Shown: positions 1-64,000 of the stretch, in pieces
How the letters are laid out: every line of letters starts with the position of its first letter
Position numbering within the stretch: position 1 is the first letter of the stretch
Assembly (NCBI RefSeq): GCF_001870675.1
Contig: NZ_MEHT01000046.1
Location: 62,001 to 126,000 of the forward strand
Direction of reading: 5' to 3'
DNA length: 64,000 bases
Origin: Roseinatronobacter thiooxidans
GTDB taxonomy: Bacteria > Pseudomonadota > Alphaproteobacteria > Rhodobacterales > Rhodobacteraceae
The notes under the pieces: generated by a model
The model's input: only the letters and a program-made list of their open reading frames with translations
What the model was told of the DNA's origin: nothing
Databases searched by the model: none
Program-made: the position numbers and the translations under genes

Positions 1-143
1 CACGACCAACACATGCAGCGCTCATATGGTTTCACTTACATCACGCGGTAGCCCGTGTATTTTCACAAATGTAAAATGATTTTGATCGGATTTTTGCTAA
101 TTCCATTCCTTAATTTTTAGAATGTAGCCCAAAAATTTTGATT

Positions 144-172
144 TTGTCACTTGTGCACTTACCTGATATGGT
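144..172 (+). promoter_or_regulatory. Candidate sigma-70 promoter of the H-NS-like gene
   Basis: TTGTCA at 144-149 and TATGGT at 167-172 are separated by 17 nt, inside an AT-rich stretch that contrasts with the surrounding GC-rich DNA. The start codon of the H-NS-like gene follows at 210 behind a GAGGG ribosome binding site. The rest of bases 1-143 shows no gene. Confidence 0.4.
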
Positions 173-209
173 GTGGTGTCTGAATTCACTGTAGCATACG
201 AGGGTTAAC

Positions 210-521
210 ATGACCGATGTGAGTACACTGTCACTGGATGAATTAAAGAAACTGCAAAAAGATGTTGCGAAAGCAATTGAGTCTTTTGAAGAACGCGCGC
301 GCAAGAAGGCCCTTGCCGAAGCGGATGCTGTTGTCCGCCAGCACGGGTTTACAATTGACCAGCTGTTCGGAAAAGCCCCGAAAGCAACCCGCGCGGCGGT
401 GGCACCGAAATATGCTAATCCAAGTGATCCTTCACAAACATGGACCGGACGCGGGCGCAAACCACGCTGGATCATTGCAGAGTTGGAATCTGGCAAGACG
501 CTTGAAGATATGAGTATTTGA
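210..521 (+). CDS. H-NS family nucleoid-associated protein (HvrA/Spb-like)
   Basis: A 103-residue protein with the two-part layout of the H-NS family. Residues 1-45 are a charged helical segment (LSLDELKKLQKDVAKAIESF) fit for oligomerisation. Residues 65-100 are the AT-hook-like DNA-binding domain, with the core TWTGRGRKPRW. In Rhodobacter the homologues HvrA and Spb bind AT-rich DNA and tune photosynthesis and nitrogen genes; that role is known for the family and only inferred here. The gene has its own AT-rich upstream region, and its stop codon overlaps the TTG start proposed for the next gene by 3 nt. Confidence 0.85.
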   Translation: MTDVSTLSLDELKKLQKDVAKAIESFEERARKKALAEADAVVRQHGFTIDQLFGKAPKATRAAVAPKYANPSDPSQTWTGRGRKPRWIIAELESGKTLEDMSI

Positions 522-1438
522 TCAAGCGAATGCCTTCTTTGCATTCATCATTCCGTTTTTTGATGGATATGTATACCGCGATGAATGCGCGCAATATCGG
601 GCTGCTCTCTGCGGGGGTGGCCTTTTTTGCGCTTCTGGCCGTGTTTCCCGGAATTGCGGCGCTGGTTTCGGTTTTCGGTTTCTTTGCTGACCCGCTGATG
701 ATTCAGGACCAGCTGTCCCTGCTGCAAGATCTGGTTCCCCCTGCCGCCTTTACACTGATGAGCAATCAGATCACGCGGCTGGTCTGGGCAAATGAAGGCG
801 TGTTGGGCTGGACCAGTGCAATTTCCATTCTGGTGGCGCTGTTTCTGGCGCGCAGGGGGGTAGATGCAATGCTGATCGGGCTGTGTGCCATTCACGGCAC
901 ACCGCGCCGGTCGGGGCTGTCGCATGCGCTGCGGGTGGCGGTGATTACCTTCGGAATGCTGATTGTGGGCGTCGTCGCGCTGCTGTCTATTCTGATTCTG
1001 CCCGTATTATTCGCCTTTTTCCCGATAATCGGCATTCAGGGACTAATGGTCGAGGTTACGCGGTGGTTTGTTTCTCTGGGGCTGGTCGCCCTCTGGATTT
1101 GGGTGTTTTACCGCATCGGCCCAAACCGCAATGACAAATCATATGCAGTATTGCGGCCCGGGCTTGTCATGGCAATGGCGCTATGGGTCAGCGCTTCTGC
1201 CGGGTTTTCGTATTACCTAAGCAATTTCGGGAATTATAACGAAATTTACGGCTCTATCGGCGCGGTTGTGGCTTTGCTGATGTGGTTTTATATTTCGGCC
1301 TATGCGGTCCTGCTGGGCGCGGTTTTGAACGCCACGCTAGAAATGCATCACGCCCATGCAGACACCAAAGCCACCAGCGAATGGCAAGGGCCGGTCAAGC
1401 CCATGTCGGATGAAACCGGCCCGCCGGAGAGCTTGTAA
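518..1438 (+). CDS. YihY/virulence factor BrkB family inner-membrane protein
   Basis: A 306-residue polytopic membrane protein with about six hydrophobic segments and the family's aromatic C-terminal block (MWFYISAYAVLLGAVLNA). YihY proteins were once annotated as RNase BN, and their molecular function is unsettled. The longest reading starts at TTG 518, overlapping the upstream stop codon; an ATG at 530 (fifth codon) is an equally plausible start. The 3' end overlaps the convergent map gene by 44 bp. The hydrophilic tail after residue 280 is typical and poorly conserved. Confidence 0.8.
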   Translation: MIKRMPSLHSSFRFLMDMYTAMNARNIGLLSAGVAFFALLAVFPGIAALVSVFGFFADPLMIQDQLSLLQDLVPPAAFTLMSNQITRLVWANEGVLGWTSAISILVALFLARRGVDAMLIGLCAIHGTPRRSGLSHALRVAVITFGMLIVGVVALLSILILPVLFAFFPIIGIQGLMVEVTRWFVSLGLVALWIWVFYRIGPNRNDKSYAVLRPGLVMAMALWVSASAGFSYYLSNFGNYNEIYGSIGAVVALLMWFYISAYAVLLGAVLNATLEMHHAHADTKATSEWQGPVKPMSDETGPPESL

Positions 1439-2207
1439 ATATCTCGCACCCGTCAGCGGTGACGCCAATCGAATGCTCGAATTGGGCTGAAAGTGATTTA
1501 TCACGCGTAACCGCTGTCCAGTCATCGCCCAAAACCTTGGTTTCAGGCCGTCCAAGATTGACCATCGGTTCTATTGTAAAGAACATTCCCTCTTCCAGCC
1601 TTGGCCCCTGCCCCGCGCGCCCGTAATGCAAAACATTCGGCGGCGCATGGAAAACCCTGCCCAGACCATGGCCACAAAAATCGCGCACAACCGACATGCG
1701 CTGGCTTTCGACATAGCTTTGAATTGCGTGGCCAATATCGCCGAATGTATTGCCGGGGCGCGCGGCCTCTATTCCCAGCATAAGCGAATCATAGGTTACT
1801 TGAATCAACCGCTCTGCCTTGCGTGGTAATTCGCCCGCAACATACATGCGCGAGGTGTCACCGAACCAGCCATCGACAATCACAGTTACATCTATATTCA
1901 GAATATCGCCGGATTTCAGAACTTTAGGGCCAGGTATGCCATGACACACGACATGGTTGACCGAAATGCAACTGGCATGCTGATACCCGCGATACCCGAT
2001 GGTGGCCGATTCCGCGCCAGCGGCCATGACCTTTTCCGTGATGATCCGGTCAATCTCTGCTGTGGTCTGGCCGGGGTAGACGTGGTCTGTGATCTCATCA
2101 AGGATAATCGCCGCCAAGCGACCCGCTTTGTGCATGCCTGCGAAATCCGCACGCTCGTGCAGGCGGATTCCTTCCTTTGTCATGCGTCCATCGTGCTTGT
2201 CGTCCAC
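1395..2207 (-). CDS. map: Type I methionine aminopeptidase
   Basis: It removes the initiator methionine from nascent proteins in the cytoplasm. All metal and catalytic residues of the pita-bread fold are visible in the 270-residue reading: His89 (VVCHGIPGP), Asp106 (NIDVTV), Asp117 (GDTSRM), His180 (GHGLGRVFH), Glu213 (TIEPM) and Glu244 (FEHSIGV). The start is GTG at 2207; an in-frame ATG at 2183 (ninth codon) is an alternative because no strong Shine-Dalgarno sequence decides between them. The gene stands alone, is divergent from the kinase gene, and shares a 44-bp tail-to-tail overlap with yihY. Confidence 0.95.
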   Translation of the reverse strand: MDDKHDGRMTKEGIRLHERADFAGMHKAGRLAAIILDEITDHVYPGQTTAEIDRIITEKVMAAGAESATIGYRGYQHASCISVNHVVCHGIPGPKVLKSGDILNIDVTVIVDGWFGDTSRMYVAGELPRKAERLIQVTYDSLMLGIEAARPGNTFGDIGHAIQSYVESQRMSVVRDFCGHGLGRVFHAPPNVLHYGRAGQGPRLEEGMFFTIEPMVNLGRPETKVLGDDWTAVTRDKSLSAQFEHSIGVTADGCEIFTSSPAGRFHPTWA

Positions 2208-2364
2208 GGCGCAACCCCTTATCTATATTTCAGCGGGCAAAATAGAGGGTCAGCGCCCGGAAAACCAGACTACGCTTTGTGCTTTCGCCATGATTTTTTC
2301 GTCAACGGCCTGATACCGAATTTTTCAACGCTGCAACGCGAATTTCGGTATCGAGGGTGAACCT

Positions 2365-5232
2365 TTGAAACAGGATATACAAATGGGCTTGCATTACACT
2401 TCTCCAAATAGCGCCGCTGCGGTTCCGCAGATATCCGACCCCTATCTCGCGCTGGCCGATGCGCAAACCTTCCTGCAACGCAGCACCCCTGCCAGACTGA
2501 ACAAAGACATCGACACGGCCCTTGCGATGATCGGGCAGGCCCATGGTGCGGACAGGGCTGTTTTGTTCCGGATAAAGGACATGGTTTTTGTCGAGAATAC
2601 GCATGAATGGCTGGCACCGGGGATAAAGCCCATGCAGCAAGGGTTGAAGGAAACGCCCTATTACGCGGGCGAGGCATTCTGGGCCGCCTTTCGCCGCGAC
2701 GGGGTGCTTTTGCTTAGCGATATCGCCTCTGTTCCAGCGGGCTGTGACATGCACAAAATGCTTGTCGAGCAAGAAATAAAGTCACTGGTCGCAGCGCCGA
2801 TCTGGTCGGCAGACGATATTGCGGGTTTTGTCGCACTGGATTACTGCAAGGCGCCGCGCGTTTTGGACGCGCGCGACGGGGCCCTTCTGCGCAGCTTTGC
2901 CGCAAGCCTTGGCGCGGCGCTGGACTTGCAATGCAGCGACAAGCAGCGCACCGCCCTGAGCGCCGAGTTGAAAACCGTCCAAGACAGGGTGTCAACCTAT
3001 GTCAGGGCGCTACCAGAACTGCTGATCAAGGCTGACCGCAACGGCGTCGTTATAGGGTTTCACCAACGCCCGCCCCTGATCCTTGCACTGAATCCGGTCG
3101 AGGTTATTGGCCTTCCGCCAGAAGCATTTTTGCCCCCACATGTGGCCCGCATTGCGCGCCTTGCAATGGCGCAGGTCGATGCGAATGGCAGGTCCGAAAC
3201 ACATGACTATTCGATCACAATCAACGGCCAGCGCCGGCGCTTTGCGTTGCATGCCACACGCCGCCGCAAGGCAAAACCCGCTCACTTGCAAGGCTATCTT
3301 TTTGTCATCCGCGACATAACCGCAACCTATCATCAGACACATCGCACACGGCTTCTGGCGCGGGCTGCTGACCTGTCCAGCAATCTGGTTATGCTGACAG
3401 ATGAAAACCGTCGCCTTACATGGATGAATCCTGCCGCTGTTTCCAGAACGGGCATTTCCCTTGAAGACGCGCTTGGCCGCCACCCCAGAGATGTGCTGCG
3501 CCTGGAGCAGGGCACCGATAACTCAAGTCATGATTTGTATGATGTGCTTACCCTGACCGATTATTTCAAAAAGGACGTGGCCGCAAAAAGCTGGAATGGC
3601 CTGCCATATTGGGTTGATCTGACTGTCCAACCCCTGCACGAGTCCGATGGCGAGCTTGAAGGGTATCTGGTGGTTGCCAGCGACATAAGCTTGCACAAAC
3701 TGTCTGAATCGCGCGCCTTGCGCGAACGGACAAACACCATGGAAATGTCGGAAGATACAATTTCCATCAGCCAGCCTGACGGGCATTTCACCTATATGAA
3801 CCCCGCGCTGCGGCGCATTCTGAACATTCCGGCCGACGCCCCGATCGAAGGGTTGACATGGAATGACGTCAACCCGCCCACTGTGAATGACAGATTTTCA
3901 GAAATCTTGCCTGTGCTATATGCCCAAGGGCAATGGAACGGCGAAATTGCCATGCCGCAACAGGGCGCGCCGGATCGATATTTCGACGTTGCGATCTGGG
4001 TGCAGGATGATGGCAGTTTCTTGACAATCGGGCGCGAGACGACAGCGCGCAAAGCTACTGAGAAACACAATGCCCTGCTGCGAGAGCAACTTCAAATCGC
4101 GCAAAGCCGCCAACAGATGGCACAGCTTGCGGGCGGTCTGGCGCATGACATTTTCAATTATATGGCCGTGAACCTGCATGCCATAGAAGCCCTGAAACCG
4201 CAGATCGGCGACGCCTCGGATGAAAACCTTGCCCGGATGGAGGCGGCGACAACGCAAGTGCTGTCGCTGGCAAAAACCATGAGCAAACTTGGCAAGCGCA
4301 GCGTCGCATACAGTGTCACGGACATATGCCCGATTGTGAAACAGGCGGCAGAGCTGATCTCGCCCAGTTTGGGCGGCGATGCCGTCCTCACACTGGACCT
4401 GCCAGACACCCCGATCGACATTGTCTGTGATCGAACAGAACTTATGCAAGCCTTGGTGAACCTGCTGATCAATGCGCGCGACGCACTGCAAGATGGCACA
4501 GACACAAACCCACAGATCACTGTGCACGTTCGCCAAGCCCCGCCAGTGGCGAATAATTTTTCGCTTGATGTGGGAACAATCTCGACCCAGTCGCGTTATG
4601 TCCAAGTGGACATTTGTGACACAGGTATTGGCCTTTGCGAAGATTCAAGAACAAAAATGTTTGATCCATATTTTACGACCAAAGGGGAAAACGGCACCGG
4701 CTTGGGCATGAGTATCGTGTCCCGCATCTTGCTTGAGAACAAAGCCGCCCTGCGCATTCAGTCAGAGCAGGGCAAAGGAACCTGCATGCAGATTTTCTGG
4801 CCAATCGCGGCACCGGACACGGCCGCGCAGTCAGAACTTTCTGAAAGCGCGCAAGCCTTGTCCTTGAAAGGGTTGAGTGTTTTGCTGGTAGACCATCAAG
4901 AAGCGGGCTTGATAGAAATGTCACATGTCCTGTCCAGAAATGGCGCAGAAGTTGTCAGTTGCCCTTGCCCCGAAGATGCAATCGAAGCGCTGATGGAAGA
5001 CCCGAACTTTTGCGATGTCATTGTCATAAATGGAAATGGAGCGCCCGGACCACTTGCAAAGCTGACGGATCATGCAGATTTGAACTGCCCAATCATCTTG
5101 ACAACCACAGATAAAAAATTGCATTTCGCAACGCATGGCATGCAAAACGAAAATATCACGCTTCTGCAAAAGCCGTTTTCGGCTTCGGCGCTGGTAACAC
5201 TCCTTCACGACGCAACGCTGCGACGACATTAA
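2365..5232 (+). CDS. GAF/PAS hybrid sensor histidine kinase with degenerate receiver domain
   Basis: A 955-residue soluble kinase with no membrane segment, so it should sense a cytoplasmic signal. Domains in order: GAF (about 40-190), three PAS-like repeats (about 209-320, 330-445, 457-570), a HisKA dimerisation helix with phospho-acceptor His594 (GGLAHDIFNYM), a HATPase domain (about 690-815; N box NLLINARDAL, G boxes DTGIG and GTGLGMS) and a receiver-like domain (about 838-950). In that last domain the acceptor Asp is Asn889 and one acidic-pocket residue is His844, so it probably cannot be phosphorylated. Start TTG 2365 follows GAGGG with suitable spacing; ATG 2383 is the alternative. The LuxR-type regulator 24 nt downstream is the likely output partner. 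Confidence 0.88.
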   Translation: MKQDIQMGLHYTSPNSAAAVPQISDPYLALADAQTFLQRSTPARLNKDIDTALAMIGQAHGADRAVLFRIKDMVFVENTHEWLAPGIKPMQQGLKETPYYAGEAFWAAFRRDGVLLLSDIASVPAGCDMHKMLVEQEIKSLVAAPIWSADDIAGFVALDYCKAPRVLDARDGALLRSFAASLGAALDLQCSDKQRTALSAELKTVQDRVSTYVRALPELLIKADRNGVVIGFHQRPPLILALNPVEVIGLPPEAFLPPHVARIARLAMAQVDANGRSETHDYSITINGQRRRFALHATRRRKAKPAHLQGYLFVIRDITATYHQTHRTRLLARAADLSSNLVMLTDENRRLTWMNPAAVSRTGISLEDALGRHPRDVLRLEQGTDNSSHDLYDVLTLTDYFKKDVAAKSWNGLPYWVDLTVQPLHESDGELEGYLVVASDISLHKLSESRALRERTNTMEMSEDTISISQPDGHFTYMNPALRRILNIPADAPIEGLTWNDVNPPTVNDRFSEILPVLYAQGQWNGEIAMPQQGAPDRYFDVAIWVQDDGSFLTIGRETTARKATEKHNALLREQLQIAQSRQQMAQLAGGLAHDIFNYMAVNLHAIEALKPQIGDASDENLARMEAATTQVLSLAKTMSKLGKRSVAYSVTDICPIVKQAAELISPSLGGDAVLTLDLPDTPIDIVCDRTELMQALVNLLINARDALQDGTDTNPQITVHVRQAPPVANNFSLDVGTISTQSRYVQVDICDTGIGLCEDSRTKMFDPYFTTKGENGTGLGMSIVSRILLENKAALRIQSEQGKGTCMQIFWPIAAPDTAAQSELSESAQALSLKGLSVLLVDHQEAGLIEMSHVLSRNGAEVVSCPCPEDAIEALMEDPNFCDVIVINGNGAPGPLAKLTDHADLNCPIILTTTDKKLHFATHGMQNENITLLQKPFSASALVTLLHDATLRRH

Positions 5233-5256
5233 GACGGGCAAGGTCAAGGGTATGTC

Positions 5257-5895
5257 ATGCGACTTCTGATTGCAGACGATCACCAGCTGTTACGCGATAC
5301 GCTCTGCACCTTTCTGGAGCGCGAGAAAGATATTGAAATCGTAACCGCAGGCGACATTTGTGAAGTTTCGCAGATTATGGAGTCATCGGCCCCGTTCGAC
5401 CTGATCTTGCTGGATTACAGCATGCCCGGCATGTGCGCATTGGGGGGATTGAAGCTGATCCTCGAGACGCCCGATGCACCGCCCGTCGCGCTGATTTCCG
5501 GTGTGGCGTCGCGGGCGATGGTGGAACGCGCATTCACCATGGGGGTGCGCGGGTTTTTGCACAAATCCATGACGGCGGCATCGCTGTTGAATGCGATCCG
5601 CTTCATGGCACTGGGCGAACGCTTTATCCCTGTCGATTTCCTGACCGAGGGCGACCCTGCACCCGATCTGATCTCTGGCAGCATCCCGCACCTGTCCGAG
5701 CGGCCTCAACTGACATCGCGCGAAAGCGAGGTTCTGCAAGCGCTGTGCGATGGCAAAACCAACAAGGAAATTGGCCGCGATCTGGGCCTGAGCGAGCCAA
5801 CCATCAAGCTGCATGTCAAAACATTGTGCCGCAGGTTGGGTGTCAATAACCGCACCCAAGCTGTCATGGCCGCCATGGCACATGGGCTGCCCTAA
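5257..5895 (+). CDS. NarL/LuxR-type response regulator
   Basis: A 212-residue two-domain regulator. The receiver domain (1-120) has the acidic pair near residue 7 (IADDH), acceptor Asp53 (LILLDYSMPG), the switch Ser in LISG, and Lys103 (FLHKSM), so it looks fully active. The C-terminal LuxR helix-turn-helix (about 150-210) starts LTSRESEVLQALCDGKTNKE. It lies 24 nt after the hybrid kinase in the same direction and is the obvious phosphotransfer target, all the more because that kinase's own receiver has lost its acceptor Asp. Target genes cannot be told from this window. Confidence 0.9.
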   Translation: MRLLIADDHQLLRDTLCTFLEREKDIEIVTAGDICEVSQIMESSAPFDLILLDYSMPGMCALGGLKLILETPDAPPVALISGVASRAMVERAFTMGVRGFLHKSMTAASLLNAIRFMALGERFIPVDFLTEGDPAPDLISGSIPHLSERPQLTSRESEVLQALCDGKTNKEIGRDLGLSEPTIKLHVKTLCRRLGVNNRTQAVMAAMAHGLP

Positions 5896-6010
5896 GCGCG
5901 CATCAGCCACGCAGCGCCCCGGCACAGATTAAATTTCTGGTTTTTATCCTGAATTCTTGATAACCTCTGCACTGTAAGCTGCATAAAATAGCAGCATGTA
6001 AGAGGCAGGC

Positions 6011-7042
6011 ATGACAACAGCTTCACCGCATGGCGGCGTGTTCGCTATTGAATGGGACGCGACGCAAATCGACGGCATGGCAGGCATAGACCCGTCATGG
6101 CTGCGCATCGGGGCCAGTTGGCAATGGACCGGCACTGCCACCCGCCTTGATGCAAATTCTTCGGTTTTGCCCCTGTTTCGCCCCATCGGGCAGCGCGATA
6201 TTCGCGCGCATGCGCGGGTGATTGCACATAGGCTTACCGGCACTGTGCCCCGTCCGCAAACCGCCACAGAAATGTCGGTGCTGCCTGCGGGCGGCTTTAT
6301 TCTGACAGATGGAACACTGGCCTATAGCGCACAGGTTGCGCAGGCCGGACAGAAAACACTGGTCGTGTTTGACGGACCAATCCCGCCACAGGGCAAACTG
6401 TGCTGGATCACACATCACACGCCCGCCCCGAAGGGGCCACAGGCATTTGCGCAAGATGTGATCTGCTTTGCCTCTCATACGCTGATTGCAACGCCACAAG
6501 GGCCGAAACCCGTGGCGCAGCTGCGCGCGGGTGACAAGGTCTTGACGCGCGACAATGGCCCGCAACCCGTGCTTTGGCTGGGCCAGAGCAATCTGTCGGG
6601 CCTTGCGCTGCGCCGGAACCCGCATCTGCGCCCCGTCCGGCTGCGGTGCGGGGCTGTGGGGGATGGCCTGCCGGATGAAGACCTGTATGTCTCGCCCGCG
6701 CACCGGATTATTGTCAGCGGCCCCAAGGCGCGCGCCCTGTTCGGCTGCGACGAGGTGCTTGTCAGGGCAGGTGACATGGTGAATTATACCACGATCACAC
6801 AAGACCCCGCATTGCATGGGGTCGTCTATATGCACCTGCTGCTAGAGGCGCATCAGATCCTTTTCGCCAATGGTGTGCCGACCGAGAGTTTTCACCCAGC
6901 ACTGGCCCCCGCGCAGACCCTGCGCGAGCATAAACACGCCTTGCGGCAGCTCTGCCCCGCATGGGTTGCAACCCCCGACAGCTATGGCCCACCCGCGCGG
7001 CGCTGCCTGCAAACCGGCGAGGCCGCACTTCTGGCCGCCTGA
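6011..7042 (+). CDS. Hint (hedgehog/intein) domain protein
   Basis: A 343-residue protein whose second half is a Hint_2-type domain. It opens with a Cys-Phe motif at about residue 156 (CFASHTLIATPQG), continues through KVLTRDNGPQPVLW, and contains the block-B-like AHRIIVSG and the C-terminal blocks HQILFANG and ESFHP. The first 150 residues are a beta-rich region I do not recognise. There is no signal peptide and no obvious extein after the Hint domain, unlike hedgehog proteins or inteins. Such proteins are common in Rhodobacterales, often in large secreted proteins; whether this one self-cleaves is unknown. It follows a 115-nt gap and precedes rpsD, which has its own promoter. Confidence 0.8.
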   Translation: MTTASPHGGVFAIEWDATQIDGMAGIDPSWLRIGASWQWTGTATRLDANSSVLPLFRPIGQRDIRAHARVIAHRLTGTVPRPQTATEMSVLPAGGFILTDGTLAYSAQVAQAGQKTLVVFDGPIPPQGKLCWITHHTPAPKGPQAFAQDVICFASHTLIATPQGPKPVAQLRAGDKVLTRDNGPQPVLWLGQSNLSGLALRRNPHLRPVRLRCGAVGDGLPDEDLYVSPAHRIIVSGPKARALFGCDEVLVRAGDMVNYTTITQDPALHGVVYMHLLLEAHQILFANGVPTESFHPALAPAQTLREHKHALRQLCPAWVATPDSYGPPARRCLQTGEAALLAA

Positions 7043-7059
7043 AGGGCGCGCGACCCGCA

Positions 7060-7087
7060 TTGACACCACCCGCGCCATCTGTATAAG
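7060..7087 (+). promoter_or_regulatory. Promoter of rpsD
   Basis: A consensus -35 TTGACA at 7060-7065 and -10 TATAAG at 7082-7087 are separated by 16 nt, just after the end of the Hint gene. Transcription would start near 7094, giving a leader of about 137 nt before the GTG start of rpsD. Confidence 0.65.
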
Positions 7088-7158
7088 CGCGCAATCTGTG
7101 GCGCATCTGCGCCCTGATTTTATTGGTGTTGGGGGCCCTTGCAAAAGGCAGCCTGTCG

Positions 7159-7209
7159 CCCGCCACAAGCGGGAGAGGACAACGCCCTTCATATCGCCCC
7201 ATCAGGGGC
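7159..7209 (+). promoter_or_regulatory. Structured leader of rpsD (two GC hairpins)
   Basis: Two perfect 5-bp hairpins lie between the rpsD promoter and its ribosome binding site: CCCGC-CACAA-GCGGG at 7159-7173 and GCCCC-ATCA-GGGGC at 7196-7209. The second ends 8 nt before the AAGGAG at 7218-7223. Ribosomal protein S4 regulates translation in other bacteria by binding mRNA, so an autoregulatory role is possible but only inferred. Confidence 0.4.
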
Positions 7210-7230
7210 TGCAACCGAAGGAGATCAGCC

Positions 7231-7851
7231 GTGACCAAACGCACGTCTGCCAAGTACAAACTCGACCGCCGTATGGGCGAAAACATCTGGGGCCGTCCGA
7301 AAAGCCCTGTGAACCGCCGCGAATATGGCCCCGGCCAGCACGGCCAGCGCCGCAAGGGCAAATTGTCGGATTTCGGCACCCAGCTGCGCGCCAAGCAAAA
7401 GCTGAAGGGCTATTACGGCGATCTGACCGAAAAGCAGTTCCGCCGCATCTATGCCGAGGCAGAGCGCGTCAAGGGTGATACAGGCGAAAACCTGATCGGC
7501 CTGCTGGAGCGCCGCCTTGATGCCGTGATCTACCGCGCGAAATTTGTGCCAACAGTGTTTGCGGCCCGCCAGTTCGTGAACCACGGCCATGTCACTGTGA
7601 ATGGCGCGCGCGTCAACATCCCCAGCTACCGCGTCAAGGAAGGCGATGTCATCGCAATCCGCGACAAGTCCAAGCAACTGGCCATCGTGCTGGAAGCTGT
7701 TGGTCTGGCAGAGCGTGATGTGCCTGATTACATGGAAGTCGACCACTCCAAGATGACCGCCACGTTTGTGCGCACACCATCCTTGGGCGACGTTCCCTAT
7801 CCGGTTCAGATGGAACCAAACCTTGTGGTCGAATTCTACGCGAAGAACTGA
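7231..7851 (+). CDS. rpsD: 30S ribosomal protein S4
   Basis: This primary 16S-rRNA-binding protein of the small subunit is 206 residues long, the normal size. The N-terminal S4 domain starts [20 protein letters not shown], with [13 protein letters not shown] nearby. The S4 RNA-binding fold (about 95-160) contains [12 protein letters not shown] and [20 protein letters not shown] chose GTG 7231 because the ideal AAGGAG lies 8 nt upstream and the known N-terminus begins there; a longer upstream reading has no family similarity. The gene is monocistronic, with its own promoter and a strong intrinsic terminator at 7878-7908, rather than being in the alpha operon. Confidence 0.97.
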
Positions 7852-7877
7852 TCTTCGCCGCCACAACCGGACTATTC

Positions 7878-7908
7878 AAAAGCCCTGCCAATCCGGCAGG
7901 GCTTTTTT
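7878..7908 (+). terminator. Intrinsic terminator of rpsD
   Basis: AGCCCTGCC (7881-7889) and GGCAGGGCT (7895-7903) form a perfect 9-bp stem with loop AATCC. The A run before and the T run after it make the hairpin usable in both directions. Confidence 0.9.
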
Positions 7909-7913
7909 CGTGC

Positions 7914-7991
7914 CCTGCCCCTGCGCGGGTTCCAAGCGGCGCGCAAGGGTGGGTGGGTGGGCGTGACGCTTGGAACCCGCGCAGGGGCAGG
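7914..7991. repeat. Perfect 25-bp inverted repeat with a G-quadruplex motif in its loop
   Basis: Arms 7914-7938 and 7967-7991 are exact reverse complements (25 of 25), separated by 28 nt. The spacer holds four GGG runs separated by single T at 7947-7961, the archetype of a very stable parallel G-quadruplex. The element sits between the rpsD terminator and the stop codon of the convergent TIGR02302 gene at 8023. Confidence 0.9.
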
Positions 7992-8022
7992 CTGGATATA
8001 TAAAGCCCCAAAGCGGGCGCGT

Positions 8023-10500
8023 TCAGAAGCGGTCCAGCAACCGGCGCAGGTAATCCAACTCGGCCTCGGGGCGGTCCAGTTCGGCAGAACGGCGGCGCAA
8101 TTCTTCCAGCAAATCCTGTGCGCGGCGATAGACATCTTCGCCCTGCAACAGGTTGTCATCAGTGCCCACTTCGCCGCCCTGATTGCGGTCGCGCCCCAGC
8201 GGGTCGCGGCTGGTGCCATCGCCGCCCCGCTCGCTGCCGGCCTGATCGCCCTGCTGCTCGCGCTGGTCTTGCGCGCGGGCCTCGTTCATGGCGCGCATCC
8301 CGTCGCGCATGGCTTCCATGGCATCGGCCTGACGGCTTAGCGCCTCGCCCGTCTCGCCATTCTCCAGCGCCTCGGCTGCGTCTTCCATCGCGCGCTGCGC
8401 ACGCTCCAGCGCCTCTAGCGCGGCATCGCCTTCGGGGGTGCCCTCGCCGGGCAGGGGTTGCAGTTGCTGGTCGCGCAACTGGTCAGCCAGACCGCGCTGC
8501 CGCTCGCCAAGCGCACGTCCTTGGCCCTCGCCCTCGCCTTCTCCCTGTTCGCCATCGCCACGCTCTTCACCATTGCGGAATTCATCCTGCAATTCGTTGA
8601 ACGTGTCGTCGGACAGGTTCTGCTGCTCGCGCAGCGTCTCGCCCAGACCTTCCATCGCCTGATCGCCGGGCATGCCTTCGCCGCCCTGCCCTTCGGCCAC
8701 CTGCAAATTCTCCAGCAGCGCATTCAACTGCGCCAGAAGCTCTGCCGCCTCGTCCATGCGGCCTTCTTCCATCAGCTCCTGAATCCGGTCCAGCAACTCC
8801 TGAATCTGGTCTTGGGTAATCTCCATGCTCTCGTCATCCATCGGCGGCTCGCCCCGTTCGCGCGGCTGTTCGGCAAGCTGGCGCATGTAATCGCGCATCG
8901 CTTCGCGCAATTCTTCCATCAATTCGGCAATCTCGGCGGGGTCGGCGCCGTTGCGCACGGCTTCATCCAGCATTTCCTGTGCGCGGCGCAGACGTTCGCG
9001 GGCATCTGCCAACTCGCCTTCTTCCAGCAACACCGCCAGATCCCACATCTTCTCTGACAACTCGTCGCGCAAAGCGTCATCCATGCGGCCCTGATCCAGA
9101 CTGGCCAGCAGCATGTCGCGCGCCTCGACAAAGCGGATCCGCCCCTCGACCGAGCGGAAAGCCTCTTGCGGCCTATGCCCGATGGCTTTCATCAGGTCCG
9201 CCACGCGGTGTGCATTCTCGCGCGTCCATAGCAGATCGCGGCGCAATTCGATCACCGCCGCCGCCATCGGATCGAAGAACCGCCGCCCCGGCAACACCAT
9301 CTGCGTGGCCTCGGTCATGTCAGTCTGGCCGCGTGCATCTTCGACTTGCAGCGCAATCGTCACCGGCAGGTTGGCCCAAGGGTGCTGCGAGAAATCCTCG
9401 ATGAAGGCATCTTCAATCTCGCTGCGTGACCCTGATGCGGGCATCGGCAGGGGCAAAGCCAGATCATTGCGCGGCTCGGGGTCTGCTGCCAGACCAAAGC
9501 GCCGCTCGACATTCTCAAGGTCCAGCGCAACGCGCACCTCGCCATCCACGACGCCGTAATCATCGCTGGCACTGAAATCCTGACGCATCAGCCCGCCGCG
9601 TTCCCGCTCGGCGCTGCCGCGCAGTGCTACATTTGGCGGCTGGTCCACCAAAGCCACCACTTCCCAATCGCGCCCCGCAGGCCCGCGCACTGTCAAGCGG
9701 CCAGAGCGTTCAATCTCGAAATCCTGCGCCATGTCGGTCGGGTCATATTCACCCCTGTCAGACAGACTTTCCTGCACCGACATAATGCCTTGCTGCCCGT
9801 AAAACCGGACCGTTACGCGGCTGCCTTGGGGCAGGTCCAGCCGCACGCGGTCCACCTCGTTCAGATACAGGCTTGGGCGGCCCGTATAGCTGGGCGGCTG
9901 CACCCAGACTTCCCATGACGGGCCAAGCGCCACGGCTTCGGCACGGCCCGGGAGCTGCGCGATTTCAGGCAATTCCGACACGCGCGAAGGTGCGCCGAAC
10001 AGCAGCGCCACCACAAAGCCCGTCAGCGCCACATAGCGCAGGCCAAAGCGGTCGAATCGCGCCAGACGCGTATCACCCCTGACCGCGCGCGCATGCAACA
10101 GCCGCGCCTGCATCCGCGCCAGATGCGCAGCCCAGACGCGGCGAGAGGCCATGTCCTGCGCGCCAATCGCCTGCTCATCTGCCAAGGTGCTGATAGGCCG
10201 ACCGGGCATGGAGGCATCTAACCTGTCTGCCGCCTCGGACCGGGTGGGGATGCGCAAGCGCCAGAAGCCCAGACCAAAGGCCACCACCAGCGCCACCGCC
10301 GCGCCCAGAACCGCGGACAAGGTCCAGACAGGCGGCAAAACGTCCTGCACCCCGAACCCAAGCGCCGCGATCCCGAACAACAGGATCGTCGTGAAAGGCC
10401 AGAAGGCGCGTGCCAGCCGCTCTGCCCACAGCCCTGCAAGTGTGCCGCGCAAGGCGCGCGTCAGGGCGGGGTTGGTGTCGCTGGGTTTGCGTCTGCGCAT
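8023..10500 (-). CDS. TIGR02302/DUF4175 family membrane protein
   Basis: An 825-residue protein conserved in alphaproteobacteria under the name TIGR02302, with no established function. The N-terminus has three membrane segments (about residues 33-52, 58-80 and 155-172). A large, presumably periplasmic beta-rich region follows (about 190-430). The C-terminal half is rich in Glu, Gln, Arg and Met and reads as long helices or coiled coil (repeated AAELL, ALENLQ, EEGELADAR-type segments), including a low-complexity Gly/Glu tract near residue 630. It lies 32 nt downstream of lysA and is the last gene of the argH operon, a placement common in this group. Confidence 0.85.
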   Translation of the reverse strand: MRRRKPSDTNPALTRALRGTLAGLWAERLARAFWPFTTILLFGIAALGFGVQDVLPPVWTLSAVLGAAVALVVAFGLGFWRLRIPTRSEAADRLDASMPGRPISTLADEQAIGAQDMASRRVWAAHLARMQARLLHARAVRGDTRLARFDRFGLRYVALTGFVVALLFGAPSRVSELPEIAQLPGRAEAVALGPSWEVWVQPPSYTGRPSLYLNEVDRVRLDLPQGSRVTVRFYGQQGIMSVQESLSDRGEYDPTDMAQDFEIERSGRLTVRGPAGRDWEVVALVDQPPNVALRGSAERERGGLMRQDFSASDDYGVVDGEVRVALDLENVERRFGLAADPEPRNDLALPLPMPASGSRSEIEDAFIEDFSQHPWANLPVTIALQVEDARGQTDMTEATQMVLPGRRFFDPMAAAVIELRRDLLWTRENAHRVADLMKAIGHRPQEAFRSVEGRIRFVEARDMLLASLDQGRMDDALRDELSEKMWDLAVLLEEGELADARERLRRAQEMLDEAVRNGADPAEIAELMEELREAMRDYMRQLAEQPRERGEPPMDDESMEITQDQIQELLDRIQELMEEGRMDEAAELLAQLNALLENLQVAEGQGGEGMPGDQAMEGLGETLREQQNLSDDTFNELQDEFRNGEERGDGEQGEGEGEGQGRALGERQRGLADQLRDQQLQPLPGEGTPEGDAALEALERAQRAMEDAAEALENGETGEALSRQADAMEAMRDGMRAMNEARAQDQREQQGDQAGSERGGDGTSRDPLGRDRNQGGEVGTDDNLLQGEDVYRRAQDLLEELRRRSAELDRPEAELDYLRRLLDRF

Positions 10501-10532
10501 AAGCCCTCGTTTCAGGTCACCGCTTTATCGGG

Positions 10533-11801
10533 TTACAACCATGCAGGTAACGTATCTCGATTAATGATCTCGTCAAAGCTTGGACGCGGGCGGATGACAG
10601 CATATTGATCATCTTTCACCAGAACTTCGGGGATCAGCGGACGCGTGTTATACTCTGACGCCATAACCGCGCCGTAGGCCCCCGCAGACCGGAACGCCAC
10701 CAGATCACCCGCCAACAAGGGCGGCATATCGCGCCCCTTGGCAAAAGTGTCCCCCGATTCGCAGACAGGGCCGACAATATCTACAGGGTGCTGTTCGACA
10801 GCTGCCGCAGCTTCTACCACTGGCACAATGTCATGATGCGCCCCGTACATCGCAGGGCGGATCAGGTCATTCATCGCCCCGTCAAGGATCAGGAAATCCC
10901 GCCCCTCGCCCTGTTTCAGGTAGAGGACCGAGGCCACCAGAATACCCGCATTGCCCGAGATCAGACGCCCCGGTTCAATCTCGATCTCGACATCCAGATC
11001 CCCCAGAACGCGCCGGATCATCGCGCCATAGTCCATCGGCAAAGGCGGCGTTTCATTCGAGCGGGTGTAGGGAATGCCCAAGCCGCCCCCCAGATCCAGC
11101 CGCCGGATGGTGTGACCATCGGCGCGCAAGTCGCGCGTCAGATCGGCAATCTTGGTAAACGCCGCCTCGAACGGGGCAAGATCGGTCAACTGGCTGCCGA
11201 TATGCACATCAACGCCCACCACCTCGATGCCCGGCAGGGATGCGGCAAGCCTGTAGATGTCGCGCGCCTGCGCAATTGGGACGCCGAATTTGTCTTCCTT
11301 GCGCCCTGTGGCAATTTTCTCGTGGGTCTTGGCGTCCACATCGGGGTTCACGCGCAAAGTGATCGGCGCCACAGCGCCAAGGCTGGTGGCCACTTCGGAC
11401 AGCACGCGCAATTCCTCGGCGGATTCCACATTGAACTGGCGGATGCCGTGGGTCAGGGCAAAGGCCATCTCGCTTCGGGTTTTGCCGACACCGGAAAACA
11501 CGATCCTGTCGCCCGGCACGCCTGCGGCCAGCGCGCGCCGATACTCGCCCCCCGAGACAACATCCATGCCTGCGCCCAAATTGCCCAAAGTGCGCAAGAT
11601 CGCCTGATTGGACAGCGACTTGATGGCGAAACACACAAGATGGTCCATACCCGAGAGCGCCTCTTGAAACAGGCGGAAATGCCGGGTGAGCGTGGCGGTA
11701 GAGTAGCAATAAAACGGGGTGCCGACAGCGGCGGCAATCTCGGTCAAGGGCACATCTTCGGCATGCAGGATGCCATTTTGATACTGGAAATGGTCCATCA
11801 A
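10533..11801 (-). CDS. lysA: Diaminopimelate decarboxylase
   Basis: The last step of lysine synthesis: PLP-dependent decarboxylation of meso-diaminopimelate. The 422-residue protein shows the alanine-racemase-like barrel with the PLP lysine in CFAIKSLSNQAI (about residue 59), the HIGSQL motif, the phosphate-binding GGGLGIPY, EPGR, and the active-site Cys in CESGD, which comes from the partner subunit. The first two codons are both ATG (11801 and 11798). It is in one transcription unit with argH, the small lipoprotein gene and the DUF2834 gene; an 82-nt gap before it carries a copy of the 23-mer repeat. Confidence 0.95.
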   Translation of the reverse strand: MMDHFQYQNGILHAEDVPLTEIAAAVGTPFYCYSTATLTRHFRLFQEALSGMDHLVCFAIKSLSNQAILRTLGNLGAGMDVVSGGEYRRALAAGVPGDRIVFSGVGKTRSEMAFALTHGIRQFNVESAEELRVLSEVATSLGAVAPITLRVNPDVDAKTHEKIATGRKEDKFGVPIAQARDIYRLAASLPGIEVVGVDVHIGSQLTDLAPFEAAFTKIADLTRDLRADGHTIRRLDLGGGLGIPYTRSNETPPLPMDYGAMIRRVLGDLDVEIEIEPGRLISGNAGILVASVLYLKQGEGRDFLILDGAMNDLIRPAMYGAHHDIVPVVEAAAAVEQHPVDIVGPVCESGDTFAKGRDMPPLLAGDLVAFRSAGAYGAVMASEYNTRPLIPEVLVKDDQYAVIRPRPSFDEIINRDTLPAWL

Positions 11802-11854
11802 AGGCGCTTTCAGTCAGGCGATGGGGCAGGATGAGAGGGCGGGAGCCTCCGGCG

Positions 11855-11877
11855 GGAGTATTTGGAGCAAGAAAATG
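11855..11877 (+). repeat. 23-mer intergenic repeat, copy 1
   Basis: The motif begins GGAGTATTTGG and ends CAAGAAAATG. It recurs inverted at 60102-60124 with one mismatch. It lies in the 82-nt gap between the DUF2834 gene and lysA, after the GC-rich lead-in GGGAGCCTCCGGCG. Confidence 0.8.
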
Positions 11878-11883
11878 AACCCG

Positions 11884-12198
11884 TCACTTGGGGCTTGAGC
11901 GCAGGAACAGATAGAGCGGCAACCCGCAAGAGACGCCGATGCAAAACGTGGCCGGAATGGCCAGAAGCCCGATGAAGCGGCGGCGCTGCCATGTTTCCAC
12001 CAGCACGAAGATCGTCAACGTGACTGCCGCGATGGTCAGATCCCAGACCAGACCCGTGGTCGAGGCATTGGCGTGCCACGCATCCACCATGGCCATCAGC
12101 GACCATTCATTCTGTATGAACCATGTGATGAACCAATACATAGGATGAATCGTGCCCCAGATGGCAAGGGCAAGGTAGGTCAGGCGCAGCGGGGTCAT
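11884..12198 (-). CDS. DUF2834 family small membrane protein
   Basis: A 104-residue integral membrane protein with three hydrophobic segments (about 5-25, 45-68 and 78-98) and the family's early motif YLALAIWGTIHPMYWF. DUF2834 has no known function. Its ATG overlaps the stop codon of the small lipoprotein gene (ATGA), so it is translationally coupled within the argH–lysA operon. The tail is short and basic (RSSPK). Confidence 0.8.
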   Translation of the reverse strand: MTPLRLTYLALAIWGTIHPMYWFITWFIQNEWSLMAMVDAWHANASTTGLVWDLTIAAVTLTIFVLVETWQRRRFIGLLAIPATFCIGVSCGLPLYLFLRSSPK

Positions 12199-12323
12199 AG
12201 TGTTTTACTCACGCCCAAGGTGACTTCTCCGCTCAGGCTGGCCCCTGGGCCTGCATGGGTTGGGGGCGCTTCCGCGCCGCAGGCGGATAGGGCGAAAGCA
12301 ACAGCAAGCAGCGCGTATTTCAT
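12195..12323 (-). CDS. Small lipoprotein, 42 residues
   Basis: This very short gene sits between argH and the DUF2834 gene. The peptide starts [16 protein letters not shown], a classical lipoprotein signal with lipobox LSAC and the lipidated Cys at residue 15. The mature part is only about 28 residues and Pro/Gly-rich. Its ATG overlaps the argH stop codon (TGATG) and its TGA overlaps the next ATG (ATGA), so it is coupled on both sides. In related genomes this position holds an LptM-like lipoprotein, but this one lacks the family's usual GPLY-like motif, so the assignment to LptM is tentative. Confidence 0.75.
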   Translation of the reverse strand: MKYALLAVAFALSACGAEAPPTHAGPGASLSGEVTLGVSKTL

Positions 12324-13711
12324 CAAGACCCCTCTTTCCACCGCGCGATCTGGGCGCGCACATTGTCAGGTGCAGTGCCGCCATAGCTTGTCCGGCTGGC
12401 GACCGAGTTCTGCACACCCAATACAGAATAGACCGCCTGCGTGATTTCGCCATGTATTTTCTGCATCTCGTCTAAGCTGAGATCGGCGAGGTCGCAGCCC
12501 TTATCCTCGGCCAGTTTGACAAGTGCGCCTGTGACATGATGCGCCTCTCGGAAAGGCAGGTTCAGCGCGCGCACCAGCCAGTCGGCCAGATCGGTGGCGG
12601 TGGAGAAGCCGGACGATGCCGCTGCTTCCAGCGCCGCGCGGTTGGCCGTCAGATCGCGCACCATGCCTTCCATTGCGGCAAGGCCAAGGATCAGGTTATC
12701 TGCCGCGTCAAACACCTGTTCCTTGTCTTCCTGCATGTCCTTGGAATAGGTCAGCGGCAGCCCCTTCATGACGGTGAACAGTGCCACTGTCGCGCCCAAG
12801 ATACGCCCCAGTTTCGCGCGCAGCAATTCGGCGGCATCGGGGTTGCGTTTTTGCGGCATGATGCTGGAGCCGGTCGAGAACCTGTCGGACATACGCACGA
12901 ACCGGAATTGCGCCGAGGACCAGATGACCAGTTCTTCGGCAAAGCGCGACAGATGCATCGCACAGATCGAGGCTGCGCCCAGAAATTCCAGCGCAAAGTC
13001 ACGATCCGAAACAGTGTCGAGCGAGTTGGCGGTGGGCCGGTCAAACCCCAGCGCCTGCGCCGTCATGTGGCGGTCGATGGGAAAAGACGTGCCCGCAAGG
13101 GCTGCCGCGCCCAGCGGGCATTCATTCATGCGGCGGCGCGCATCTTGAAAGCGGCCTTTGTCGCGGGCGAACATTTCGACATAGGCCAGCATATGATGGC
13201 CCCAAGTGACAGGTTGCGCGGTTTGCAAATGGGTGAAGCCCGGCATGATCCAGTCTGCACCTGCTTCGGCCTGCGCCAGAAAGGCGTTGATCAGCGCATC
13301 CAGACCCGCAATCGCGGCATCGCATTGGTCGCGCACCCACATGCGGAAATCCAGCGCCACTTGGTCATTGCGCGACCGGGCGGTGTGCAGGCGGCCCGCA
13401 GGCGCGCCGATAATCTCGCTCAAGCGCGCCTCGACATTCATATGGATGTCTTCCAGCGCGGTCGAGAAGGTGAAACTGCCTGCCTCGATCTCTTGCAAGA
13501 CCTGCACCAAGCCTGCGTCAATGGCGGTTGCATCCTCGGGCTGGATAATTCCGGTTGCGGCCAGCATCGCGGCATGGGCGCGCGAGCCTGCGATATCTTG
13601 CGGCGCAAGGCGCTTGTCGAACCCGATCGAGGCATTGATCGCCTCCATGATCGCGTCTGGCCCCGCGCTGAAGCGCCCGCCCCACATTGTATTTGCCGAT
13701 TTTTTATCCAT
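12323..13711 (-). CDS. argH: Argininosuccinate lyase
   Basis: The last step of arginine synthesis: argininosuccinate to arginine and fumarate. The 462-residue cytoplasmic enzyme belongs to the fumarase/aspartase superfamily and shows its signatures: [11 protein letters not shown] at the N-terminus, [26 protein letters not shown], and the flexible signature loop [12 protein letters not shown] containing the catalytic Ser. I chose ATG 13711 because the family's N-terminus begins there; the upstream in-frame extension to 13819 looks non-coding. It is first in a five-gene minus-strand operon and is divergent from the EAL gene. Confidence 0.96.
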
Positions 13712-13893
13712 GACCAAGCATCCCGTCCAAACGCAATTCCGGCACGGATATACGCCCGCCCCGACACGAAGGCAATCAGCGCGACAGCACGCCGCGCGCG
13801 AGAGGATAATAGATGGCATTTTAAGGAAGGGCTGCGAATTAACGGCTGATTAAACCATAACTGCCAAGATAGGCAAAACGCGGGAGAATACGT

Positions 13894-14736
13894 ATGCCAA
13901 CGCGCCTTGTCACCGAACCCCCAGTCGATGCCATCTATGGCTCGCCCCTGTCCTGCGCGGCAGAGGAGCAGCGCAGGGATACACTGAAAATGGTGCGCGC
14001 CGCGCTGGAAGACCGGCGCGCGGTGCTGGCCTTTCAACCTGTCGTGCAGGCCCGCATGCCCAAACGCGCGGCCTTTTATGAGGGGTTGATCCGGATCATC
14101 GACCATACAGGGCGGGTGATTCCGGCTGCGGATTTCATGGATGCTGTCGAAACCAACGAAATCGGGCGGCGAATTGATTGCCTTGCGCTGGAAATGGGTC
14201 TGGCCACATTGGCAAGCGAACCCTCGGTCCGGATATCCGTCAATATGTCCGCACGCTCTATCGGGTATCCGGAATGGCTGGCCACGCTGGAACGGGGCTT
14301 GCGCCATATGCCCCAAATTGGCGAACGCCTGATTCTGGAGATTACGGAATCCTCTGCCATGGTGATGCCCGACATGGTGACCGTGTTCATGCAGGATATG
14401 CAGGAAAGGGGCATCTGCTTTGCGCTGGATGATTTTGGCGCAGGCTATACCGCGTTTCGCTACCTCAAGGATTTCTACTTCGATATCGTCAAGATTGACG
14501 GGGCCTTCATTCGGGACATCACCCATGAAGCCGACAATCAGATACTGGTGCAGGCGCTTGTCTCGATCGCGCGCCATTTCGACATGTTCACAGTCGCCGA
14601 ATCTGTCGAAACGGCAGAGGATGCGCAAACATTGGTCAAAATGGGGGTCGACTGTCTGCAAGGATATTATTTCGGTGCGCCATCCATACAGGAACCCTGG
14701 AAAATCTCGCAATTGAAACCCCGCCGGACAGGATAA
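13894..14736 (+). CDS. EAL-domain cyclic-di-GMP phosphodiesterase
   Basis: A 280-residue, stand-alone EAL protein with no sensor domain or membrane segment. The name-giving motif reads YEGLIRI (Glu63). The other metal- and substrate-binding residues are present: Asn117 (VNMSA), Glu149 and Glu152 (EITESS), the Asp pair 179-180 (LDDFGAGY), Lys200 and Asp202 (VKIDGAFI), Glu236 (AESVE) and Gln256 (LQGYYFG). It should therefore hydrolyse c-di-GMP to pGpG, although the EGL variant could lower activity. It is divergent from argH, with a 182-bp shared upstream region, and has no operon partner. Confidence 0.88.
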   Translation: MPTRLVTEPPVDAIYGSPLSCAAEEQRRDTLKMVRAALEDRRAVLAFQPVVQARMPKRAAFYEGLIRIIDHTGRVIPAADFMDAVETNEIGRRIDCLALEMGLATLASEPSVRISVNMSARSIGYPEWLATLERGLRHMPQIGERLILEITESSAMVMPDMVTVFMQDMQERGICFALDDFGAGYTAFRYLKDFYFDIVKIDGAFIRDITHEADNQILVQALVSIARHFDMFTVAESVETAEDAQTLVKMGVDCLQGYYFGAPSIQEPWKISQLKPRRTG

Positions 14737-14775
14737 TGCCAAGGCGCGCCCTGTTGCACGCGCGCCTGCGTTGCC

Positions 14776-14807
14776 CCTGCGCCCCGCACCATCTGGCAGG
14801 GCGCAGG
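14776..14807 (+). terminator. Possible terminator hairpin after the EAL gene
   Basis: CCTGCGCCC (14776-14784) pairs perfectly with GGGCGCAGG (14799-14807) around a 14-nt loop. There is no T run, so intrinsic termination is uncertain. Confidence 0.3.
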
Positions 14808-14974
14808 TCAGGATGTGCCCCCGCGCGTCACCAGCTTTCCTTGTGAAACATAGGTCTTTCTCAATTTGGGGTTGCTTCTGCGGTGCGGGTCATGTCCAAT
14901 CACCCAAGTATCTGTGAAAGCAGGTTTGGCCCTGCGCGTGCATCGAGAACACATCACCACATCCGGAGGGGATA

Positions 14975-15400
14975 ATGGCGAAGAAAATCTTGTTGCCCAT
15001 AGACCTGAACTCACCCGCCTCTTGGATCAAACCATTGGCCGAAGCGCAGGATATGTTGATCAAGGGGGGTGAATTGCACGTCGTCAGCGTGTTGCCGGAT
15101 TTCGGCATGTCGATGGTTGGCACGTTTTTCAAGGCGGGGTTTGAACAAACCGCCCTGCACCAGTTTGGCGAGGCGTTGCGCAACTGGGTCAAGCAAAATG
15201 TCCCCGGCGCGGTGGAGGTGCATCCCCATATCCTGCATGGCAATATCTATGACGAGATCTTGCGCGCGGCAGACAAGCTGGATGTGGACCTGATCATTCT
15301 GGCCGCCCACCGGCCAGAGGCGAAAGACTACCTGCTGGGGCCGAATGCCGCGCGGGTGGTGCGCCATGCCAAGCAATCTGTCTATGTGGTGCGCGGCTGA
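14975..15400 (+). CDS. Universal stress protein (UspA family)
   Basis: A 141-residue protein of the UspA alpha/beta fold. It begins KKILLPIDLNSPASW, with the usual first-strand Asp, and ends in the nucleotide-binding region LIILAAHRPEAKDYLLGPNA followed by QSVYVVRG. The typical G-x2-G-x9-G(S/T) ATP motif is only partly kept, since the final Gly is Gln, so ATP binding is uncertain. It follows a 238-nt gap with a strong GGAGGGG ribosome binding site and is followed 80 nt later by an aldehyde dehydrogenase gene. Its specific stress role is unknown. Confidence 0.85.
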   Translation: MAKKILLPIDLNSPASWIKPLAEAQDMLIKGGELHVVSVLPDFGMSMVGTFFKAGFEQTALHQFGEALRNWVKQNVPGAVEVHPHILHGNIYDEILRAADKLDVDLIILAAHRPEAKDYLLGPNAARVVRHAKQSVYVVRG

Positions 15401-15480
15401 GCAAGGCCGGGGGCGCGCGCCCCGCAAGTGCCACGACATAGGTGCCAGCCCGCCCCACCCCCTTGGAAGGAGCTGAAAAT

Positions 15481-16980
15481 ATGACCCATGACGCCCCCCT
15501 TGCCGCTGCAGGCCTGACCAAAGCCGCGCTGTCAGGCGGCACGCTGGCAGTATATTCGCCCATAGACGGGGCCGAAGTGGCGCAACTGCATGAAACCGCG
15601 CTGGACGACATGCCTGCCATCATCGCCCGCGCGCAATCCGCTTTCCGCCAATGGCGCAGTGTGCCAGCGCCGCGCAGGGGTGAATTGGTGCGCCTGTTTG
15701 GCGAGGAATTGCGCACAGCCAAGGCGGCATTGGGCGATTTGGTCACGCTGGATGCTGGCAAGATCACCTCTGAGGGGCTGGGCGAAGTGCAGGAAATGAT
15801 TGATATCTGCGACTTTGCCGTGGGCCTGTCACGCCAGCTTTACGGGTTGACCATCGCCTCGGAACGTCCGGGGCACCGCATGGCGGAAACATGGCACCCT
15901 ATGGGGCCGGTGGCGATTATCTCGGCCTTCAACTTTCCGGTGGCCGTGTGGTCGTGGAATGCCGCACTGGCGCTGGTCTGCGGCAATCCGATCATCTGGA
16001 AGCCGTCCGAGAAATCGCCCCTGACGGCAATGGCCGCCCATAAATGCCTTGAACGCGCGCTGGCGCGATTCGGCGATGCCCCCGAAGGGTTAAGCCAGCT
16101 TGTCATCGGCGGGTCGGAAATCGGCGCGGCACTGGTCGAGAGCCGTGACGTGCCGATCGTGTCGGCCACAGGGTCCACGCGCATGGGCCGACTGGTCGGG
16201 CCAAAGGTCATGGCGCGGTTCGGGCGGCCCATTCTGGAACTGGGCGGCAATAACGCCATGATCGTGGCCCCCACGGCCGATCTGGATATGGCAGTGCGCG
16301 CGATTGTGTTCAGCGCGGTTGGCACGGCGGGGCAGCGCTGCACTTCGCTGCGCCGGCTGATCGTGCATAACTCGATCCGCGCCGCGCTGGTGGAGCAGCT
16401 GAAAGCCGCCTATGCCACACTGCCCGTGGGCGACCCGCGCGCGCCCGGCACGCTGGTTGGCCCGCTTGTCGATAATGGTGCCCGCGCGCGGATGCTGGAA
16501 CAACTGGACCGCGCCCGCGCCGATGGCGGCACTGTGCATGGCGGCGTGTCTGTAACAGATCGCGTGCCACAGGGCGGGGCCTATGTCACGCCCGCGCTGG
16601 TGGAGATGGCCGCCCAGACAGACTGCGTGCGCGAAGAAACCTTTGCGCCGATCTTGTATGTGATGGGCTATGACACTTTGGAAGAGGCGATTGCGATGCA
16701 AAATGATGTGCCGCAGGGCCTGTCGTCGTGCATTTTCACCCTTAACCTGCGCGAGGCGGAAACCTTTTTGTCGGCAGCGGGGTCTGATTGCGGGATTGCC
16801 AATGTCAATATCGGCCCGTCGGGCGCTGAAATTGGCGGGGCCTTCGGAGGCGAGAAGGAAACCGGCGGCGGGCGCGAAAGCGGGTCTGACGCATGGAAAG
16901 GCTATATGCGCCGCCAGACCTGCACAGTGAACTATTCGGCAGAACTGCCACTGGCGCAAGGGGTGCGCTTTGACATCTAG
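15481..16980 (+). CDS. ALDH7-type aldehyde dehydrogenase (aminoadipate-semialdehyde dehydrogenase family)
   Basis: A 499-residue NAD(P)-dependent dehydrogenase. It matches the ALDH7 branch (alpha-aminoadipic semialdehyde/piperideine-6-carboxylate dehydrogenase; lysine catabolism) by FNFPVAVWSWNAALALVCGN, the general-base Glu in LELGGNNAMIV, the catalytic Cys in GTAGQRCTSLRR, and GGEKETGGGRESGSDAWK near the end. ATG 15481 is chosen because AAGGAG lies upstream at the right distance. There are no neighbouring lysine-degradation genes, so the substrate is inferred from family alone. The downstream gap contains a dispersed repeat. Confidence 0.85.
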   Translation: MTHDAPLAAAGLTKAALSGGTLAVYSPIDGAEVAQLHETALDDMPAIIARAQSAFRQWRSVPAPRRGELVRLFGEELRTAKAALGDLVTLDAGKITSEGLGEVQEMIDICDFAVGLSRQLYGLTIASERPGHRMAETWHPMGPVAIISAFNFPVAVWSWNAALALVCGNPIIWKPSEKSPLTAMAAHKCLERALARFGDAPEGLSQLVIGGSEIGAALVESRDVPIVSATGSTRMGRLVGPKVMARFGRPILELGGNNAMIVAPTADLDMAVRAIVFSAVGTAGQRCTSLRRLIVHNSIRAALVEQLKAAYATLPVGDPRAPGTLVGPLVDNGARARMLEQLDRARADGGTVHGGVSVTDRVPQGGAYVTPALVEMAAQTDCVREETFAPILYVMGYDTLEEAIAMQNDVPQGLSSCIFTLNLREAETFLSAAGSDCGIANVNIGPSGAEIGGAFGGEKETGGGRESGSDAWKGYMRRQTCTVNYSAELPLAQGVRFDI

Positions 16981-17321
16981 TCTTCGCCAGCTGACAATAG
17001 ATTGGCAATGACGGCTTTGACGGGATTGGCGAAAGATGGATAGCAAACTGAAGCCGCGCAGCGTCGGGCCGTGGTGCGGCGATCCGCGCCCTCTTCTACA
17101 GCACTTTATGCTGGCCAAATCCGCGGAAGATTAAGGCTTTGCGCAGTGCCAAGCCAAATCGCCGTGCCGGGGTACGGCCCGGCGATGCGCGGCGGCGCTA
17201 CGCGCCTCGACTCCGCGCGAACGGCTGAAAACTCCCGAAAACTGACCTTTGTCACGCATGACGGCATCTTGTGTGAAGAAACCCGATAAAGGCTTGGGGG
17301 CCTTTACCACGCGAAAGGGCG
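16981..17321. other. Gene-free gap between the ALDH gene and purK
   Basis: This 341-bp gap between convergent genes holds three things. A 7-bp inverted repeat (TTCGCCA 16983-16989 with TGGCGAA 17027-17033) comes first. The dispersed repeat copy A (17053-17221) follows. A small hairpin, AAAGGC with GCCTTT at about 17288-17305, lies close to the purK stop codon. I see no coding sequence with support. Confidence 0.6.
17053..17221. repeat. Dispersed intergenic repeat, copy A
   Basis: About 168 bp, aligning with 52445-52612 at an estimated 85% identity by eye. The conserved core includes TTTATGCTGGCCAAATCCGC and a hairpin whose outer stem is ATCGCCG/CGGCGAT. Both copies lie in gaps between convergent genes. 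Confidence 0.85.
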
Positions 17322-18389
17322 TTAGCGGATAATCCGGTTCACATGCCCCATCTTGCGCCCTGCGCGCACCTCTGGCTTGCCGTATAAATGGACAGCCACA
17401 TCGCGCGTGCGCAGCAATTCGGGCACGCGGTCCAGATCATCGCCGATCAGGTTTTCCATCACCACATCCGCATGCCGCCCGCCATCGCCCAAGGGCAGGC
17501 CCGCAACCGCGCGGATATGCTGTTCAAACTGGTCGATGCTGCACCCGTTCTGCGTCCAATGGCCGGAATTATGGACGCGCGGGGCGATTTCATTGACGAT
17601 CAGCGCGTCCGGCGTGACAAACAACTCGACCCCCAGAACACCGACATAGTCCAGCGCATTCAGTATCTTGGCCGCCAGCAGAACCGCGTCGCTGCGCTGG
17701 CGCCCGTTCAGGCGCGCAGGCACGCGGGTTTCGCGCAAGATGCCCGCTTCATGCACATTTTCGCCCGGATCAAAGGCTGCAACCTCGCCCGTCACCCCAC
17801 GCGCGGCAATGACCGAGATTTCTTGCGAAAAGCTGACAAACCCCTCAAGGATCGCAGATGCGCCCTGCATCGCATCCCATGCGGGCTGGATATCGGCCGC
17901 AGTGTCGATCCGCGCCTGCCCTTTTCCGTCATAGCCCATGCGGCGGGTTTTCAGAATGGCAGGCATGCCAAGCTGGTCCACCGCGCGCGCCAGATCCTCG
18001 GGGCCATCGACAGGCGCAAAAGGTGCCGTCTCCAGCCCAAGGCTGCGCAGAAACTCTTTCTCGGTCAGCCGGTCCTGCGACACAGACAGCGCGCGGCGTC
18101 CGGGGCGGATGGGGCGCAAGGGTTCCAGCAGATCAAGGGTTGCAGTGGGGATATTCTCGAACTCGAAGGTAATAACATCGACCTGTGCTGCAAATTGCGC
18201 CAGCGCCTGCACATCCTCCCACGGGGCGGTTGTGACATGCTGGGCAACATGGCCCGCGGGCGGTTGGGGGCTTGGGTCATAGATGTGGCAGCGATAGCCC
18301 AAACGCGACGCCGCGACCGACAGCATGCGCCCCAATTGCCCACCGCCCAAGATGCCGATGACGCCGCCTTGTGCCAATGCCTCAGTCAT
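17322..18389 (-). CDS. purK: N5-carboxyaminoimidazole ribonucleotide synthase
   Basis: De novo purine synthesis: ATP-dependent carboxylation of aminoimidazole ribonucleotide to N5-CAIR. The 355-residue ATP-grasp enzyme starts [19 protein letters not shown], has [10 protein letters not shown] in the central domain and [14 protein letters not shown] at the active site. Its ATG lies inside the 3' end of purE (8-nt overlap), so the two are translationally coupled and their products act in sequence. It ends a two-gene purEK unit that faces the ALDH gene. Confidence 0.96.
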
Positions 18390-18870
18390 CGCAGGGCACC
18401 TCGGGGATAGAGGCTGTCAGATCGGCGCGCCACTGGTCCAGACGCTGGGCCAATCCTGCGTCCTGCAACGCCAGAATGCCTGCCGCCATCAGCCCTGCAT
18501 TGGCAGCACCCGCCGCCCCGATGGCCATTGTTGCCACCGGATAGCCGCGCGGCATCTGCAAGATGGAATACAAGCTGTCCACACCTGACAAGGCTTTGGT
18601 CTGCACTGGCACGCCGATCACCGGCACGCGGGTTTTTGACGCCATCATGCCGGGCAAATGCGCCGCACCGCCTGCGCCTGCGATGATCACCTGCAAACCG
18701 CGCTCGACAGCACTGCGCCCATAGTCCCACAGCCTGTCCGGTGTGCGATGGGCGGAAACGATGCGCGTCTCGTAGCTGACTTTCAACTCATCAAGCAGTT
18801 GCGCGGCTTCGCGCAGTGTTGGCCAGTCAGACTGGCTGCCCATGATGATTCCTACCCGAATATCGGACAT
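18382..18870 (-). CDS. purE: N5-carboxyaminoimidazole ribonucleotide mutase
   Basis: It converts the PurK product N5-CAIR to CAIR. The 162-residue class I PurE is typical in size and motifs: [10 protein letters not shown] for substrate phosphate and carboxylate binding, the catalytic-His segment [21 protein letters not shown] and the C-terminal [14 protein letters not shown]. It is first in the purEK operon. The 60-nt upstream gap to the DUF465 gene shows no purine riboswitch that I can recognise. Confidence 0.96.
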
Positions 18871-18930
18871 ATGGCCCCTCTTGGCTGGTTTTGCGCGACT
18901 ATACCAAGGCGCGGCACAGGCGCAATCGCA

Positions 18931-19149
18931 TCAGGCGATGATATCGGGGGTCAATTCATCTTCAATCCGCGCAATATGGTCTTTCAGCCTCAGCTTTTCT
19001 TTCTTCAGGCGCTGGATCGTCAGTTGCGCCCCCGGCCCCTGTTCCTGAAGGGCGGCAATCGCTTCATCAAGATCGCGGTGCTTCTGGCGCAACACTTCAA
19101 GTTTGACACGCAACATGTCTTCATGGCTCAGTTCCTGCGGAGAATTCAT
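18931..19149 (-). CDS. DUF465 (YdcH-like) small protein
   Basis: A 72-residue, highly charged, predominantly helical protein of the DUF465 family, with the internal motif VLRQKHRDLDEAIAAL followed by LKKEKLRLKDHIARIE, which would form an antiparallel coiled-coil hairpin. The function is unknown. ATG 19149 was preferred over a longer in-frame reading because family members start with a short Ser/Pro/Glu-rich segment there. It lies upstream of purE on the same strand with a 60-nt gap, and may be co-transcribed. Confidence 0.8.
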   Translation of the reverse strand: MNSPQELSHEDMLRVKLEVLRQKHRDLDEAIAALQEQGPGAQLTIQRLKKEKLRLKDHIARIEDELTPDIIA

Positions 19150-19243
19150 GGGCGCGATTCTGTTCCTGTTTCTTGTTGCGCGACGATAGCCGGAAAAACC
19201 CTGCGGCAAAAGCCTTTGATCGGGGCGGCGCGACAGCTTGCCT

Positions 19244-19272
19244 CTTGTGGTGCGCAGAAAGGGCACCATATT
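19244..19272 (+). promoter_or_regulatory. Candidate RpoH (heat-shock sigma) promoter of hsp20
   Basis: CTTG at 19244-19247 and CCATATT from 19266 are separated by 18 nt, close to the alphaproteobacterial RpoH consensus (CTTG, 17-18 nt, CyATAT). The hsp20 start codon is at 19340, leaving a leader of roughly 60 nt. Confidence 0.4.
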
Positions 19273-19339
19273 CTAAGTACATAGGGTCGCCGCATGCGGG
19301 GCCCGCAGCAATGTCGCTTACGAGAAAGGGCTGAAGCTG

Positions 19340-19756
19340 ATGACAAAACTGAATTTCCCGTCGCACCCGCTGCTGCTGGGGTTCGACAGGCTGGAGCGGC
19401 TGGTTGAACGCACGGCGCGGGCGGGAACGGATGGCTACCCGCCATTCAATATCGAAGTGACGGAACCGAACAAATTTCGCATCACACTGGCGCTGGCCGG
19501 TTTCCGCGAAGAGGATTTGTCGATCACAGTCGAGAAACGCCAGTTGCTGATTCACGGAAAACAGCAAGACCCCGACAAGGATACACGCGTGTTCCTGCAT
19601 CGTGGCATTGCGGCGCGCCAGTTCCAACGCGCCTTTGCACTGGCCGATGGTGTCGATGTGGCGCAGGCGCGTCTGGAAGACGGGCTTTTGCATATCGACC
19701 TGATGCGCAAGGAACCCGAAGACACTGTTCAGACAGTGCCCATAACCCGAGGCTGA
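19340..19756 (+). CDS. Hsp20 family small heat-shock protein (IbpA-like)
   Basis: A 138-residue ATP-independent holdase with the alpha-crystallin domain spanning about residues 32-125. Visible pieces are YPPFNIEVTEPNKFRITLAL, the strand GFREEDLSITVEKRQLLIHG, and the end-of-domain ARLEDGLLHIDLMRKEPE. The C-terminal V-P-I motif (TVPITRG) matches the I-x-I/V anchor used in oligomer assembly. It is followed 12 nt later by a DUF1150 gene, a constant partner in Rhodobacterales. A candidate RpoH promoter lies about 70-95 nt upstream. Confidence 0.92.
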   Translation: MTKLNFPSHPLLLGFDRLERLVERTARAGTDGYPPFNIEVTEPNKFRITLALAGFREEDLSITVEKRQLLIHGKQQDPDKDTRVFLHRGIAARQFQRAFALADGVDVAQARLEDGLLHIDLMRKEPEDTVQTVPITRG

Positions 19757-19767
19757 GAGGTAAGCAG

Positions 19768-19992
19768 ATGAATAGCGAATTTCCCATCAACACAACGGGT
19801 CGCCCGATTGCCTATGTCCGCCCGATCAAGGCAAGCGATCTGCCCGAAGAGATCCGTGACCAGTTGCCCGGCGTGACCGACCTGTATGCCATCCACCACG
19901 AGGAAGGCGAGCGGCTGGCACTGGTGACCGACCGCACAATGGCCTTTGTAATGGCCCGCCAGAATGACATGGAGCCGGTCAGCGTGCATTGA
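19768..19992 (+). CDS. DUF1150 family protein
   Basis: A 74-residue acidic protein matching the alphaproteobacterial DUF1150 family (RPIAYVRPIKASDLPEEIRD, then DLYAIHHEEGERLALVTDR). The function is unknown, but the family is repeatedly found directly after an Hsp20 gene, as here with a 12-nt gap, which suggests a proteostasis link. A strong intrinsic terminator follows at 20015. Confidence 0.85.
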   Translation: MNSEFPINTTGRPIAYVRPIKASDLPEEIRDQLPGVTDLYAIHHEEGERLALVTDRTMAFVMARQNDMEPVSVH

Positions 19993-20014
19993 CCGCCTCC
20001 CGGCCATGACCCCG

Positions 20015-20041
20015 AAAAGCGCCCCGAGGGGCGCTTTTTTC
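20015..20041 (+). terminator. Intrinsic terminator of the hsp20–DUF1150 operon
   Basis: AAAAGCGCCCC (20015-20025) and GGGGCGCTTTT (20028-20038) form an 11-bp perfect stem with a very tight loop, followed by a T run. Confidence 0.9.
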
Positions 20042-20064
20042 ATGCCGGTGTGCTTCGCTGGACC

Positions 20065-20094
20065 AAAAAAGGGCCGGGAAAACGCCCGGCCCTT
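20065..20094 (-). terminator. Intrinsic terminator of groESL
   Basis: Read on the minus strand, AAGGGCCGGG (20085-20094) pairs with CCCGGCCCTT (20069-20078) around a 6-nt loop and is followed by a T6 run, seen as A6 at 20065-20070 on the plus strand. It lies 28 nt after the groEL stop codon. Confidence 0.9.
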
Positions 20095-20121
20095 CGTCAA
20101 TAGTGGTGCTGTGGCAGCAGC

Positions 20122-21807
<1,686 letters not shown>

Positions 21808-21816
21808 TCAGCGAAA

Positions 21817-22104
21817 TCAGGCCATAATGCCCAGGATGTCGCTTTCTTTCATGATCAGCAGCTCTTCGCCGTCAATCGTCACTTCTGTGCCCGACCATTT
21901 GCCGAACAGAACGCGATCACCAGCTTTTACAGCCATATCGATCAGTTCGCCCGAATCCTTGCGCGCGCCTTCGCCTGTGGCGATGATTTCGCCTTCAGCG
22001 GGCTTTTCCTTGGCGCTTTCCGGAATGATCAGACCGCCTTTGGTTTTTTCGTCGCCTTCGACACGACGGACGAGAACACGGTCATGCAACGGTTTAAATG
22101 CCAT
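21817..22104 (-). CDS. groS: 10-kDa co-chaperonin GroES
   Basis: The lid of the GroEL chamber, 95 residues, typical length. It begins [20 protein letters not shown], contains the mobile loop region [17 protein letters not shown] that contacts GroEL, and ends with [13 protein letters not shown]. It is first in the groESL operon, with AAAGGAG upstream of the ATG and the HrcA-binding CIRCE element overlapping the predicted transcription start. Confidence 0.98.
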
Positions 22105-22140
22105 CTGAGAACGCTCCTTTGGTTCCAGGTTAAAATTCTG

Positions 22141-22167
22141 TTATCACTCGCACTGGTCGAGTGCTAA
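22141..22167 (-). promoter_or_regulatory. CIRCE element (HrcA operator) of groESL
   Basis: TTATCACTC (22141-22149), 9 nt, then GAGTGCTAA (22159-22167). This matches the CIRCE consensus TTAGCACTC-N9-GAGTGCTAA in 17 of 18 positions; the mismatch breaks one base pair of the dyad. It predicts HrcA repression and heat induction of groESL. Confidence 0.92.
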
Positions 22168-22174
22168 CGACGCA

Positions 22175-22203
22175 GAGATAGGGATGCGCGCCTTGCCTGT
22201 CAA
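22175..22203 (-). promoter_or_regulatory. Sigma-70 type promoter of groESL
   Basis: On the minus strand a perfect -35 TTGACA (22203-22198) is followed after 17 nt by TATCTC (22180-22175). The predicted start near 22168 falls at the edge of the CIRCE element, the usual arrangement for HrcA control. Confidence 0.75.
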
Positions 22204-22345
22204 CAGCATTATCTTTCAAAAAATACTTGCATCGTCGGGATGCGGCTTTGGGCCTTGCACAGCGTGACAAGCGCCGCAACCAAAGCTATAAGCAGCGCGA
22301 AACATGCCTTTGGCATATGCCATCACAACACACGGAATTGCAGCG

Positions 22346-23263
22346 ATGATCAAAGTTTTCGGCCATTACTCTCCCGATACCGACTCGACCGGCTCGCCCC
22401 TGATCTGGGCGTGGTATCTGACCCAGATCAAAAACACCCCCGCCGAGGCCGTGTTGCTGGGCCAGCCCAATACCGAAGCCAAGTTCGCGCTGGAACATTG
22501 GGGCTTTGAGCAACCGGAAATCCTGCAAGATCTGGGCGCGGGCACACCTGTTGTGATTGTGGACACCAACAACCCGGACGAGTTGCCAAAGAATATCAAT
22601 GATGCCGATATTCAGGGAATCATCGACCACCACAAACTTGTGGGCGGGCTGGAAACCAAAGGCCCGATTGATATTACCATTCGCCCCCTCGCCTGCACCG
22701 CCACGCTGATGTATGAGTTGATCGGCAAGCACATGGCGCAGGCCCCGCGCGGGGTGAAGGGCATGATGCTGTCTTGCATCCTGTCGGACACGCTTGAATT
22801 CCGCTCTCCGACCACCACACAGACCGACCGTGCGGTGGCGCATGCGCTGGCCGAGGAACTGGGCGTTGATATTGGCGATCTGGCCACACAGATGTTTGCC
22901 GCGAAATCCGATGTGTCGGCCTTTTCCGATGCGGAATTGCTGAAGATGGACGCCAAGAAATACAAGGTTGGCGACAAGACGTTCCGCATCTCGGTTCTGG
23001 AAACCACTGCGCCCGATCAAATTTTATCGCGCAAGGATGCGCTTGTGGCTGCCATGCCCGCTGTCGCCGCCGAAGATGGCGCGGATGAGGTGATGCTGTT
23101 TGTTATCGACATTCTGAACGAAGAAGCCACGTTGCTGGTGCCAAATGATCTGGTGCGCACTGTTGCTGAAAAATCCTTCAACGTCACGGTTGCGGGCGAT
23201 TCCATTGTGCTGCCCGGCGTCATGAGCCGCAAAAAGCAGATCATTCCGGTGCTGACACAGTGA
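22346..23263 (+). CDS. ppaC: Manganese-dependent (family II) inorganic pyrophosphatase
   Basis: It hydrolyses pyrophosphate to phosphate. The 305-residue protein has the DHH-family layout: metal-binding FGHYSPDTDSTGS at the N-terminus, DTNNPDEL, the DHH motif in IDHHKLVGG, and the DHHA2 domain ending in the substrate-binding SRKKQ. ATG 22346 was chosen because family members begin two residues before VFGH; the upstream in-frame extension is unsupported. It overlaps the next gene by 4 nt (GTGA). No CBS or DRTGG regulatory insertion is present. Confidence 0.93.
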   Translation: MIKVFGHYSPDTDSTGSPLIWAWYLTQIKNTPAEAVLLGQPNTEAKFALEHWGFEQPEILQDLGAGTPVVIVDTNNPDELPKNINDADIQGIIDHHKLVGGLETKGPIDITIRPLACTATLMYELIGKHMAQAPRGVKGMMLSCILSDTLEFRSPTTTQTDRAVAHALAEELGVDIGDLATQMFAAKSDVSAFSDAELLKMDAKKYKVGDKTFRISVLETTAPDQILSRKDALVAAMPAVAAEDGADEVMLFVIDILNEEATLLVPNDLVRTVAEKSFNVTVAGDSIVLPGVMSRKKQIIPVLTQ

Positions 23264-24141
23264 CACGCATCCTCTCAGACTTTGCCGAGATTTCGGCCAA
23301 CTATAATCTGGCCTTGGTTGATCTGTGGGGCTGCGTGCATAATGGCCAGCGGGTGTATCCCGCCGCCGAAGCGGCGCTTCAGGCGTTTCGCAAGGCGGGG
23401 GGCTGCGTGGTGCTGGTCACCAACTCGCCCCGCCCGACAATCGGGGTGCAAAAGCAGCTGGATGCGATGGGCCTTGCAAAAGACGCCTATGATGGCATCG
23501 CCACCTCTGGCGATGCGGCGCAGGCGGGCATGCTGACAGGTGCTGTCGGGCGGCGCGTCTGGCATCTGGGGCCGGAAAAGGATGATGGCTTCTTCACCAA
23601 GCTGCCCGACTGGGCCAAGGACCACCCCCCGATCGAGCGTGTGCCCTTTGACGAGGCCGAGGGCATTGTCTGCACCGGCCCTTTCAACGAAATGGAAGAG
23701 ACGCCGGAAGATTATCGCGGGCGCTTTCTGTCGGCCAAGGTGAGGGGGTTGAAACTGCTTTGCGCCAATCCTGATCTTATCGTCGATTATGGCGACACGC
23801 GCATCTATTGCGCTGGTGCCTTGGCGCAGCTGTATGACCAGATGGGCGGCGAGAGCTTCTATTTCGGCAAACCCCACCCGCCCATCTATGATCTGGCGCG
23901 GCGGGTTGCGACGCAAACAGGGCTGAAGTTTTCCGAAGACCGCACGATTGCCATTGGTGACGGGATCGGCACCGACATCAAGGGTGGCATGGTCGAAGGG
24001 TTCGACACCCTGTTCATCACCGGCGGGCTTGCTGCCAGTGAATTCGGCACAGATGTCGAAAACCCCGATGCGGCCTTGCTGGACGGCTGGATTGGCGCAC
24101 AAGACATGCGGCCGACATTCGCCATAGGCCGCCTGCGCTAA
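23260..24141 (+). CDS. HAD superfamily subfamily IIA hydrolase (TIGR01459 type)
   Basis: A 293-residue sugar-phosphatase-like hydrolase. The nucleophile motif reads VDLWGCVHNG, the form typical of TIGR01459, with cap insertion C2A in the middle. Motif II is in LVTNSPRP, and motif IV is in IAIGDGIGTDIKGG, which binds Mg2+. The GTG start overlaps the pyrophosphatase stop codon by 4 nt, suggesting coupled expression. The substrate is unknown; related enzymes act on small phosphate esters such as p-nitrophenyl phosphate or sugar phosphates. Confidence 0.85.
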   Translation: MTRILSDFAEISANYNLALVDLWGCVHNGQRVYPAAEAALQAFRKAGGCVVLVTNSPRPTIGVQKQLDAMGLAKDAYDGIATSGDAAQAGMLTGAVGRRVWHLGPEKDDGFFTKLPDWAKDHPPIERVPFDEAEGIVCTGPFNEMEETPEDYRGRFLSAKVRGLKLLCANPDLIVDYGDTRIYCAGALAQLYDQMGGESFYFGKPHPPIYDLARRVATQTGLKFSEDRTIAIGDGIGTDIKGGMVEGFDTLFITGGLAASEFGTDVENPDAALLDGWIGAQDMRPTFAIGRLR

Positions 24142-24163
24142 GCCTGACCGCTTCTGCCTGAAC

Positions 24164-24192
24164 ACGCCCCGTCCCATGGTCGGGGCGTTTTT
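24164..24192 (+). terminator. Intrinsic terminator after the HAD hydrolase gene
   Basis: ACGCCCCG (24164-24171) and CGGGGCGT (24181-24188) form an 8-bp stem with a 9-nt loop followed by TTTT. It closes the ppaC–HAD unit. Confidence 0.85.
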
Positions 24193-24227
24193 CATCCGCC
24201 CCTGCGACACCACGCCGCGCAACAAAA

Positions 24228-24256
24228 TTACCGCATTTTTGCCACTTTGGTATGAT
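24228..24256 (+). promoter_or_regulatory. Candidate promoter of the MaoC–ribF unit
   Basis: TTACCG (24228-24233), 17 nt, TATGAT (24251-24256). The leader to the ATG at 24348 is about 85 nt and contains a perfect 7-bp inverted repeat TGATCGG (24287-24293) and CCGATCA (24313-24319). Confidence 0.45.
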
Positions 24257-24347
24257 TATTACGCAAGGCAGTTGCGCAAAAGGCCATGATCGGCTATTGC
24301 TGCACCGCAACACCGATCAGGATTCGCGTTTCAGAAGGGTACAAGCA

Positions 24348-24806
24348 ATGTTGGACAACGGTATGAATGACAACCTTCCCCGTGGCACCATTTGCATCGA
24401 GGATCTCGAAATCGGGATGATGCGCTACCTGCGCAAGGAAATCACCAACCGCGACATTGAACTGTTTGCCGAAGTCTCGACCGACCGGAACCCGGTGCAT
24501 CTGGACGATGACTATGCCCAAGACACCATTTTTGAAGGCCGCATCGCGCATGGCATGCTGACTGCGGGTCTTATCTCGGCGGTGATCGGCGAACAGCTGC
24601 CCGGCCATGGTACGATCTATATGGGCCAGACGCTGAAATTCATGGCCCCAGTCCGCCCCGGCGATGTGGTGCTGGCCGAAGTCAAAGTGCTGACCATTGA
24701 CTATGCGAAACGGCGCGTCACACTTGAATGTCGCTGCATGGTAGGGGATATGACTGTCCTGAAGGGCGAAGCCACAGTATTGGCACCAAGCCGCAAATTC
24801 GACTAA
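24348..24806 (+). CDS. MaoC family (R)-hydratase-like dehydratase
   Basis: A 152-residue hot-dog-fold protein. The hydratase-2 active site is clear: STDRNPVHLDDDYA carries the catalytic Asp and His, followed by EGRIAHGMLTAGLISAV and the strand YMGQTLKFMAPVRPGDVV. Such enzymes hydrate enoyl-CoA or act on related thioesters; the exact substrate is not shown. ATG 24348 is used, behind AGAAGGG; an in-frame ATG at 24363 is possible. It ends 29 nt before ribF and may share its transcript. Confidence 0.88.
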   Translation: MLDNGMNDNLPRGTICIEDLEIGMMRYLRKEITNRDIELFAEVSTDRNPVHLDDDYAQDTIFEGRIAHGMLTAGLISAVIGEQLPGHGTIYMGQTLKFMAPVRPGDVVLAEVKVLTIDYAKRRVTLECRCMVGDMTVLKGEATVLAPSRKFD

Positions 24807-24835
24807 GGGCGGGCGCGATGCCCCGCAGGGGGCAG

Positions 24836-25753
24836 ATGCAGAGATTTCACCATTGGCGCGACCCACAGCCCGCTGACAAGGGTGCCTCGGTTGCGATGGG
24901 CAATTTCGATGGTGTGCATCGCGGCCACCAACGCGTGATCGATCTGGCGCGCCGCCCCGATGCACCCTTGGGGATTATCTGTTTCGAGCCGCACCCGCGC
25001 GAATTCTTCGCCCCCGACGCCCCCCCATTCCGCCTGATGAGTTCCGAGACACGCGCCAACCGGCTGGCGCGGATCGGGGTAGAACGCCTGTACGAGCTGC
25101 CCTTCGGGCGCGAAATGTCCAGCTTCACCGCCGAGGAATTCGCCCGCGAGGTTCTGGCGCAGGGGCTTGGTGTGGGCCATGTCGTGGTGGGCGCGGATTT
25201 CTGTTTTGGCAAGGGGCGGCAGGGCAAAGCCAGCGATCTGGAACGCCTTGGCCGGGAATTGGGGTTTGAGGTCACGATAGCCCCCCTGCTGGCCGAAGGG
25301 GATCAGGTGTTCTCCTCTACCGCGATCCGGCAGGCCATCACCGAAGGGCGCACACGCGACGCCGCCGACATGCTGGGCCATTGGCACCGCATAGATGGCG
25401 AGGTACTGCACGGCGAAAAGCGCGGGCGCGAATTGGGGTATCCCACTGCGAATATGTCCATCACCGGCCTGCACCCGCCGCGCTTTGGCGTCTATGCCGT
25501 GCTGGTCGATGTGCCGGAACAAGGGCAGTTCCACGGGGTCGCCTCGATCGGGGTGCGGCCGATGTTCGGGGAAAACCTGCCCAATCTTGAAAGCCATCTG
25601 TTCGACTTCAAGGGTGATCTGTACGGGCAACACCTGTCAGTCGCCCTCATCGCGCATCTGCGCGACGAGATGCGCTTTGACAGTCTAGAGGGGCTGATCA
25701 CCCAGATGGATGCAGACAGCGCACAGGCCCGCGCCATTCTGGGCGCACTATAG
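24836..25753 (+). CDS. ribF: Bifunctional riboflavin kinase/FAD synthetase
   Basis: It makes FMN and then FAD from riboflavin. Of 305 residues, the N-terminal half is the FMN adenylyltransferase with VAMGNFDGVHRGHQRVIDLA and the STAIRQAI segment. The C-terminal half is the flavokinase with GRELGYPTANM and the region around ESHLFDF. I chose ATG 24836 because AGGGGG lies just upstream and the family's N-terminal length fits; an in-frame ATG at 24818 is possible. Only 6 nt separate its stop codon from that of convergent prfC. Confidence 0.95.
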   Translation: MQRFHHWRDPQPADKGASVAMGNFDGVHRGHQRVIDLARRPDAPLGIICFEPHPREFFAPDAPPFRLMSSETRANRLARIGVERLYELPFGREMSSFTAEEFAREVLAQGLGVGHVVVGADFCFGKGRQGKASDLERLGRELGFEVTIAPLLAEGDQVFSSTAIRQAITEGRTRDAADMLGHWHRIDGEVLHGEKRGRELGYPTANMSITGLHPPRFGVYAVLVDVPEQGQFHGVASIGVRPMFGENLPNLESHLFDFKGDLYGQHLSVALIAHLRDEMRFDSLEGLITQMDADSAQARAILGAL

Positions 25754-25759
25754 CCCCGG

Positions 25760-27370
25760 TCAGGTGCCGTGCATTTCCTTGATCGCGGTCAGGCGGATGT
25801 CGGGGTAATCGCGGCCCACGCGGTCGATATCCCATTGCAGGCGGGTCATGAAAACCGGGTCGCCATCGGTATCAGTGGCCATATGCTGTTTGTTGGCGGC
25901 AGTGAATTTCTCGACCGCCAGCTTTTCACCCGCCACCCAACGCGCCGAGGTGAATTGAGTAGGCTCGAACCGCACTGGCAGGCCATATTCCAACTCGATC
26001 CGGCTGGCCAACACCTCGTATTGCAACTGCCCCACCACCCCCACGATAAAGCCTGACCCGAAAACCGGCTTGAACACTTTGGCCGCGCCTTCTTCGGCGA
26101 ATTGGGTCAGCGCCTTGTCCAGATGCTTGGCTTTCATCGGGTCGCCCGCGCGGCAGGCTTGCAGCAATTCGGGCGCGAAGGACGGGATGCCGGTGAAACG
26201 CAGCGCCTCGCCCTCGGTCAGGGCGTCGCCAATGCGCAACTGGCCGTGGTTGGGAATGCCGATAATGTCGCCTGCCCACGCCTCTTCCGCCAATTCACGG
26301 TCAGCGGCCAGAAACAGCACAGGGCTTGCCACGGTCATCTGCTTTTTGGACCGCACATGCGTCAGCTTCATTCCGCGTTCAAAATGGCCAGAGGCAAGGC
26401 GCACAAAGGCCACGCGGTCGCGGTGCTTGGGGTCCATATTGGCCTGCACCTTGAAGACAAAACCCGTCACCTTGTCTTCTTCGGGCGCAATCTGGCGGCT
26501 TTCGGCTTTTTGTATCTGGGGTTCGGGCGCATAGGCGGCGATACCGTCCATCAATTCCTTCACCCCGAAAGAATTGATCGCAGAGCCGAACCAGATGGGT
26601 GTCAGATGCCCTTCAAGCACCGATTTCGGGTTCAAGGGCGGCAGCAATTCGCGCGCCATCTCGACCTCTTCGCGCAGCTGCGCCAGCAGGTCGGCGGGGA
26701 TATGCGCCTCCATCGCGGGGTCGTCCAGACCTTCCAGCACGATGGTTGCGCCCACCTTGTTGCGGTCGGCGCGGTCCATCAGTTCCAGCCGGTTGCGCAG
26801 CAGGTCATAGCAGCCCAGAAATTCAGCCCCGCGCCCGATGGGCCAGCTTGCTGGCGTCACGTCAATGGCAAGGTTTTGCTGGATTTCGTCAATGATGTCG
26901 AAGGTTTCGCGGCTCTCTCTGTCCATCTTGTTACAAAATGTCAGGATCGGCAGGTCGCGCAAGCGGCACACCTCGAACAATTTGCGGGTCTGGGATTCGA
27001 CGCCTTTGGCCCCGTCAATCACCATCACGGCCGCATCCACAGCCGTCAGCGTGCGATATGTATCTTCCGAGAAATCCGAGTGGCCCGGCGTATCGACCAG
27101 ATTGAAGCGGTATTTCCCGAAATCAAACGACATGGCCGAGGCCGAGACAGAAATGCCCCGATCCTTTTCCATTTGCATGAAATCCGAGCGCGTGCGCCGC
27201 GCCTCGCCCTTGGCGCGCACCTGCCCCGCCATCTGGATCGCACCGCCAAACAGCAGGAATTTTTCAGTCAGCGTCGTCTTGCCCGCATCAGGATGCGAGA
27301 TGATGGCGAAGGTGCGGCGCCGCGCGATTTCGGGCGACAAGTCTGGGCGGTTTTGTGCGTGATCCAACAT
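25760..27370 (-). CDS. prfC: Peptide chain release factor 3
   Basis: This translational GTPase recycles RF1 and RF2 from the ribosome after termination. Its 536 residues are normal for the family. G1 is SHPDAGKTTLTEK, G3 is DTPGHSDFSEDTYR and G4 is FCNKMDRES, and the RF3-specific C-terminal region follows (around GVVGQLQYEVLASRIELEYG). It is on the minus strand, downstream of a DksA-like gene by 36 nt, and converges on ribF with almost no gap. Confidence 0.96.
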   Translation of the reverse strand: MLDHAQNRPDLSPEIARRRTFAIISHPDAGKTTLTEKFLLFGGAIQMAGQVRAKGEARRTRSDFMQMEKDRGISVSASAMSFDFGKYRFNLVDTPGHSDFSEDTYRTLTAVDAAVMVIDGAKGVESQTRKLFEVCRLRDLPILTFCNKMDRESRETFDIIDEIQQNLAIDVTPASWPIGRGAEFLGCYDLLRNRLELMDRADRNKVGATIVLEGLDDPAMEAHIPADLLAQLREEVEMARELLPPLNPKSVLEGHLTPIWFGSAINSFGVKELMDGIAAYAPEPQIQKAESRQIAPEEDKVTGFVFKVQANMDPKHRDRVAFVRLASGHFERGMKLTHVRSKKQMTVASPVLFLAADRELAEEAWAGDIIGIPNHGQLRIGDALTEGEALRFTGIPSFAPELLQACRAGDPMKAKHLDKALTQFAEEGAAKVFKPVFGSGFIVGVVGQLQYEVLASRIELEYGLPVRFEPTQFTSARWVAGEKLAVEKFTAANKQHMATDTDGDPVFMTRLQWDIDRVGRDYPDIRLTAIKEMHGT

Positions 27371-27406
27371 GGCGCGCGTATACGGCCAGACACAGGCCCG
27401 CGCAAG

Positions 27407-27724
27407 TTATTGCGCGCAGTTCCGGCAGAAGGGGGTGGCGGGCAACAGGTCCAGCCGCTGTTCGCTGATATCGTTGCCACATGTCACACAGAACCCGTAT
27501 TCGCCCGCCTCAATACGCTTTAGCGCCGCGTCCAGCATCAGGATTTCTTTTTGCGCCGCAAGGCCCAAGGCTTCCAGCGTTTCATCCTCTTCATGCTCAA
27601 CCGCGTTGTCTTCCCAATCGGGGCTGCCATGTGCACCAAGTTCCTGATCGACGGAACTCATGCGGGCCATCAACTCCAGTCGGCGGTCCTTGATCTGGGC
27701 AGTGCGTGCGGCGATGTCGGTCAT
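27407..27724 (-). CDS. DksA/TraR-type C4 zinc-finger protein
   Basis: A 105-residue protein with a helical N-terminal segment and a four-Cys zinc finger ([14 protein letters not shown], then TPFCRNC) at residues 79-103. It resembles short DksA-like proteins that bind RNA polymerase. The coiled-coil tip is acidic ([19 protein letters not shown]), but the two Asp residues of true DksA are not clearly conserved. ATG 27724 is preferred over ATG 27733, because the AAGG element is 8 nt from the former and too close to the latter. It is divergent from hisF and upstream of prfC. Confidence 0.85.
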
Positions 27725-27836
27725 GATTGGCATTCCTTTTTGGTATTCAACAATCTTGCGCCAGTTTCGTGCCCATGTCCTTGATCCGCATCAAATCCCC
27801 CTTTTCGTGGCCGCGCCCGCAGGCTATGACAACGCC

Positions 27837-28598
27837 ATGTTGAAAACACGCATCATCCCCTGCCTTGATGTCGCCGATGGCCGCGTGGTCAAGGGCGTGA
27901 ATTTCGTTGACCTGCGCGATGCCGGCGATCCGGTCGAGGCTGCGAAAGCCTATGACGCGGCGGGGGCGGATGAACTGTGCTTTCTTGATATCCACGCGAC
28001 CCATGAAAACCGTGGCACCATGTTCGATCTGGTCACGCGCACGGCAGAAAACTGTTTCATGCCGCTGACAGTTGGCGGCGGGGTGCGCACGGTCGAGGAT
28101 GTGCGCGCGCTGCTTCTGGCGGGGGCGGATAAGGTGTCGTTCAATTCTGCCGCTGTGGCCGACCCCGATGTGGTGGCCCGCGCGGCGGACCGTTTCGGCA
28201 GCCAGTGCATTGTTGTGGCGATTGACGCCAAAACCGTCAGCCCCGGCAAATGGGAGATTTTCACCCATGGCGGGCGAAAGCCCACGGGCATTGATGCGGT
28301 GGAATTCGCGCGCATTGTGGCGGCCAAGGGTGCGGGGGAAATTCTGCTGACAAGCATGGACCGCGACGGCACGCGCGCAGGCTTCAACCTGCCGCTGACC
28401 CGCGCCATTGTCGATGCCGTGTCGATTCCGGTTATCGCGTCGGGCGGGGTGGGCACGCTGGATCACTTGGTCGAGGGCGTGACGGTTGCAGGCGCCTCTG
28501 CCGTGCTGGCCGCGTCGATCTTCCATTTCGGGGAATACACGATTGGCGAGGCGAAAGCCCATATGGCCACCGCTGGCATACCTGTGAGGCTGGCATGA
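27837..28598 (+). CDS. hisF: Imidazole glycerol phosphate synthase cyclase subunit
   Basis: Histidine synthesis: it uses ammonia from HisH to close the imidazole ring, forming IGP and AICAR. The 253-residue TIM barrel shows catalytic Asp11 ([15 protein letters not shown]), the phosphate-binding [13 protein letters not shown] and [12 protein letters not shown], and the second catalytic Asp in [13 protein letters not shown] 27837 fits the universal N-terminus; the longer upstream reading is not part of the protein. It overlaps hisE by 4 nt. Confidence 0.97.
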
Positions 28599-28909
28599 GC
28601 GCGCTGGAGCGGCTGGCCGCCACCATCGCGGCGCGACAGGGCGCGGACCCGGAAAGCAGCTGGACTGCGAAACTGCTGGCCAAAGGCCCCGAGAAATGCG
28701 CCGAGAAATTCGGCGAAGAGGCGATTGAAGCCGTGATCGAGGCGGTCAAGGGTGACAAGGCGCGTCTGACATCCGAGGCGGCAGATGTGCTGTATCACCT
28801 GCTGGTCATGTGCGCCGCGCGCGGGGTGACGTTGGCTGAAATCGAGGCTGAACTTGCCCGCCGCGAAGGCACCTCTGGTGTGGCCGAGAAGGCCGCGCGC
28901 CAGCCCTAA
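28595..28909 (+). CDS. hisE: Phosphoribosyl-ATP pyrophosphatase
   Basis: The second step of histidine synthesis: it removes pyrophosphate from phosphoribosyl-ATP. The 104-residue helical MazG-like protein carries the metal-binding [14 protein letters not shown] and [13 protein letters not shown] motifs. It is translationally coupled to hisF (ATGA overlap). The other his genes are not in the window, so the pathway is split over loci, as is usual in this group, where hisA/hisH lie just upstream of hisF in some relatives but not here. Confidence 0.96.
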
Positions 28910-28976
28910 GCGACCTTGCCCCGCCTTGCGCAGGGGTATATGCCGCACATGTTAACTATCTTCGCGGGTGCGCTGA

Positions 28977-29885
28977 ATGAACGAGTGGCTGCTCTCTCTT
29001 GTCGGCACGGCGGAAGGTGCGCGTCTGGCAACGCTTCTTGCGCTGACTGCGGCGGTTGCGCATGCGGTCTTTGGCGCGCTTCAGAAAGGCGGGCATGATC
29101 CGTGGTTGTCGCGCGGGTCTATAGACCTGTCGCTTGTCGTGGTGTCTGCGCCGCTTGCGCTATTTGTCTTTGGCCTGCCTGACCCGCATATGTGGCCGGT
29201 TCTTGCGGGAGTGGTGGTCATTCATTTCATCTATAAAATGGCCATGGCGCTGGCCTATGAAAAGGCGGCGTTTACGGTGGTCTACCCCGTTGTGCGCGGC
29301 ACTGGCCCATTGATCACTGTCATCGCGGCTATGCTGTTCTTCGGCGAGAGATATACCGCCCTGCAATGGCTGGGCGTGGCCTGCCTGTCGGGCGGCATTT
29401 TACTGCTTGCGCTGCGCAACCTGTCGGAAGAACAGATCGACATGCGCGCGCTGAAAGTGGGGCTGGTCTGGGCCTTGGCGGGGGGCGTGATGGTGGCGGT
29501 TTATACCACCTATGACGCATGGGCGATCCGCCTGTCGGGCGACCCGCTGGGGTTTGTCGCGTGGTTTTTTCTGCTCTCCTCGATTGATTTCATGATTTTG
29601 GGGGCGCTGCGTTATCGCAAAATGGCCCATCCCCCGCGCGCGGTCCCGCTGTTGCTGCGCGGGCTGGCGGGTGCGCTGATTGCCTATGTCAGCTTTGGCG
29701 CGGTCATGATTGCCACACTTATCGGCAAAGTGGGCGAGGCGGCAGTGCTGCGCGAAACCTCGACCGTGTTTGCGGCCTTTATCGGCTGGTTCATTCTGAA
29801 AGAACGTGTGGGGCCACGCAAACTGGCGCTGATGTGCCTGATCGCGCTTGGGGCGGTGGTCATGGAACTTGGCCGCGCATCATAG
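28977..29885 (+). CDS. EamA family (DMT superfamily) transporter
   Basis: A 302-residue polytopic protein with ten predicted membrane segments in two EamA repeats (about 15-140 and 160-298). Conserved pieces are VYPVVRGTGPLITVIAAMLF in the first repeat and FAAFIGWFILKERVG in the second. DMT proteins usually export amino acids or other small metabolites, and the substrate cannot be told. It follows hisE by 67 nt in the same direction, but functional linkage is doubtful. The last 6 bp overlap the convergent CoA-binding protein gene. Confidence 0.85.
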   Translation: MNEWLLSLVGTAEGARLATLLALTAAVAHAVFGALQKGGHDPWLSRGSIDLSLVVVSAPLALFVFGLPDPHMWPVLAGVVVIHFIYKMAMALAYEKAAFTVVYPVVRGTGPLITVIAAMLFFGERYTALQWLGVACLSGGILLLALRNLSEEQIDMRALKVGLVWALAGGVMVAVYTTYDAWAIRLSGDPLGFVAWFFLLSSIDFMILGALRYRKMAHPPRAVPLLLRGLAGALIAYVSFGAVMIATLIGKVGEAAVLRETSTVFAAFIGWFILKERVGPRKLALMCLIALGAVVMELGRAS

Positions 29886-30350
29886 GCGCGACGACAGAAT
29901 GCCTGTATTGATGCCCCCCATGCGCAATTCCCCGAACAGGCGCTGATATTCCATTTTCGGGCACAGGTTCTGCACCACATCCACCCCGCGCGCCTGTGCC
30001 TGTGCTGCGGCCTGCGGGTTCTGCACGCCAATCTGCATCCAGATCGTGCGCAAGTTGGGCAGATGCGCCAATGCCTCTTCGACAATCGGCGGTACATGCT
30101 CTGACCGGCGGAAGATATCGACCATATCCACCTCGGGCGGGCACTCTGCCAGGGTGGCGCGGACGGTTTCGCCCAGCAACTCTGCCCCCGCATGGCCCGG
30201 ATTGACAGGGATCACACGAAAGCCTTTCAGCTTCATATACCGCGCCACGAAATAGCTTGGCCGCACAGGGTTTAGCGACACGCCCACCACCGCCACTGTT
30301 TTGGTGCGTTGCAAGATTTTTTTCAGGGTCGCATCATCTGGTCTGGTCAT
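29880..30350 (-). CDS. CoA-binding domain protein (YccU-like)
   Basis: A 156-residue stand-alone CoA-binding Rossmann domain. Motifs are KTVAVVGVSLNPVRPSYFVA at the nucleotide-binding turn, GFRVIPVNPGHAGAELLGE and TIWMQIGVQNPQAAAQA. It resembles the N-terminal domain of succinyl-CoA synthetase alpha chain but lacks the catalytic domain; the function of YccU-type proteins is unknown. ATG 30350 is used because family members start about 14 residues before VAVVG. It is separated from the upstream queF gene by a minus-strand terminator. Confidence 0.85.
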   Translation of the reverse strand: MTRPDDATLKKILQRTKTVAVVGVSLNPVRPSYFVARYMKLKGFRVIPVNPGHAGAELLGETVRATLAECPPEVDMVDIFRRSEHVPPIVEEALAHLPNLRTIWMQIGVQNPQAAAQAQARGVDVVQNLCPKMEYQRLFGELRMGGINTGILSSRL

Positions 30351-30390
30351 AGTGTGCAAGAAACCCTGTATCGCACGCAGGCGCAAGATG

Positions 30391-30418
30391 AAAAAACGCC
30401 CGACCATCAGGCCGGGCG
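30391..30418 (-). terminator. Intrinsic terminator of the queCDEF operon
   Basis: On the minus strand CGCCCG (30418-30413) pairs with CGGGCG (30402-30397), extended by weaker pairs, followed by T6 (A6 at 30391-30396 on the plus strand). It lies about 135 nt after the queF stop codon. Confidence 0.75.
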
Positions 30419-30553
30419 CAGGTGCGGAACGAGGGACAGTAACAAAGAAGACGCGGATGTTCCGGTCCTGCGTCATCTTCTATATTTTGGGGCGTGCCCC
30501 CCAAACTTCCAGAGGCAATCGCGCAACTGTGAGGGGGGGGCGCCATGACCGCC

Positions 30554-31018
30554 CTAGCCGCGCCCCCGATAGGGTGCCACGCCCTGATCCGGTATCCAAA
30601 CGCCATCGGGCATTGGGCCGGTTTGCCAGAAGACATCTATGGGAATCCCCCCACGCGGATACCAGTAGCCCCCAATCCGAAGCCATTGCGGGCTTAGGAA
30701 CTCTACCAGCCGCCGCGCAATGGAAATGGTACAATCCTCGTGGAATGCGCCATGATTGCGGAACGCACCAAGGTAGAGTTTCAGCGACTTGCTCTCGACC
30801 AGCCACTCCCCCGGCACATAATCAATCACCAGATGCGCGAAATCCGGCTGCCCCGTCATAGGGCAAAGCGAGGTGAATTCAGGCGCCACAAAGCGCACGC
30901 AATAGGCAATATCTGCCTGCGGGTTCTGCACCCGCTCCAACATCGCGGTTTCGGGACTGGCCGGCAGATCCGTTGCGCCGCCCAATTGCTTCAGCCCGCT
31001 ATAGATGGTTTCAGTCAT
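30554..31018 (-). CDS. queF: NADPH-dependent 7-cyano-7-deazaguanine reductase
   Basis: It reduces the nitrile of preQ0 to the aminomethyl group of preQ1, a queuosine precursor. The 154-residue unimodular QueF of the tunnel fold has catalytic Cys52 and Asp59 in [13 protein letters not shown], with the substrate-binding [15 protein letters not shown] following. ATG 31018 is chosen because AAAAGGAA precedes it at good spacing. It is last in the minus-strand operon queC–queD–queE–queF, whose products act consecutively from GTP-derived intermediates. Confidence 0.96.
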
Positions 31019-31041
31019 GAAGATTTCCTTTTCCATAGATG

Positions 31042-31749
31042 TCAGACTCCGCGTTTATTGCCCCAGAGCAGCACATGAAGTTGCGGCAGCACGCGCGCGG
31101 CAAACCACCTGTCGGCTGTGACCTTTTCGACCAGCCACAACAGCCGGTCTGTACAGGCGGCCAGATCGACCGATTGCTGCGGGTCCAGATCGGGGTTTCC
31201 GGGTTGCAGATACAGCGGCAAGTCAGGGTATCTGCCTGCCGCCTCTCTGGCCCAAGCATAATCGGTTTCATCGAAGATCACGATTTTCAGCACAGTTTCG
31301 GGGCGCGCCTGTGCCATGGTCAGGCAGCTTTCAAACGCGGCCCAATCCACCACCTCGCCGCTGGAGGGTGGCTTGGGGCTTAGAACCAGCGTGTCAAGTT
31401 CGGCAAACCACTGCCGCGCGACCGATCCTTGGGTTTCGCAGGCAAAGCGGTAGCCATCCGACTTGCCCAGCGCGATCAGTGGCCCGAAATCCTGAATGGC
31501 AGGGTTGCCCCCGGATAGAGAGACAGTCAGCGGCTGCCCACCCGAAAGCGCGCGCACCTCATCCCAGACCGCTTGCGCGCTCATCTTCTGCCACTGGTGG
31601 CGATAGGCCGTATCTACAGCATGCATCGAGTCGCACCATACACAGCGGTAATCACACCCGCCCGCGCGCACGAAAACCGTAGGCGCGCCAATCAGCACCC
31701 CTTCCCCTTGAATGGTGGGGCCGAATATTTCGGAAATGCGCAAACTCAT
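31042..31749 (-). CDS. queE: 7-carboxy-7-deazaguanine synthase
   Basis: Radical-SAM enzyme that contracts carboxytetrahydropterin to 7-carboxy-7-deazaguanine. Its 235 residues include the cluster-binding triad as C-x3-C-x2-C within [15 protein letters not shown], the standard spacing for radical SAM proteins. The N-terminus [19 protein letters not shown] is the QueE substrate-binding signature. It overlaps queD by 4 nt and precedes queF by 23 nt. Confidence 0.96.
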
Positions 31750-32099
31750 GGCCGGTATTCAGCCCATGTTTTTGGCGTTTCCGAGACTTTCACCGCTGCG
31801 GTTTCCGGCCAGCGCGCCTTGCACCAGTCATAGAAATGCCGTGCAAGGTTTTCGGCCGTCGAAGGAATGTCGAGGATGTCATCAAGATGGTGATGATCGA
31901 ATGTATCGTCGATGTAAGACTTCAACGGCTTGAGTTCGTGATAATCGCGCACAAACCCGTCGGTGTTCAGGCTGTGGGCGGCCAGTTCAACCACAACGAT
32001 ATAGTTATGCCCGTGCAGCCGCGCGCATTGATGGTCTGAAGGCAAGTGGGACAACTGGTGCGAAGCCGAGAAATGGAACTCTTTGGTGATGCGAAACAT
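31746..32099 (-). CDS. queD: 6-carboxy-5,6,7,8-tetrahydropterin synthase
   Basis: It converts dihydroneopterin triphosphate to carboxytetrahydropterin in preQ0 synthesis. The 117-residue T-fold protein has zinc ligands in FHFSASHQL and the LHGHNY pair, a catalytic Cys in [10 protein letters not shown], and the DHHHLDD segment. Its ATG overlaps the queC stop codon by a single base, and its stop overlaps the queE start (ATGA), so three genes are translationally coupled. Confidence 0.95.
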
Positions 32100-32800
32100 C
32101 AGATTGCCTCTCTGCTGGCGATGGCCTGTTTCCAGAAGGTGGGGTCTTCATAGGGCGTGGGGTCAGGGATGCCCGCCAGATCAAACGCCTCGCGCCGCTC
32201 GACGCAGGTGCCGCAGCGCCCGCAATGCTGCGCGCCGCCTTTGTAACAGGACCATGTCTGCGCAAAGGGCGTGTCAACGCGCGCGCCGTCGCGCACAATA
32301 TCCGCCTTGGAGCGATGCACAAACGGGGTATGCAAGGCAATCTGTGCATATCCGTCCAGCGCCGCGCGCTGCATGGCATCAAAGGCTTGGGTGAATTGGG
32401 GGCGGCAATCGGGGTAGATGAAATGGTCGCCCCCATGCACAGCTGTCGCCACAGCATCATCGCCCTGCGCCGCAGAAATACCATAGGCAATGCTCAGCAT
32501 GATCGCGTTGCGATTGGGCACCACAGTAATTTTCATGGTGTCTTCGGCATAATGCCCGTCGGGCACCGCAATATCATCTGTCAATGCAGACCCCGTCAGC
32601 GCCGCGCCAACAGCGCGCATGTCGATCACATGATGCGGTACGCACAGCCGCGTGGCGCAGGCTTGCGCATAGTCCAGTTCCTTGCGGTGGCGCTGGCCAT
32701 AATCGAAAGAGGTAAGGCGCGCCAGCGCGCCCTGTCTGGCCAGAATATGGGCGAGCGAAACAGAGTCCAACCCGCCAGAGCAGATAACATTCGTTTTCAT
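32099..32800 (-). CDS. queC: 7-cyano-7-deazaguanine synthase
   Basis: ATP-dependent conversion of 7-carboxy-7-deazaguanine to preQ0. The 233-residue enzyme has the PP-loop ATP motif SGGLDSVSLA near the N-terminus and a C-terminal four-Cys zinc site (SCYKGGAQHCGRCGTCVER). It is first in the que operon. Its 354-nt upstream gap contains nested dyads and four TTGCAA boxes but no preQ1 riboswitch that I can recognise. Confidence 0.96.
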   Translation of the reverse strand: MKTNVICSGGLDSVSLAHILARQGALARLTSFDYGQRHRKELDYAQACATRLCVPHHVIDMRAVGAALTGSALTDDIAVPDGHYAEDTMKITVVPNRNAIMLSIAYGISAAQGDDAVATAVHGGDHFIYPDCRPQFTQAFDAMQRAALDGYAQIALHTPFVHRSKADIVRDGARVDTPFAQTWSCYKGGAQHCGRCGTCVERREAFDLAGIPDPTPYEDPTFWKQAIASREAI

Positions 32801-33154
32801 ATGTCAGTCCTTGTTTTGATGACCGGGTAGGCTGCGACCGGTGGGCTGCGAGGTAGTCTTCACACTTGGAAAAGGCAACCCTTTGCAACATGTTCTGAAG
32901 ATTTGCCCTAAGGCCTGGGCTTGTGCCGCATTTTATGTCCTGCGCCCCTCCGCCACTTTTGCAATCCGCGCATCCCCGCCCGAAGGCTTGGGCGGGCAGA
33001 GTTGCAAAGCTGGGGCATAGAATTGCAAGCATGTGCCACACGGCACATGATATGCAATACTACGGGGGCGAGGGCTTGGCGCGCATAGACCCGGCGTCAA
33101 GGCAGAACGCCGCCGCGCATCGGTCCAGACATAGCCTGCGTCAGATGTCGCGCG
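32801..33154. other. Gene-free gap between rfbA and queC with nested dyads
   Basis: This 354-bp gap holds a hairpin CCCGCCC (32975-32981) with GGGCGGG (32990-32996), enclosed by TTTGCAA (32958-32964) and TTGCAAA (33002-33008). A second dyad joins CATGTGCC (33030-33037) to GGCACATG (33042-33049), enclosed by ATTGCA (33022-33027) and TGCAAT (33053-33058). TTGCAA occurs four times between 32883 and 33028. It must carry the end of the rfb transcript and the queC promoter. Confidence 0.7.
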
Positions 33155-34027
33155 TCAGGTCACCAGCCCTTTGAGGAACGCACCATAGGCGTTTTTCCCG
33201 AACAGGCTTATCCGCTTATCCAACCCGGTTGCGTCGATCCAGCCCTGAGAGAATGCAATCTCGTCAGGGCTTCCGATCTGAAGCCCTTGTCGCTGCTCCA
33301 ATGTGCGCACGAAATTGCCTGCATCCAGCAGGCTTTCATGCGTGCCAGTGTCGAGCCACGCATAGCCGCGACCCATTGTCTCGACCCGCAAAGCGCCCTC
33401 TGACAGATACAGTTCCAGCAATGTTGTTATTTCCAACTCTCCGCGCGGGGATGGCGAGATGGTCGCAGCCTTTTGCGGGGCGGTGCCATCAAGGCAATAC
33501 AACCCCGTCACCGCGTAATTCGAGGGGGGCACGGATGGTTTCTCGATGATCGCGCGCACGCGCCCTTGATCGTCAAAATCCACAACGCCGTAGCGTTCGG
33601 GGTCGGCCACGCGGTAACCAAATACCGTGCCGCCCATGCCTTGCGCATCTGCGCGCGCCAGCATCTCTGGCAGGCCATGGCCAAAGAAGATATTGTCGCC
33701 CAGCACCATCAACGACGGGCTGCCTGCAAGAAACTCCTCTGCCAGCAGATAGGCCTGCGCCAGCCCATCGGGGCTGGGCTGCGTGATCCATGTAAAATCC
33801 AGCCCCCATTGGCTGCCATCGCCCATCAGCCGTTGAAACTGCGCCTGATCCTCTGGCGTGGTGATGATGGCAATCTCGCGGATACCCGCCAGCATGATGG
33901 CAGATAGCGGGTAATAGATCATGGGTTTGTCATAGACCGGCAAAAGCTGCTTGGAGATGCCCATCGTAATCGGGTAAAGCCGCGTGCCCGATCCGCCTGC
34001 CAGAATAATACCTTTGCGCTGTGTCAT
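33155..34027 (-). CDS. rfbA: Glucose-1-phosphate thymidylyltransferase
   Basis: First committed step to dTDP-L-rhamnose: glucose-1-phosphate plus dTTP to dTDP-glucose. The 290-residue protein has the nucleotidyltransferase signature LAGGSGTRLYPITMGISKQ at the N-terminus, VYDKPMIYYPLSAIMLAGI, the metal-binding Asp in VLGDNIFFG, and IIEKPSVPPSNYAVTGLY. ATG 34027 overlaps the rfbD stop codon by 4 nt. It is last in the order rfbC–rfbB–rfbD–rfbA on the minus strand. Confidence 0.96.
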   Translation of the reverse strand: MTQRKGIILAGGSGTRLYPITMGISKQLLPVYDKPMIYYPLSAIMLAGIREIAIITTPEDQAQFQRLMGDGSQWGLDFTWITQPSPDGLAQAYLLAEEFLAGSPSLMVLGDNIFFGHGLPEMLARADAQGMGGTVFGYRVADPERYGVVDFDDQGRVRAIIEKPSVPPSNYAVTGLYCLDGTAPQKAATISPSPRGELEITTLLELYLSEGALRVETMGRGYAWLDTGTHESLLDAGNFVRTLEQRQGLQIGSPDEIAFSQGWIDATGLDKRISLFGKNAYGAFLKGLVT

Positions 34028-34872
34028 GAATTGCCTTTCAAATCTCTTAAAACATCCTCTAGCCCTTCGCGCCAACTGGGGCGGTCAAGGCCGAAAACAG
34101 ACAGGCTGGAACAGTCCATCCGCGAATTCAACGGGCGGCGCGCGGGGGTTGGGTAGGCCAAGGTTGGAATATCCGCAATCTCGCAGTGCAAGCCCGCCTC
34201 GGCCATGATCGCGCGGGCAAACCCGGCCCAGCTTGTGTCAGGTGCCCCGCTGAGGTGATAGGTGCCAGAAGCTTCTGGCGCGGTCTGTAAGTGCTGCGCA
34301 ATGGTCAGGCAGGCTTGCCCAATGGCGCGCGCAGGCGTCGGCCCGCCAATCTGGTCGGCCACAACAGTCAGGCTGTCGCGTTCCGCGCCCAGACGCAGCA
34401 TGGTCTTGACGAAATTATTGCCATGTGCCGAAAATACCCAGGATGTGCGCAAGATCGCATAGGTGCCCCCCGCTGCACGCACGCCCTGTTCCCCTTTAAG
34501 TTTCGAGCGGCCATAAGCCCCCAGCGGTTCGGTGGGGTGGTCGGGCGCAAAAGGCACCTCGCCTGACCCGTCAAACACATAATCGGTCGAGATATGGACC
34601 AGCGGGATGCCAAGCGCGGCGCAGGCGCGCGCCATCGCCGCGGGCGCATCGCCATTGATGGTGGTGGCGAGGGCGTCTTCCTCCTCTGCCCGGTCCACAG
34701 CCGTATAGGCGGCGGCATTGATCACAACGCGGGGCGCATGCGCGCGAATGGCGGCAGCGCAGGCATCCGGGTCAGACAGATCGGCCTGCGCGCGGCCAAG
34801 AAACAGCGCGTCAGGCTGCAAGCGCTGCAATTCGGTCGCAACCTGCCCGCTTTGGCCGAAGACAAGGATCAT
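34024..34872 (-). CDS. rfbD: dTDP-4-dehydrorhamnose reductase
   Basis: Last step of dTDP-L-rhamnose synthesis, NAD(P)H-dependent. The 282-residue extended short-chain dehydrogenase has the nucleotide-binding [11 protein letters not shown] and the catalytic Tyr and Lys in [21 protein letters not shown] is the family signature. ATG 34872 is used because the protein family starts [10 protein letters not shown]; the longer reading from 34929 is unsupported. It overlaps both neighbours by 4 nt, so it is tightly coupled. Confidence 0.95.
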
Positions 34873-35912
34873 GCCTTTACCCCCAGCCGCTGGCCCACGC
34901 CTTGGCGCGCCTGCAAGGGTCGCCACCAATCTGTATTGGCCAGATACCAGTCAACCGTGCGCGCCAGCCCTTCTTCCACAGTAACCGAAGGCCGCCAGCC
35001 CAGTTCCTGACGGATGCGCGCGGGGTCAATCGCATAGCGCGCGTCATGGCCGGGGCGGTCGGTGACGAAAGTGATCTGATCGGCGTAAGAGCCGCTTGCC
35101 TTTGGCTGCTTCTCATCAAGAATTGCACACAGCGTGCGGACCAGTTCAAGGTTCGAGCGTTCATTCTCGCCGCCGATATTGTAGCTGCGCCCCAGCGCGC
35201 CCTTTTCCAGCACCAGCAGCAGGGCATCGGCGTGGTCTTCGACATACAGCCAGTCGCGCACATTGGAACCGTCGCCATAAATCGGCAGCGGTTTGCCCGC
35301 CAGCGCATTCAGGATGATGACAGGGATCAGCTTCTCGGGGAAATGGAAGGGGCCGTAATTGTTCGAGCAATTCGTCATCACCACGGGCAGGCCATAAGTG
35401 TGGTGCCATGCCTGCACCAGATGATCGCTTGCCGCTTTGCTGGCCGAATAGGGCGAGCGCGGGTCATAGGGGGTGGTTTCCGTGAACTGGCCCTCTGGCC
35501 CCAGTGAGCCAAACACCTCATCCGTGCTGATATGGTGGAAGCGGAAACTCTCTGGGCGGCCGCTGTCCTGCCAATAGCTGCGCGCGGCTTCCAATAGCGT
35601 ATAAGTGCCCGTCACATTGGTCGAGATGAAATCGCCCGGCCCGTCGATAGAACGGTCAACATGGCTCTCTGCGGCCAGATGCATCACCGCGTCTGGCTGG
35701 TGGCTGGCAAACACGCGGTCCAGGCTTGCGCGGTCACGAATATCGGCCTGCGCAAAGGCATAAAGCGGGCTATCTGCCACGCTGGCCACATTCTCCAGAC
35801 AGGCGGCATAGGTCAGCGCATCCAGATTGACGACATAATGCCCGCGCGCGACCGCCAGCCGCACCACAGCAGAGCCGATGAAGCCTGCGCCCCCGGTAAC
35901 CAATATCTTCAT
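34869..35912 (-). CDS. rfbB: dTDP-glucose 4,6-dehydratase
   Basis: It converts dTDP-glucose to dTDP-4-keto-6-deoxyglucose. The 347-residue extended SDR has NAD binding at [15 protein letters not shown], the catalytic segment [12 protein letters not shown], the Tyr-x3-Lys pair in [10 protein letters not shown], and [20 protein letters not shown] 35912 fits the family's N-terminus; the longer reading to 36056 is not supported. It lies 4 nt after rfbC. Confidence 0.96.
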
Positions 35913-35916
35913 GCGC

Positions 35917-36471
35917 TTAACCTTCAAATTGAAACGGGCTGGTGAAATCTGCAAACGGGGTGGCGCGCGCATCCTTGTCGGACAGGATGGGCGCATCGGT
36001 GCCCCAGTCAATGCCCACGCTATCCCATGCCACGGCACCATCACAATCCGGCGCATAGGTGTCGGTGCATTTATACTGCACCTCGCATTCCTCGGTCAGG
36101 GTCAGGAATCCGTGCAAAAAACCTTTGGGCACAAATAACTGCGCGCCATTCTCGGCCGAGAGTTCAACCGCCACATGCTGGCCATAGCTGGCAGAGCCTT
36201 GGCGCACATCCACCGCCACATCCAGTATCGCCCCTTTCGAGCAGCGCACCAGCTTGTCCTGCGCGCGCAGCGGGCGTTGGTAATGCAGCCCGCGCAATGT
36301 GTGGCGCGGGGCGGAATAGCTGTGATTGTCCTGCACAAATTCCGGCCAGTCCAGCCCGGCCTCTGCCAGCGCGGTCTTGTTCCACGTCTCCATGAACCAG
36401 CCACGCGCATCGCCAAAGCGCCGCGGGGTGATCGCCACAAGATCAGGGATGTCGAAAAATTCAATCTTCAT
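35917..36471 (-). CDS. rfbC: dTDP-4-dehydrorhamnose 3,5-epimerase
   Basis: It epimerises C3 and C5 of dTDP-4-keto-6-deoxyglucose. The 184-residue cupin-type barrel shows [20 protein letters not shown], the catalytic His in [23 protein letters not shown] and the Tyr-bearing [16 protein letters not shown]. It is the first gene of the rhamnose operon. Upstream on the same strand is a 14-bp dyad GAATC-CTAT-GATTC at 36503-36516 that could be an operator. Confidence 0.95.
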
Positions 36472-36502
36472 AACGCTGCCTTTTAACCTACTCGCTACTC
36501 GG

Positions 36503-36516
36503 GAATCCTATGATTC
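36503..36516. promoter_or_regulatory. Small dyad upstream of rfbC
   Basis: GAATC (36503-36507), CTAT, GATTC (36512-36516), a perfect 5-bp dyad about 32 nt upstream of the rfbC start codon. The next bases toward the gene carry a tandem CTACTCG/CTACTCG repeat. It could be an operator; no regulator is identified. Confidence 0.3.
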
Positions 36517-36681
36517 ACAAGATTTGCCGTGGTGTCGCAGGCAAGGACGGGCAACATAGCCGGAATTTAGGGCTTTTTTGTGGGGCAATATGGGTGTCTC
36601 TGAGCCGGTCAGACCAAAATTAAAGACAACATGAAACAGCCGGGTGGCTTACCAGATATCTACGAACTGGGAATCAGCAAT

Positions 36682-36703
36682 GGGGCCGCAACACTGCGGC
36701 CCC
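36682..36703 (-). terminator. Hairpin downstream of cynS
   Basis: GGGGCCGC (36682-36689) and GCGGCCCC (36696-36703) form a perfect 8-bp stem with a 6-nt loop, 60 nt after the cynS stop codon. No T run follows, so termination is likely but may need Rho. Confidence 0.5.
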
Positions 36704-36762
36704 GTAGATTGTGCCTTCACCGCCAGATCTGACACGATGAAGGCAGGTTTTCAGGCAGTTAT

Positions 36763-37233
36763 TTACCAAGTCGCATAAGCAAGATATTTCCCCGACATCT
36801 CAACCTTCACGCGATCACCTTTCGGGTGCGGAACGCGCGAGATAACCATGTCAAAGTCGATGGCCGACATGATGCCATTGCCGAATTCTTCCTGAATAAG
36901 GTCTTTTATGGTCGGGCCATAGACGCCCACAATCTCGTACAGGCGATAAATGCACGGGTCGGTGGGAACGGCCTGTTCCCAGATTTTGGTGGGGTATTCT
37001 TCCAGCACCTCTTGCGCCTCTGAGGGCAGGTCAAGCAAGCTGACAAGGGCGGCGGCCTTGTCTGCGGGCATGGCGTTCATGCCCATGCAGGCGGAATGGG
37101 TGAAGACAGGCGACAGGCCGATGCCTGCGGCAATCTCTTCCCATTTCATGCGCTTGCGCTTTTTGGCCGACAGAATAAGGACGGTGACATCTTCTTTCGT
37201 CAACATCTCTGCGGCGCTTATCAGGTCTTTCAT
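36763..37233 (-). CDS. cynS: Cyanate hydratase (cyanase)
   Basis: It decomposes cyanate with bicarbonate to carbamate, then ammonia and CO2. The 156-residue protein matches the decameric cyanase: an N-terminal HTH-like helical domain (MKWEEIAAGIGLSPVFTHSA) and a C-terminal catalytic domain with Arg97, Glu100 and Ser123 (CIYRLYEIVGVYG and NGIMSAIDF), equivalent to E. coli Arg96, Glu99 and Ser122. It is last in an operon 34 nt after an nrtD-type ATPase gene, which makes the transporter's likely substrate cyanate and the product usable nitrogen. Confidence 0.96.
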   Translation of the reverse strand: MKDLISAAEMLTKEDVTVLILSAKKRKRMKWEEIAAGIGLSPVFTHSACMGMNAMPADKAAALVSLLDLPSEAQEVLEEYPTKIWEQAVPTDPCIYRLYEIVGVYGPTIKDLIQEEFGNGIMSAIDFDMVISRVPHPKGDRVKVEMSGKYLAYATW

Positions 37234-37267
37234 GGGGTTTCTCCTCTCAAGGGGGTGGTGTGTTGGC

Positions 37268-38179
37268 TCAGCCGTTGACGGCTTGCAGATGGGTTGGTCT
37301 TGGTTTCGGCTCTGGGTCGGGTGCGTTTTCGGTCAGGTCGATGCGCACAGTCTCGGGGCTTTGGCTTTCCCCCTCTGACCGCTGGCCCGCCAGTTCCTTG
37401 GACCGTTTGCCAAGAAACTGCACCAGATGGTTGCGGATGGCGTAATAGTTGGGGTGATTGACAATCTCGGTGCGGATGCGGGGCCGTGGAATGGTAATTT
37501 CAACCGATTCCGCGACGCGCGCAAAGGGGCCATTTGTCATCAGCAAGATGCGGTCAGCCAGAAGGATGGCTTCGTCAATGTCATGGGTGATCATGAACAC
37601 GGTCTGTTCGGTCTTGCTCCAGACTTTCAGCAGTTCTTCCTGAATGGTGCCGCGTGTCAGCGCGTCCAGCGCACCAAAAGGTTCATCCAGCAGCAGCAGC
37701 TTCGGCTGGTTGGCAAAGGCGCGTGCAATCGACACACGCTGGCGCATACCGCCCGATAACTGGCTGGGCTTGCGGTGGATCACATCGCCTTCCAGCCCCA
37801 CCATTGCCAGATATTTGGTGGCATGTTCCAAGACCTGCTCGCGTGACCAGTCGCGGTAGCGGGCCTTGACGCCGAAGGTCACATTCTTCAGCGCCGACAG
37901 CCATGGCAGGAGTGAGTAGTTCTGAAACACCACGCCGCGGTCCAGTGACGGGCCGGATACGGCCACACCATCCATCTTGACCACGCCAGAAGTGGGATCG
38001 GACAGGCCCGCCAGCACATTCATGATGGTGGATTTGCCGCAGCCCGAATGGCCCAGAATGCAGACAAATTCGCCCTTTTCAATGCCGAAGCTGGCATTCT
38101 CGAACACAGTCAGCGTGCCGCCTGCCCCATCGGGGAAGGTCTGGGTCAGCCGCTCGATACTCAGGAAATGTTTGTGCAT
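37268..38179 (-). CDS. Cyanate/nitrate-type ABC transporter ATPase (NrtD/CynD-like)
   Basis: The ATPase subunit of an uptake transporter, 303 residues. Walker A is LGHSGCGKST, the Q-loop follows, the signature is LSGGMRQRVSIARAFA and Walker B is LLLLDEPFGALD, with the switch His in MITHDIDEAI. It has a Glu/Pro-rich C-terminal extension after residue 265 (SPETVRIDLTENAPDPEPKP) that is not part of the ATPase core. ATG 38179 is chosen because AAAGGAG lies 7 nt upstream. It works with the permease and binding protein genes upstream and is adjacent to cynS. Confidence 0.9.
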   Translation of the reverse strand: MHKHFLSIERLTQTFPDGAGGTLTVFENASFGIEKGEFVCILGHSGCGKSTIMNVLAGLSDPTSGVVKMDGVAVSGPSLDRGVVFQNYSLLPWLSALKNVTFGVKARYRDWSREQVLEHATKYLAMVGLEGDVIHRKPSQLSGGMRQRVSIARAFANQPKLLLLDEPFGALDALTRGTIQEELLKVWSKTEQTVFMITHDIDEAILLADRILLMTNGPFARVAESVEITIPRPRIRTEIVNHPNYYAIRNHLVQFLGKRSKELAGQRSEGESQSPETVRIDLTENAPDPEPKPRPTHLQAVNG

Positions 38180-38192
38180 ATGTGCACTCCTT

Positions 38193-39026
38193 TCATTCAG
38201 CATAGGTGACCGCGCGTTGCAGGGTTGCGAAGACCGCATCCAGCAACATGCCCACCACGCCGATCATGAGGATTGAGAAGATGACAGATGTCAGGTCGAG
38301 GTTGTTCCACTCGTTCCAGACATAATAGCCAATGCCCGTGCCACCGACGAGCATTTCCGCCGCGACAATCACCAGCCACGCAATCCCGATGGAAATGCGC
38401 ATGCCTGTCAGAATGGTCGGGGCTGCAGCAGGCAGAATAACTGTAAACGCCGTGCGCAGGCTGCCCAACTCATGCGTGCGGGCGACATTGACCCAGTCAG
38501 CCCGGACGCCTGCCACCCCGAAAGCCGTATTCAGCAGCATCGGCCAGACCGAGCAGATGAAAATCACGAAAATCGCGCTGGAATTGGCGTCTTGGATGAT
38601 GAACAGCGCAAGCGGCATCCATGCCAGCGGCGAGATGGGGCGCAAAACCTGAATAAACGGGTTCAGCGCCTTGTAGGCAACGGGCGACATGCCGATCAGA
38701 AAACCCAGCGGGATGGCCACAAGAACGGCCAGCCCAAAGCCCGAGAGCACACGCGAAATCGAATAGGCCAGCTGAATGCCGATCCCTTTGTCATTGGGGC
38801 CGGCATCGTAGAACGGGTTGCTCAACTGTTCCCACGCTTTGACCATCACATCGCTGGGGGGCGGGATGGCAGAACGTTGCTGCCCCAACCCCATCAGGAT
38901 TTCATATTCGGTCAGCGCTTCGCCCAGTACCTGACGCGTGATCGAGATTTCCCACGCGCCCAGAAAGACGATCAGCAGCACAAAAGACAGAATGGCAGCG
39001 CGCTTGTTTATGGATAGGCTTTGCAT
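38193..39026 (-). CDS. Cyanate/nitrate-type ABC transporter permease (NrtB/CynB-like)
   Basis: A 277-residue inner-membrane permease with about six membrane segments. The binding-protein-dependent transport signature is in the second half (LGSLRTAFTVILPAAAPTIL), giving the EAA-type loop that contacts the ATPase. The periplasmic insertion after the first segment, residues 30-75, is typical of the NrtB family. It lies 13 nt upstream of the ATPase gene and 3 nt after the binding protein gene, so all three are one operon with cynS. Confidence 0.9.
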   Translation of the reverse strand: MQSLSINKRAAILSFVLLIVFLGAWEISITRQVLGEALTEYEILMGLGQQRSAIPPPSDVMVKAWEQLSNPFYDAGPNDKGIGIQLAYSISRVLSGFGLAVLVAIPLGFLIGMSPVAYKALNPFIQVLRPISPLAWMPLALFIIQDANSSAIFVIFICSVWPMLLNTAFGVAGVRADWVNVARTHELGSLRTAFTVILPAAAPTILTGMRISIGIAWLVIVAAEMLVGGTGIGYYVWNEWNNLDLTSVIFSILMIGVVGMLLDAVFATLQRAVTYAE

Positions 39027-39029
39027 GGC

Positions 39030-40406
39030 TTACCCCCGTTTAATTGCGAAGCTGTCGACATAGGCTTCGGGCTGGTCGGGGTCGAATGTCTTGCCCATGA
39101 TGGTATGTGACTTGTAATTTACCTCTGGCGCGTCATAGCCCAGATCTGTCATCACCTTGCGCGCGTCAGAAGCCAGATAGACCTGTTCGGCAATCGCCTT
39201 GTAGTCAATATCGCCATCAATATAGCCCCAGCGCTTCATCTGCGTCAGAATCCACACCCCCATGGATTGCCACGGGAACGGGTCGAAATCGATCCGGTCT
39301 GGAACGCGCTGCACATTGCCCAGACCATCGGCATAGGTGCCAGTCAGAACCTGCTCGATCACCGGCACGGGCTGGTTAAGGTAGTTGGCAGGCGCGATCG
39401 CTTCCGAGATTTCTTTGCGGTTGTCAGGGTTCGAGGCGTATTGCGTCGCATCAATGATGGATTTCAGCAGCGCGCCATAGGTGTTGGGCATTTCCACTGC
39501 AAAGCGGCGGGGCGCGGCAAAGGCGCAGCAGGGGTGCCCCTCCCAGATATCTTTGGTCAGCATGTGGATAAAGCCGATCCCCTCCCACACGGCACGCTGG
39601 TTGAACGGATCGGGCGACAGGTAGCCGTCCAGATTGCCCGCACGCAGGTTGGCGACCATTTCAGGCGGCGGCACAACGCGGATTTGAATATCGCGGTCAG
39701 GGTCCAGCCCGTGTTCGGCCACATAATAGCGCAGCAGGAAATTGTGCATCGAATATTCGAACGGCACACCAAAGGTCATGCCCTTCCATTGCTGCGGATC
39801 GCGCTTGTCCAGATGCTCGTTCGACAGCACGATGGCCTGCCCGTTGATATTCTCGACCGCGGGCATGATATAGGGCACAGCAGACGACCCCGCGCCCAGC
39901 GTCATGGCAAGCGGCATGGGGGTCAGCATATGGCTTGCATCATACTGGCCAGACAGCGACATGTCGCGCGCCACGGCCCAGCCTGCGGTTTTGACAACTT
40001 CGACATTCAGGCCATAGCGGTTATAAAACCCCATCGGTTCGGCCATGATGATAGGCGTCGCGCAGGTGATGGCGACAAAGCCCACTTTCAAATCGGGCTT
40101 CTCTGGTGCGCCCAGCTCATCCATGATCAGCGCCTTGGCCTGATCCAATGGAAAGACCGAAGCCAGCGCCGCCGCGAATGCGCCCCCGCCCAGCATGCCC
40201 ATCATCGACCGGCGGCTGATATCGTTATGGCCAAAGACCGAGCGCACAACCGCGCTTTCAACCGCACGCTCCAACATCGCCTCCGATGTCATGGGGGCGG
40301 AAATTTTGGCGCGCGCATCGGTGGTGCAGGTTTCGCAGCCGCACCCTGCGCCATGGCGCAAATCTGTCTTATGGGAAAACGGGTTTCCAAGGCTCTTGTT
40401 CGACAT
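39030..40406 (-). CDS. CmpA/NrtA/CynA-family substrate-binding protein with Tat-like signal
   Basis: A 458-residue periplasmic binding protein of an anion importer. Residues 1-65 are an unusual cytoplasmic-looking leader containing Cys-rich GAGCGCETC. It is followed by the twin-arginine motif SRRSMMGMLGG and a hydrophobic segment, so export by the Tat pathway is likely. The mature part matches the CmpA/NrtA fold (KVGFVAITCATPIIMAEPMG; WKGMTFGVPFEYSMHNFLLR). ATG 40406 is preferred, since GAGGG lies 5 nt upstream. First gene of the cyanate operon; homologues bind nitrate, bicarbonate or cyanate, and neighbouring cynS points to cyanate. Confidence 0.9.
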   Translation of the reverse strand: MSNKSLGNPFSHKTDLRHGAGCGCETCTTDARAKISAPMTSEAMLERAVESAVVRSVFGHNDISRRSMMGMLGGGAFAAALASVFPLDQAKALIMDELGAPEKPDLKVGFVAITCATPIIMAEPMGFYNRYGLNVEVVKTAGWAVARDMSLSGQYDASHMLTPMPLAMTLGAGSSAVPYIMPAVENINGQAIVLSNEHLDKRDPQQWKGMTFGVPFEYSMHNFLLRYYVAEHGLDPDRDIQIRVVPPPEMVANLRAGNLDGYLSPDPFNQRAVWEGIGFIHMLTKDIWEGHPCCAFAAPRRFAVEMPNTYGALLKSIIDATQYASNPDNRKEISEAIAPANYLNQPVPVIEQVLTGTYADGLGNVQRVPDRIDFDPFPWQSMGVWILTQMKRWGYIDGDIDYKAIAEQVYLASDARKVMTDLGYDAPEVNYKSHTIMGKTFDPDQPEAYVDSFAIKRG

Positions 40407-40546
40407 GGTATCCCTCATGTGCAATTTGCGATGATCTGGGGACAGAATACCAATACTGCGGTGCAGAATAATCCTGTTTCCCGAGATTTTATCTTTAAAT
40501 TTTATTAAATTAATACAAGTACTTATGCCAATTTCTGCGCAAATAT

Positions 40547-40580
40547 AATTACGATAAATCGTAATTTACGAAATATCGTA
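40547..40580. promoter_or_regulatory. Palindrome cluster between the cyanate operon and its divergent regulator
   Basis: A perfect dyad AATTACGAT (40547-40555), AA, ATCGTAATT (40558-40566) is followed at once by TACGA (40567-40571), four bases, TCGTA (40576-40580). Both repeat the same ACGA/TCGT half-site in a short AT-rich block between two divergent genes. This is the expected form of an operator for a dimeric regulator. Confidence 0.6.
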
Positions 40581-40617
40581 TTGCCAGTTTGGGGCAATTG
40601 CAGGCACTGTCAGGGGT

Positions 40618-42474
40618 ATGAAAACAGACATCCCCATGCCCGAATCCCTGCTTGAAGCCGTGCCGCATGCCGCCTTGGTATTGGACACAGCGCAAGATCA
40701 GGTCATCGCTGCAAACCGGCTGGCCATGCAGCTTTTGGCGCAAGACTCGGCCAGCGGATTTGCCTTTGCCCCCCATATTGCCGATAATTTCGCGGGCTTT
40801 CTGGTGTGTCTGGATGAACTGGCGCATCGGGGCCGCGTGTGGCGGCGCGATATTCCCTTGCAAGACCAGAACCGCCACCCGCTGCATTGCGAATTGCGCG
40901 GCACACAGATCGGCCAGTCTCCGCATTTGGTCATGCTGACATTGATCGACCTGAACGAGATGTTGCGCCACGACCAGATCGCCGAGGCCGGAGAGGTACA
41001 GCGCCTTGGCCTGCTGGAATGGCAGCGCGCGCAAGCCTTTTTCAGCGAATTGGAACGCCAGAACCAGTTGATCCTGAACGCGGCAGGCGAAGGCATTTAC
41101 GGGGTGAATGCCGATGGCAAAACCACTTTCGTCAACCGCGCCGCCCGCGAAATGCTGGGCTGGAGTGCCGAAGACCTGCTGGGCCGCGACATTCATTCAA
41201 TGATCCACCACCACCACCTGAGCGGCGAGGCATACCCCGCGCATGACTGCCCGATCTACCAGTCCTTCCGCTATGAACAGGTGAACCGCATCGAGGATGA
41301 GGTGTTCTGGCGCAAGGATGGCAAACCCATCCGCGTCGAATATGTCTCGACCCCGATTTATGACCAGAATGTTCTGGCAGGGGCCGTGGTCATTTTCCGC
41401 GACATCACCGAACGCAAAGAGAATGAGCGCAAACTGCGCGATGCCATGACCGAGGTGCAGGCCCTGCGCGAACAGGTCGAGCAGGAAAATGCCTATCTGC
41501 AAGAAGCCATCGCGTCAGAGCGCGCACATCATGAGATTATCGGCAGCTCGCCCGCGATTCAGGATGTTTTAAGCAGGATCGAACGTGTCGCGGGCACAGA
41601 GGCAACGGTCCTGATTTCAGGCGAGGCGGGAACCGGCAAAGCGCTGGTCGCCTCTGCCATCCACAAAGACAGCGCGCGGCGGCGCCGGTCGCTTATTCAT
41701 TTCAAATGCAGCGCGGTCACGTCTGATGCAATCGAAGCAGAACTGTTCGGCCATATTCGCGGGGCCTTTCCCGGTGCGCTGCGTGACAGACCGGGCATGT
41801 TGGAGCTTGCGCATAATGGCACATTGTTTCTGGATGATGTCGATGAATTGCCGCTAAGCCTGCAAGGCCGCCTGTTGCATGCGCTTCAGGAAGGAAGCGT
41901 CACGCGGCTGGGCGATACCCGCGCGCGCGAGATAAGCATTCGCGTCATTGCCGCCAGTCGCAAGCCGCTGGAAACATTGGTGCGCAGGGGCCAGTTCCGC
42001 GAAGAGCTGTTCATGTTTCTCAACGTCTTCCCGATCACCTGTCAGGCCCTGCGCGAACGCCGCGAAGATATCCCGCCGCTGGCCGCACATTTTCTGACTT
42101 TGGCCTGCAAGCGTTTGAACACAAAAATGCCCACCATCTCGCGCCACGCGATGGAAAAGCTGATCTCGTATCACTGGCCCGGAAATGTGCGCGAATTGCA
42201 AAATGTGATTGACCGCAGCAGCATCATTTCAACCGGCGGCAAGCTGCAAGTGGACCTGGCCCCCCCCCCGTTGCAGGACACTCATGACCCCACCAGCGTT
42301 ATGACAGATGCCGAGATGACCTCGGTCATGCGGGCCAATATTGTCAATGCCTTGCGCAAGGCCAAGGGAAAAGTCGCCGGTTCACAGGGCGCGGCCGATA
42401 TGCTGATGGTGCAGCCAACAACCTTGTATTCAAGGATCAAGAAACTTCGCATCCAGCCAGAAGACTGGCTGTGA
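40618..42474 (+). CDS. PAS–AAA+–Fis regulator, degenerate sigma-54-activator type
   Basis: A 618-residue regulator, with a PAS-like N-terminus (1-130), a second PAS domain (about 155-275; ILNAAGEGIYGVNADGKT), a short coiled coil, an AAA+ domain (about 305-530) and a Fis-type HTH (about 575-618; GSQGAADMLMVQPTTLYSRI). The AAA+ domain keeps Walker A (GEAGTGK, 335-341) but has GAFPGA (382-387) in place of GAFTGA, Asp407 instead of the Walker B Glu, and Phe467 where the second Arg of the FRxDLYYR motif is expected. It may therefore not drive sigma-54 in the standard way. A C10 tract at 42260-42269 precedes the HTH. It is divergent from the cyanate operon and its likely regulator. Confidence 0.85.
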   Translation: MKTDIPMPESLLEAVPHAALVLDTAQDQVIAANRLAMQLLAQDSASGFAFAPHIADNFAGFLVCLDELAHRGRVWRRDIPLQDQNRHPLHCELRGTQIGQSPHLVMLTLIDLNEMLRHDQIAEAGEVQRLGLLEWQRAQAFFSELERQNQLILNAAGEGIYGVNADGKTTFVNRAAREMLGWSAEDLLGRDIHSMIHHHHLSGEAYPAHDCPIYQSFRYEQVNRIEDEVFWRKDGKPIRVEYVSTPIYDQNVLAGAVVIFRDITERKENERKLRDAMTEVQALREQVEQENAYLQEAIASERAHHEIIGSSPAIQDVLSRIERVAGTEATVLISGEAGTGKALVASAIHKDSARRRRSLIHFKCSAVTSDAIEAELFGHIRGAFPGALRDRPGMLELAHNGTLFLDDVDELPLSLQGRLLHALQEGSVTRLGDTRAREISIRVIAASRKPLETLVRRGQFREELFMFLNVFPITCQALRERREDIPPLAAHFLTLACKRLNTKMPTISRHAMEKLISYHWPGNVRELQNVIDRSSIISTGGKLQVDLAPPPLQDTHDPTSVMTDAEMTSVMRANIVNALRKAKGKVAGSQGAADMLMVQPTTLYSRIKKLRIQPEDWL

Positions 42475-42779
42475 AGCGCTGCTTTGAACACCACGCAGAC
42501 AACCGCACGAACTCGACACAGCGCCCTGCATAACACGGGGCCAGCGCAAGCAAGCGGGCGCGGCACCTTGTCATAAAGATGCATTATAATTGAATTTTCA
42601 ATTTTAGCATACGCTTAGGTAGACTGGTGGAGGGGATGGGCCTAGGGTCGAACCTTCTCAGAGCCCGACCAAACAGGCCGAAGCTACAAGATGAATTGTA
42701 ACTATCTGATTTGCATATAATTTTCGCTGACGCCTTCGTTCCCCTGCGCCCATGTGGGCGCGCGCGAAAGGAGTCGAAA
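42475..42779. other. Gene-free gap with AT-rich dyad before the HTH gene
   Basis: This 305-bp gap contains a perfect 7-bp dyad AATTGAA (42588-42594), TT, TTCAATT (42597-42603), flanked by ATGC and GCAT. Further on it has a consensus -10 box TATAAT (42716-42721) and then the ribosome binding site AAAGGAG (42767-42773). It is visibly more AT-rich than the neighbouring genes. No coding sequence is supported. Confidence 0.55.
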
Positions 42780-42980
42780 ATGCGTGAAACTTGTTTGAAT
42801 CAGACAGAGCTGGCAGCACGCTGGGAAATCAGCCCGAGGACGCTGGAACGGTGGCGCTGGATCGGGGACGGGCCTCGGTTCCTGAAAATCGGCGGTCGTG
42901 TGATCTACAGAATTGAAGACGTGGAAGCGTTCGAGCGCGCTGCGCTGAGTGCTGCCGGAGAACAGTATCGAAAGGATTGA
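42780..42980 (+). CDS. Excisionase/AlpA-like helix-turn-helix protein
   Basis: A 66-residue winged HTH protein of the MerR-like excisionase group (HTH_17). LNQTELAARWEISPRTLERW is the recognition region and GGRVIYRIEDVEAFER is the wing and end motif. The ATG has an ideal AAAGGAG 6 nt upstream. Such proteins are usually phage or plasmid excisionases or AlpA-type activators, or small regulators in defence islands. Here no integrase or phage gene remains beside it, and the flanks are gene-poor and rich in dyads, suggesting a relic of an integrated element. Confidence 0.7.
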   Translation: MRETCLNQTELAARWEISPRTLERWRWIGDGPRFLKIGGRVIYRIEDVEAFERAALSAAGEQYRKD

Positions 42981-43069
42981 GCACCGCATGATTGCGTATT
43001 CTAGTCTGCCTTCATAAGCCACCGTTATCGTTCCGTAGTCGACGTCCCGATTCTGCACCGATCTTGAAT

Positions 43070-43137
43070 TTGGCTTCGCGGACTGATCTTCTCGGACGCC
43101 TCAGCGCTGTTGCTTATGAGCGAGGGGGCGAAGCCAA
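43070..43137. repeat. 10-bp inverted repeat downstream of the HTH gene
   Basis: TTGGCTTCGC (43070-43079) and GCGAAGCCAA (43128-43137) are perfect inverted copies enclosing 48 bp. This could be a very large-loop stem or the ends of a small relic element. Confidence 0.45.
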
Positions 43138-43191
43138 GAGCGTTCATCTGATCCTTTTCTGATTTATGCCCCGGAGAAATTTTGGCCCGAA

Positions 43192-43232
43192 GGGGAGGAT
43201 TTATCCCCCCATTCGGGAGGAACTATCCCCCC
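43192..43232. repeat. Tandem near-identical stem-loops after nrdJ
   Basis: Two consecutive units of about 22 bp, 43192-43210 and 43215-43232, each read GGGAGGA, a few bases, then TCCCCCC, so each can fold into a short hairpin with one internal mismatch. They begin 26 bp beyond the nrdJ stop codon and may serve as its transcription end or mRNA protection. Confidence 0.55.
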
Positions 43233-43257
43233 GGGGACAATCACCAGCTGACCTCCC

Positions 43258-46200
43258 TCAACTACACCCGCTCGTGCCGCCGCATGTGTTGCACTTCATG
43301 CAGGTGCCGTTGCGCACCAGCGTATAGTTGCCGCATTCGCCGCAAGGGTCGCCCTCATAGCCCTGCATCCGGGCTTTGGCACGGGCATCCAGCGGGGCGA
43401 TGCTGACGGTTTCGACTTCGCGCGTCTCGAAAGCCACGGCGGTGTTGCCATCGGTTGAATACCCTGTTGCAGCCTGCCCCCCTTGCAGCACATGCAATTC
43501 TTGCGGCAGGCGCTTGCGCAGATAGCCGGTCGAGCTGATCTGGCGCAGCACCTCAAGCGAGCGGGACGCGGCACCATCAGAGAGTTCAGAGATATTCGCC
43601 TGCCCCTCATTCTCGCCGGCGCCCAGATCATCGAATGCAGTGCCGGAAGGTTTCACATGCGCCAGATCAGTGCGGTCCAGATAGCTGACAGCCAGTTCGC
43701 GGAAGATATAATCAAGAATCGAAGTTGCGTTCTTGATGCTGTCATTGCCCTGCACCATGCCTGCCGGTTCAAAGCGGGTGAAGGTGAAAGCATCGACAAA
43801 TTCTTCCAGCGGCACACCGTATTGCAGGCCCACCGACACAGCGATGGCAAAATTGTTCATCATCGCACGAAAGCCTGCACCTTCCTTGTGCATGTCGATG
43901 AAAATCTCGCCCAGCTTGCCGCTGCTGTATTCGCCCGTGCGCAAGTAAACCTTGTGCCCGCCGACGATGGCTTTCTGGGTGTAACCCTTGCGCCGCTCTG
44001 GCAGTTTTTCGCGGTGGCGGCGGATCACTTCCTTGACGATGATCTTTTCAACAATCTTCTCGGCCAGAACCTGCGCCTTTTCTTGCTGGCTGCCGGATTC
44101 GAGGATTTCTTCGGCCTCTGCGTCATCTTCAATCAGGGCTGCGGCAAGGGGCTGTGACAGTTTGGACCCGTCACGATACAGCGCATTGGCCTTGATCCCC
44201 AGCGACCATGACAATTCATAGGCGGCCAGCGTTTCCTCGATCGTTGCCGAATTGGGCATGTTGATCGTCTTGGAAATCGCCCCCGAGATAAAGCTTTGCG
44301 CCGCCGCCATCATGTAGATGTGGCTGTTGACCGACAGATAGCGCGTGCCCTTCTTGCCGCAGGGGTTGGCGCAATCGAAGACGCTGTAATGCTCAGCCTT
44401 CAGATGTGGCGCACCTTCCAGTGTCATGGTGCCACAGACATGGTCATTCGCTGCATCGATCTGGGCTTTCGTAAAGCCAAGGTGGCGCAGCAGGTCAAAG
44501 CCGGGGTTGTTCAATTCGGACACCGGAATGCCCAATGTTTCGCGGCAGAATGCCTCGCCCAATGTCCATTGGTTGAACACGAAACGGATGTCGAAAGCAG
44601 ATGGCAGGGCGGCTTCGATTTTCTGGATCTCTGCCGCACCAAAGCCGTGGCCCAGAAGGCTGGTGTGGTTGATGCCGGGTGCCTGACCAAGAGAGCCATG
44701 GCCCACAGCATAGGCGATAATCTCGCCCACGTCCGATTCGCGGTAGCCCAGCTTGCGCAGGGCTGCGGGAACCGACTGGTTGATGATCTTGAAATAGCCG
44801 CCACCAGCCAGTTTCTTGAACTTCACCAGTGCGAAGTCAGGCTCGATCCCTGTTGTGTCGCAATCCATCACCAGACCGATTGTGCCGGTAGGCGCGATCA
44901 CGGTCGATTGTGCGTTGCGGTAGCCGTGCGCCTCGCCAAGGCTGAGGGCCTCATCCCATGCCGCGCGGGCCAGTTCGACCAAGCGCGCCTCGGGGCAGTT
45001 GGCGGCATCCAGTGCCAGGGGCGCGATATTCACCCCCTCATAGCTGGCATCGGCATAGGCCGCGCGGCGGTGGTTGCGGATGACCCGCAGCATATGATCG
45101 GCGTTTTTCTTATAGCCGGGGAACGCGCCCAGCTCTGCGGCCATCTCTGCCGAAGTGGCGTAAGCAACGCCTGTCATCAGCGCGGTCAGCGCGCCGCACA
45201 GGGCGCGGCCTTCATCCGAATCATAGCCAAAGCCCATATTCATCAGCAACCCGCCGATATTGGCATAGCCCAGACCCAGCGTGCGGAATTCGTAAGACCG
45301 CTGCGCGATTTCTTTCGACGGGAACTGCGCCATCATCACGCTGATTTCCAGCGTGATCGTCCACAGACGGGTCGCGTGCATATAGCCTTCGGCGTTGAAC
45401 ACCTTGCCATCATAGAATTTCAGCAGGTTCATCGAGGCCAGATTGCAGGCCGTATCATCAAGGAACATGTATTCAGAACACGGGTTCGAGCCGCGAATGG
45501 CCCCGTCCGCAGGGCAGGTGTGCCATGCGTTCACTGTGTCATGAAACTGGATGCCCGGATCGGCACAGGCCCATGCGGCATGGCCCACCTGGTCCCACAA
45601 CTCGCGCGCCTTGATGGTTTTGGCAACCTTGCCATCGGTGCGGCGTAGCAATTCCCAATCGGCATCATCCTTGACAGCCTTCAGGAAGGCATCGGTCACG
45701 CGCACCGAGTTGTTCGAGTTCTGGCCCGAGACGCTGACATAGGCTTCCGAATCCCAATCCGTGTCATAGGTGGGGAATTCGATGCTGTCATAGCCCTGGC
45801 GGGCATATTGCAGCACGCGCCCGATATAGGTTTCGGGGATCATCGACTTTTTGGCCGATTTTATCGCCGCTTTCAGCGCAGGGTTCTTTGTCGGATCGAC
45901 GGCATCCTCTGTGCTGCCATCCCATGCCCGGATTGCGCCAAAAATCTCGTTCAGGCGCGCTTCGTGCAATTTGGAACCGGCAACAAGAGAGGCGACTTTT
46001 TGTTCTTCGATCACCTTCCAGTTGATGAATTCCTCGATATCGGGATGGTCCATATCACAGATAACCATCTTCGCCGCGCGGCGCGTGGTCCCGCCCGACT
46101 TGATCGCGCCAGCCGCGCGATCACCGATTTTCAGGAAACCCATCAACCCAGAGGATTTACCGCCGCCCGACAGTTTCTCGCCTTGCCCACGCAGCGAGCT

Positions 46201-46905
46201 GAAGTTGGTTCCTGTGCCGGAACCATATTTGAACAGGCGCGCTTCGCGCACCCAAAGATCCATGATGCCGCCGTCATTCACCAGATCATCGCTGACACTC
46301 TGGATGAAACAGGCATGCGGCTGGGGGTGTTCATAGCTGGATTTCGACTTCACCAGCTTGTGGGTAAAGGGGTCCACATAGAAATGGCCCTGTGACGGCC
46401 CATCAATGCCATACGCCCAATGCAGACCAGTGTTGAACCATTGCGGGCTGTTGGGCGCGGCCATTTGTGCGGCCAGCATGAAGCGCATTTCATCAAAATA
46501 GGTTTGCGCATCGGATTCGGTGGCGAAATAGCCGCCCTTCCAGCCCCAATAGCACCAGGCGCCTGCCAGACGGTCAAACACCTGCTTGGCCGACGATTCG
46601 CCTATGTAGCGCGCATCTTCCGGCAGGTCTTTCAGCGCGGCCTCATCCGCGACCGAGCGCCACAGGAATTCTGGCACACCCTCTTCTGCCACGCGCTTCA
46701 GCCGCGCGGGCACACCGGCCTTGCGGAAATATTTTTGGGCAATGACGTCAGAGGCCACTTGCGACCAGCCCGATGGCACCTCAACCGCGTCATTGCGGAA
46801 CACCACTGTGCCATCAGGGTTGCGGATTTCCGAAACCGTGGTGGTGAAGTCCAGTGCCGCATAAGCGTCTTTGTTGCTTGTGGTGAAATGCCGCTCGATG
46901 ATCAT
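43258..46905 (-). CDS. nrdJ: Coenzyme-B12-dependent (class II) ribonucleotide reductase
   Basis: It makes deoxyribonucleotides using adenosylcobalamin, with or without oxygen. The 1215-residue protein is full length for the long NrdJ type. Visible are [40 protein letters not shown], the central active-site region [20 protein letters not shown], the [20 protein letters not shown] block, and a C-terminal Cys-rich tail (CGECG and CMKCNTCGG) for thiol re-reduction. The N-terminus ([19 protein letters not shown]) is typical. No cobalamin riboswitch is recognised upstream. No other RNR gene is in the window. Confidence 0.97.
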
Positions 46906-47299
46906 CTGCCTATCCTTTTCATCTCTATTCGCTGCGCCAGTTAACCCTGGCCTGTCACAACACAGGACACACAGCAGAAAGTGCGCGCTGCTGCGCGGCT
47001 TTCATTGTTCGGTTATTGGCCGAAACTACTCTTCGCTGTTATGTTTTCGTCTAGGCACTTTCACGCTTGACTACATGTTGTGCTCTGCGTCGTCATAGGC
47101 ACAAGGTGACGTAATTGAGCACAACCGTCAACACTTTTTCCTTCAAATTTTGTACCCACTCACAGCTCTCGCGTGGCAGGTTCAAAGGGAGGACAAAACA
47201 GCTTGTGAAAACAGGCCGCATCGCATTTCTGGTGTTGCACACGCGCCGCACCGAAGAAATTTATGACACCATGTTTATCTGAGAGCTTGATCAAAACCG
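46906..47299. other. Leader and gene-free region upstream of nrdJ
   Basis: This 394-bp region must hold the nrdJ promoter. On the minus strand there is a TTGACG-like -35 in the stretch near 47130 and a possible stem (GAAAG with CTTTC around GCGC arms) at about 46977-47005. A partial match to the NrdR box consensus occurs at 47069-47082 (11 of 14 by eye) but I cannot find its expected second copy. Base composition becomes AT-richer beyond 47100. Confidence 0.4.
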
Positions 47300-47635
47300 T
47301 TATACCTCTGGCTGCAAGTCCATTGCGGCTGCAGGGTGTTGTCCCACGGTCGAAACGCAGAGCAAAACAACCTCGTCTTGCGACAAACAGCCGGTCAGGA
47401 CGATTCGTCCAAATGACAAACAATGGACACTCTCGAAGAGGGCTGGCGACTGGCTTTCGTCTTGAGCGACGCTGCATGTCTCTGCCAGATGTGACGATCT
47501 ACATAGATAGTCTTCGACTGCACGCCATTGCTCAGCAAAAGCTAAATCCAAACAATTATATTTATCGACAAAATCACTTACCGATTTGTGATACACAATG
47601 GTCCGATAGACGGGGGCACTGGGTGGCTGACTCAT
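47300..47635 (-). CDS. Hypothetical protein in low-GC stretch
   Basis: An open reading of 111 codons that I do not recognise. It starts MSQPPSAPVYRTIVYHKS with a plausible AAGG ribosome binding site, and the first 60 residues (VSDFVDKYNCLDLAFAEQWR and onward) have normal protein-like composition; the second half is Cys- and Val-rich and less convincing. Overlapping frames on both strands are also open, so this could be a decayed gene. The region is poorer in GC than its surroundings and lies between nrdJ and a tRNA gene, a common place for transferred DNA. Confidence 0.3.
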   Translation of the reverse strand: MSQPPSAPVYRTIVYHKSVSDFVDKYNCLDLAFAEQWRAVEDYLCRSSHLAETCSVAQDESQSPALFESVHCLSFGRIVLTGCLSQDEVVLLCVSTVGQHPAAAMDLQPEV

Positions 47636-48013
47636 TTACCTTGCCTTTCTAATACAGCGGTCCAAGCGGCAACGAGCCGCTTGAAAGTTAAATTCCTTCT
47701 CCCCCGAGCTTGTGTTGAGCGCGTCTGCGTAATGCGCACGCCCGACCGTTCAATCCATGTCACTCCGTTTAATCAGAGCATGTTGACCGGCTCCCACCAG
47801 TAGTCGCTTTGCACACCACCCCTAAGACTAACCTTCTATATTTGGTGGTTAACTCACTGACTGAGCACAATCAGTCGTTTTCAAAGTAGAGTCGTCAACG
47901 ACTATTTTTGCACGAAAGCTATGAAAATTAACTTGACGTTCAGCAGCACCCCGTAAGTGCCGACAAAGACTCAAAAGTTAATGTTTGGCTGCGCTGTCGA
48001 GAGGGTGAAAAGC
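47636..48013. other. Gene-free, AT-rich stretch with several small hairpins
   Basis: No supported gene. Hairpins seen: AAGCGGC with GCCGCTT at about 47664-47682, GACTGA with TCAGTC at about 47860-47877, and AGTCGT with ACGACT (47890-47903) followed by ATTTTT, which could terminate plus-strand transcription. The composition and lack of genes fit a remnant of inserted DNA. Confidence 0.4.
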
Positions 48014-48047
48014 AAAAAGACCGTTGCTTCGCAGCAACGGTCTTTTT
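48014..48047 (-). terminator. Strong intrinsic terminator of tRNA-Gly
   Basis: AAAAAGACCGTTGC (48014-48027) and GCAACGGTCTTTTT (48034-48047) form a perfect 14-bp stem with a 6-nt loop. On the minus strand it begins 4 nt after the tRNA 3' end. It is symmetrical and works both ways. Confidence 0.92.
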
Positions 48048-48050
48048 GAT

Positions 48051-48125
48051 TGGAGCGGGCGATGAGATTCGAACTCACGACCCTAACCTTGGCAAGGTTA
48101 TGCTCTACCCCTGAGCTACGCCCGC
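48051..48125 (-). tRNA. tRNA-Gly (anticodon GCC)
   Basis: A 75-nt cloverleaf on the minus strand, including encoded CCA (TGG at 48051-48053). The acceptor stem is GCGGGCG with CGCCCGC, the D-arm contains AGCTCAGGGGTAGAGC, the anticodon stem is TAACC/GGTTA with loop TTGCCAA (anticodon GCC), and the T-loop is GTTCGAATC. It is a single-gene unit with its own terminator. Confidence 0.97.
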
Positions 48126-48289
48126 GTCCTTTGGGTGAGTGCGATCTACAAACTATCCCCCTGCGCCGCAAGAGGGAAAACCACACAATCACAGATTTTT
48201 TCATCGCACCCCATAAGAGCGCCCATGTCACAGCCCATTTACCTTTTCGCGGTATCAAAGGGCCATGTGTCAAAGATAGCGAGGCTACC

Positions 48290-48502
48290 ATGCAAGAGTC
48301 GACGATCACCGCCAAAGGCGCGCGCCACGAAACCGCCGATATGCTGCGACTGGAGGATTTGCGCCGCTTGCGCGCGCTTGAAGGCAGTCTTGCCCGGATC
48401 GACAGCCCCCCTGCCCCGCGCCGCACACCAAATATGATGCAGCGCGCGGCGCAAGCCATTGTCAGGCTGCTGCTCAATCGCGGAAGTTTCGGCTATCCTT
48501 GA
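48290..48502 (+). CDS. Small hypothetical basic protein
   Basis: A 70-residue reading starting at ATG 48290 behind GAGG. The protein starts MQESTITAKGARHETADMLR, is rich in Arg and Leu (LRLEDLRRLRALEGSLARID) and is likely helical. I do not recognise a family. Its last 29 bp overlap the 3' end of the convergent DnaJ gene. Reasonable start signals and composition favour a real gene, but support is limited. Confidence 0.4.
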   Translation: MQESTITAKGARHETADMLRLEDLRRLRALEGSLARIDSPPAPRRTPNMMQRAAQAIVRLLLNRGSFGYP

Positions 48503-49109
48503 TCTGGTCCCACGCCCAGACAACTTCTTGTAGCCTGTCTTCATCGGTGCGCGCGCCTGCGTTCCTGTCGGGGTGCAGGTCTTTCACCAGACTTTTATAT
48601 TGCTTGCGGATATCTGTCCGCGACCAGCTGTCGCGCGCATCCAGTATTTCCAGCGCCTTGCGTTCTGTTGCAGGCAATTTGCGTGTGCCGCCCATGCGCG
48701 ATTCACGGCCCGGGTTTTGCGTGGCCTTGTCGCCCAATACCTGATGCGGGTCTTCAATGCCCAAGCGCTGCCATGCCAGCCGTTCGTCATTATTGCCCAG
48801 CGGCTTGGTGGACCGGCCCCAAACCCTGTCCCGCTCCATCTCGTCCATCATCTCGGCTTCGGTCTGGCCTTCGAAATAGTTCCATTTCAGGTTGTATTCG
48901 CGGGCGTGATCTTTGCAGAACCAGATGTATTCGGTCAGCATATCGGGTGATTTCGGGCAGCGATACTTGCCATCCTCGTCGCAGCCCGGATGTTCGCACT
49001 GGCGCACGGATGTTTCCCACGCGCCAGACATGCCACGGCGGCCACGCGTGCGTTTTTTCTTATCCGTCGAGGCGCGGATGTCGAAATCGAAAAGGGGTTT
49101 GCGGTCCAT
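48474..49109 (-). CDS. Protein with C-terminal J-domain
   Basis: A 211-residue co-chaperone-like protein with the J-domain at the C-terminus, unlike classical DnaJ. The domain spans about residues 148-208 and holds the HPD motif in SLVKDLHPDRNAGARTDEDR, which stimulates DnaK ATPase. The N-terminal part has a possible zinc site (RQCEHPGCDEDGKYRC, and FCKDHAREYN). Such proteins are conserved in alphaproteobacteria next to bolA, as here where it is divergent from the BolA gene. The specific client is unknown. Confidence 0.88.
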   Translation of the reverse strand: MDRKPLFDFDIRASTDKKKRTRGRRGMSGAWETSVRQCEHPGCDEDGKYRCPKSPDMLTEYIWFCKDHAREYNLKWNYFEGQTEAEMMDEMERDRVWGRSTKPLGNNDERLAWQRLGIEDPHQVLGDKATQNPGRESRMGGTRKLPATERKALEILDARDSWSRTDIRKQYKSLVKDLHPDRNAGARTDEDRLQEVVWAWDQIKDSRNFRD

Positions 49110-49229
49110 GCGGTATCCTGTGCGGCCTGTAATCTTGTGCTGGGATCGAAAGCGCGGGGAAGTCCCCTTTCCGATCCGGAGGCAGCAGTCTAGATATGTT
49201 TGGCAAATGATTGAAGAGGGAAGACAGCC

Positions 49230-49490
49230 ATGATGCGACTTTGTGAAGAAATCGAGGCGCGACTAAATGATGCATTCACCCCGCAAGAGCTGCATGTCGA
49301 GGATGACAGCGAAAGCCATCGCGGCCATGGCGGCTGGCGCGAGGGGGGCGAGACACATTTCAATGTGAAGATTCGCGCCCCCGGTTTTGCCACCATGTCG
49401 CGCCTGCAACGCCACCGCGCGGTACATGCCGCCCTGGGGGCCGATCTTGTGGGCCGAATCCATGCGCTTGCGCTGGATATCGACGCCTGA
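49230..49490 (+). CDS. BolA family protein
   Basis: An 86-residue BolA/IbaG-type protein that would bind Fe-S clusters together with a monothiol glutaredoxin. The core reads VEDDSESHRGHGGWREGGETHF, with the conserved His residues and the GGETHF signature, followed by RLQRHRAVHAALGADLV. There are two consecutive ATG codons (49230, 49233). It is divergent from the J-domain gene, which fits the common dnaJ-like/bolA pairing in this order. Confidence 0.88.
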   Translation: MMRLCEEIEARLNDAFTPQELHVEDDSESHRGHGGWREGGETHFNVKIRAPGFATMSRLQRHRAVHAALGADLVGRIHALALDIDA

Positions 49491-49511
49491 CCCTGCCCCG
49501 CCGCTGCGGCG

Positions 49512-49907
49512 TCACTCGTCCTTGCGCGGTGCGAACATAGGCTCCCTGCGGTTGTCATATATGGGCCTGTCAGCGCTGGGGCTGTCTATGGCGGGGGGCT
49601 CCACATAGTCCGGGCGGGGTTCAAAACTGGGGCGCACGGTGTCTGTGCCGACAACATGTTCGGCCAGTTGTTCTGCCTTTTGCCTGCGAAAGATCAGCAG
49701 ATGGTTTTGCACCACAGTCTTGCCTGTCAGGCCCTTGCGTTCTTCGCTGGGCAGACATTCGCTGCGGCAATATTCCCACCCCTCAGACGACAATTCATTT
49801 AAAAGGGTTGTTATTTCATGGGCATACCGCTCGGCCGGGGTTTTCAACCCCTTGATTTTCTGACCGCGAAGCGGTGCGGGCAGGGCAAGATACTCGTACA
49901 ATTGCAT
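49512..49907 (-). CDS. DUF4177 domain protein
   Basis: A 131-residue protein whose first 80 residues match DUF4177 (YEYLALPAP at the start, ITTLLNELSSEGWEYCRSEC, then VQNHLLIFRRQ). The tail from about residue 85 is Pro/Asp-rich and looks disordered. The function is unknown. It converges on the BolA gene (21-nt gap) and is divergent from the MarR gene, sharing a 235-bp region with a TTGCA-AA-TGCAA dyad. Confidence 0.75.
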   Translation of the reverse strand: MQLYEYLALPAPLRGQKIKGLKTPAERYAHEITTLLNELSSEGWEYCRSECLPSEERKGLTGKTVVQNHLLIFRRQKAEQLAEHVVGTDTVRPSFEPRPDYVEPPAIDSPSADRPIYDNRREPMFAPRKDE

Positions 49908-50054
49908 TGGCAGTCCTGTCTTGGCAACTTATCGCAGCGCAGCTTGTACGACATTGCCGCGCGACGCAACACCACAGTTTTTGGCCCGCCACAGCATATC
50001 GGCGGCCGGGCACGACCGGCCAGCTGGTCCTGTCGCGCCAGATGGCCAGATTGG

Positions 50055-50066
50055 TTGCAAATGCAA
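50055..50066. promoter_or_regulatory. Candidate MarR operator dyad
   Basis: TTGCA (50055-50059), AA, TGCAA (50062-50066), a perfect 5-bp dyad 77 nt upstream of the MarR gene in a divergent region. MarR proteins often bind such dyads near their own promoter. Confidence 0.3.
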
Positions 50067-50142
50067 TGATTCTGGCTATGGTGACACGGCACCAAGGCAG
50101 GCACGCCGCGCCTTTCACATGCAGCAACAAAGGGCATCCGCC

Positions 50143-50613
50143 ATGAAAGACAATGTCCAGCTTGACGGGTTTTTCCCCTATAAACTGGCCATCGCCGCCG
50201 AAGCCTTCTCGCGCTGCCTGATGAATGTCTATGGGCGCCGCTACGGGCTAAGCCGCGAGGAATGGCGGCTGTTGTTCCTGCTTGCAGGGGTCAAGGAGAT
50301 GACCTCGCTTGAATTGGGCCAGCGCACCACGCTGGACAAGGTGCAGGTCAGCCGCGCGGCACAGAGGCTGGAAGAAAAGGGCCTGATTTCGCGCGCGATT
50401 GCGCAAAGCGACCGGCGTTTGCGGCTATATGCCTGCACTTCTACCGGCAAAGCGCTGTTTGCCGAAATCCTGCCACAGGTTGAAACACAGGCCAGCGATA
50501 TTCTGCGCGCCATGCCCCCGCCCGACCGCGCCGCGCTGGAACAAGGGCTGGCGGCCTTGTTGTACGCAATCGAGAGCACGCAACCCCAGACCACAGATCA
50601 ACCGCTGGCGTGA
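50143..50613 (+). CDS. MarR family transcriptional regulator
   Basis: A 156-residue winged HTH regulator. The fold reads YGLSREEWRLLFLLAGVKEM, then LGQRTTLDKVQVSRAAQRLE (recognition helix) and the wing AIAQSDRRLRLYACTSTGKA. ATG 50143 follows AAAGGG with fit spacing. It precedes a cupin-type XRE regulator by 140 nt, followed by an FAH-family hydrolase, so control of aromatic or related catabolism is possible but inferred. The inducing ligand is unknown. Confidence 0.88.
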   Translation: MKDNVQLDGFFPYKLAIAAEAFSRCLMNVYGRRYGLSREEWRLLFLLAGVKEMTSLELGQRTTLDKVQVSRAAQRLEEKGLISRAIAQSDRRLRLYACTSTGKALFAEILPQVETQASDILRAMPPPDRAALEQGLAALLYAIESTQPQTTDQPLA

Positions 50614-50753
50614 CGCGCTTGCGCTTTGGCCCGTCCAGCAGAACCCCAAGATCAACGTGTTATTTGGGTTGCTTCGGTTTATACTCTGGTGAAACACGCG
50701 CCCCGCACAGACGCCAAAACTGGCGACAGGCGCAGAATTCTTTCGGAGTCAGC

Positions 50754-51407
50754 ATGCCCCAGACCGCAAAGCAGACCAGCAGCAAAGCCACGCTGATGCA
50801 AGACCCCCACCGCCTGCGCGAGGAGCGCGAAAAAGTGCTGGAGGTGGCGATCGGCCGCGAATTGCGCGCATTCCGGCGGCAAAAAAGCATGACAGTGGCC
50901 GAACTTGCGGCAATTACAGGGCTGTCTATCGGGATGCTTTCCAAGATCGAGAATGGCAACACATCGCCCTCTCTGACCACGCTGCAAACACTGGCCCATG
51001 CCCTGAGTGTGCCGCTGACATCTTTCTTTCGGGGCTTTGAAGAACACCGCGAGGCGGTGCATACCAAAGCCGGTGAAGGGGTCGAGATAGAGCGCGCGGG
51101 CACGCGGGCGGGGCACCAATACAATCTGCTGGGTCATATCGGGGCGAATGCCAGCGGGGTAATGGTGGAACCCTATCTGATTACCCTGAACACCCGCGCC
51201 GATATTTTCCCAACCTTCCAACATGCCGGAATCGAGACGATTTACATGCTGGAAGGGGAATTGCTGTATCGCCACAGCGACCAGCTGTACCATTTGCGCC
51301 CCGGTGACACGTTATTCTTTGACGCAGACGCCCCGCATGGCCCCGAAGGGCTGGAAAAACTGCCTGCGCGCTATCTGTCGATTATCGCCTATCCGCAAAA
51401 CGGCTGA
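50754..51407 (+). CDS. XRE–cupin transcriptional regulator
   Basis: A 217-residue regulator with an N-terminal XRE HTH (about residues 30-85; MTVAELAAITGLSIGMLSKI) and a C-terminal cupin_2 domain (about 145-215; FPTFQHAGIETIYMLEGELL, then LRPGDTLFFDADAPHGPE). This SutR/PuuR-like design usually senses a small molecule in the cupin. ATG 50754 is supported by CGGAG. It lies 86 nt before the FAH-family hydrolase gene, which may be its target. Confidence 0.9.
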   Translation: MPQTAKQTSSKATLMQDPHRLREEREKVLEVAIGRELRAFRRQKSMTVAELAAITGLSIGMLSKIENGNTSPSLTTLQTLAHALSVPLTSFFRGFEEHREAVHTKAGEGVEIERAGTRAGHQYNLLGHIGANASGVMVEPYLITLNTRADIFPTFQHAGIETIYMLEGELLYRHSDQLYHLRPGDTLFFDADAPHGPEGLEKLPARYLSIIAYPQNG

Positions 51408-51493
51408 TCCGCTGCGCGGCAGGGGCGTTGCGGCACCGGCACAGGGCCGTTATGACCTGCGAAGCGCGACTGCGAACCATAGGGGGGAGAGCC

Positions 51494-52345
51494 ATGAAAT
51501 TGCTGCGTTGGGGCCAGATCGGGCAGGAAAAACCCGCCATGCTGGATGCGCAAGGCATAGCCCGCGACCTGTCAGGGCTGGTGCCGGATATTGCAGGGCC
51601 GGTGCTGTCTGATACAGGGCTTGCAATGCTGCGCGCGCTGGACCCGGACACCCTGCCAGAAGTGCCCAAGGATGCCCGCCTTGGCGTCTGCGTGGGCGGC
51701 ACGGGCAAGGTGATCTGCATCGGGCTGAACTATTCCGACCACGCCGCCGAAACAGGCGCCAAAGTGCCGCCAGAGCCGATCACCTTCATGAAGGCCACCT
51801 CGGCGCTATGCGGGCCGAATGATCCGATCATCATTCCCGCAGGGTCCACAAAGACCGATTGGGAAGTGGAACTGGCGATCATCATTGGCACAACCGCGCG
51901 CTATGTCCAACAGGCCGATGCCTTTGGCCATATCGCGGGCTATACCATCGGCAATGATGTCAGCGAACGCGACTGGCAGGCGCATCGCTCGGGGCAATGG
52001 ACGAAGGGCAAAAGCTCGGACAATTTCGGGCCGGTGGGGCCGTGGCTGGTCACCCGCGACGAGGTGCCGGACCCGCAAAACCTGCGTCTGTGGCTAAGTG
52101 TGAACGGCGAGAGAATGCAGGATGGGACCACGGCCACAATGGTCTATGGTGTGGGGTTTCTGGTCAGCTATCTCAGCCAGTTTTTCACCCTGCACCCCGG
52201 TGACATTATCATGACCGGAACGCCCCCCGGTGTGGGGCTGGGAATGACGCCGCCACGCTACCTCTCGTCCGGCGATGTGGTGGAGTTGGGCATTGACGGG
52301 CTGGGCCAGCAGCGACAGGACGTGATCGCTGACCCAAGGGGATAG
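51494..52345 (+). CDS. Fumarylacetoacetate hydrolase family protein
   Basis: A 283-residue FAH-fold enzyme. The N-terminal half has CIGLNYSDHAAETG, and the catalytic domain has PPEPITFMKATSALCGPND, the metal-binding Glu pair in DWEVELAIIIG, TIGNDVSERDWQ and the loop MTGTPPGVGLGM. Family members cleave C-C bonds or decarboxylate 2-oxo acids (2-hydroxyhepta-2,4-diene-1,7-dioate isomerase, acylpyruvase, ureidoglycolate lyase). The substrate is not decided here; the nearby urea importer is on the other strand and not direct evidence. ATG 51494 follows a G-rich Shine-Dalgarno. Confidence 0.88.
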   Translation: MKLLRWGQIGQEKPAMLDAQGIARDLSGLVPDIAGPVLSDTGLAMLRALDPDTLPEVPKDARLGVCVGGTGKVICIGLNYSDHAAETGAKVPPEPITFMKATSALCGPNDPIIIPAGSTKTDWEVELAIIIGTTARYVQQADAFGHIAGYTIGNDVSERDWQAHRSGQWTKGKSSDNFGPVGPWLVTRDEVPDPQNLRLWLSVNGERMQDGTTATMVYGVGFLVSYLSQFFTLHPGDIIMTGTPPGVGLGMTPPRYLSSGDVVELGIDGLGQQRQDVIADPRG

Positions 52346-52444
52346 GACAGCCCCCTGAAGCGCACTGCCACCAGCGCCAAGGCGGTGTGGGAATTTTGGG
52401 GCTGCTTTGCCGGGCTTCGCGGACGCTGGCTTTCTGGGGGAAAA

Positions 52445-52612
52445 GCCGCGTAGCGTCGGGCCGCGGTGCGGCGATGCTCGCCCTCTGCTACAGCGCTTTA
52501 TGCTGGCCAAATCCGCGCAAGAACAAGGCTTTGCGCGTAGCCAAGCCAAATCGCCGTGCCGTGGGTGCGACCCGGCGATGCGCGGCGGCGCTTCGCGCCT
52601 TTGTTCCGCGCA
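52445..52612. repeat. Dispersed intergenic repeat, copy B
   Basis: Second copy of the element at 17053-17221, same orientation. It keeps GCGTCGGGCCG, TTTATGCTGGCCAAATCCGC, AGCCAAATCGCCGTGCC and the ATCGCCG/CGGCGAT outer stem. It occupies most of the 285-bp gap between the convergent FAH-family and urtE genes; the rest of that gap holds nothing I can name. Confidence 0.85.
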
Positions 52613-52630
52613 AGGTATGCCCCCAAGCCC

Positions 52631-53326
52631 TCAGATCGACACCCGTTCCAGAATTTCCTGCTTGGTGACAGCATTCGCGGGTTTGGCCAGAACCACCTCG
52701 CCCCGGTTCAGCACGCAGAATTCATCGGCCAGCCCATAGGCGAAATCGAAATACTGCTCGACCAGCACGATGGCGATTTCGCCTTCACTGCGCAAAAGCT
52801 CGATCACCTTGCCGATCTGCTTGATGATATTGGGCTGGATGCCCTCGGTCGGTTCATCCAGCAGCAGCACTTTGGGGCGCGCGATCAGGGCGCGGGCGAT
52901 GGCAAGCTGTTGTTGCTGCCCGCCCGACAAATCCCCCCCGCGCCGGTCTTTCATTTGCTCCAGCACCGGAAACAGATCGTAAATCCGCTCTGGTATCCGG
53001 TGTTCAGAGCGGGGCAGGCAGGCAAAGCCGGTTTGCAGATTCTCGGTCACTGTCAGAAGCGGAAATATCTCGCGCCCTTGCGGCACATAGGCGATTCCGG
53101 CCTGCGCTGCTTGGGCGGCACTGGGGTGGTGCAAGACCTTCCCCTCCAGCGTCAGCGTTCCGCCAGAATAAGGGTGCCGCCCCGCAATCGCGCGCAGCAG
53201 GCTTGTTTTGCCCACGCCATTGGTGCCCATCACAGCTGTGACGGCCCCCACGCGCGCCTGAAGCGAGACGCCCCACAGGATTTGCGATGCCCCGTAATGC
53301 AGGGTCAGATTGTCAACTTTCAGCAT
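52631..53326 (-). CDS. urtE: Urea ABC transporter ATPase UrtE
   Basis: LivF-type ATPase of the urea importer, 231 residues. Walker A is MGTNGVGKTS, the signature LSGGQQQQLAIARAL, Walker B KVLLLDEPTEGIQ and the switch region VLVEQYFDFAYGLAD, the QYF being typical of UrtE. ATG 53326 is chosen because the family starts ML-x-V-D-x-L. It is the last gene of the urtABCDE operon, 66 nt after urtD. Confidence 0.95.
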   Translation of the reverse strand: MLKVDNLTLHYGASQILWGVSLQARVGAVTAVMGTNGVGKTSLLRAIAGRHPYSGGTLTLEGKVLHHPSAAQAAQAGIAYVPQGREIFPLLTVTENLQTGFACLPRSEHRIPERIYDLFPVLEQMKDRRGGDLSGGQQQQLAIARALIARPKVLLLDEPTEGIQPNIIKQIGKVIELLRSEGEIAIVLVEQYFDFAYGLADEFCVLNRGEVVLAKPANAVTKQEILERVSI

Positions 53327-53392
53327 CCCGCCCCCTTGTGGCCACCAAACCCAGAGGTCCCGGCGCAAGGCCGGGACTGCGCTGGCTTTGCT

Positions 53393-54133
53393 TCAGCGCC
53401 CCAGATACACATCAATCACCTGCTGGTTTTTCGTAACATGGTCCAGTGACCCTTCGGCCAGAACCGCGCCTTCATGCAGCACAGTGACGCGGCACTCCAG
53501 CCTGCGGATGAATTCCATGTCATGTTCAATCACCACCACTGCGCGGGTTTTGGCGGCGCGTTTCAATAGGTCGGTCGTGTGTTCGCGCTCGGCCGGGGTC
53601 ATGCCAGCGGCGGGTTCATCGACCAACAAAAGGCGCGGGTCTTGCGCCAGCAACATGCCGATTTCCAGCCATTGCTTTTGCCCATGGCTCAGATCGCCCG
53701 CGCGGTGGGCCAGCCGGTCGGACAGGCCAATCTCTTCGGCCAGCTCCACAATCCTTGCGCGGTCACTCTCGGCGGCTTTCCAGATCAGCACAGAAAACGG
53801 CCCGCGCTTGTTCTTCAGCGCCATGGCCAGATTATCATGCACGGATTGATCTTCAAACACAGTCGGTTTCTGGAACTTGCGGCCAACCCCCGCTTTCGCA
53901 ATCTGGCTTTCCGAGAGTTTCAGCAGATCGATCGAGCGTTCGCCCCACAGGACTTTGCCAGTATCGGGGCGGGTCTTGCCGGTGACAATATCCATAAAGG
54001 TGGTTTTGCCCGCGCCATTGGGGCCGATCACCGCGCGCAATTCAGGCTCTCCGATTGCGATTGACAGGTTGTTGATGGCGCGAAACCCGTCGAATGTGAC
54101 CGACACGCCAGAGACTTCGAGAAGCGTGCTCAT
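53393..54133 (-). CDS. urtD: Urea ABC transporter ATPase UrtD
   Basis: LivG-type ATPase, 246 residues. VTFDGFRAINNLSIAI is the family N-terminus, Walker A IGPNGAGKTT, the signature LSHGQKQWLEIGMLL (UrtD proteins have Ser-His rather than Ser-Gly) and Walker B RLLLVDEPAAGMTPAE. ATG 54133 overlaps the urtC stop codon (4 nt). It pairs with UrtE to energise the UrtBC permease. Confidence 0.95.
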   Translation of the reverse strand: MSTLLEVSGVSVTFDGFRAINNLSIAIGEPELRAVIGPNGAGKTTFMDIVTGKTRPDTGKVLWGERSIDLLKLSESQIAKAGVGRKFQKPTVFEDQSVHDNLAMALKNKRGPFSVLIWKAAESDRARIVELAEEIGLSDRLAHRAGDLSHGQKQWLEIGMLLAQDPRLLLVDEPAAGMTPAEREHTTDLLKRAAKTRAVVVIEHDMEFIRRLECRVTVLHEGAVLAEGSLDHVTKNQQVIDVYLGR

Positions 54134-55335
54134 GGCTTTTTCCTGACCAGATAGTCGAACAGACCGCCCATACCCTTGGGAAAGAACAAGGTGACCGCGA
54201 CAAAGCCAAGGCCCAGAAAGACCAGCCACCAATCGGTCCAGACAATGCGGAACAGGCCCAGATCGATATTCGGCGCGCCCCCCCCTGTCAGCCAGCTGGA
54301 CAGAAGCGAGACAGAGGCAGCACCGATCACCGCGCCATACAAGCGCCCCCTGCCCCCGATCGCCACCCAGACCGCAAGGTAAATACTGGCGATGGGCGCG
54401 ATTTCGGCAGGGTTAATGATGCCCGCTTGCGGGTAATACAGCGCGCCTGCGATGCCCGATATGACAGCGGTGATGGTGAAGACAAAGAGCTTATAGCCTT
54501 CGACATTGTAGCCAAGAAAGCGCACGCGGGCTTCATTGTCGCGGATGGCGCGGATCACACTGCCGAATTTGCCCGACACAACCCATGCAAACAGCAGATA
54601 GCCCGCGCCCAGCGCAACGGCGGATGCCCAGAAAAACCACATCGAGATCACCGATTGGGGCACATGCTGATAGCCGGGAATGTTTTGCAGCCCCGACAGC
54701 CCGTTATTGCCGCGCAGGCCCGTGTCGTTCTGGAACAGATACAGCGCCAGCGCCAGCGTCATGGCCTGTGTCAGGATCGACAGGTAAACGCCGGTGACGC
54801 GGCTGCGGAATGCCAGCCAGCCAAAGACCAGCGCCAAAAGCCCCGGCACCAGCACCACCATTGCCAATTGAAATGGCAGCGAGCCTGCAAAGCTCCAGAT
54901 CAGGGGCAATTCGGAACTGCCCACCACCCCGAAAATCTGCGCCGCCACCCCCTCTGCGACCTCCAACTCGGTCGGCGGAATGGTCCCGCGCCCCAGTGAA
55001 TCGCGGATCACGATTTCGGTGCGCGCATACATCAGCCACATGCCAATCGCATAGCCCCCCAGCCCGAAAAATGCGAAATGCCCAAGGCTAAGAATGCCGC
55101 AATAGCCCCAGACCACATCCATGGCGATGGCGATCAGGCACAGGCACAGCGTCATGCCAAGGATCTTGACCAGATTGGTCGAGATGGCCCCGATCCCGAA
55201 CCCTTCGGACAGAATGGTGACACCAAGGGTGAACAGCCCCAACAGCCCCATGAACCACAGCACAGACGGGTTTGCGCGCAGAAAGCTGCCGCGCGGTGCA
55301 GGGGCCGTGGTGACGCGGGAAATCTCTATCGACAT
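54130..55335 (-). CDS. urtC: Urea ABC transporter permease UrtC
   Basis: LivM-type permease, 401 residues and about ten membrane segments. DVVWGYCGILSLGHFAFFGL is the family signature, and AGALYYPQAGIINPAEIAPI and AVWVAIGGRGRLYGAVIGA follow in the transmembrane core. The periplasmic insertion after residue 100 (GRGTIPPTELEVAEGVAAQI) is usual for UrtC. It lies 4 nt after urtB. Confidence 0.95.
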   Translation of the reverse strand: MSIEISRVTTAPAPRGSFLRANPSVLWFMGLLGLFTLGVTILSEGFGIGAISTNLVKILGMTLCLCLIAIAMDVVWGYCGILSLGHFAFFGLGGYAIGMWLMYARTEIVIRDSLGRGTIPPTELEVAEGVAAQIFGVVGSSELPLIWSFAGSLPFQLAMVVLVPGLLALVFGWLAFRSRVTGVYLSILTQAMTLALALYLFQNDTGLRGNNGLSGLQNIPGYQHVPQSVISMWFFWASAVALGAGYLLFAWVVSGKFGSVIRAIRDNEARVRFLGYNVEGYKLFVFTITAVISGIAGALYYPQAGIINPAEIAPIASIYLAVWVAIGGRGRLYGAVIGAASVSLLSSWLTGGGAPNIDLGLFRIVWTDWWLVFLGLGFVAVTLFFPKGMGGLFDYLVRKKP

Positions 55336-55339
55336 GGAC

Positions 55340-57304
55340 TCAATCTCCGGCGGCGCGGCCCTTCAGGGCAACAATACCCTTGGGCCGGAACTGAATGAAC
55401 AGGATGATGAACAAAACCATATAGGTCTGGGCGGCCAGCGTATTGGCGGGGTTGAACCACTCGATCCCCTTTTGCAAAAAGCCGATCAGCGTGGCGCCTG
55501 CCAGCGTGCCGAAGACAGACCCGACACCGCCCACCACCACTGTCATGAAACTTTGCACGATATAATTCGCGCCCATCTCGGATGTGACCTGCGCCACCAG
55601 CCCGATGGACACGCCTGCAACGCCCGCAATGCCAGACCCCAACCCGAAGGTCAGCATATTGATCCGGTCTGGGTTGATGCCCATGCTGGCCGCCATGCCG
55701 GGGTTCTGGGTGACCGCGCGCACTTCCAGCCCCAGCCGCGTGCGGTTCAGGATATAGAGCAGCAGCAGAAGGAACCCGATGGCCATGGCAAAGATCGCAA
55801 CGCGGATCGACGCAACCGACACCAGATCATTGACCTGTATCGCCCCTGCCAGCCAATCCGGCGCGGTCAGCGGGCGGGCTTGGGTGCCAAAGATATTCTT
55901 GGCCAGCTGTTGCAGCGCGATAGAGATACCAAAGGTCGCCAGCAGCGTTTCCAGCGGGCGGGTATAGAGGTGCCGGATCACCAGCCGCTCCATGAGCACG
56001 CCTGCGGCAAAGGTAACCAGAAAGGCCAGCGGCAGGGCAACCACCAGCGAGACAGTGTAATCAGGGATCACCGTCTGCACCACATAGCCGGTATAAGCGC
56101 CCATCATGATGAACTCGCCATGCGCCATGTTGATCACCCGCATCACCCCGAAAGTGATCGCCAGACCAATCGCGGCCAGAAAGAAGATCGAGGCCAGCGA
56201 CAGCGCATCAATCGAAATGCCCACAAATTGCCAGATTGAAATGCGCGTGCGCGTGCTGTCCAGCGCGTCGCGCGCGGCCTGCGTCACCGCAGGGTCAGCC
56301 TCCAGATAAGCGTCATAAAACACATATTGCGCGACAGCCGCTTCCATATCGGCCGTTGTCACCAGCGGGGCCACAGTGCCTGCCTGTTCCAGCGCCAGAT
56401 AGGCCGCGCGGCGCGCCTCGTCATTGTCCAGTTGGTGGACAGGTATGCCGCCGACCGTGCCATCCACCACATTGGCGCGCAACACATCGCGGATGGCATT
56501 TCGGCCCGGACGCGCCGGGGCCAGCCCAGCATCCGACAGCACGGCATAGGCGGCGATCAGGGGCATATCATCGCCCGGCACGCGCAGACGGGCGACATTC
56601 GTGCCCTCTGGCACCGCCTCGCCAAAGCCTGATTGGGTTTGCAAAATCTGGTTCAGCGCGCGCCGCGCTTCGGTGCTGATATCGCCGCGCAAACCGTCTA
56701 TGGCATCGACGCGGGTGGCGGTGTCTGTGGCAAAACGCGCATTCAGCAGGTCCAGCAAGCGCTGCATCCGCACGGCAATGGCGCTGTCTTCCTCTGCCTC
56801 CAGCGCAATCTCCAATGCCTCGATCTGCTCGGCATCAGGGCTGCGCGCGATACTGTCCAGTGCGGCCAGACGGCGCGCGGGGTTGGGGTTAAGCAGTTCA
56901 AACTGCACAAGAGCTGCATTCACTTCGCGCCGCACACCCGCATTGGGGCGGATCTGGTTCACATCGCGCGAACTGGCCGTGCCTGCCTCTGCGCCGCTGT
57001 CAATGTCGATCAGCACAAGGTTCCGGTCGGCCCCCTCGCGCGCGAAAAAGAAAAAGCCATCTTCGGGGCGCTCATACACTTCGCGGTCAGACCATGCGCG
57101 CAAAAACGCCACTGTTCCGGGGGCATCTGCCGTAATCAGGGCTGCCAGCATTTCAGGCACTGTCCCGCGTGACGGGCTGGCCACAAGCGGCTGAACCGTT
57201 TGCAACACATCCTGAAGCGGGGTGTCGGACTGCGCAGAGGCGCGCAGCGGCGCAACAAGGATCAGCGCGATCATAAACGCAATGCAAGGCAGCAGGCGCA
57301 GCAT
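55340..57304 (-). CDS. urtB: Urea ABC transporter permease UrtB
   Basis: LivH-type permease, 654 residues. Residues 1-24 are a signal-like segment. Residues 25-360 form a large soluble, probably periplasmic, mostly helical domain found in long UrtB proteins. Residues 365-650 are the permease, with INMAHGEFIMMGAYTGYVVQ and the C-terminal GGVGSVFGTLAGATLIG. The extra N-terminal domain may contact the binding protein. It follows urtA after a 72-nt gap with a strong stem-loop. Confidence 0.93.
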   Translation of the reverse strand: MLRLLPCIAFMIALILVAPLRASAQSDTPLQDVLQTVQPLVASPSRGTVPEMLAALITADAPGTVAFLRAWSDREVYERPEDGFFFFAREGADRNLVLIDIDSGAEAGTASSRDVNQIRPNAGVRREVNAALVQFELLNPNPARRLAALDSIARSPDAEQIEALEIALEAEEDSAIAVRMQRLLDLLNARFATDTATRVDAIDGLRGDISTEARRALNQILQTQSGFGEAVPEGTNVARLRVPGDDMPLIAAYAVLSDAGLAPARPGRNAIRDVLRANVVDGTVGGIPVHQLDNDEARRAAYLALEQAGTVAPLVTTADMEAAVAQYVFYDAYLEADPAVTQAARDALDSTRTRISIWQFVGISIDALSLASIFFLAAIGLAITFGVMRVINMAHGEFIMMGAYTGYVVQTVIPDYTVSLVVALPLAFLVTFAAGVLMERLVIRHLYTRPLETLLATFGISIALQQLAKNIFGTQARPLTAPDWLAGAIQVNDLVSVASIRVAIFAMAIGFLLLLLYILNRTRLGLEVRAVTQNPGMAASMGINPDRINMLTFGLGSGIAGVAGVSIGLVAQVTSEMGANYIVQSFMTVVVGGVGSVFGTLAGATLIGFLQKGIEWFNPANTLAAQTYMVLFIILFIQFRPKGIVALKGRAAGD

Positions 57305-57338
57305 GGGCGGGGTATCTTTCGCTTGGGTCTTGGGGGGT

Positions 57339-57366
57339 GGGGTGCGGGGACAAAGCCCCGCACCCC
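57339..57366 (-). promoter_or_regulatory. Stem-loop between urtA and urtB
   Basis: GGGGTGCGGGG (57339-57349) and CCCCGCACCCC (57356-57366) form a perfect 11-bp stem with loop ACAAAG, 10 nt after the urtA stop codon. There is no T run, so it may protect the upstream urtA mRNA or attenuate transcription, raising binding protein levels over permease levels. Confidence 0.8.
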
Positions 57367-57376
57367 CTGAACAGGA

Positions 57377-58654
57377 TCAGTAGTTCGAGGTCAGCTGAAC
57401 ACAGGTTTCAGTCGCCGTGTCGAACATGCCGCATTCCAGCTCTTGCCAGTCGCTGACCAGCGTTGCGCTGTCTTCAAGGAAGGGCGACCAAGCAAGGCCG
57501 GGCACTTCTTCGGTCTGGCTGATGATGTCAAACTGGCCATCCGCACGGATCTCGCCAATCAAGACAGGCTTCGACAGGTGGTGGTTGGTGTTCATCACCG
57601 CTGTGCCGCCCGTCAGGTTGGGGAATTCCTGCCCCCACATGGCTTCGCGCACGGCATCCACATCCGTGGTGCCAGCCGCTTCCACGGCATTCACCCACAT
57701 GTTGAAGCCGATATAATGCGCCTCCATCGGGTCATTGGTGACGCGGTTCTCATCGCCGATAAACTCGTGCCATGCGGCAATGAATTCTTCATTCGCAGGC
57801 GTATCGGCAGACATGAAGTAGTTCCACGCCGCCAGATGTCCGACAAGGCGCGAGGTATCGAGGCCCGAGAGTTCCTCTTCCCCCACCGAGAAGGCCACAA
57901 CCGGAATGTCATCCGCGCTTACACCCTGCGCCGCCAATTCGGTGTAAAAGCCGATATTCGCGTCACCATTGATGGTGGAAATCACGCCAACCTGCTTGCC
58001 ACCTGCCCCAAGGCCGATCACATCGCCCACGATCGTGGACCAGTCCGCATGGCCGAAGGGGGTGTAGTTGACAAAGATATCTTCCGCCGCAATCCCCTTG
58101 GACAGCAGATAGGATTCAAGAATGGCATTCGTCGTGCGCGGATAGACATAGTCGGTGCCCAGCAGCGCGAAGGACTCAACGCCAAGCTCTTCGAGGAAGT
58201 AATCCACTGCCGGAATGGCTTGCTGGTTTGGTGCCGCACCCGTGTAGAACACATTGCGCGAGCTTTCCTGCCCTTCATACTGGACAGGGTAGAAGAACAG
58301 GCCATTCAACTCTTCCAGCACGGGCAACAGCGCCTTGCGGCTGACCGATGTCCAAGCGCCGAAAATGACATCAACCTCATTCACGGTCAGCAACTGGCGG
58401 GTCAGTTCGGCAAATAGCGGCCAGTCCGAGGCAGGGTCAACGACCACGGCTTCCAGCTGGCAGCCCAGCACGCCGCCCTTGGCGTTTTGCTGGTCAACCA
58501 GCATCAGCATGACATCGCGCAATGTGGTTTCGGAAATCGCCATACTGCCTGACAGCGAATGCAAGACGCCAACCTGAATCGGGCAATTTGCATAGGCGGG
58601 CGCGGCAAGCAGGGCCGTGGTGGCAGCAGTGGTCAGCAGGGTTTTCTTGATCAT
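57377..58654 (-). CDS. urtA: Urea ABC transporter substrate-binding protein UrtA
   Basis: Periplasmic urea-binding protein of 425 residues. It has an N-terminal signal peptide (KKTLLTTAATTALLAAPAYA), then the type I periplasmic fold starting CPIQVGVLHSLSGSMAISET, with ASDWPLFAELTRQLL, FYPVQYEGQESSRNVFYTGA and GTDYVYPRTTNAI, all UrtA signatures. I chose ATG 58654: AGGAG is 10 nt upstream, while it is too close to ATG 58663. First gene of urtABCDE; usually under nitrogen control. Confidence 0.95.
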   Translation of the reverse strand: MIKKTLLTTAATTALLAAPAYANCPIQVGVLHSLSGSMAISETTLRDVMLMLVDQQNAKGGVLGCQLEAVVVDPASDWPLFAELTRQLLTVNEVDVIFGAWTSVSRKALLPVLEELNGLFFYPVQYEGQESSRNVFYTGAAPNQQAIPAVDYFLEELGVESFALLGTDYVYPRTTNAILESYLLSKGIAAEDIFVNYTPFGHADWSTIVGDVIGLGAGGKQVGVISTINGDANIGFYTELAAQGVSADDIPVVAFSVGEEELSGLDTSRLVGHLAAWNYFMSADTPANEEFIAAWHEFIGDENRVTNDPMEAHYIGFNMWVNAVEAAGTTDVDAVREAMWGQEFPNLTGGTAVMNTNHHLSKPVLIGEIRADGQFDIISQTEEVPGLAWSPFLEDSATLVSDWQELECGMFDTATETCVQLTSNY

Positions 58655-59127
58655 GGAATGCATGCTCCTGTGAAGGGACTGCGCGCATCTGGAAAATTGA
58701 CTTGAAAGCGAAATCGCACTCCCCATCTCCTCCAGAGCAGCAGTCATATGTTGCGCATGTCCGGCAGTGTTCATCTGCCAGGATAGGGCTGTCGGACATG
58801 CATTCGACGATTTAATCGCAGGGCAGTTATTGACACTTGCCAGCGGCGGCGCAATTTCCGACGCAACCACGCGCATCAAGAAGCGGATCATTCGGAAAAA
58901 TGCCCATAAATTCAGCTAAACTCTGGCCCTGCGCCCAAAATTTATGCTGCATTGCAGCATAGGGCGCGTGGCTTTGGGCGAATCTTGCGCGCCAGCGCGC
59001 AAGGCCTATGCCATGACTGGCTGCCGAAACCGGTTGCGTTTCGTATAGCCGCCGCTTACGCGCAGACACTGCCACGCGCGGCACCCGCCAGCGCATCTCA
59101 AGATTGGACCTCAGCTTGACCTGCCCA
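58655..59127. other. Divergent gap between urtA and the Stealth-type gene
   Basis: This 473-bp gap must hold the urt promoter. A 9-bp inverted repeat GCATGTCCG (58755-58763) with CGGACATGC (58793-58801) is a candidate operator; the stretch between the arms has no clear -24/-12 sigma-54 promoter. The remainder to 59127 shows no supported gene; the open frames there are spurious. Confidence 0.45.
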
Positions 59128-60081
59128 ATGCCCGAAGACAGCCCCATTGATGCCGTCATCACATGGGTGGACGGGGCCGATCCCGCGCATGTGGCCAAAC
59201 GCATGCAGGCACAGGGCAAGGCTGTGCAGGCGCTGCATCCCAACGGGGTCAATCCGCATCGCTGGGGCAGCAGTGACGAATTGCGCTACTGCCTGCATTC
59301 TCTGGCCAATCACGCACACTGGCTGCGCCATGTCTGGATCGTCACCGATAACCAGACACCAGACCTGTCCGCAATTCCCGCAGCATTGGCCCAGCGTATC
59401 AGCATCATCGACCACAGGCAGATATTCAGCGGCTTCACCCAATATCTGCCCACCTTCAATTCGCTGTCCATCGAAACCATGCTGTGGCGCATTCCCGGTC
59501 TGGCCGAGAGGTTTCTTTACTTCAACGACGATGTGTTCCTGACCGCCCCGCTTGGCGCGGAAGATGTGTTTCACGGCGCAGTGCCGGTCCTGCGCGGCAA
59601 ATGGGCAGATTACAGCGCCCTCGATGGGGACCGCGCCAAAATGCGCGACCCCGCCCTGTTCAACCATTTCACCCAGATCAATGCCGCGCGCCTTGCGGGC
59701 TTTGCGCCTGTCCGCCTCTGGACCAGCGCCCATGTCGTCCACCCGATGAACCGCACCATCATGGCGCAGCTGTTCGACCAGTTCGAGGGCGCGTTCACCG
59801 CCAATCTCGCCCACCCCTTCCGCGACCTGTCACAATTCCAGCCGATGGCGCTGCACAATCACATCTGCATCCGCAACGGCAATCACATCACCCCTGCGAC
59901 ACGCGACTATCTGCATCTGCGCAGCGGTGCTGTCATCGACCTGCCCATCGAGGCGGTTCAGGCCTATCTGCGCCGCTCGGTCCTGCCTGACGCGAAATTT
60001 CTTTGTGTCAACGACCTGCCCCAAGTCGAACAGGCCATGCCCGATGCGCGCTACTGGATCGAACGCGCCATCAGCGCCTGA
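59128..60081 (+). CDS. Stealth family sugar-phosphate phosphotransferase
   Basis: A 317-residue Stealth protein, the family that transfers hexose-1-phosphate units to build polysaccharides and resembles the vertebrate GlcNAc-phosphotransferase. CR1 is IDAVITWVDGADP; CR2 runs from HRWGSSDELRYCLHSL through WIVTDNQTPDL to RFLYFNDDVFL; CR3 is SAHVVHPMNRTIMAQ, and a CR4-like piece includes LRSGAVIDLPIEAVQAY. ATG 59128 is the likely start; TTG 59104 is possible. It could act on a surface polysaccharide; no other capsule genes are adjacent. Confidence 0.88.
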   Translation: MPEDSPIDAVITWVDGADPAHVAKRMQAQGKAVQALHPNGVNPHRWGSSDELRYCLHSLANHAHWLRHVWIVTDNQTPDLSAIPAALAQRISIIDHRQIFSGFTQYLPTFNSLSIETMLWRIPGLAERFLYFNDDVFLTAPLGAEDVFHGAVPVLRGKWADYSALDGDRAKMRDPALFNHFTQINAARLAGFAPVRLWTSAHVVHPMNRTIMAQLFDQFEGAFTANLAHPFRDLSQFQPMALHNHICIRNGNHITPATRDYLHLRSGAVIDLPIEAVQAYLRRSVLPDAKFLCVNDLPQVEQAMPDARYWIERAISA

Positions 60082-60101
60082 TCCCGCCGCAACCCTCCCC
60101 C

Positions 60102-60124
60102 CATTTTCTTGCGCCAAATACTCC
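60102..60124 (-). repeat. 23-mer intergenic repeat, copy 2 (inverted), with two adjoining hairpins
   Basis: The minus-strand reading begins GGAGTATTTGG and differs from the copy at 11855-11877 at one position. Just beyond are two small perfect hairpins, TTGGCC-GCA-GGCCAA (60134-60148) and AGGGGGC-AGC-GCCCCCT (60150-60166). The block sits between the Stealth-type and cytochrome c peroxidase genes. Confidence 0.8.
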
Positions 60125-60255
60125 GGGGGTGAATTGGCCGCAGGCCAAGAGGGGGCAGCGCCCCCTGATCCCCCCTTGCGCGGGCAGGAATGGGGCCTTG
60201 TGCTGCGCGCGATTGGGCGGCACTCTTGGCCGCATGCACCATTGGCGGGGGGACC

Positions 60256-61590
60256 ATGTTTCAGCATGCGGCATTCGGGATAGGCTTTTGCACTGCGCTG
60301 GCCGCAGCCCCCCTTTATGCAAACCCTGCCCTGCCAGACCCCGTGCAAGACGCGCTCTATGCCCAGCACGCGCCCGATCTGGTGCAACTGGGCTGGCATC
60401 TGTTCTATGACCCGATCCTGTCGGGCAACCGCGATGTGGCCTGTGCAACCTGCCACCATCCGGAATTTGGCACATCGGACGGGTTGTCTTTGGGGCTTGG
60501 GGCCAAAGCCAGCGGCCTTGGCCCTGCGCGCATCGCAAACCCCGACACCCCGCCAGAACAGCGCATGCCGCGCAATTCGCCCGCATTGTGGAACCTTGGC
60601 GCGGCAGAGTTCACCCGCATGTTCCATGATGGCCGGATCGAGGTGGACGCAAGCCGCCCCTCTGGCCTGCGCACCCCTCTGGAAGAGGATATGGTCACAG
60701 GCTTCGCCTCGCTCCTGTCGGCGCAAAACATGTTTCCCGTCCTCTCCCCCGATGAGATGGCGGGCCATTACAGCGAGAATGAGATCGCGCAGGCCGTGCG
60801 GCAGGGGCGACTGACAGGCACGGGCGGCGCTTGGGATCTGATCGCCGCGCGCATCCGCGCCATTCCTGATTATGCCAGCCGGTTTGTGGCCCTGCATGAC
60901 GATATTGCCACGCCTGCCCAGATCACCTTTCCACATATCTCGAATGCCATCGCCGCCTTTGTCGCGGTCGAGTTCCGCTCGGACACCAGCGCGTTTGATG
61001 CATATTTGCGCGGCGCGGGCAGTTTGCCAGATGAAGCGCAGCGGGGCTTGGGGCTGTTTTATGGCCGCGCCACTTGCGCCAGCTGCCATTCCGGCCCGTT
61101 CCAGACCGATCACGGCTTTCATGCGCGCGGGGTGCCGCAACTGGGGCCGGGCAAGGCCGCGCGGTTTGAATCGCACAAGCGCGACACAGGCCGCATGCGC
61201 GTCACAGGGCGGGCCGAGGATGCTTTCGCCTTTCGCACCCCATCCCTGCGCAATATCGCCCATACCAGCCCCTATGGCCATGCCGGATCGCATGCGACGC
61301 TGGCAGGTTTCATCCGCGACCATGCCGACCCTGTCGCGGCCCTTGCCCGCTATGACCGCTCACAAGTCATTCTGCCTGCGCTGGATGTGCAGGATTGGCT
61401 GATCATGGACGACCCTGCCGAGCGCGCCGCGATTGCTGCTGCCGCCCGCACCCCGCCCATTACACTAAGTGACACCGATATCGCCGATCTGGTGGCGTTT
61501 CTGCAAACCCTGTCCGACCCACAGGCATTGGCAGGGCGCTTGGGTGTGCCGAATACCGTACCAAGCGGGCTGGAAGTGCCGCGCCGCTAG
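60256..61590 (+). CDS. Di-haem cytochrome c peroxidase family protein
   Basis: A 444-residue periplasmic protein. It has a signal peptide (HAAFGIGFCTALAAAPLYA) and two haem-binding motifs, CATCH at residues 63-67 and CASCH at 274-278. These mark the bacterial cytochrome c peroxidase/MauG family, which detoxifies H2O2 or performs protein modifications. MPRNSPALWNL and FRTPSLRNIAHTSPYGHAGS are conserved pieces. ATG 60256 follows GGGGGGA and starts a proper signal peptide. No partner gene is adjacent, so the donor is unknown. Confidence 0.9.
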   Translation: MFQHAAFGIGFCTALAAAPLYANPALPDPVQDALYAQHAPDLVQLGWHLFYDPILSGNRDVACATCHHPEFGTSDGLSLGLGAKASGLGPARIANPDTPPEQRMPRNSPALWNLGAAEFTRMFHDGRIEVDASRPSGLRTPLEEDMVTGFASLLSAQNMFPVLSPDEMAGHYSENEIAQAVRQGRLTGTGGAWDLIAARIRAIPDYASRFVALHDDIATPAQITFPHISNAIAAFVAVEFRSDTSAFDAYLRGAGSLPDEAQRGLGLFYGRATCASCHSGPFQTDHGFHARGVPQLGPGKAARFESHKRDTGRMRVTGRAEDAFAFRTPSLRNIAHTSPYGHAGSHATLAGFIRDHADPVAALARYDRSQVILPALDVQDWLIMDDPAERAAIAAAARTPPITLSDTDIADLVAFLQTLSDPQALAGRLGVPNTVPSGLEVPRR

Positions 61591-61703
61591 TGTTCCACCT
61601 GACACAAGCTATTCGATGAGGGCTTGTCGGGCATACCCCGCGCGGCATCAAAGCGTCCAGCGCTGCAAGCGCTTATCGGGCACCTTGCGGCATATGGCGA
61701 AGA

Positions 61704-62261
61704 TTAGCCAGCTTTGGGCCGGAACGCCGCGCAGCGCGCGGGGTCGGTATCGATCCGCGCCGCGCCAATCAGGTCCAGACAATAGGGCACAGCCGCAAAC
61801 ACCGCCTGCAGACATGTCGCAATCGCAGCGGGCTTGCCGGGCAATGTGATAAACAGGGTTTGGCCCCGCACACCGGCACTTTGGCGCGACAGGATCGCAG
61901 TTGGCACTTCAGCGAGAGAGGCGCGGCGCATTTCCTCGCCGAAACCGGGCAGATCGAAATCGATGATATCGGCCAGCGCTTCGGGCGTGCGGTCGCGCGG
62001 GGCGGGGCCTGTGCCACCTGTGACCAAGACCAGATCGGCCCCGTCATCGGCCAGGGCGCGCATGGCATCTGCCACGCCCTCGCGCCCATCGGGGACAATC
62101 TGGCGCATGACCGTGACCGGCGAGGTGATGACGCGGCGCACCCAATCCTCGGCGGCGGGGCCGCCCAGATCGGCATATTCGCCGCGCGCCGCACGGTCAG
62201 AGACCGTCAGAATGGCGATCCGCGCGCCATTTTCACTCTGGCTGATATGTTCCACTGTCAT
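61704..62261 (-). CDS. mogA: Molybdopterin adenylyltransferase
   Basis: It adenylates molybdopterin before molybdenum insertion. The 185-residue MogA-like enzyme shows IAILTVSDRAARGEYADLGG, the MPT/AMP-binding VTGGTGPAPRDRTPEAL and the C-terminal TLPGKPAAIATCLQAVF. ATG 62261 is selected because a short Ser/Glu-rich leader precedes ILTVSD; an earlier in-frame start at 62288 is less likely. It lies 45 nt after ubiV on the same strand and faces the peroxidase gene. Its placement next to ubiUV may reflect shared use in anaerobic growth, an inference. Confidence 0.92.
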   Translation of the reverse strand: MTVEHISQSENGARIAILTVSDRAARGEYADLGGPAAEDWVRRVITSPVTVMRQIVPDGREGVADAMRALADDGADLVLVTGGTGPAPRDRTPEALADIIDFDLPGFGEEMRRASLAEVPTAILSRQSAGVRGQTLFITLPGKPAAIATCLQAVFAAVPYCLDLIGAARIDTDPARCAAFRPKAG

Positions 62262-62306
62262 CGCGCCTGCCCTTTCAGAAACCACCACCCTGCCCCATAG
62301 CGCAGC

Positions 62307-63212
62307 TTATACCGGCACAGCATGGCCGCGCCATGTTGCGCCAGCACTGTCCCGCCCGAAACCGTCGCAAAACTGCATGTCGGGATGGGCAGCACCCAGA
62401 TTTTCGACCAGCGCCTGCGCAGACAGATCACCCGCCAGCAGATGCGCATAATCGGCGCAAAGCGCATCAAACCCCGCAGATTGCGGTTGCAAACGCAAGG
62501 CGCTGATGCCCATGTCCCGCAGCGCCACCGCATGGTCGGCCATGCAGGCATAGGCTTGGCTAAGGGTTTGCACCCCGTTTACTGTCAAAAAGCGCTGCCC
62601 CTCCAACGTGTCCACATCGCGGCCATCGGGGTCTTGCTCGCAGACAAACTGGCACGAATCCTTGGCGCGCTCATGCAGGCGTGCGTGGTAGCAGCGCCCC
62701 GAAATTGCCAGCGGCAGCCGCCCGTGGCCCCAGACTTCCAGCGCAACCCCCTCGGCCTGCGCCACTTCGGCCAGTACTGCGACGGATGCCATCGGCAATT
62801 CGGGCGGCAGGCAGATGCGCGTGGCCCCCCGCCGCGCCAGCCAGCGCAAAGTGCCTTCGTTATAGACATTGACCAGCGGCCCCACCCAGAAGGGCACGCC
62901 CTGCGGAATATGGTGCAGGGCAGACAGGTCATTCACTTCCACCGGCAGGCCAAGGCCCAGCAAATCGGCGGTCAGCTTGCGTTCACGCCTCAATGTGATC
63001 AGCGCAAGCGAGGTCAAGGCCACCTGCTTGCCCCCTGCCTGCAAGGAGTCCACCGCTAGCGGGATTTCATCTTGCCAGAAGGGCAGCCGCTTGGAACAGA
63101 CCAATTCCCCCAGCACAACACGCGCCACAGGCGCGTCAGACAGGGTGGCGTAGAAACTGCGCACTGCATCGGCACTCCAGAAAAACGGGTTTGGCGCAAC
63201 TGTCAGGTCCAT
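62307..63212 (-). CDS. ubiV: Ubiquinone biosynthesis protein UbiV
   Basis: Part of the UbiU–UbiV complex that hydroxylates the ubiquinone ring without oxygen, using prephenate as donor. It belongs to the U32 peptidase-like family. The 301-residue protein keeps the four [4Fe-4S] Cys residues: Cys39 (LVCSKRLPF), Cys174, Cys187 and Cys191 (GRCYHARL and SCQFVC), with the spacing known from E. coli UbiV. ATG 63212 is 4 nt after the ubiU stop codon, so the pair is co-translated. Confidence 0.93.
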   Translation of the reverse strand: MDLTVAPNPFFWSADAVRSFYATLSDAPVARVVLGELVCSKRLPFWQDEIPLAVDSLQAGGKQVALTSLALITLRRERKLTADLLGLGLPVEVNDLSALHHIPQGVPFWVGPLVNVYNEGTLRWLARRGATRICLPPELPMASVAVLAEVAQAEGVALEVWGHGRLPLAISGRCYHARLHERAKDSCQFVCEQDPDGRDVDTLEGQRFLTVNGVQTLSQAYACMADHAVALRDMGISALRLQPQSAGFDALCADYAHLLAGDLSAQALVENLGAAHPDMQFCDGFGRDSAGATWRGHAVPV

Positions 63213-63216
63213 TGCA

Positions 63217-64000
63217 TCACCTCCATGTCTTGGCATAGGCGCCGGTGGTTGCGGCCTGCCCTTCGGACAGGCGCGCAAGGGCCAGCGCGGGCGGGTCGCG
63301 CCCGTCTTCCAGCGCATCTGTGACCGCGCGGAAGGCCCGCACAATCTGCGCGACATAGGCACGAGAGCGTTGCCGCCCTTCGATTTTCAGCGCCGTGACG
63401 CCCGCTTTTGCCAGCTTTGGCACCAGTTTTGACGCATCAAGGCTGACCGCATCCTCGAACACATGGCCGGTCTTGTCGCCAGAGGTGAAACAGCCCTTGC
63501 ACAGTGTCGGATAGGGGGCAACGCCGCCTTTGGGGGTACGGTGGATGGTGAAGCCCCCCAACCGCGCCACGCTATCGGTGCCTTCGGTCGCATAATCCAC
63601 ATGTTCGGGGGGCGAGCAGACACCGTTCATATTGGGCGAACGGCCCGTGGCATAGGATGACAGCGAACAGCGCCCTTCGGCCATGACGCACAGCCCGCCA
63701 AAAACGAACACTTCGGTTTCCACATCAATCTCGCGGTTGATGGCGGCGATTTCCTCGACACTCAGCACGCGCGGCAGGACCACGCGGCGCACATCGAAGG
63801 CTTGCGCGTAGAAATTGATCGCATCGGGGTTGGCGGCGGCGGCCTGCACCGACAGGTGGCGGCGCAGGTCGGGGTGGCGCTCGGCCGTATGTGCCAATAA
63901 CCCCAGATCGGCCAGAATAACTGCATCCGCGCCCGCTGTTTCTGCATCGGCCACAGCGGAATGCCATAGGGTTTCTTTCCCCGCAGTCGGAAAGGTGTTG
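63217..64000 (-). CDS. ubiU: Ubiquinone biosynthesis protein UbiU (5' end beyond window)
   Basis: 3' part of ubiU; the reading stays open to the window edge, adding residues such as NTFPTAGKETLWHSAVADAE before the region seen below 63954, so the start codon lies outside. Visible are GADAVILADLGLLAHTAERH, HLSVQAAAANPDAINFYAQA and the Fe-S cysteines in GGLCVMAEGRCSLSS, NGVCSPPEH and LCKGCFTSGD. UbiU acts with UbiV in oxygen-independent ubiquinone synthesis, consistent with facultatively anaerobic growth. Confidence 0.92.
   Translation of the reverse strand, partial: NTFPTAGKETLWHSAVADAETAGADAVILADLGLLAHTAERHPDLRRHLSVQAAAANPDAINFYAQAFDVRRVVLPRVLSVEEIAAINREIDVETEVFVFGGLCVMAEGRCSLSSYATGRSPNMNGVCSPPEHVDYATEGTDSVARLGGFTIHRTPKGGVAPYPTLCKGCFTSGDKTGHVFEDAVSLDASKLVPKLAKAGVTALKIEGRQRSRAYVAQIVRAFRAVTDALEDGRDPPALALARLSEGQAATTGAYAKTWR

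Follow-up and report, generated by a model that had tools for sequence, protein, structure and literature searches.

Short dispersed intergenic palindromes, often situated near stop codons, are known from E. coli and other bacteria as REP and BIME elements, and REPs share a common consensus motif and short loops. Intrinsic terminators are likewise GC-rich hairpins with an oriented location at gene 3′ ends, and they carry a U-tract. A quadruplex-hairpin-duplex switch in E. coli, reportedly described by Kaplan in 2016, combines a hairpin and a G-rich structure as does the element presented here, but is said to have its G-rich runs in the hairpin stems, whereas ours lie in the loop. Paracoccus denitrificans is a member of the same order as the Roseinatronobacter thiooxidans strain studied here. 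Its nasT promoter contains a DNA quadruplex affecting transcription (PMC5123632), which differs from our motif in sequence, is 21 nt long with longer linkers and lies 150 nt upstream of the gene; the accessible part of that article makes no mention of a hairpin setting. The TMECO intrastrand triplex repeats also unite a hairpin and a G-rich structure in one element, but according to the available sections of PMC4666352 their G-rich runs belong to the hairpin/triplex stems and not, as here, to a loop. Dispersed quadruplex-forming repeats of Xanthomonas and Nostoc are described in the accessible text of PMC4692102 as heptameric tandem arrays of GGGAATC and GGGGA[C/T]T; paired arrays can make inverted repeats of the G-run, whereas in our case unrelated arms enclose one motif. 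As far as their available text goes, two published surveys limit the loop, RepRanger to 11 nt by default (PMC12306157) and another to 8 nt for loop or spacer (PMC13155455), so that loops of 15 nt or more would escape RepRanger and both surveys are, at these settings, blind to loops of this size. Among the open-licence papers listed, judged by titles and abstract openings, we found no description of Rhodobacteraceae quadruplex motifs in the loops of gene-end palindromes, although one may exist elsewhere. A dispersed set at defined gene ends, in which the quadruplex motif is conserved and the stem is free but pairing, makes it testable with simple reporters whether bacterial quadruplexes serve natural functions under selection.

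The element is located in a window of 64,000 nucleotides, meaning the whole stretch of DNA that was analysed, and had been pointed out in an earlier note on this sequence. Its two perfect 25-bp outer arms (7914..7938 and 7967..7991, no strand) were recovered by the inverted-repeat search with 25/25 positions pairing, and inward extension gives 31 nt at 94%. The 28-nt spacer contains GGGTGGGTGGGTGGG, a predicted four-tract quadruplex motif of the type (GGGT)3GGG, at 7947..7961 on the + strand, which reads CCCACCCACCCACCC on the − strand, the sense strand of the neighbouring TIGR02302 gene; arms and four-GGG spacer are exactly as the earlier note had read them. The + strand is predicted to fold as a single long hairpin with the G-run at its tip. 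Inside the 25-bp stem this RNA fold has one G-A mismatch (G7939 opposite A7966) and then a short inner stem, in which CGCGC of the left inner part (7939..7944) pairs with 7961-7965 including one G-T, the right inner part (CGTGA) occupying 7962..7966. Folding energies, from a model without a quadruplex term, are −67.0 kcal/mol (RNA) and −43.2 kcal/mol (DNA) for the + strand and −62.4 and −38.8 kcal/mol for the − strand, and 0 of 200 shuffles were equally stable in each of the four folds. The repeat is the longest and first-listed inverted repeat in the 64-kb window, for which about 8e-9 perfect arm pairs of this kind are expected per 64 kb (base composition, spacer up to 60 nt).

On one side the element faces rpsD (7231..7851, + strand; identity confirmed by NCBIfam), a convergent neighbour whose stop lies 62 nt before it. 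An ordinary stem-loop terminator of rpsD with a T-run on the + strand (7878..7906), separate from the element, was reported by our in-house terminator finder and not by the consensus scan. On the other side a TIGR02302-like gene (8023..10500, − strand) ends with its stop codon at 8023-8025, 31 nt from the element. The gene shows a full-length match to TIGR02302 below the curated cut-off (348.6 of 394.3 bits), and the best named match of its protein comes from a MAG of Roseinatronobacter, with 92% identity over the best segment. The placement behind the rpsD terminator and 31 bp from the TIGR02302 stop was thus also described correctly before. When the element was searched against its own genome no second copy of the whole arms was found; the best partial match covers one arm end (19/19), and a second match of 26/26 spans the G-run together with the left inner flank and three bases of the arm. 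As there are partial matches only, an explanation as a sequence repeat was rejected, and so was a known RNA family, as Rfam gave no match at gathering score either in window positions 7700-8200 (12 weak matches) or in 16 loci.

The 15-mer of the loop is present in seven copies in the own genome, where 0.010-0.015 are expected, and all seven are enclosed by inverted arms (13, 17, 17, 23, 25, 25 and 27 bp), which have at most two mismatches each and are unrelated in sequence between copies. Carriers make up 17 of 24 genomes in the genus (own included; several others incomplete), none of the 16 other Alphaproteobacteria of the genus search, and 28 of 296 genomes in the family sample, among them G071 with 72 matches in one genome, a few of them overlapping. 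Outside the family the 15-mer was absent from the class sample (0/285, being 290 genomes minus the own and four of the family) and present in seven of 232 genomes of the phylum sample, and at none of the eight loci from these seven genomes is it enclosed by a repeat (scores 4 to 6). Copy number ranges from 0 to 72 matches between genomes and from 0 to 37 within one genus.

Copies were fetched in part (e.g. 12 G071 sites, and 11 out of 37 in G015) and gave 126 non-redundant ones, from which five too close to a contig end were left out, so that 121 were examined. An enclosing repeat scoring at least 12 was found for 97/121 family copies compared to 5/600 flank-swap controls, and one scoring at least 10 for 108/121 compared to 22/600. 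Repeats at loci of the family sample are weaker (17 of 30 copies score at least 12 and 24 of 30 at least 10) than among the remaining 91 copies (80 and 84, respectively), and L074 and both L086 copies show no repeat of note (scores 5-7). In the 464 kb of own sequence, 12 repeats score at least 13; three of these, the window's included, score at least 14 with a loop of at least 12 nt, and in the remaining nine the loop measures 3-10 nt. Quadruplex motif and repeat recur as one unit, which bears out the view that this is more than a chance palindrome. Since repeats are frequent in the family and absent from all eight loci outside, the pairing of quadruplex motif and palindrome is a Rhodobacteraceae trait in these samples.

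The same outside loci make it hardly credible that the palindrome is a mutational by-product, in which the quadruplex would stall replication and template switching would build the palindrome around it. Templated copying would indeed produce arms like these, arbitrary in sequence and almost perfectly matched, but the 15-mers outside the family have no palindrome, and the position and orientation relative to stop codons given below also speak against it. Replication orientation was considered as well and dropped, one G071 contig having elements on both strands. As a side observation, at least nine of the 98 non-own listed genus matches are less than 100 bp from a contig end, contig sizes being known for part of them (G006:C51:16, G006:C62:2, G008:C234:48, G009:C217:29, the end of G009:C220, G010:C107:31, the end of G010:C66, G012:C103:54 and the end of G012:C227), which gives the impression that the hairpin interrupts sequencing or assembly.

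As dispersed extragenic palindromes the elements resemble REPs, but the own-genome copies with their seven sets of unrelated arms have no common stem consensus, and the stem is mostly free and the loop fixed. A GCGCCC-type arm, present in 40 of 145 elements counted over all genomes, many of them from G015 and G071, brings some genomes nearer to REP. The Y1 tyrosine transposase PF01797 was found in 2 of 21 genomes and is absent from the own genome, G015 and G071, so a RAYT-mobilised REP was rejected; lacking both a common stem and a RAYT in the own genome, the element is not a REP in the strict sense. We also consider it quite improbable that a selfish or passively dispersed palindrome is spread by an unknown mobilising enzyme, with the loop being kept by the mobility mechanism. 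The large differences in copy number, even within one genus, and the recurring GCGCCC-type arm would agree with such a palindrome, but the own genome, G015 and G071 have no Y1/RAYT transposase, and unrelated arms together with an orientation relative to genes are not expected of an insertion sequence. A plasmid search with one of the G015 elements gave no match.

Within the loop it is the G tracts that stay. Among the 15-mers with four intact tracts, 144/171 are in repeats scoring at least 12, compared to 1/25 of those with a broken tract; this count covers 196 fetched 15-mers within three mismatches, taken from exact and one-mismatch searches among the matches listed, leaves out loci L093-L120 and L181-L200, and under-samples far variants. 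In the loop variants of hairpins in the fetched set the linkers change (TTT 132, TCT 18, CTT 10, TTC 5, others 6) and the G tracts do not. Hairpins comparable to these, with fewer intact tracts, nevertheless occur at L096, L097 and L103, loci outside the 171/25 count, and the four-tract rule is therefore strong but not absolute. According to the earlier note its reading would suffer if arms were preserved while the G tracts decay; mostly the reverse is seen, L096 representing a decaying tract.

For the stem, 120 elements have a C-sense gene called; 32 of these share an orthologous upstream gene with others and make up 14 groups (the gene being more than 600 nt away in two of them), and the arms within these groups are, group by group, identical, changed in a matched way or wholly different. 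In seven alignable pairs, hand-chosen from the groups, 159 stem positions include 14 two-sided changes that still pair, 5 one-sided and 4 otherwise; six of the 14 paired changes come from L030/L063, whose alignment is uncertain and without which the counts are 8, 4 and 3, and demanding a good repeat in both species biases towards matched changes. Orthologous sites thus agree with the expectation that the loop is kept while the arms covary. The arms GCGCGCCCTTGCG/CGCAAGGGCGCGC are identical across several species at L035, L054 and L148, which have phnI orthologues upstream, and also at L049, unlike most sites, where the arms diverge; at L035 one arm abuts a purine-rich AGGAGG.

The junction of rpsD and TIGR02302 could be followed directly, as the two genes adjoin in six of 26 named relatives examined. 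L099 and L102 have a hairpin with again other arms, four intact tracts and a loop reversed compared to the window; L096 has a hairpin with other arms, three GGG tracts and one GG; at L097 the C-rich loop of the hairpin is a different one; and at L093 (the closest relative, 92% identity) and L113 no hairpin was found at this junction. Absence from close relatives, named beforehand as evidence against the earlier note's reading, is therefore observed in part at this one site: two relatives keep an intact hairpin, two a variant one and two none. L103, where the neighbouring gene is another one, also has a hairpin, and its C-rich loop is shorter. At the L099 and L102 junctions it is the sense strand of rpsD that carries the C-rich run, which gives the impression that loops or entire elements are able to flip.

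In order to describe the position relative to genes, the 145 elements with a repeat score of at least 12 were divided into classes. Tandem gene pairs account for 60 elements with a sense C-rich strand and 10 with a sense G-rich strand, one of the latter in the own genome (L032); a further 60 elements are convergent, 6 divergent, 2 inside genes and 7 unclassified. Counting one per orthologous C-sense upstream gene, the tandem ratio is 46 to 10 (p=1.2e-6). Genes were called with an in-house codon-usage caller trained on the window, and for 16 C-sense genes a comparison with NCBIfam/Pfam gave a family match on the called strand in every case, which for TIGR02302 and for a baseplate protein cut by its locus stays below the curated cut-off. 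The genes compared are ordinary and diverse, including NadC, MsrA, PhnI, Smr, the gene-transfer-agent baseplate protein, thymidylate synthase, a GyrB-type subunit, release factor 3, GlyS and GcvH. Of the 60 tandem C-sense elements, 44 start less than 20 nt past the stop codon, some overlapping it. At convergent pairs a stop less than 20 nt away belongs to the C-sense gene in 26/60 and to the G-sense gene in 12/60, the C-sense stop is the nearer one in 42/60, and the elements adjoin it even across many wide gaps.

By this strand rule, and with 31 nt compared to 62 nt to rpsD, the partner gene in the window is TIGR02302, the nearer and correctly oriented one, and not rpsD. In its mRNA the loop would be C-rich, with the G-run belonging to the template strand. 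A nucleoid, replication or recombination site, suggested before, is unsupported because the elements are gene-oriented and close to stop codons.

The absence of a U-tract, the long loop and the conserved loop sequence distinguish the element from intrinsic terminators: T4 within 10 nt past the element was found in 1/141 cases on the C-sense strand and 4/141 on the other, and lacking a U-tract, the element does not belong to the intrinsic terminators. Beyond the element, U-tract terminators are less frequent than at control gene ends (pooled 13/80 vs 49/156, p=0.013; tandem 6/48 vs 32/122, Fisher 0.066; convergent 7/32 vs 17/34, 0.023), but this signal of terminator replacement is weak, its control consists of own-genome gene ends only, and the searched stretches are unequal in size. 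In convergent pairs the interval from the G-sense stop to the element contains a U-tract terminator in 10/46 with at least 25 nt of room, an arrangement also seen in the window, and in 0/14 with less. At 17 of the 60 tandem C-sense sites the element sits less than 30 nt before the next predicted start, and a full transcription stop is therefore unlikely there.

These positions could also be read without any quadruplex function. A REP-like hairpin in the sense RNA beside the stop codon might protect the 3′ end or influence the ribosome, its CCCACCCACCCACCC loop being bound by a protein and the quadruplex being a side effect; we regard this as rather unlikely, but to be taken seriously. It agrees with the sense orientation within about 20 nt of stop codons, with the operon-like arrangement of the 17 tandem sites just mentioned and with the C-rich loops having fewer tracts at L097 and L103. 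Moreover, the available text of PMC12306157 reports ribosome stalling by REPs situated no more than 15 nt from a stop. However, a loop usually built of four three-base tracts and single-base linkers is typical of quadruplexes, and the stem mismatches also point away from a sense RNA.

Among 77 deduplicated stem mismatches, 68 keep a G on the G-rich strand (G-T 31, G-G 21, G-A 16) and seven have a C on it. A stem working as sense RNA should favour G-U on the C-rich strand. On the C-sense strand, however, the non-deduplicated mismatches are G-U in 4 and A-C in 33 cases, the opposite of the expected preference, with 1 to 20 in the tandem C-sense class and 2 to 9 in the convergent class; the divergent and G-sense classes show the same direction and are too small to judge. 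As a control, 72 terminators contain one G-U and one A-C, too few to calibrate the comparison. The asymmetry fits a folded G strand, but it would equally follow if the sense RNA simply favoured C rather than G, so it is a pointer and not a proof; together with the four-tract tendency it makes us lean to a structure of the G strand, which is the template strand of the adjacent gene. For the strand asymmetry itself, selection and mutation bias are both possible. A mismatch that seemed constant five pairs away from the loop was dropped as a candidate feature, the repeat finder being blind to mismatches less than four pairs from the loop, and the strand asymmetry alone was retained.

A folded G strand could also be an RNA. 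If antisense or convergent read-through transcription arrived from the 3′ side, the G-strand RNA might fold into a hairpin with an RNA quadruplex and halt before the gene. The mismatches are those that a G-strand fold tolerates, in the same direction in every orientation class (two of them small), the elements adjoin the C-sense stop even in wide gaps, and in the window a ribosomal-protein gene, rpsD, reads towards the element. Such a barrier is nevertheless improbable: it would depend on putative antisense transcripts, the G strand of tandem pairs running antisense to either gene.

The reading we prefer, which we consider quite possible but short of probable, is that the window copy is one of a set of Rhodobacteraceae gene-3′-end elements, a hairpin of the terminator or REP type with a template-strand quadruplex as its conserved part. 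The elements are dispersed, conserve the loop, change their stems in a matched way, lie near stop codons in one prevailing strand orientation and have no U-tract, which suggests a new kind of gene-end signal. We infer from this arrangement that the element may mark or make the 3′ end of the C-sense transcript. Its stem is long, GC-rich and free in sequence provided it pairs, and its loop is mostly fixed, the template strand presenting four GGG tracts separated by single-base linkers and the sense RNA CCCACCCACCCACCC. A polymerase leaving the gene would meet a template strand able to fold into hairpin and quadruplex and would be stopped or slowed there, and the transcript would keep an exonuclease-resistant 3′ hairpin. 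Such a stop or pause with a hairpin-protected 3′ end is, judging from sequence, the most likely mode of action. In the window it would act on TIGR02302 (− strand) and, from the other side, might serve as a backup to the rpsD terminator (+ strand). It is conceivable, if on the unlikely side, that a new bacterial transcription boundary is represented here, in which a template-strand DNA quadruplex on a stem of arbitrary sequence would end transcription without a U-tract, kept by structure rather than sequence and confined to Rhodobacteraceae.

Several observations stand against the preferred gene-end reading. The C-rich loop of the sense RNA is conserved exactly as much as the G-rich strand, and therefore a loop-binding protein explains the loop conservation equally well. 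L096, L097 and L103 break the four-tract rule, ten tandem elements are G-sense and the loop is flipped in L099 and L102; the repeats are also weaker in the wider family sample, and the copy number varies from none to the 72 matches of G071.

Some minor observations concern individual elements. A 28-bp perfect inverted repeat at L200:332 (C1 of the own genome), 26 nt past a predicted gene end, has a 15-nt loop without the quadruplex motif. L038, L053, L032 and L204 have a second hairpin within the loop, on the same side of the quadruplex motif in all four. C41 of the own genome carries a pair of elements about 400 bp apart (L031:1447-1540 and L031:1850-1930), and the second comes after the end of a gene-transfer-agent baseplate (megatron) gene, where the orthologous site L053 shows a matched A-T to G-C change in the stem.
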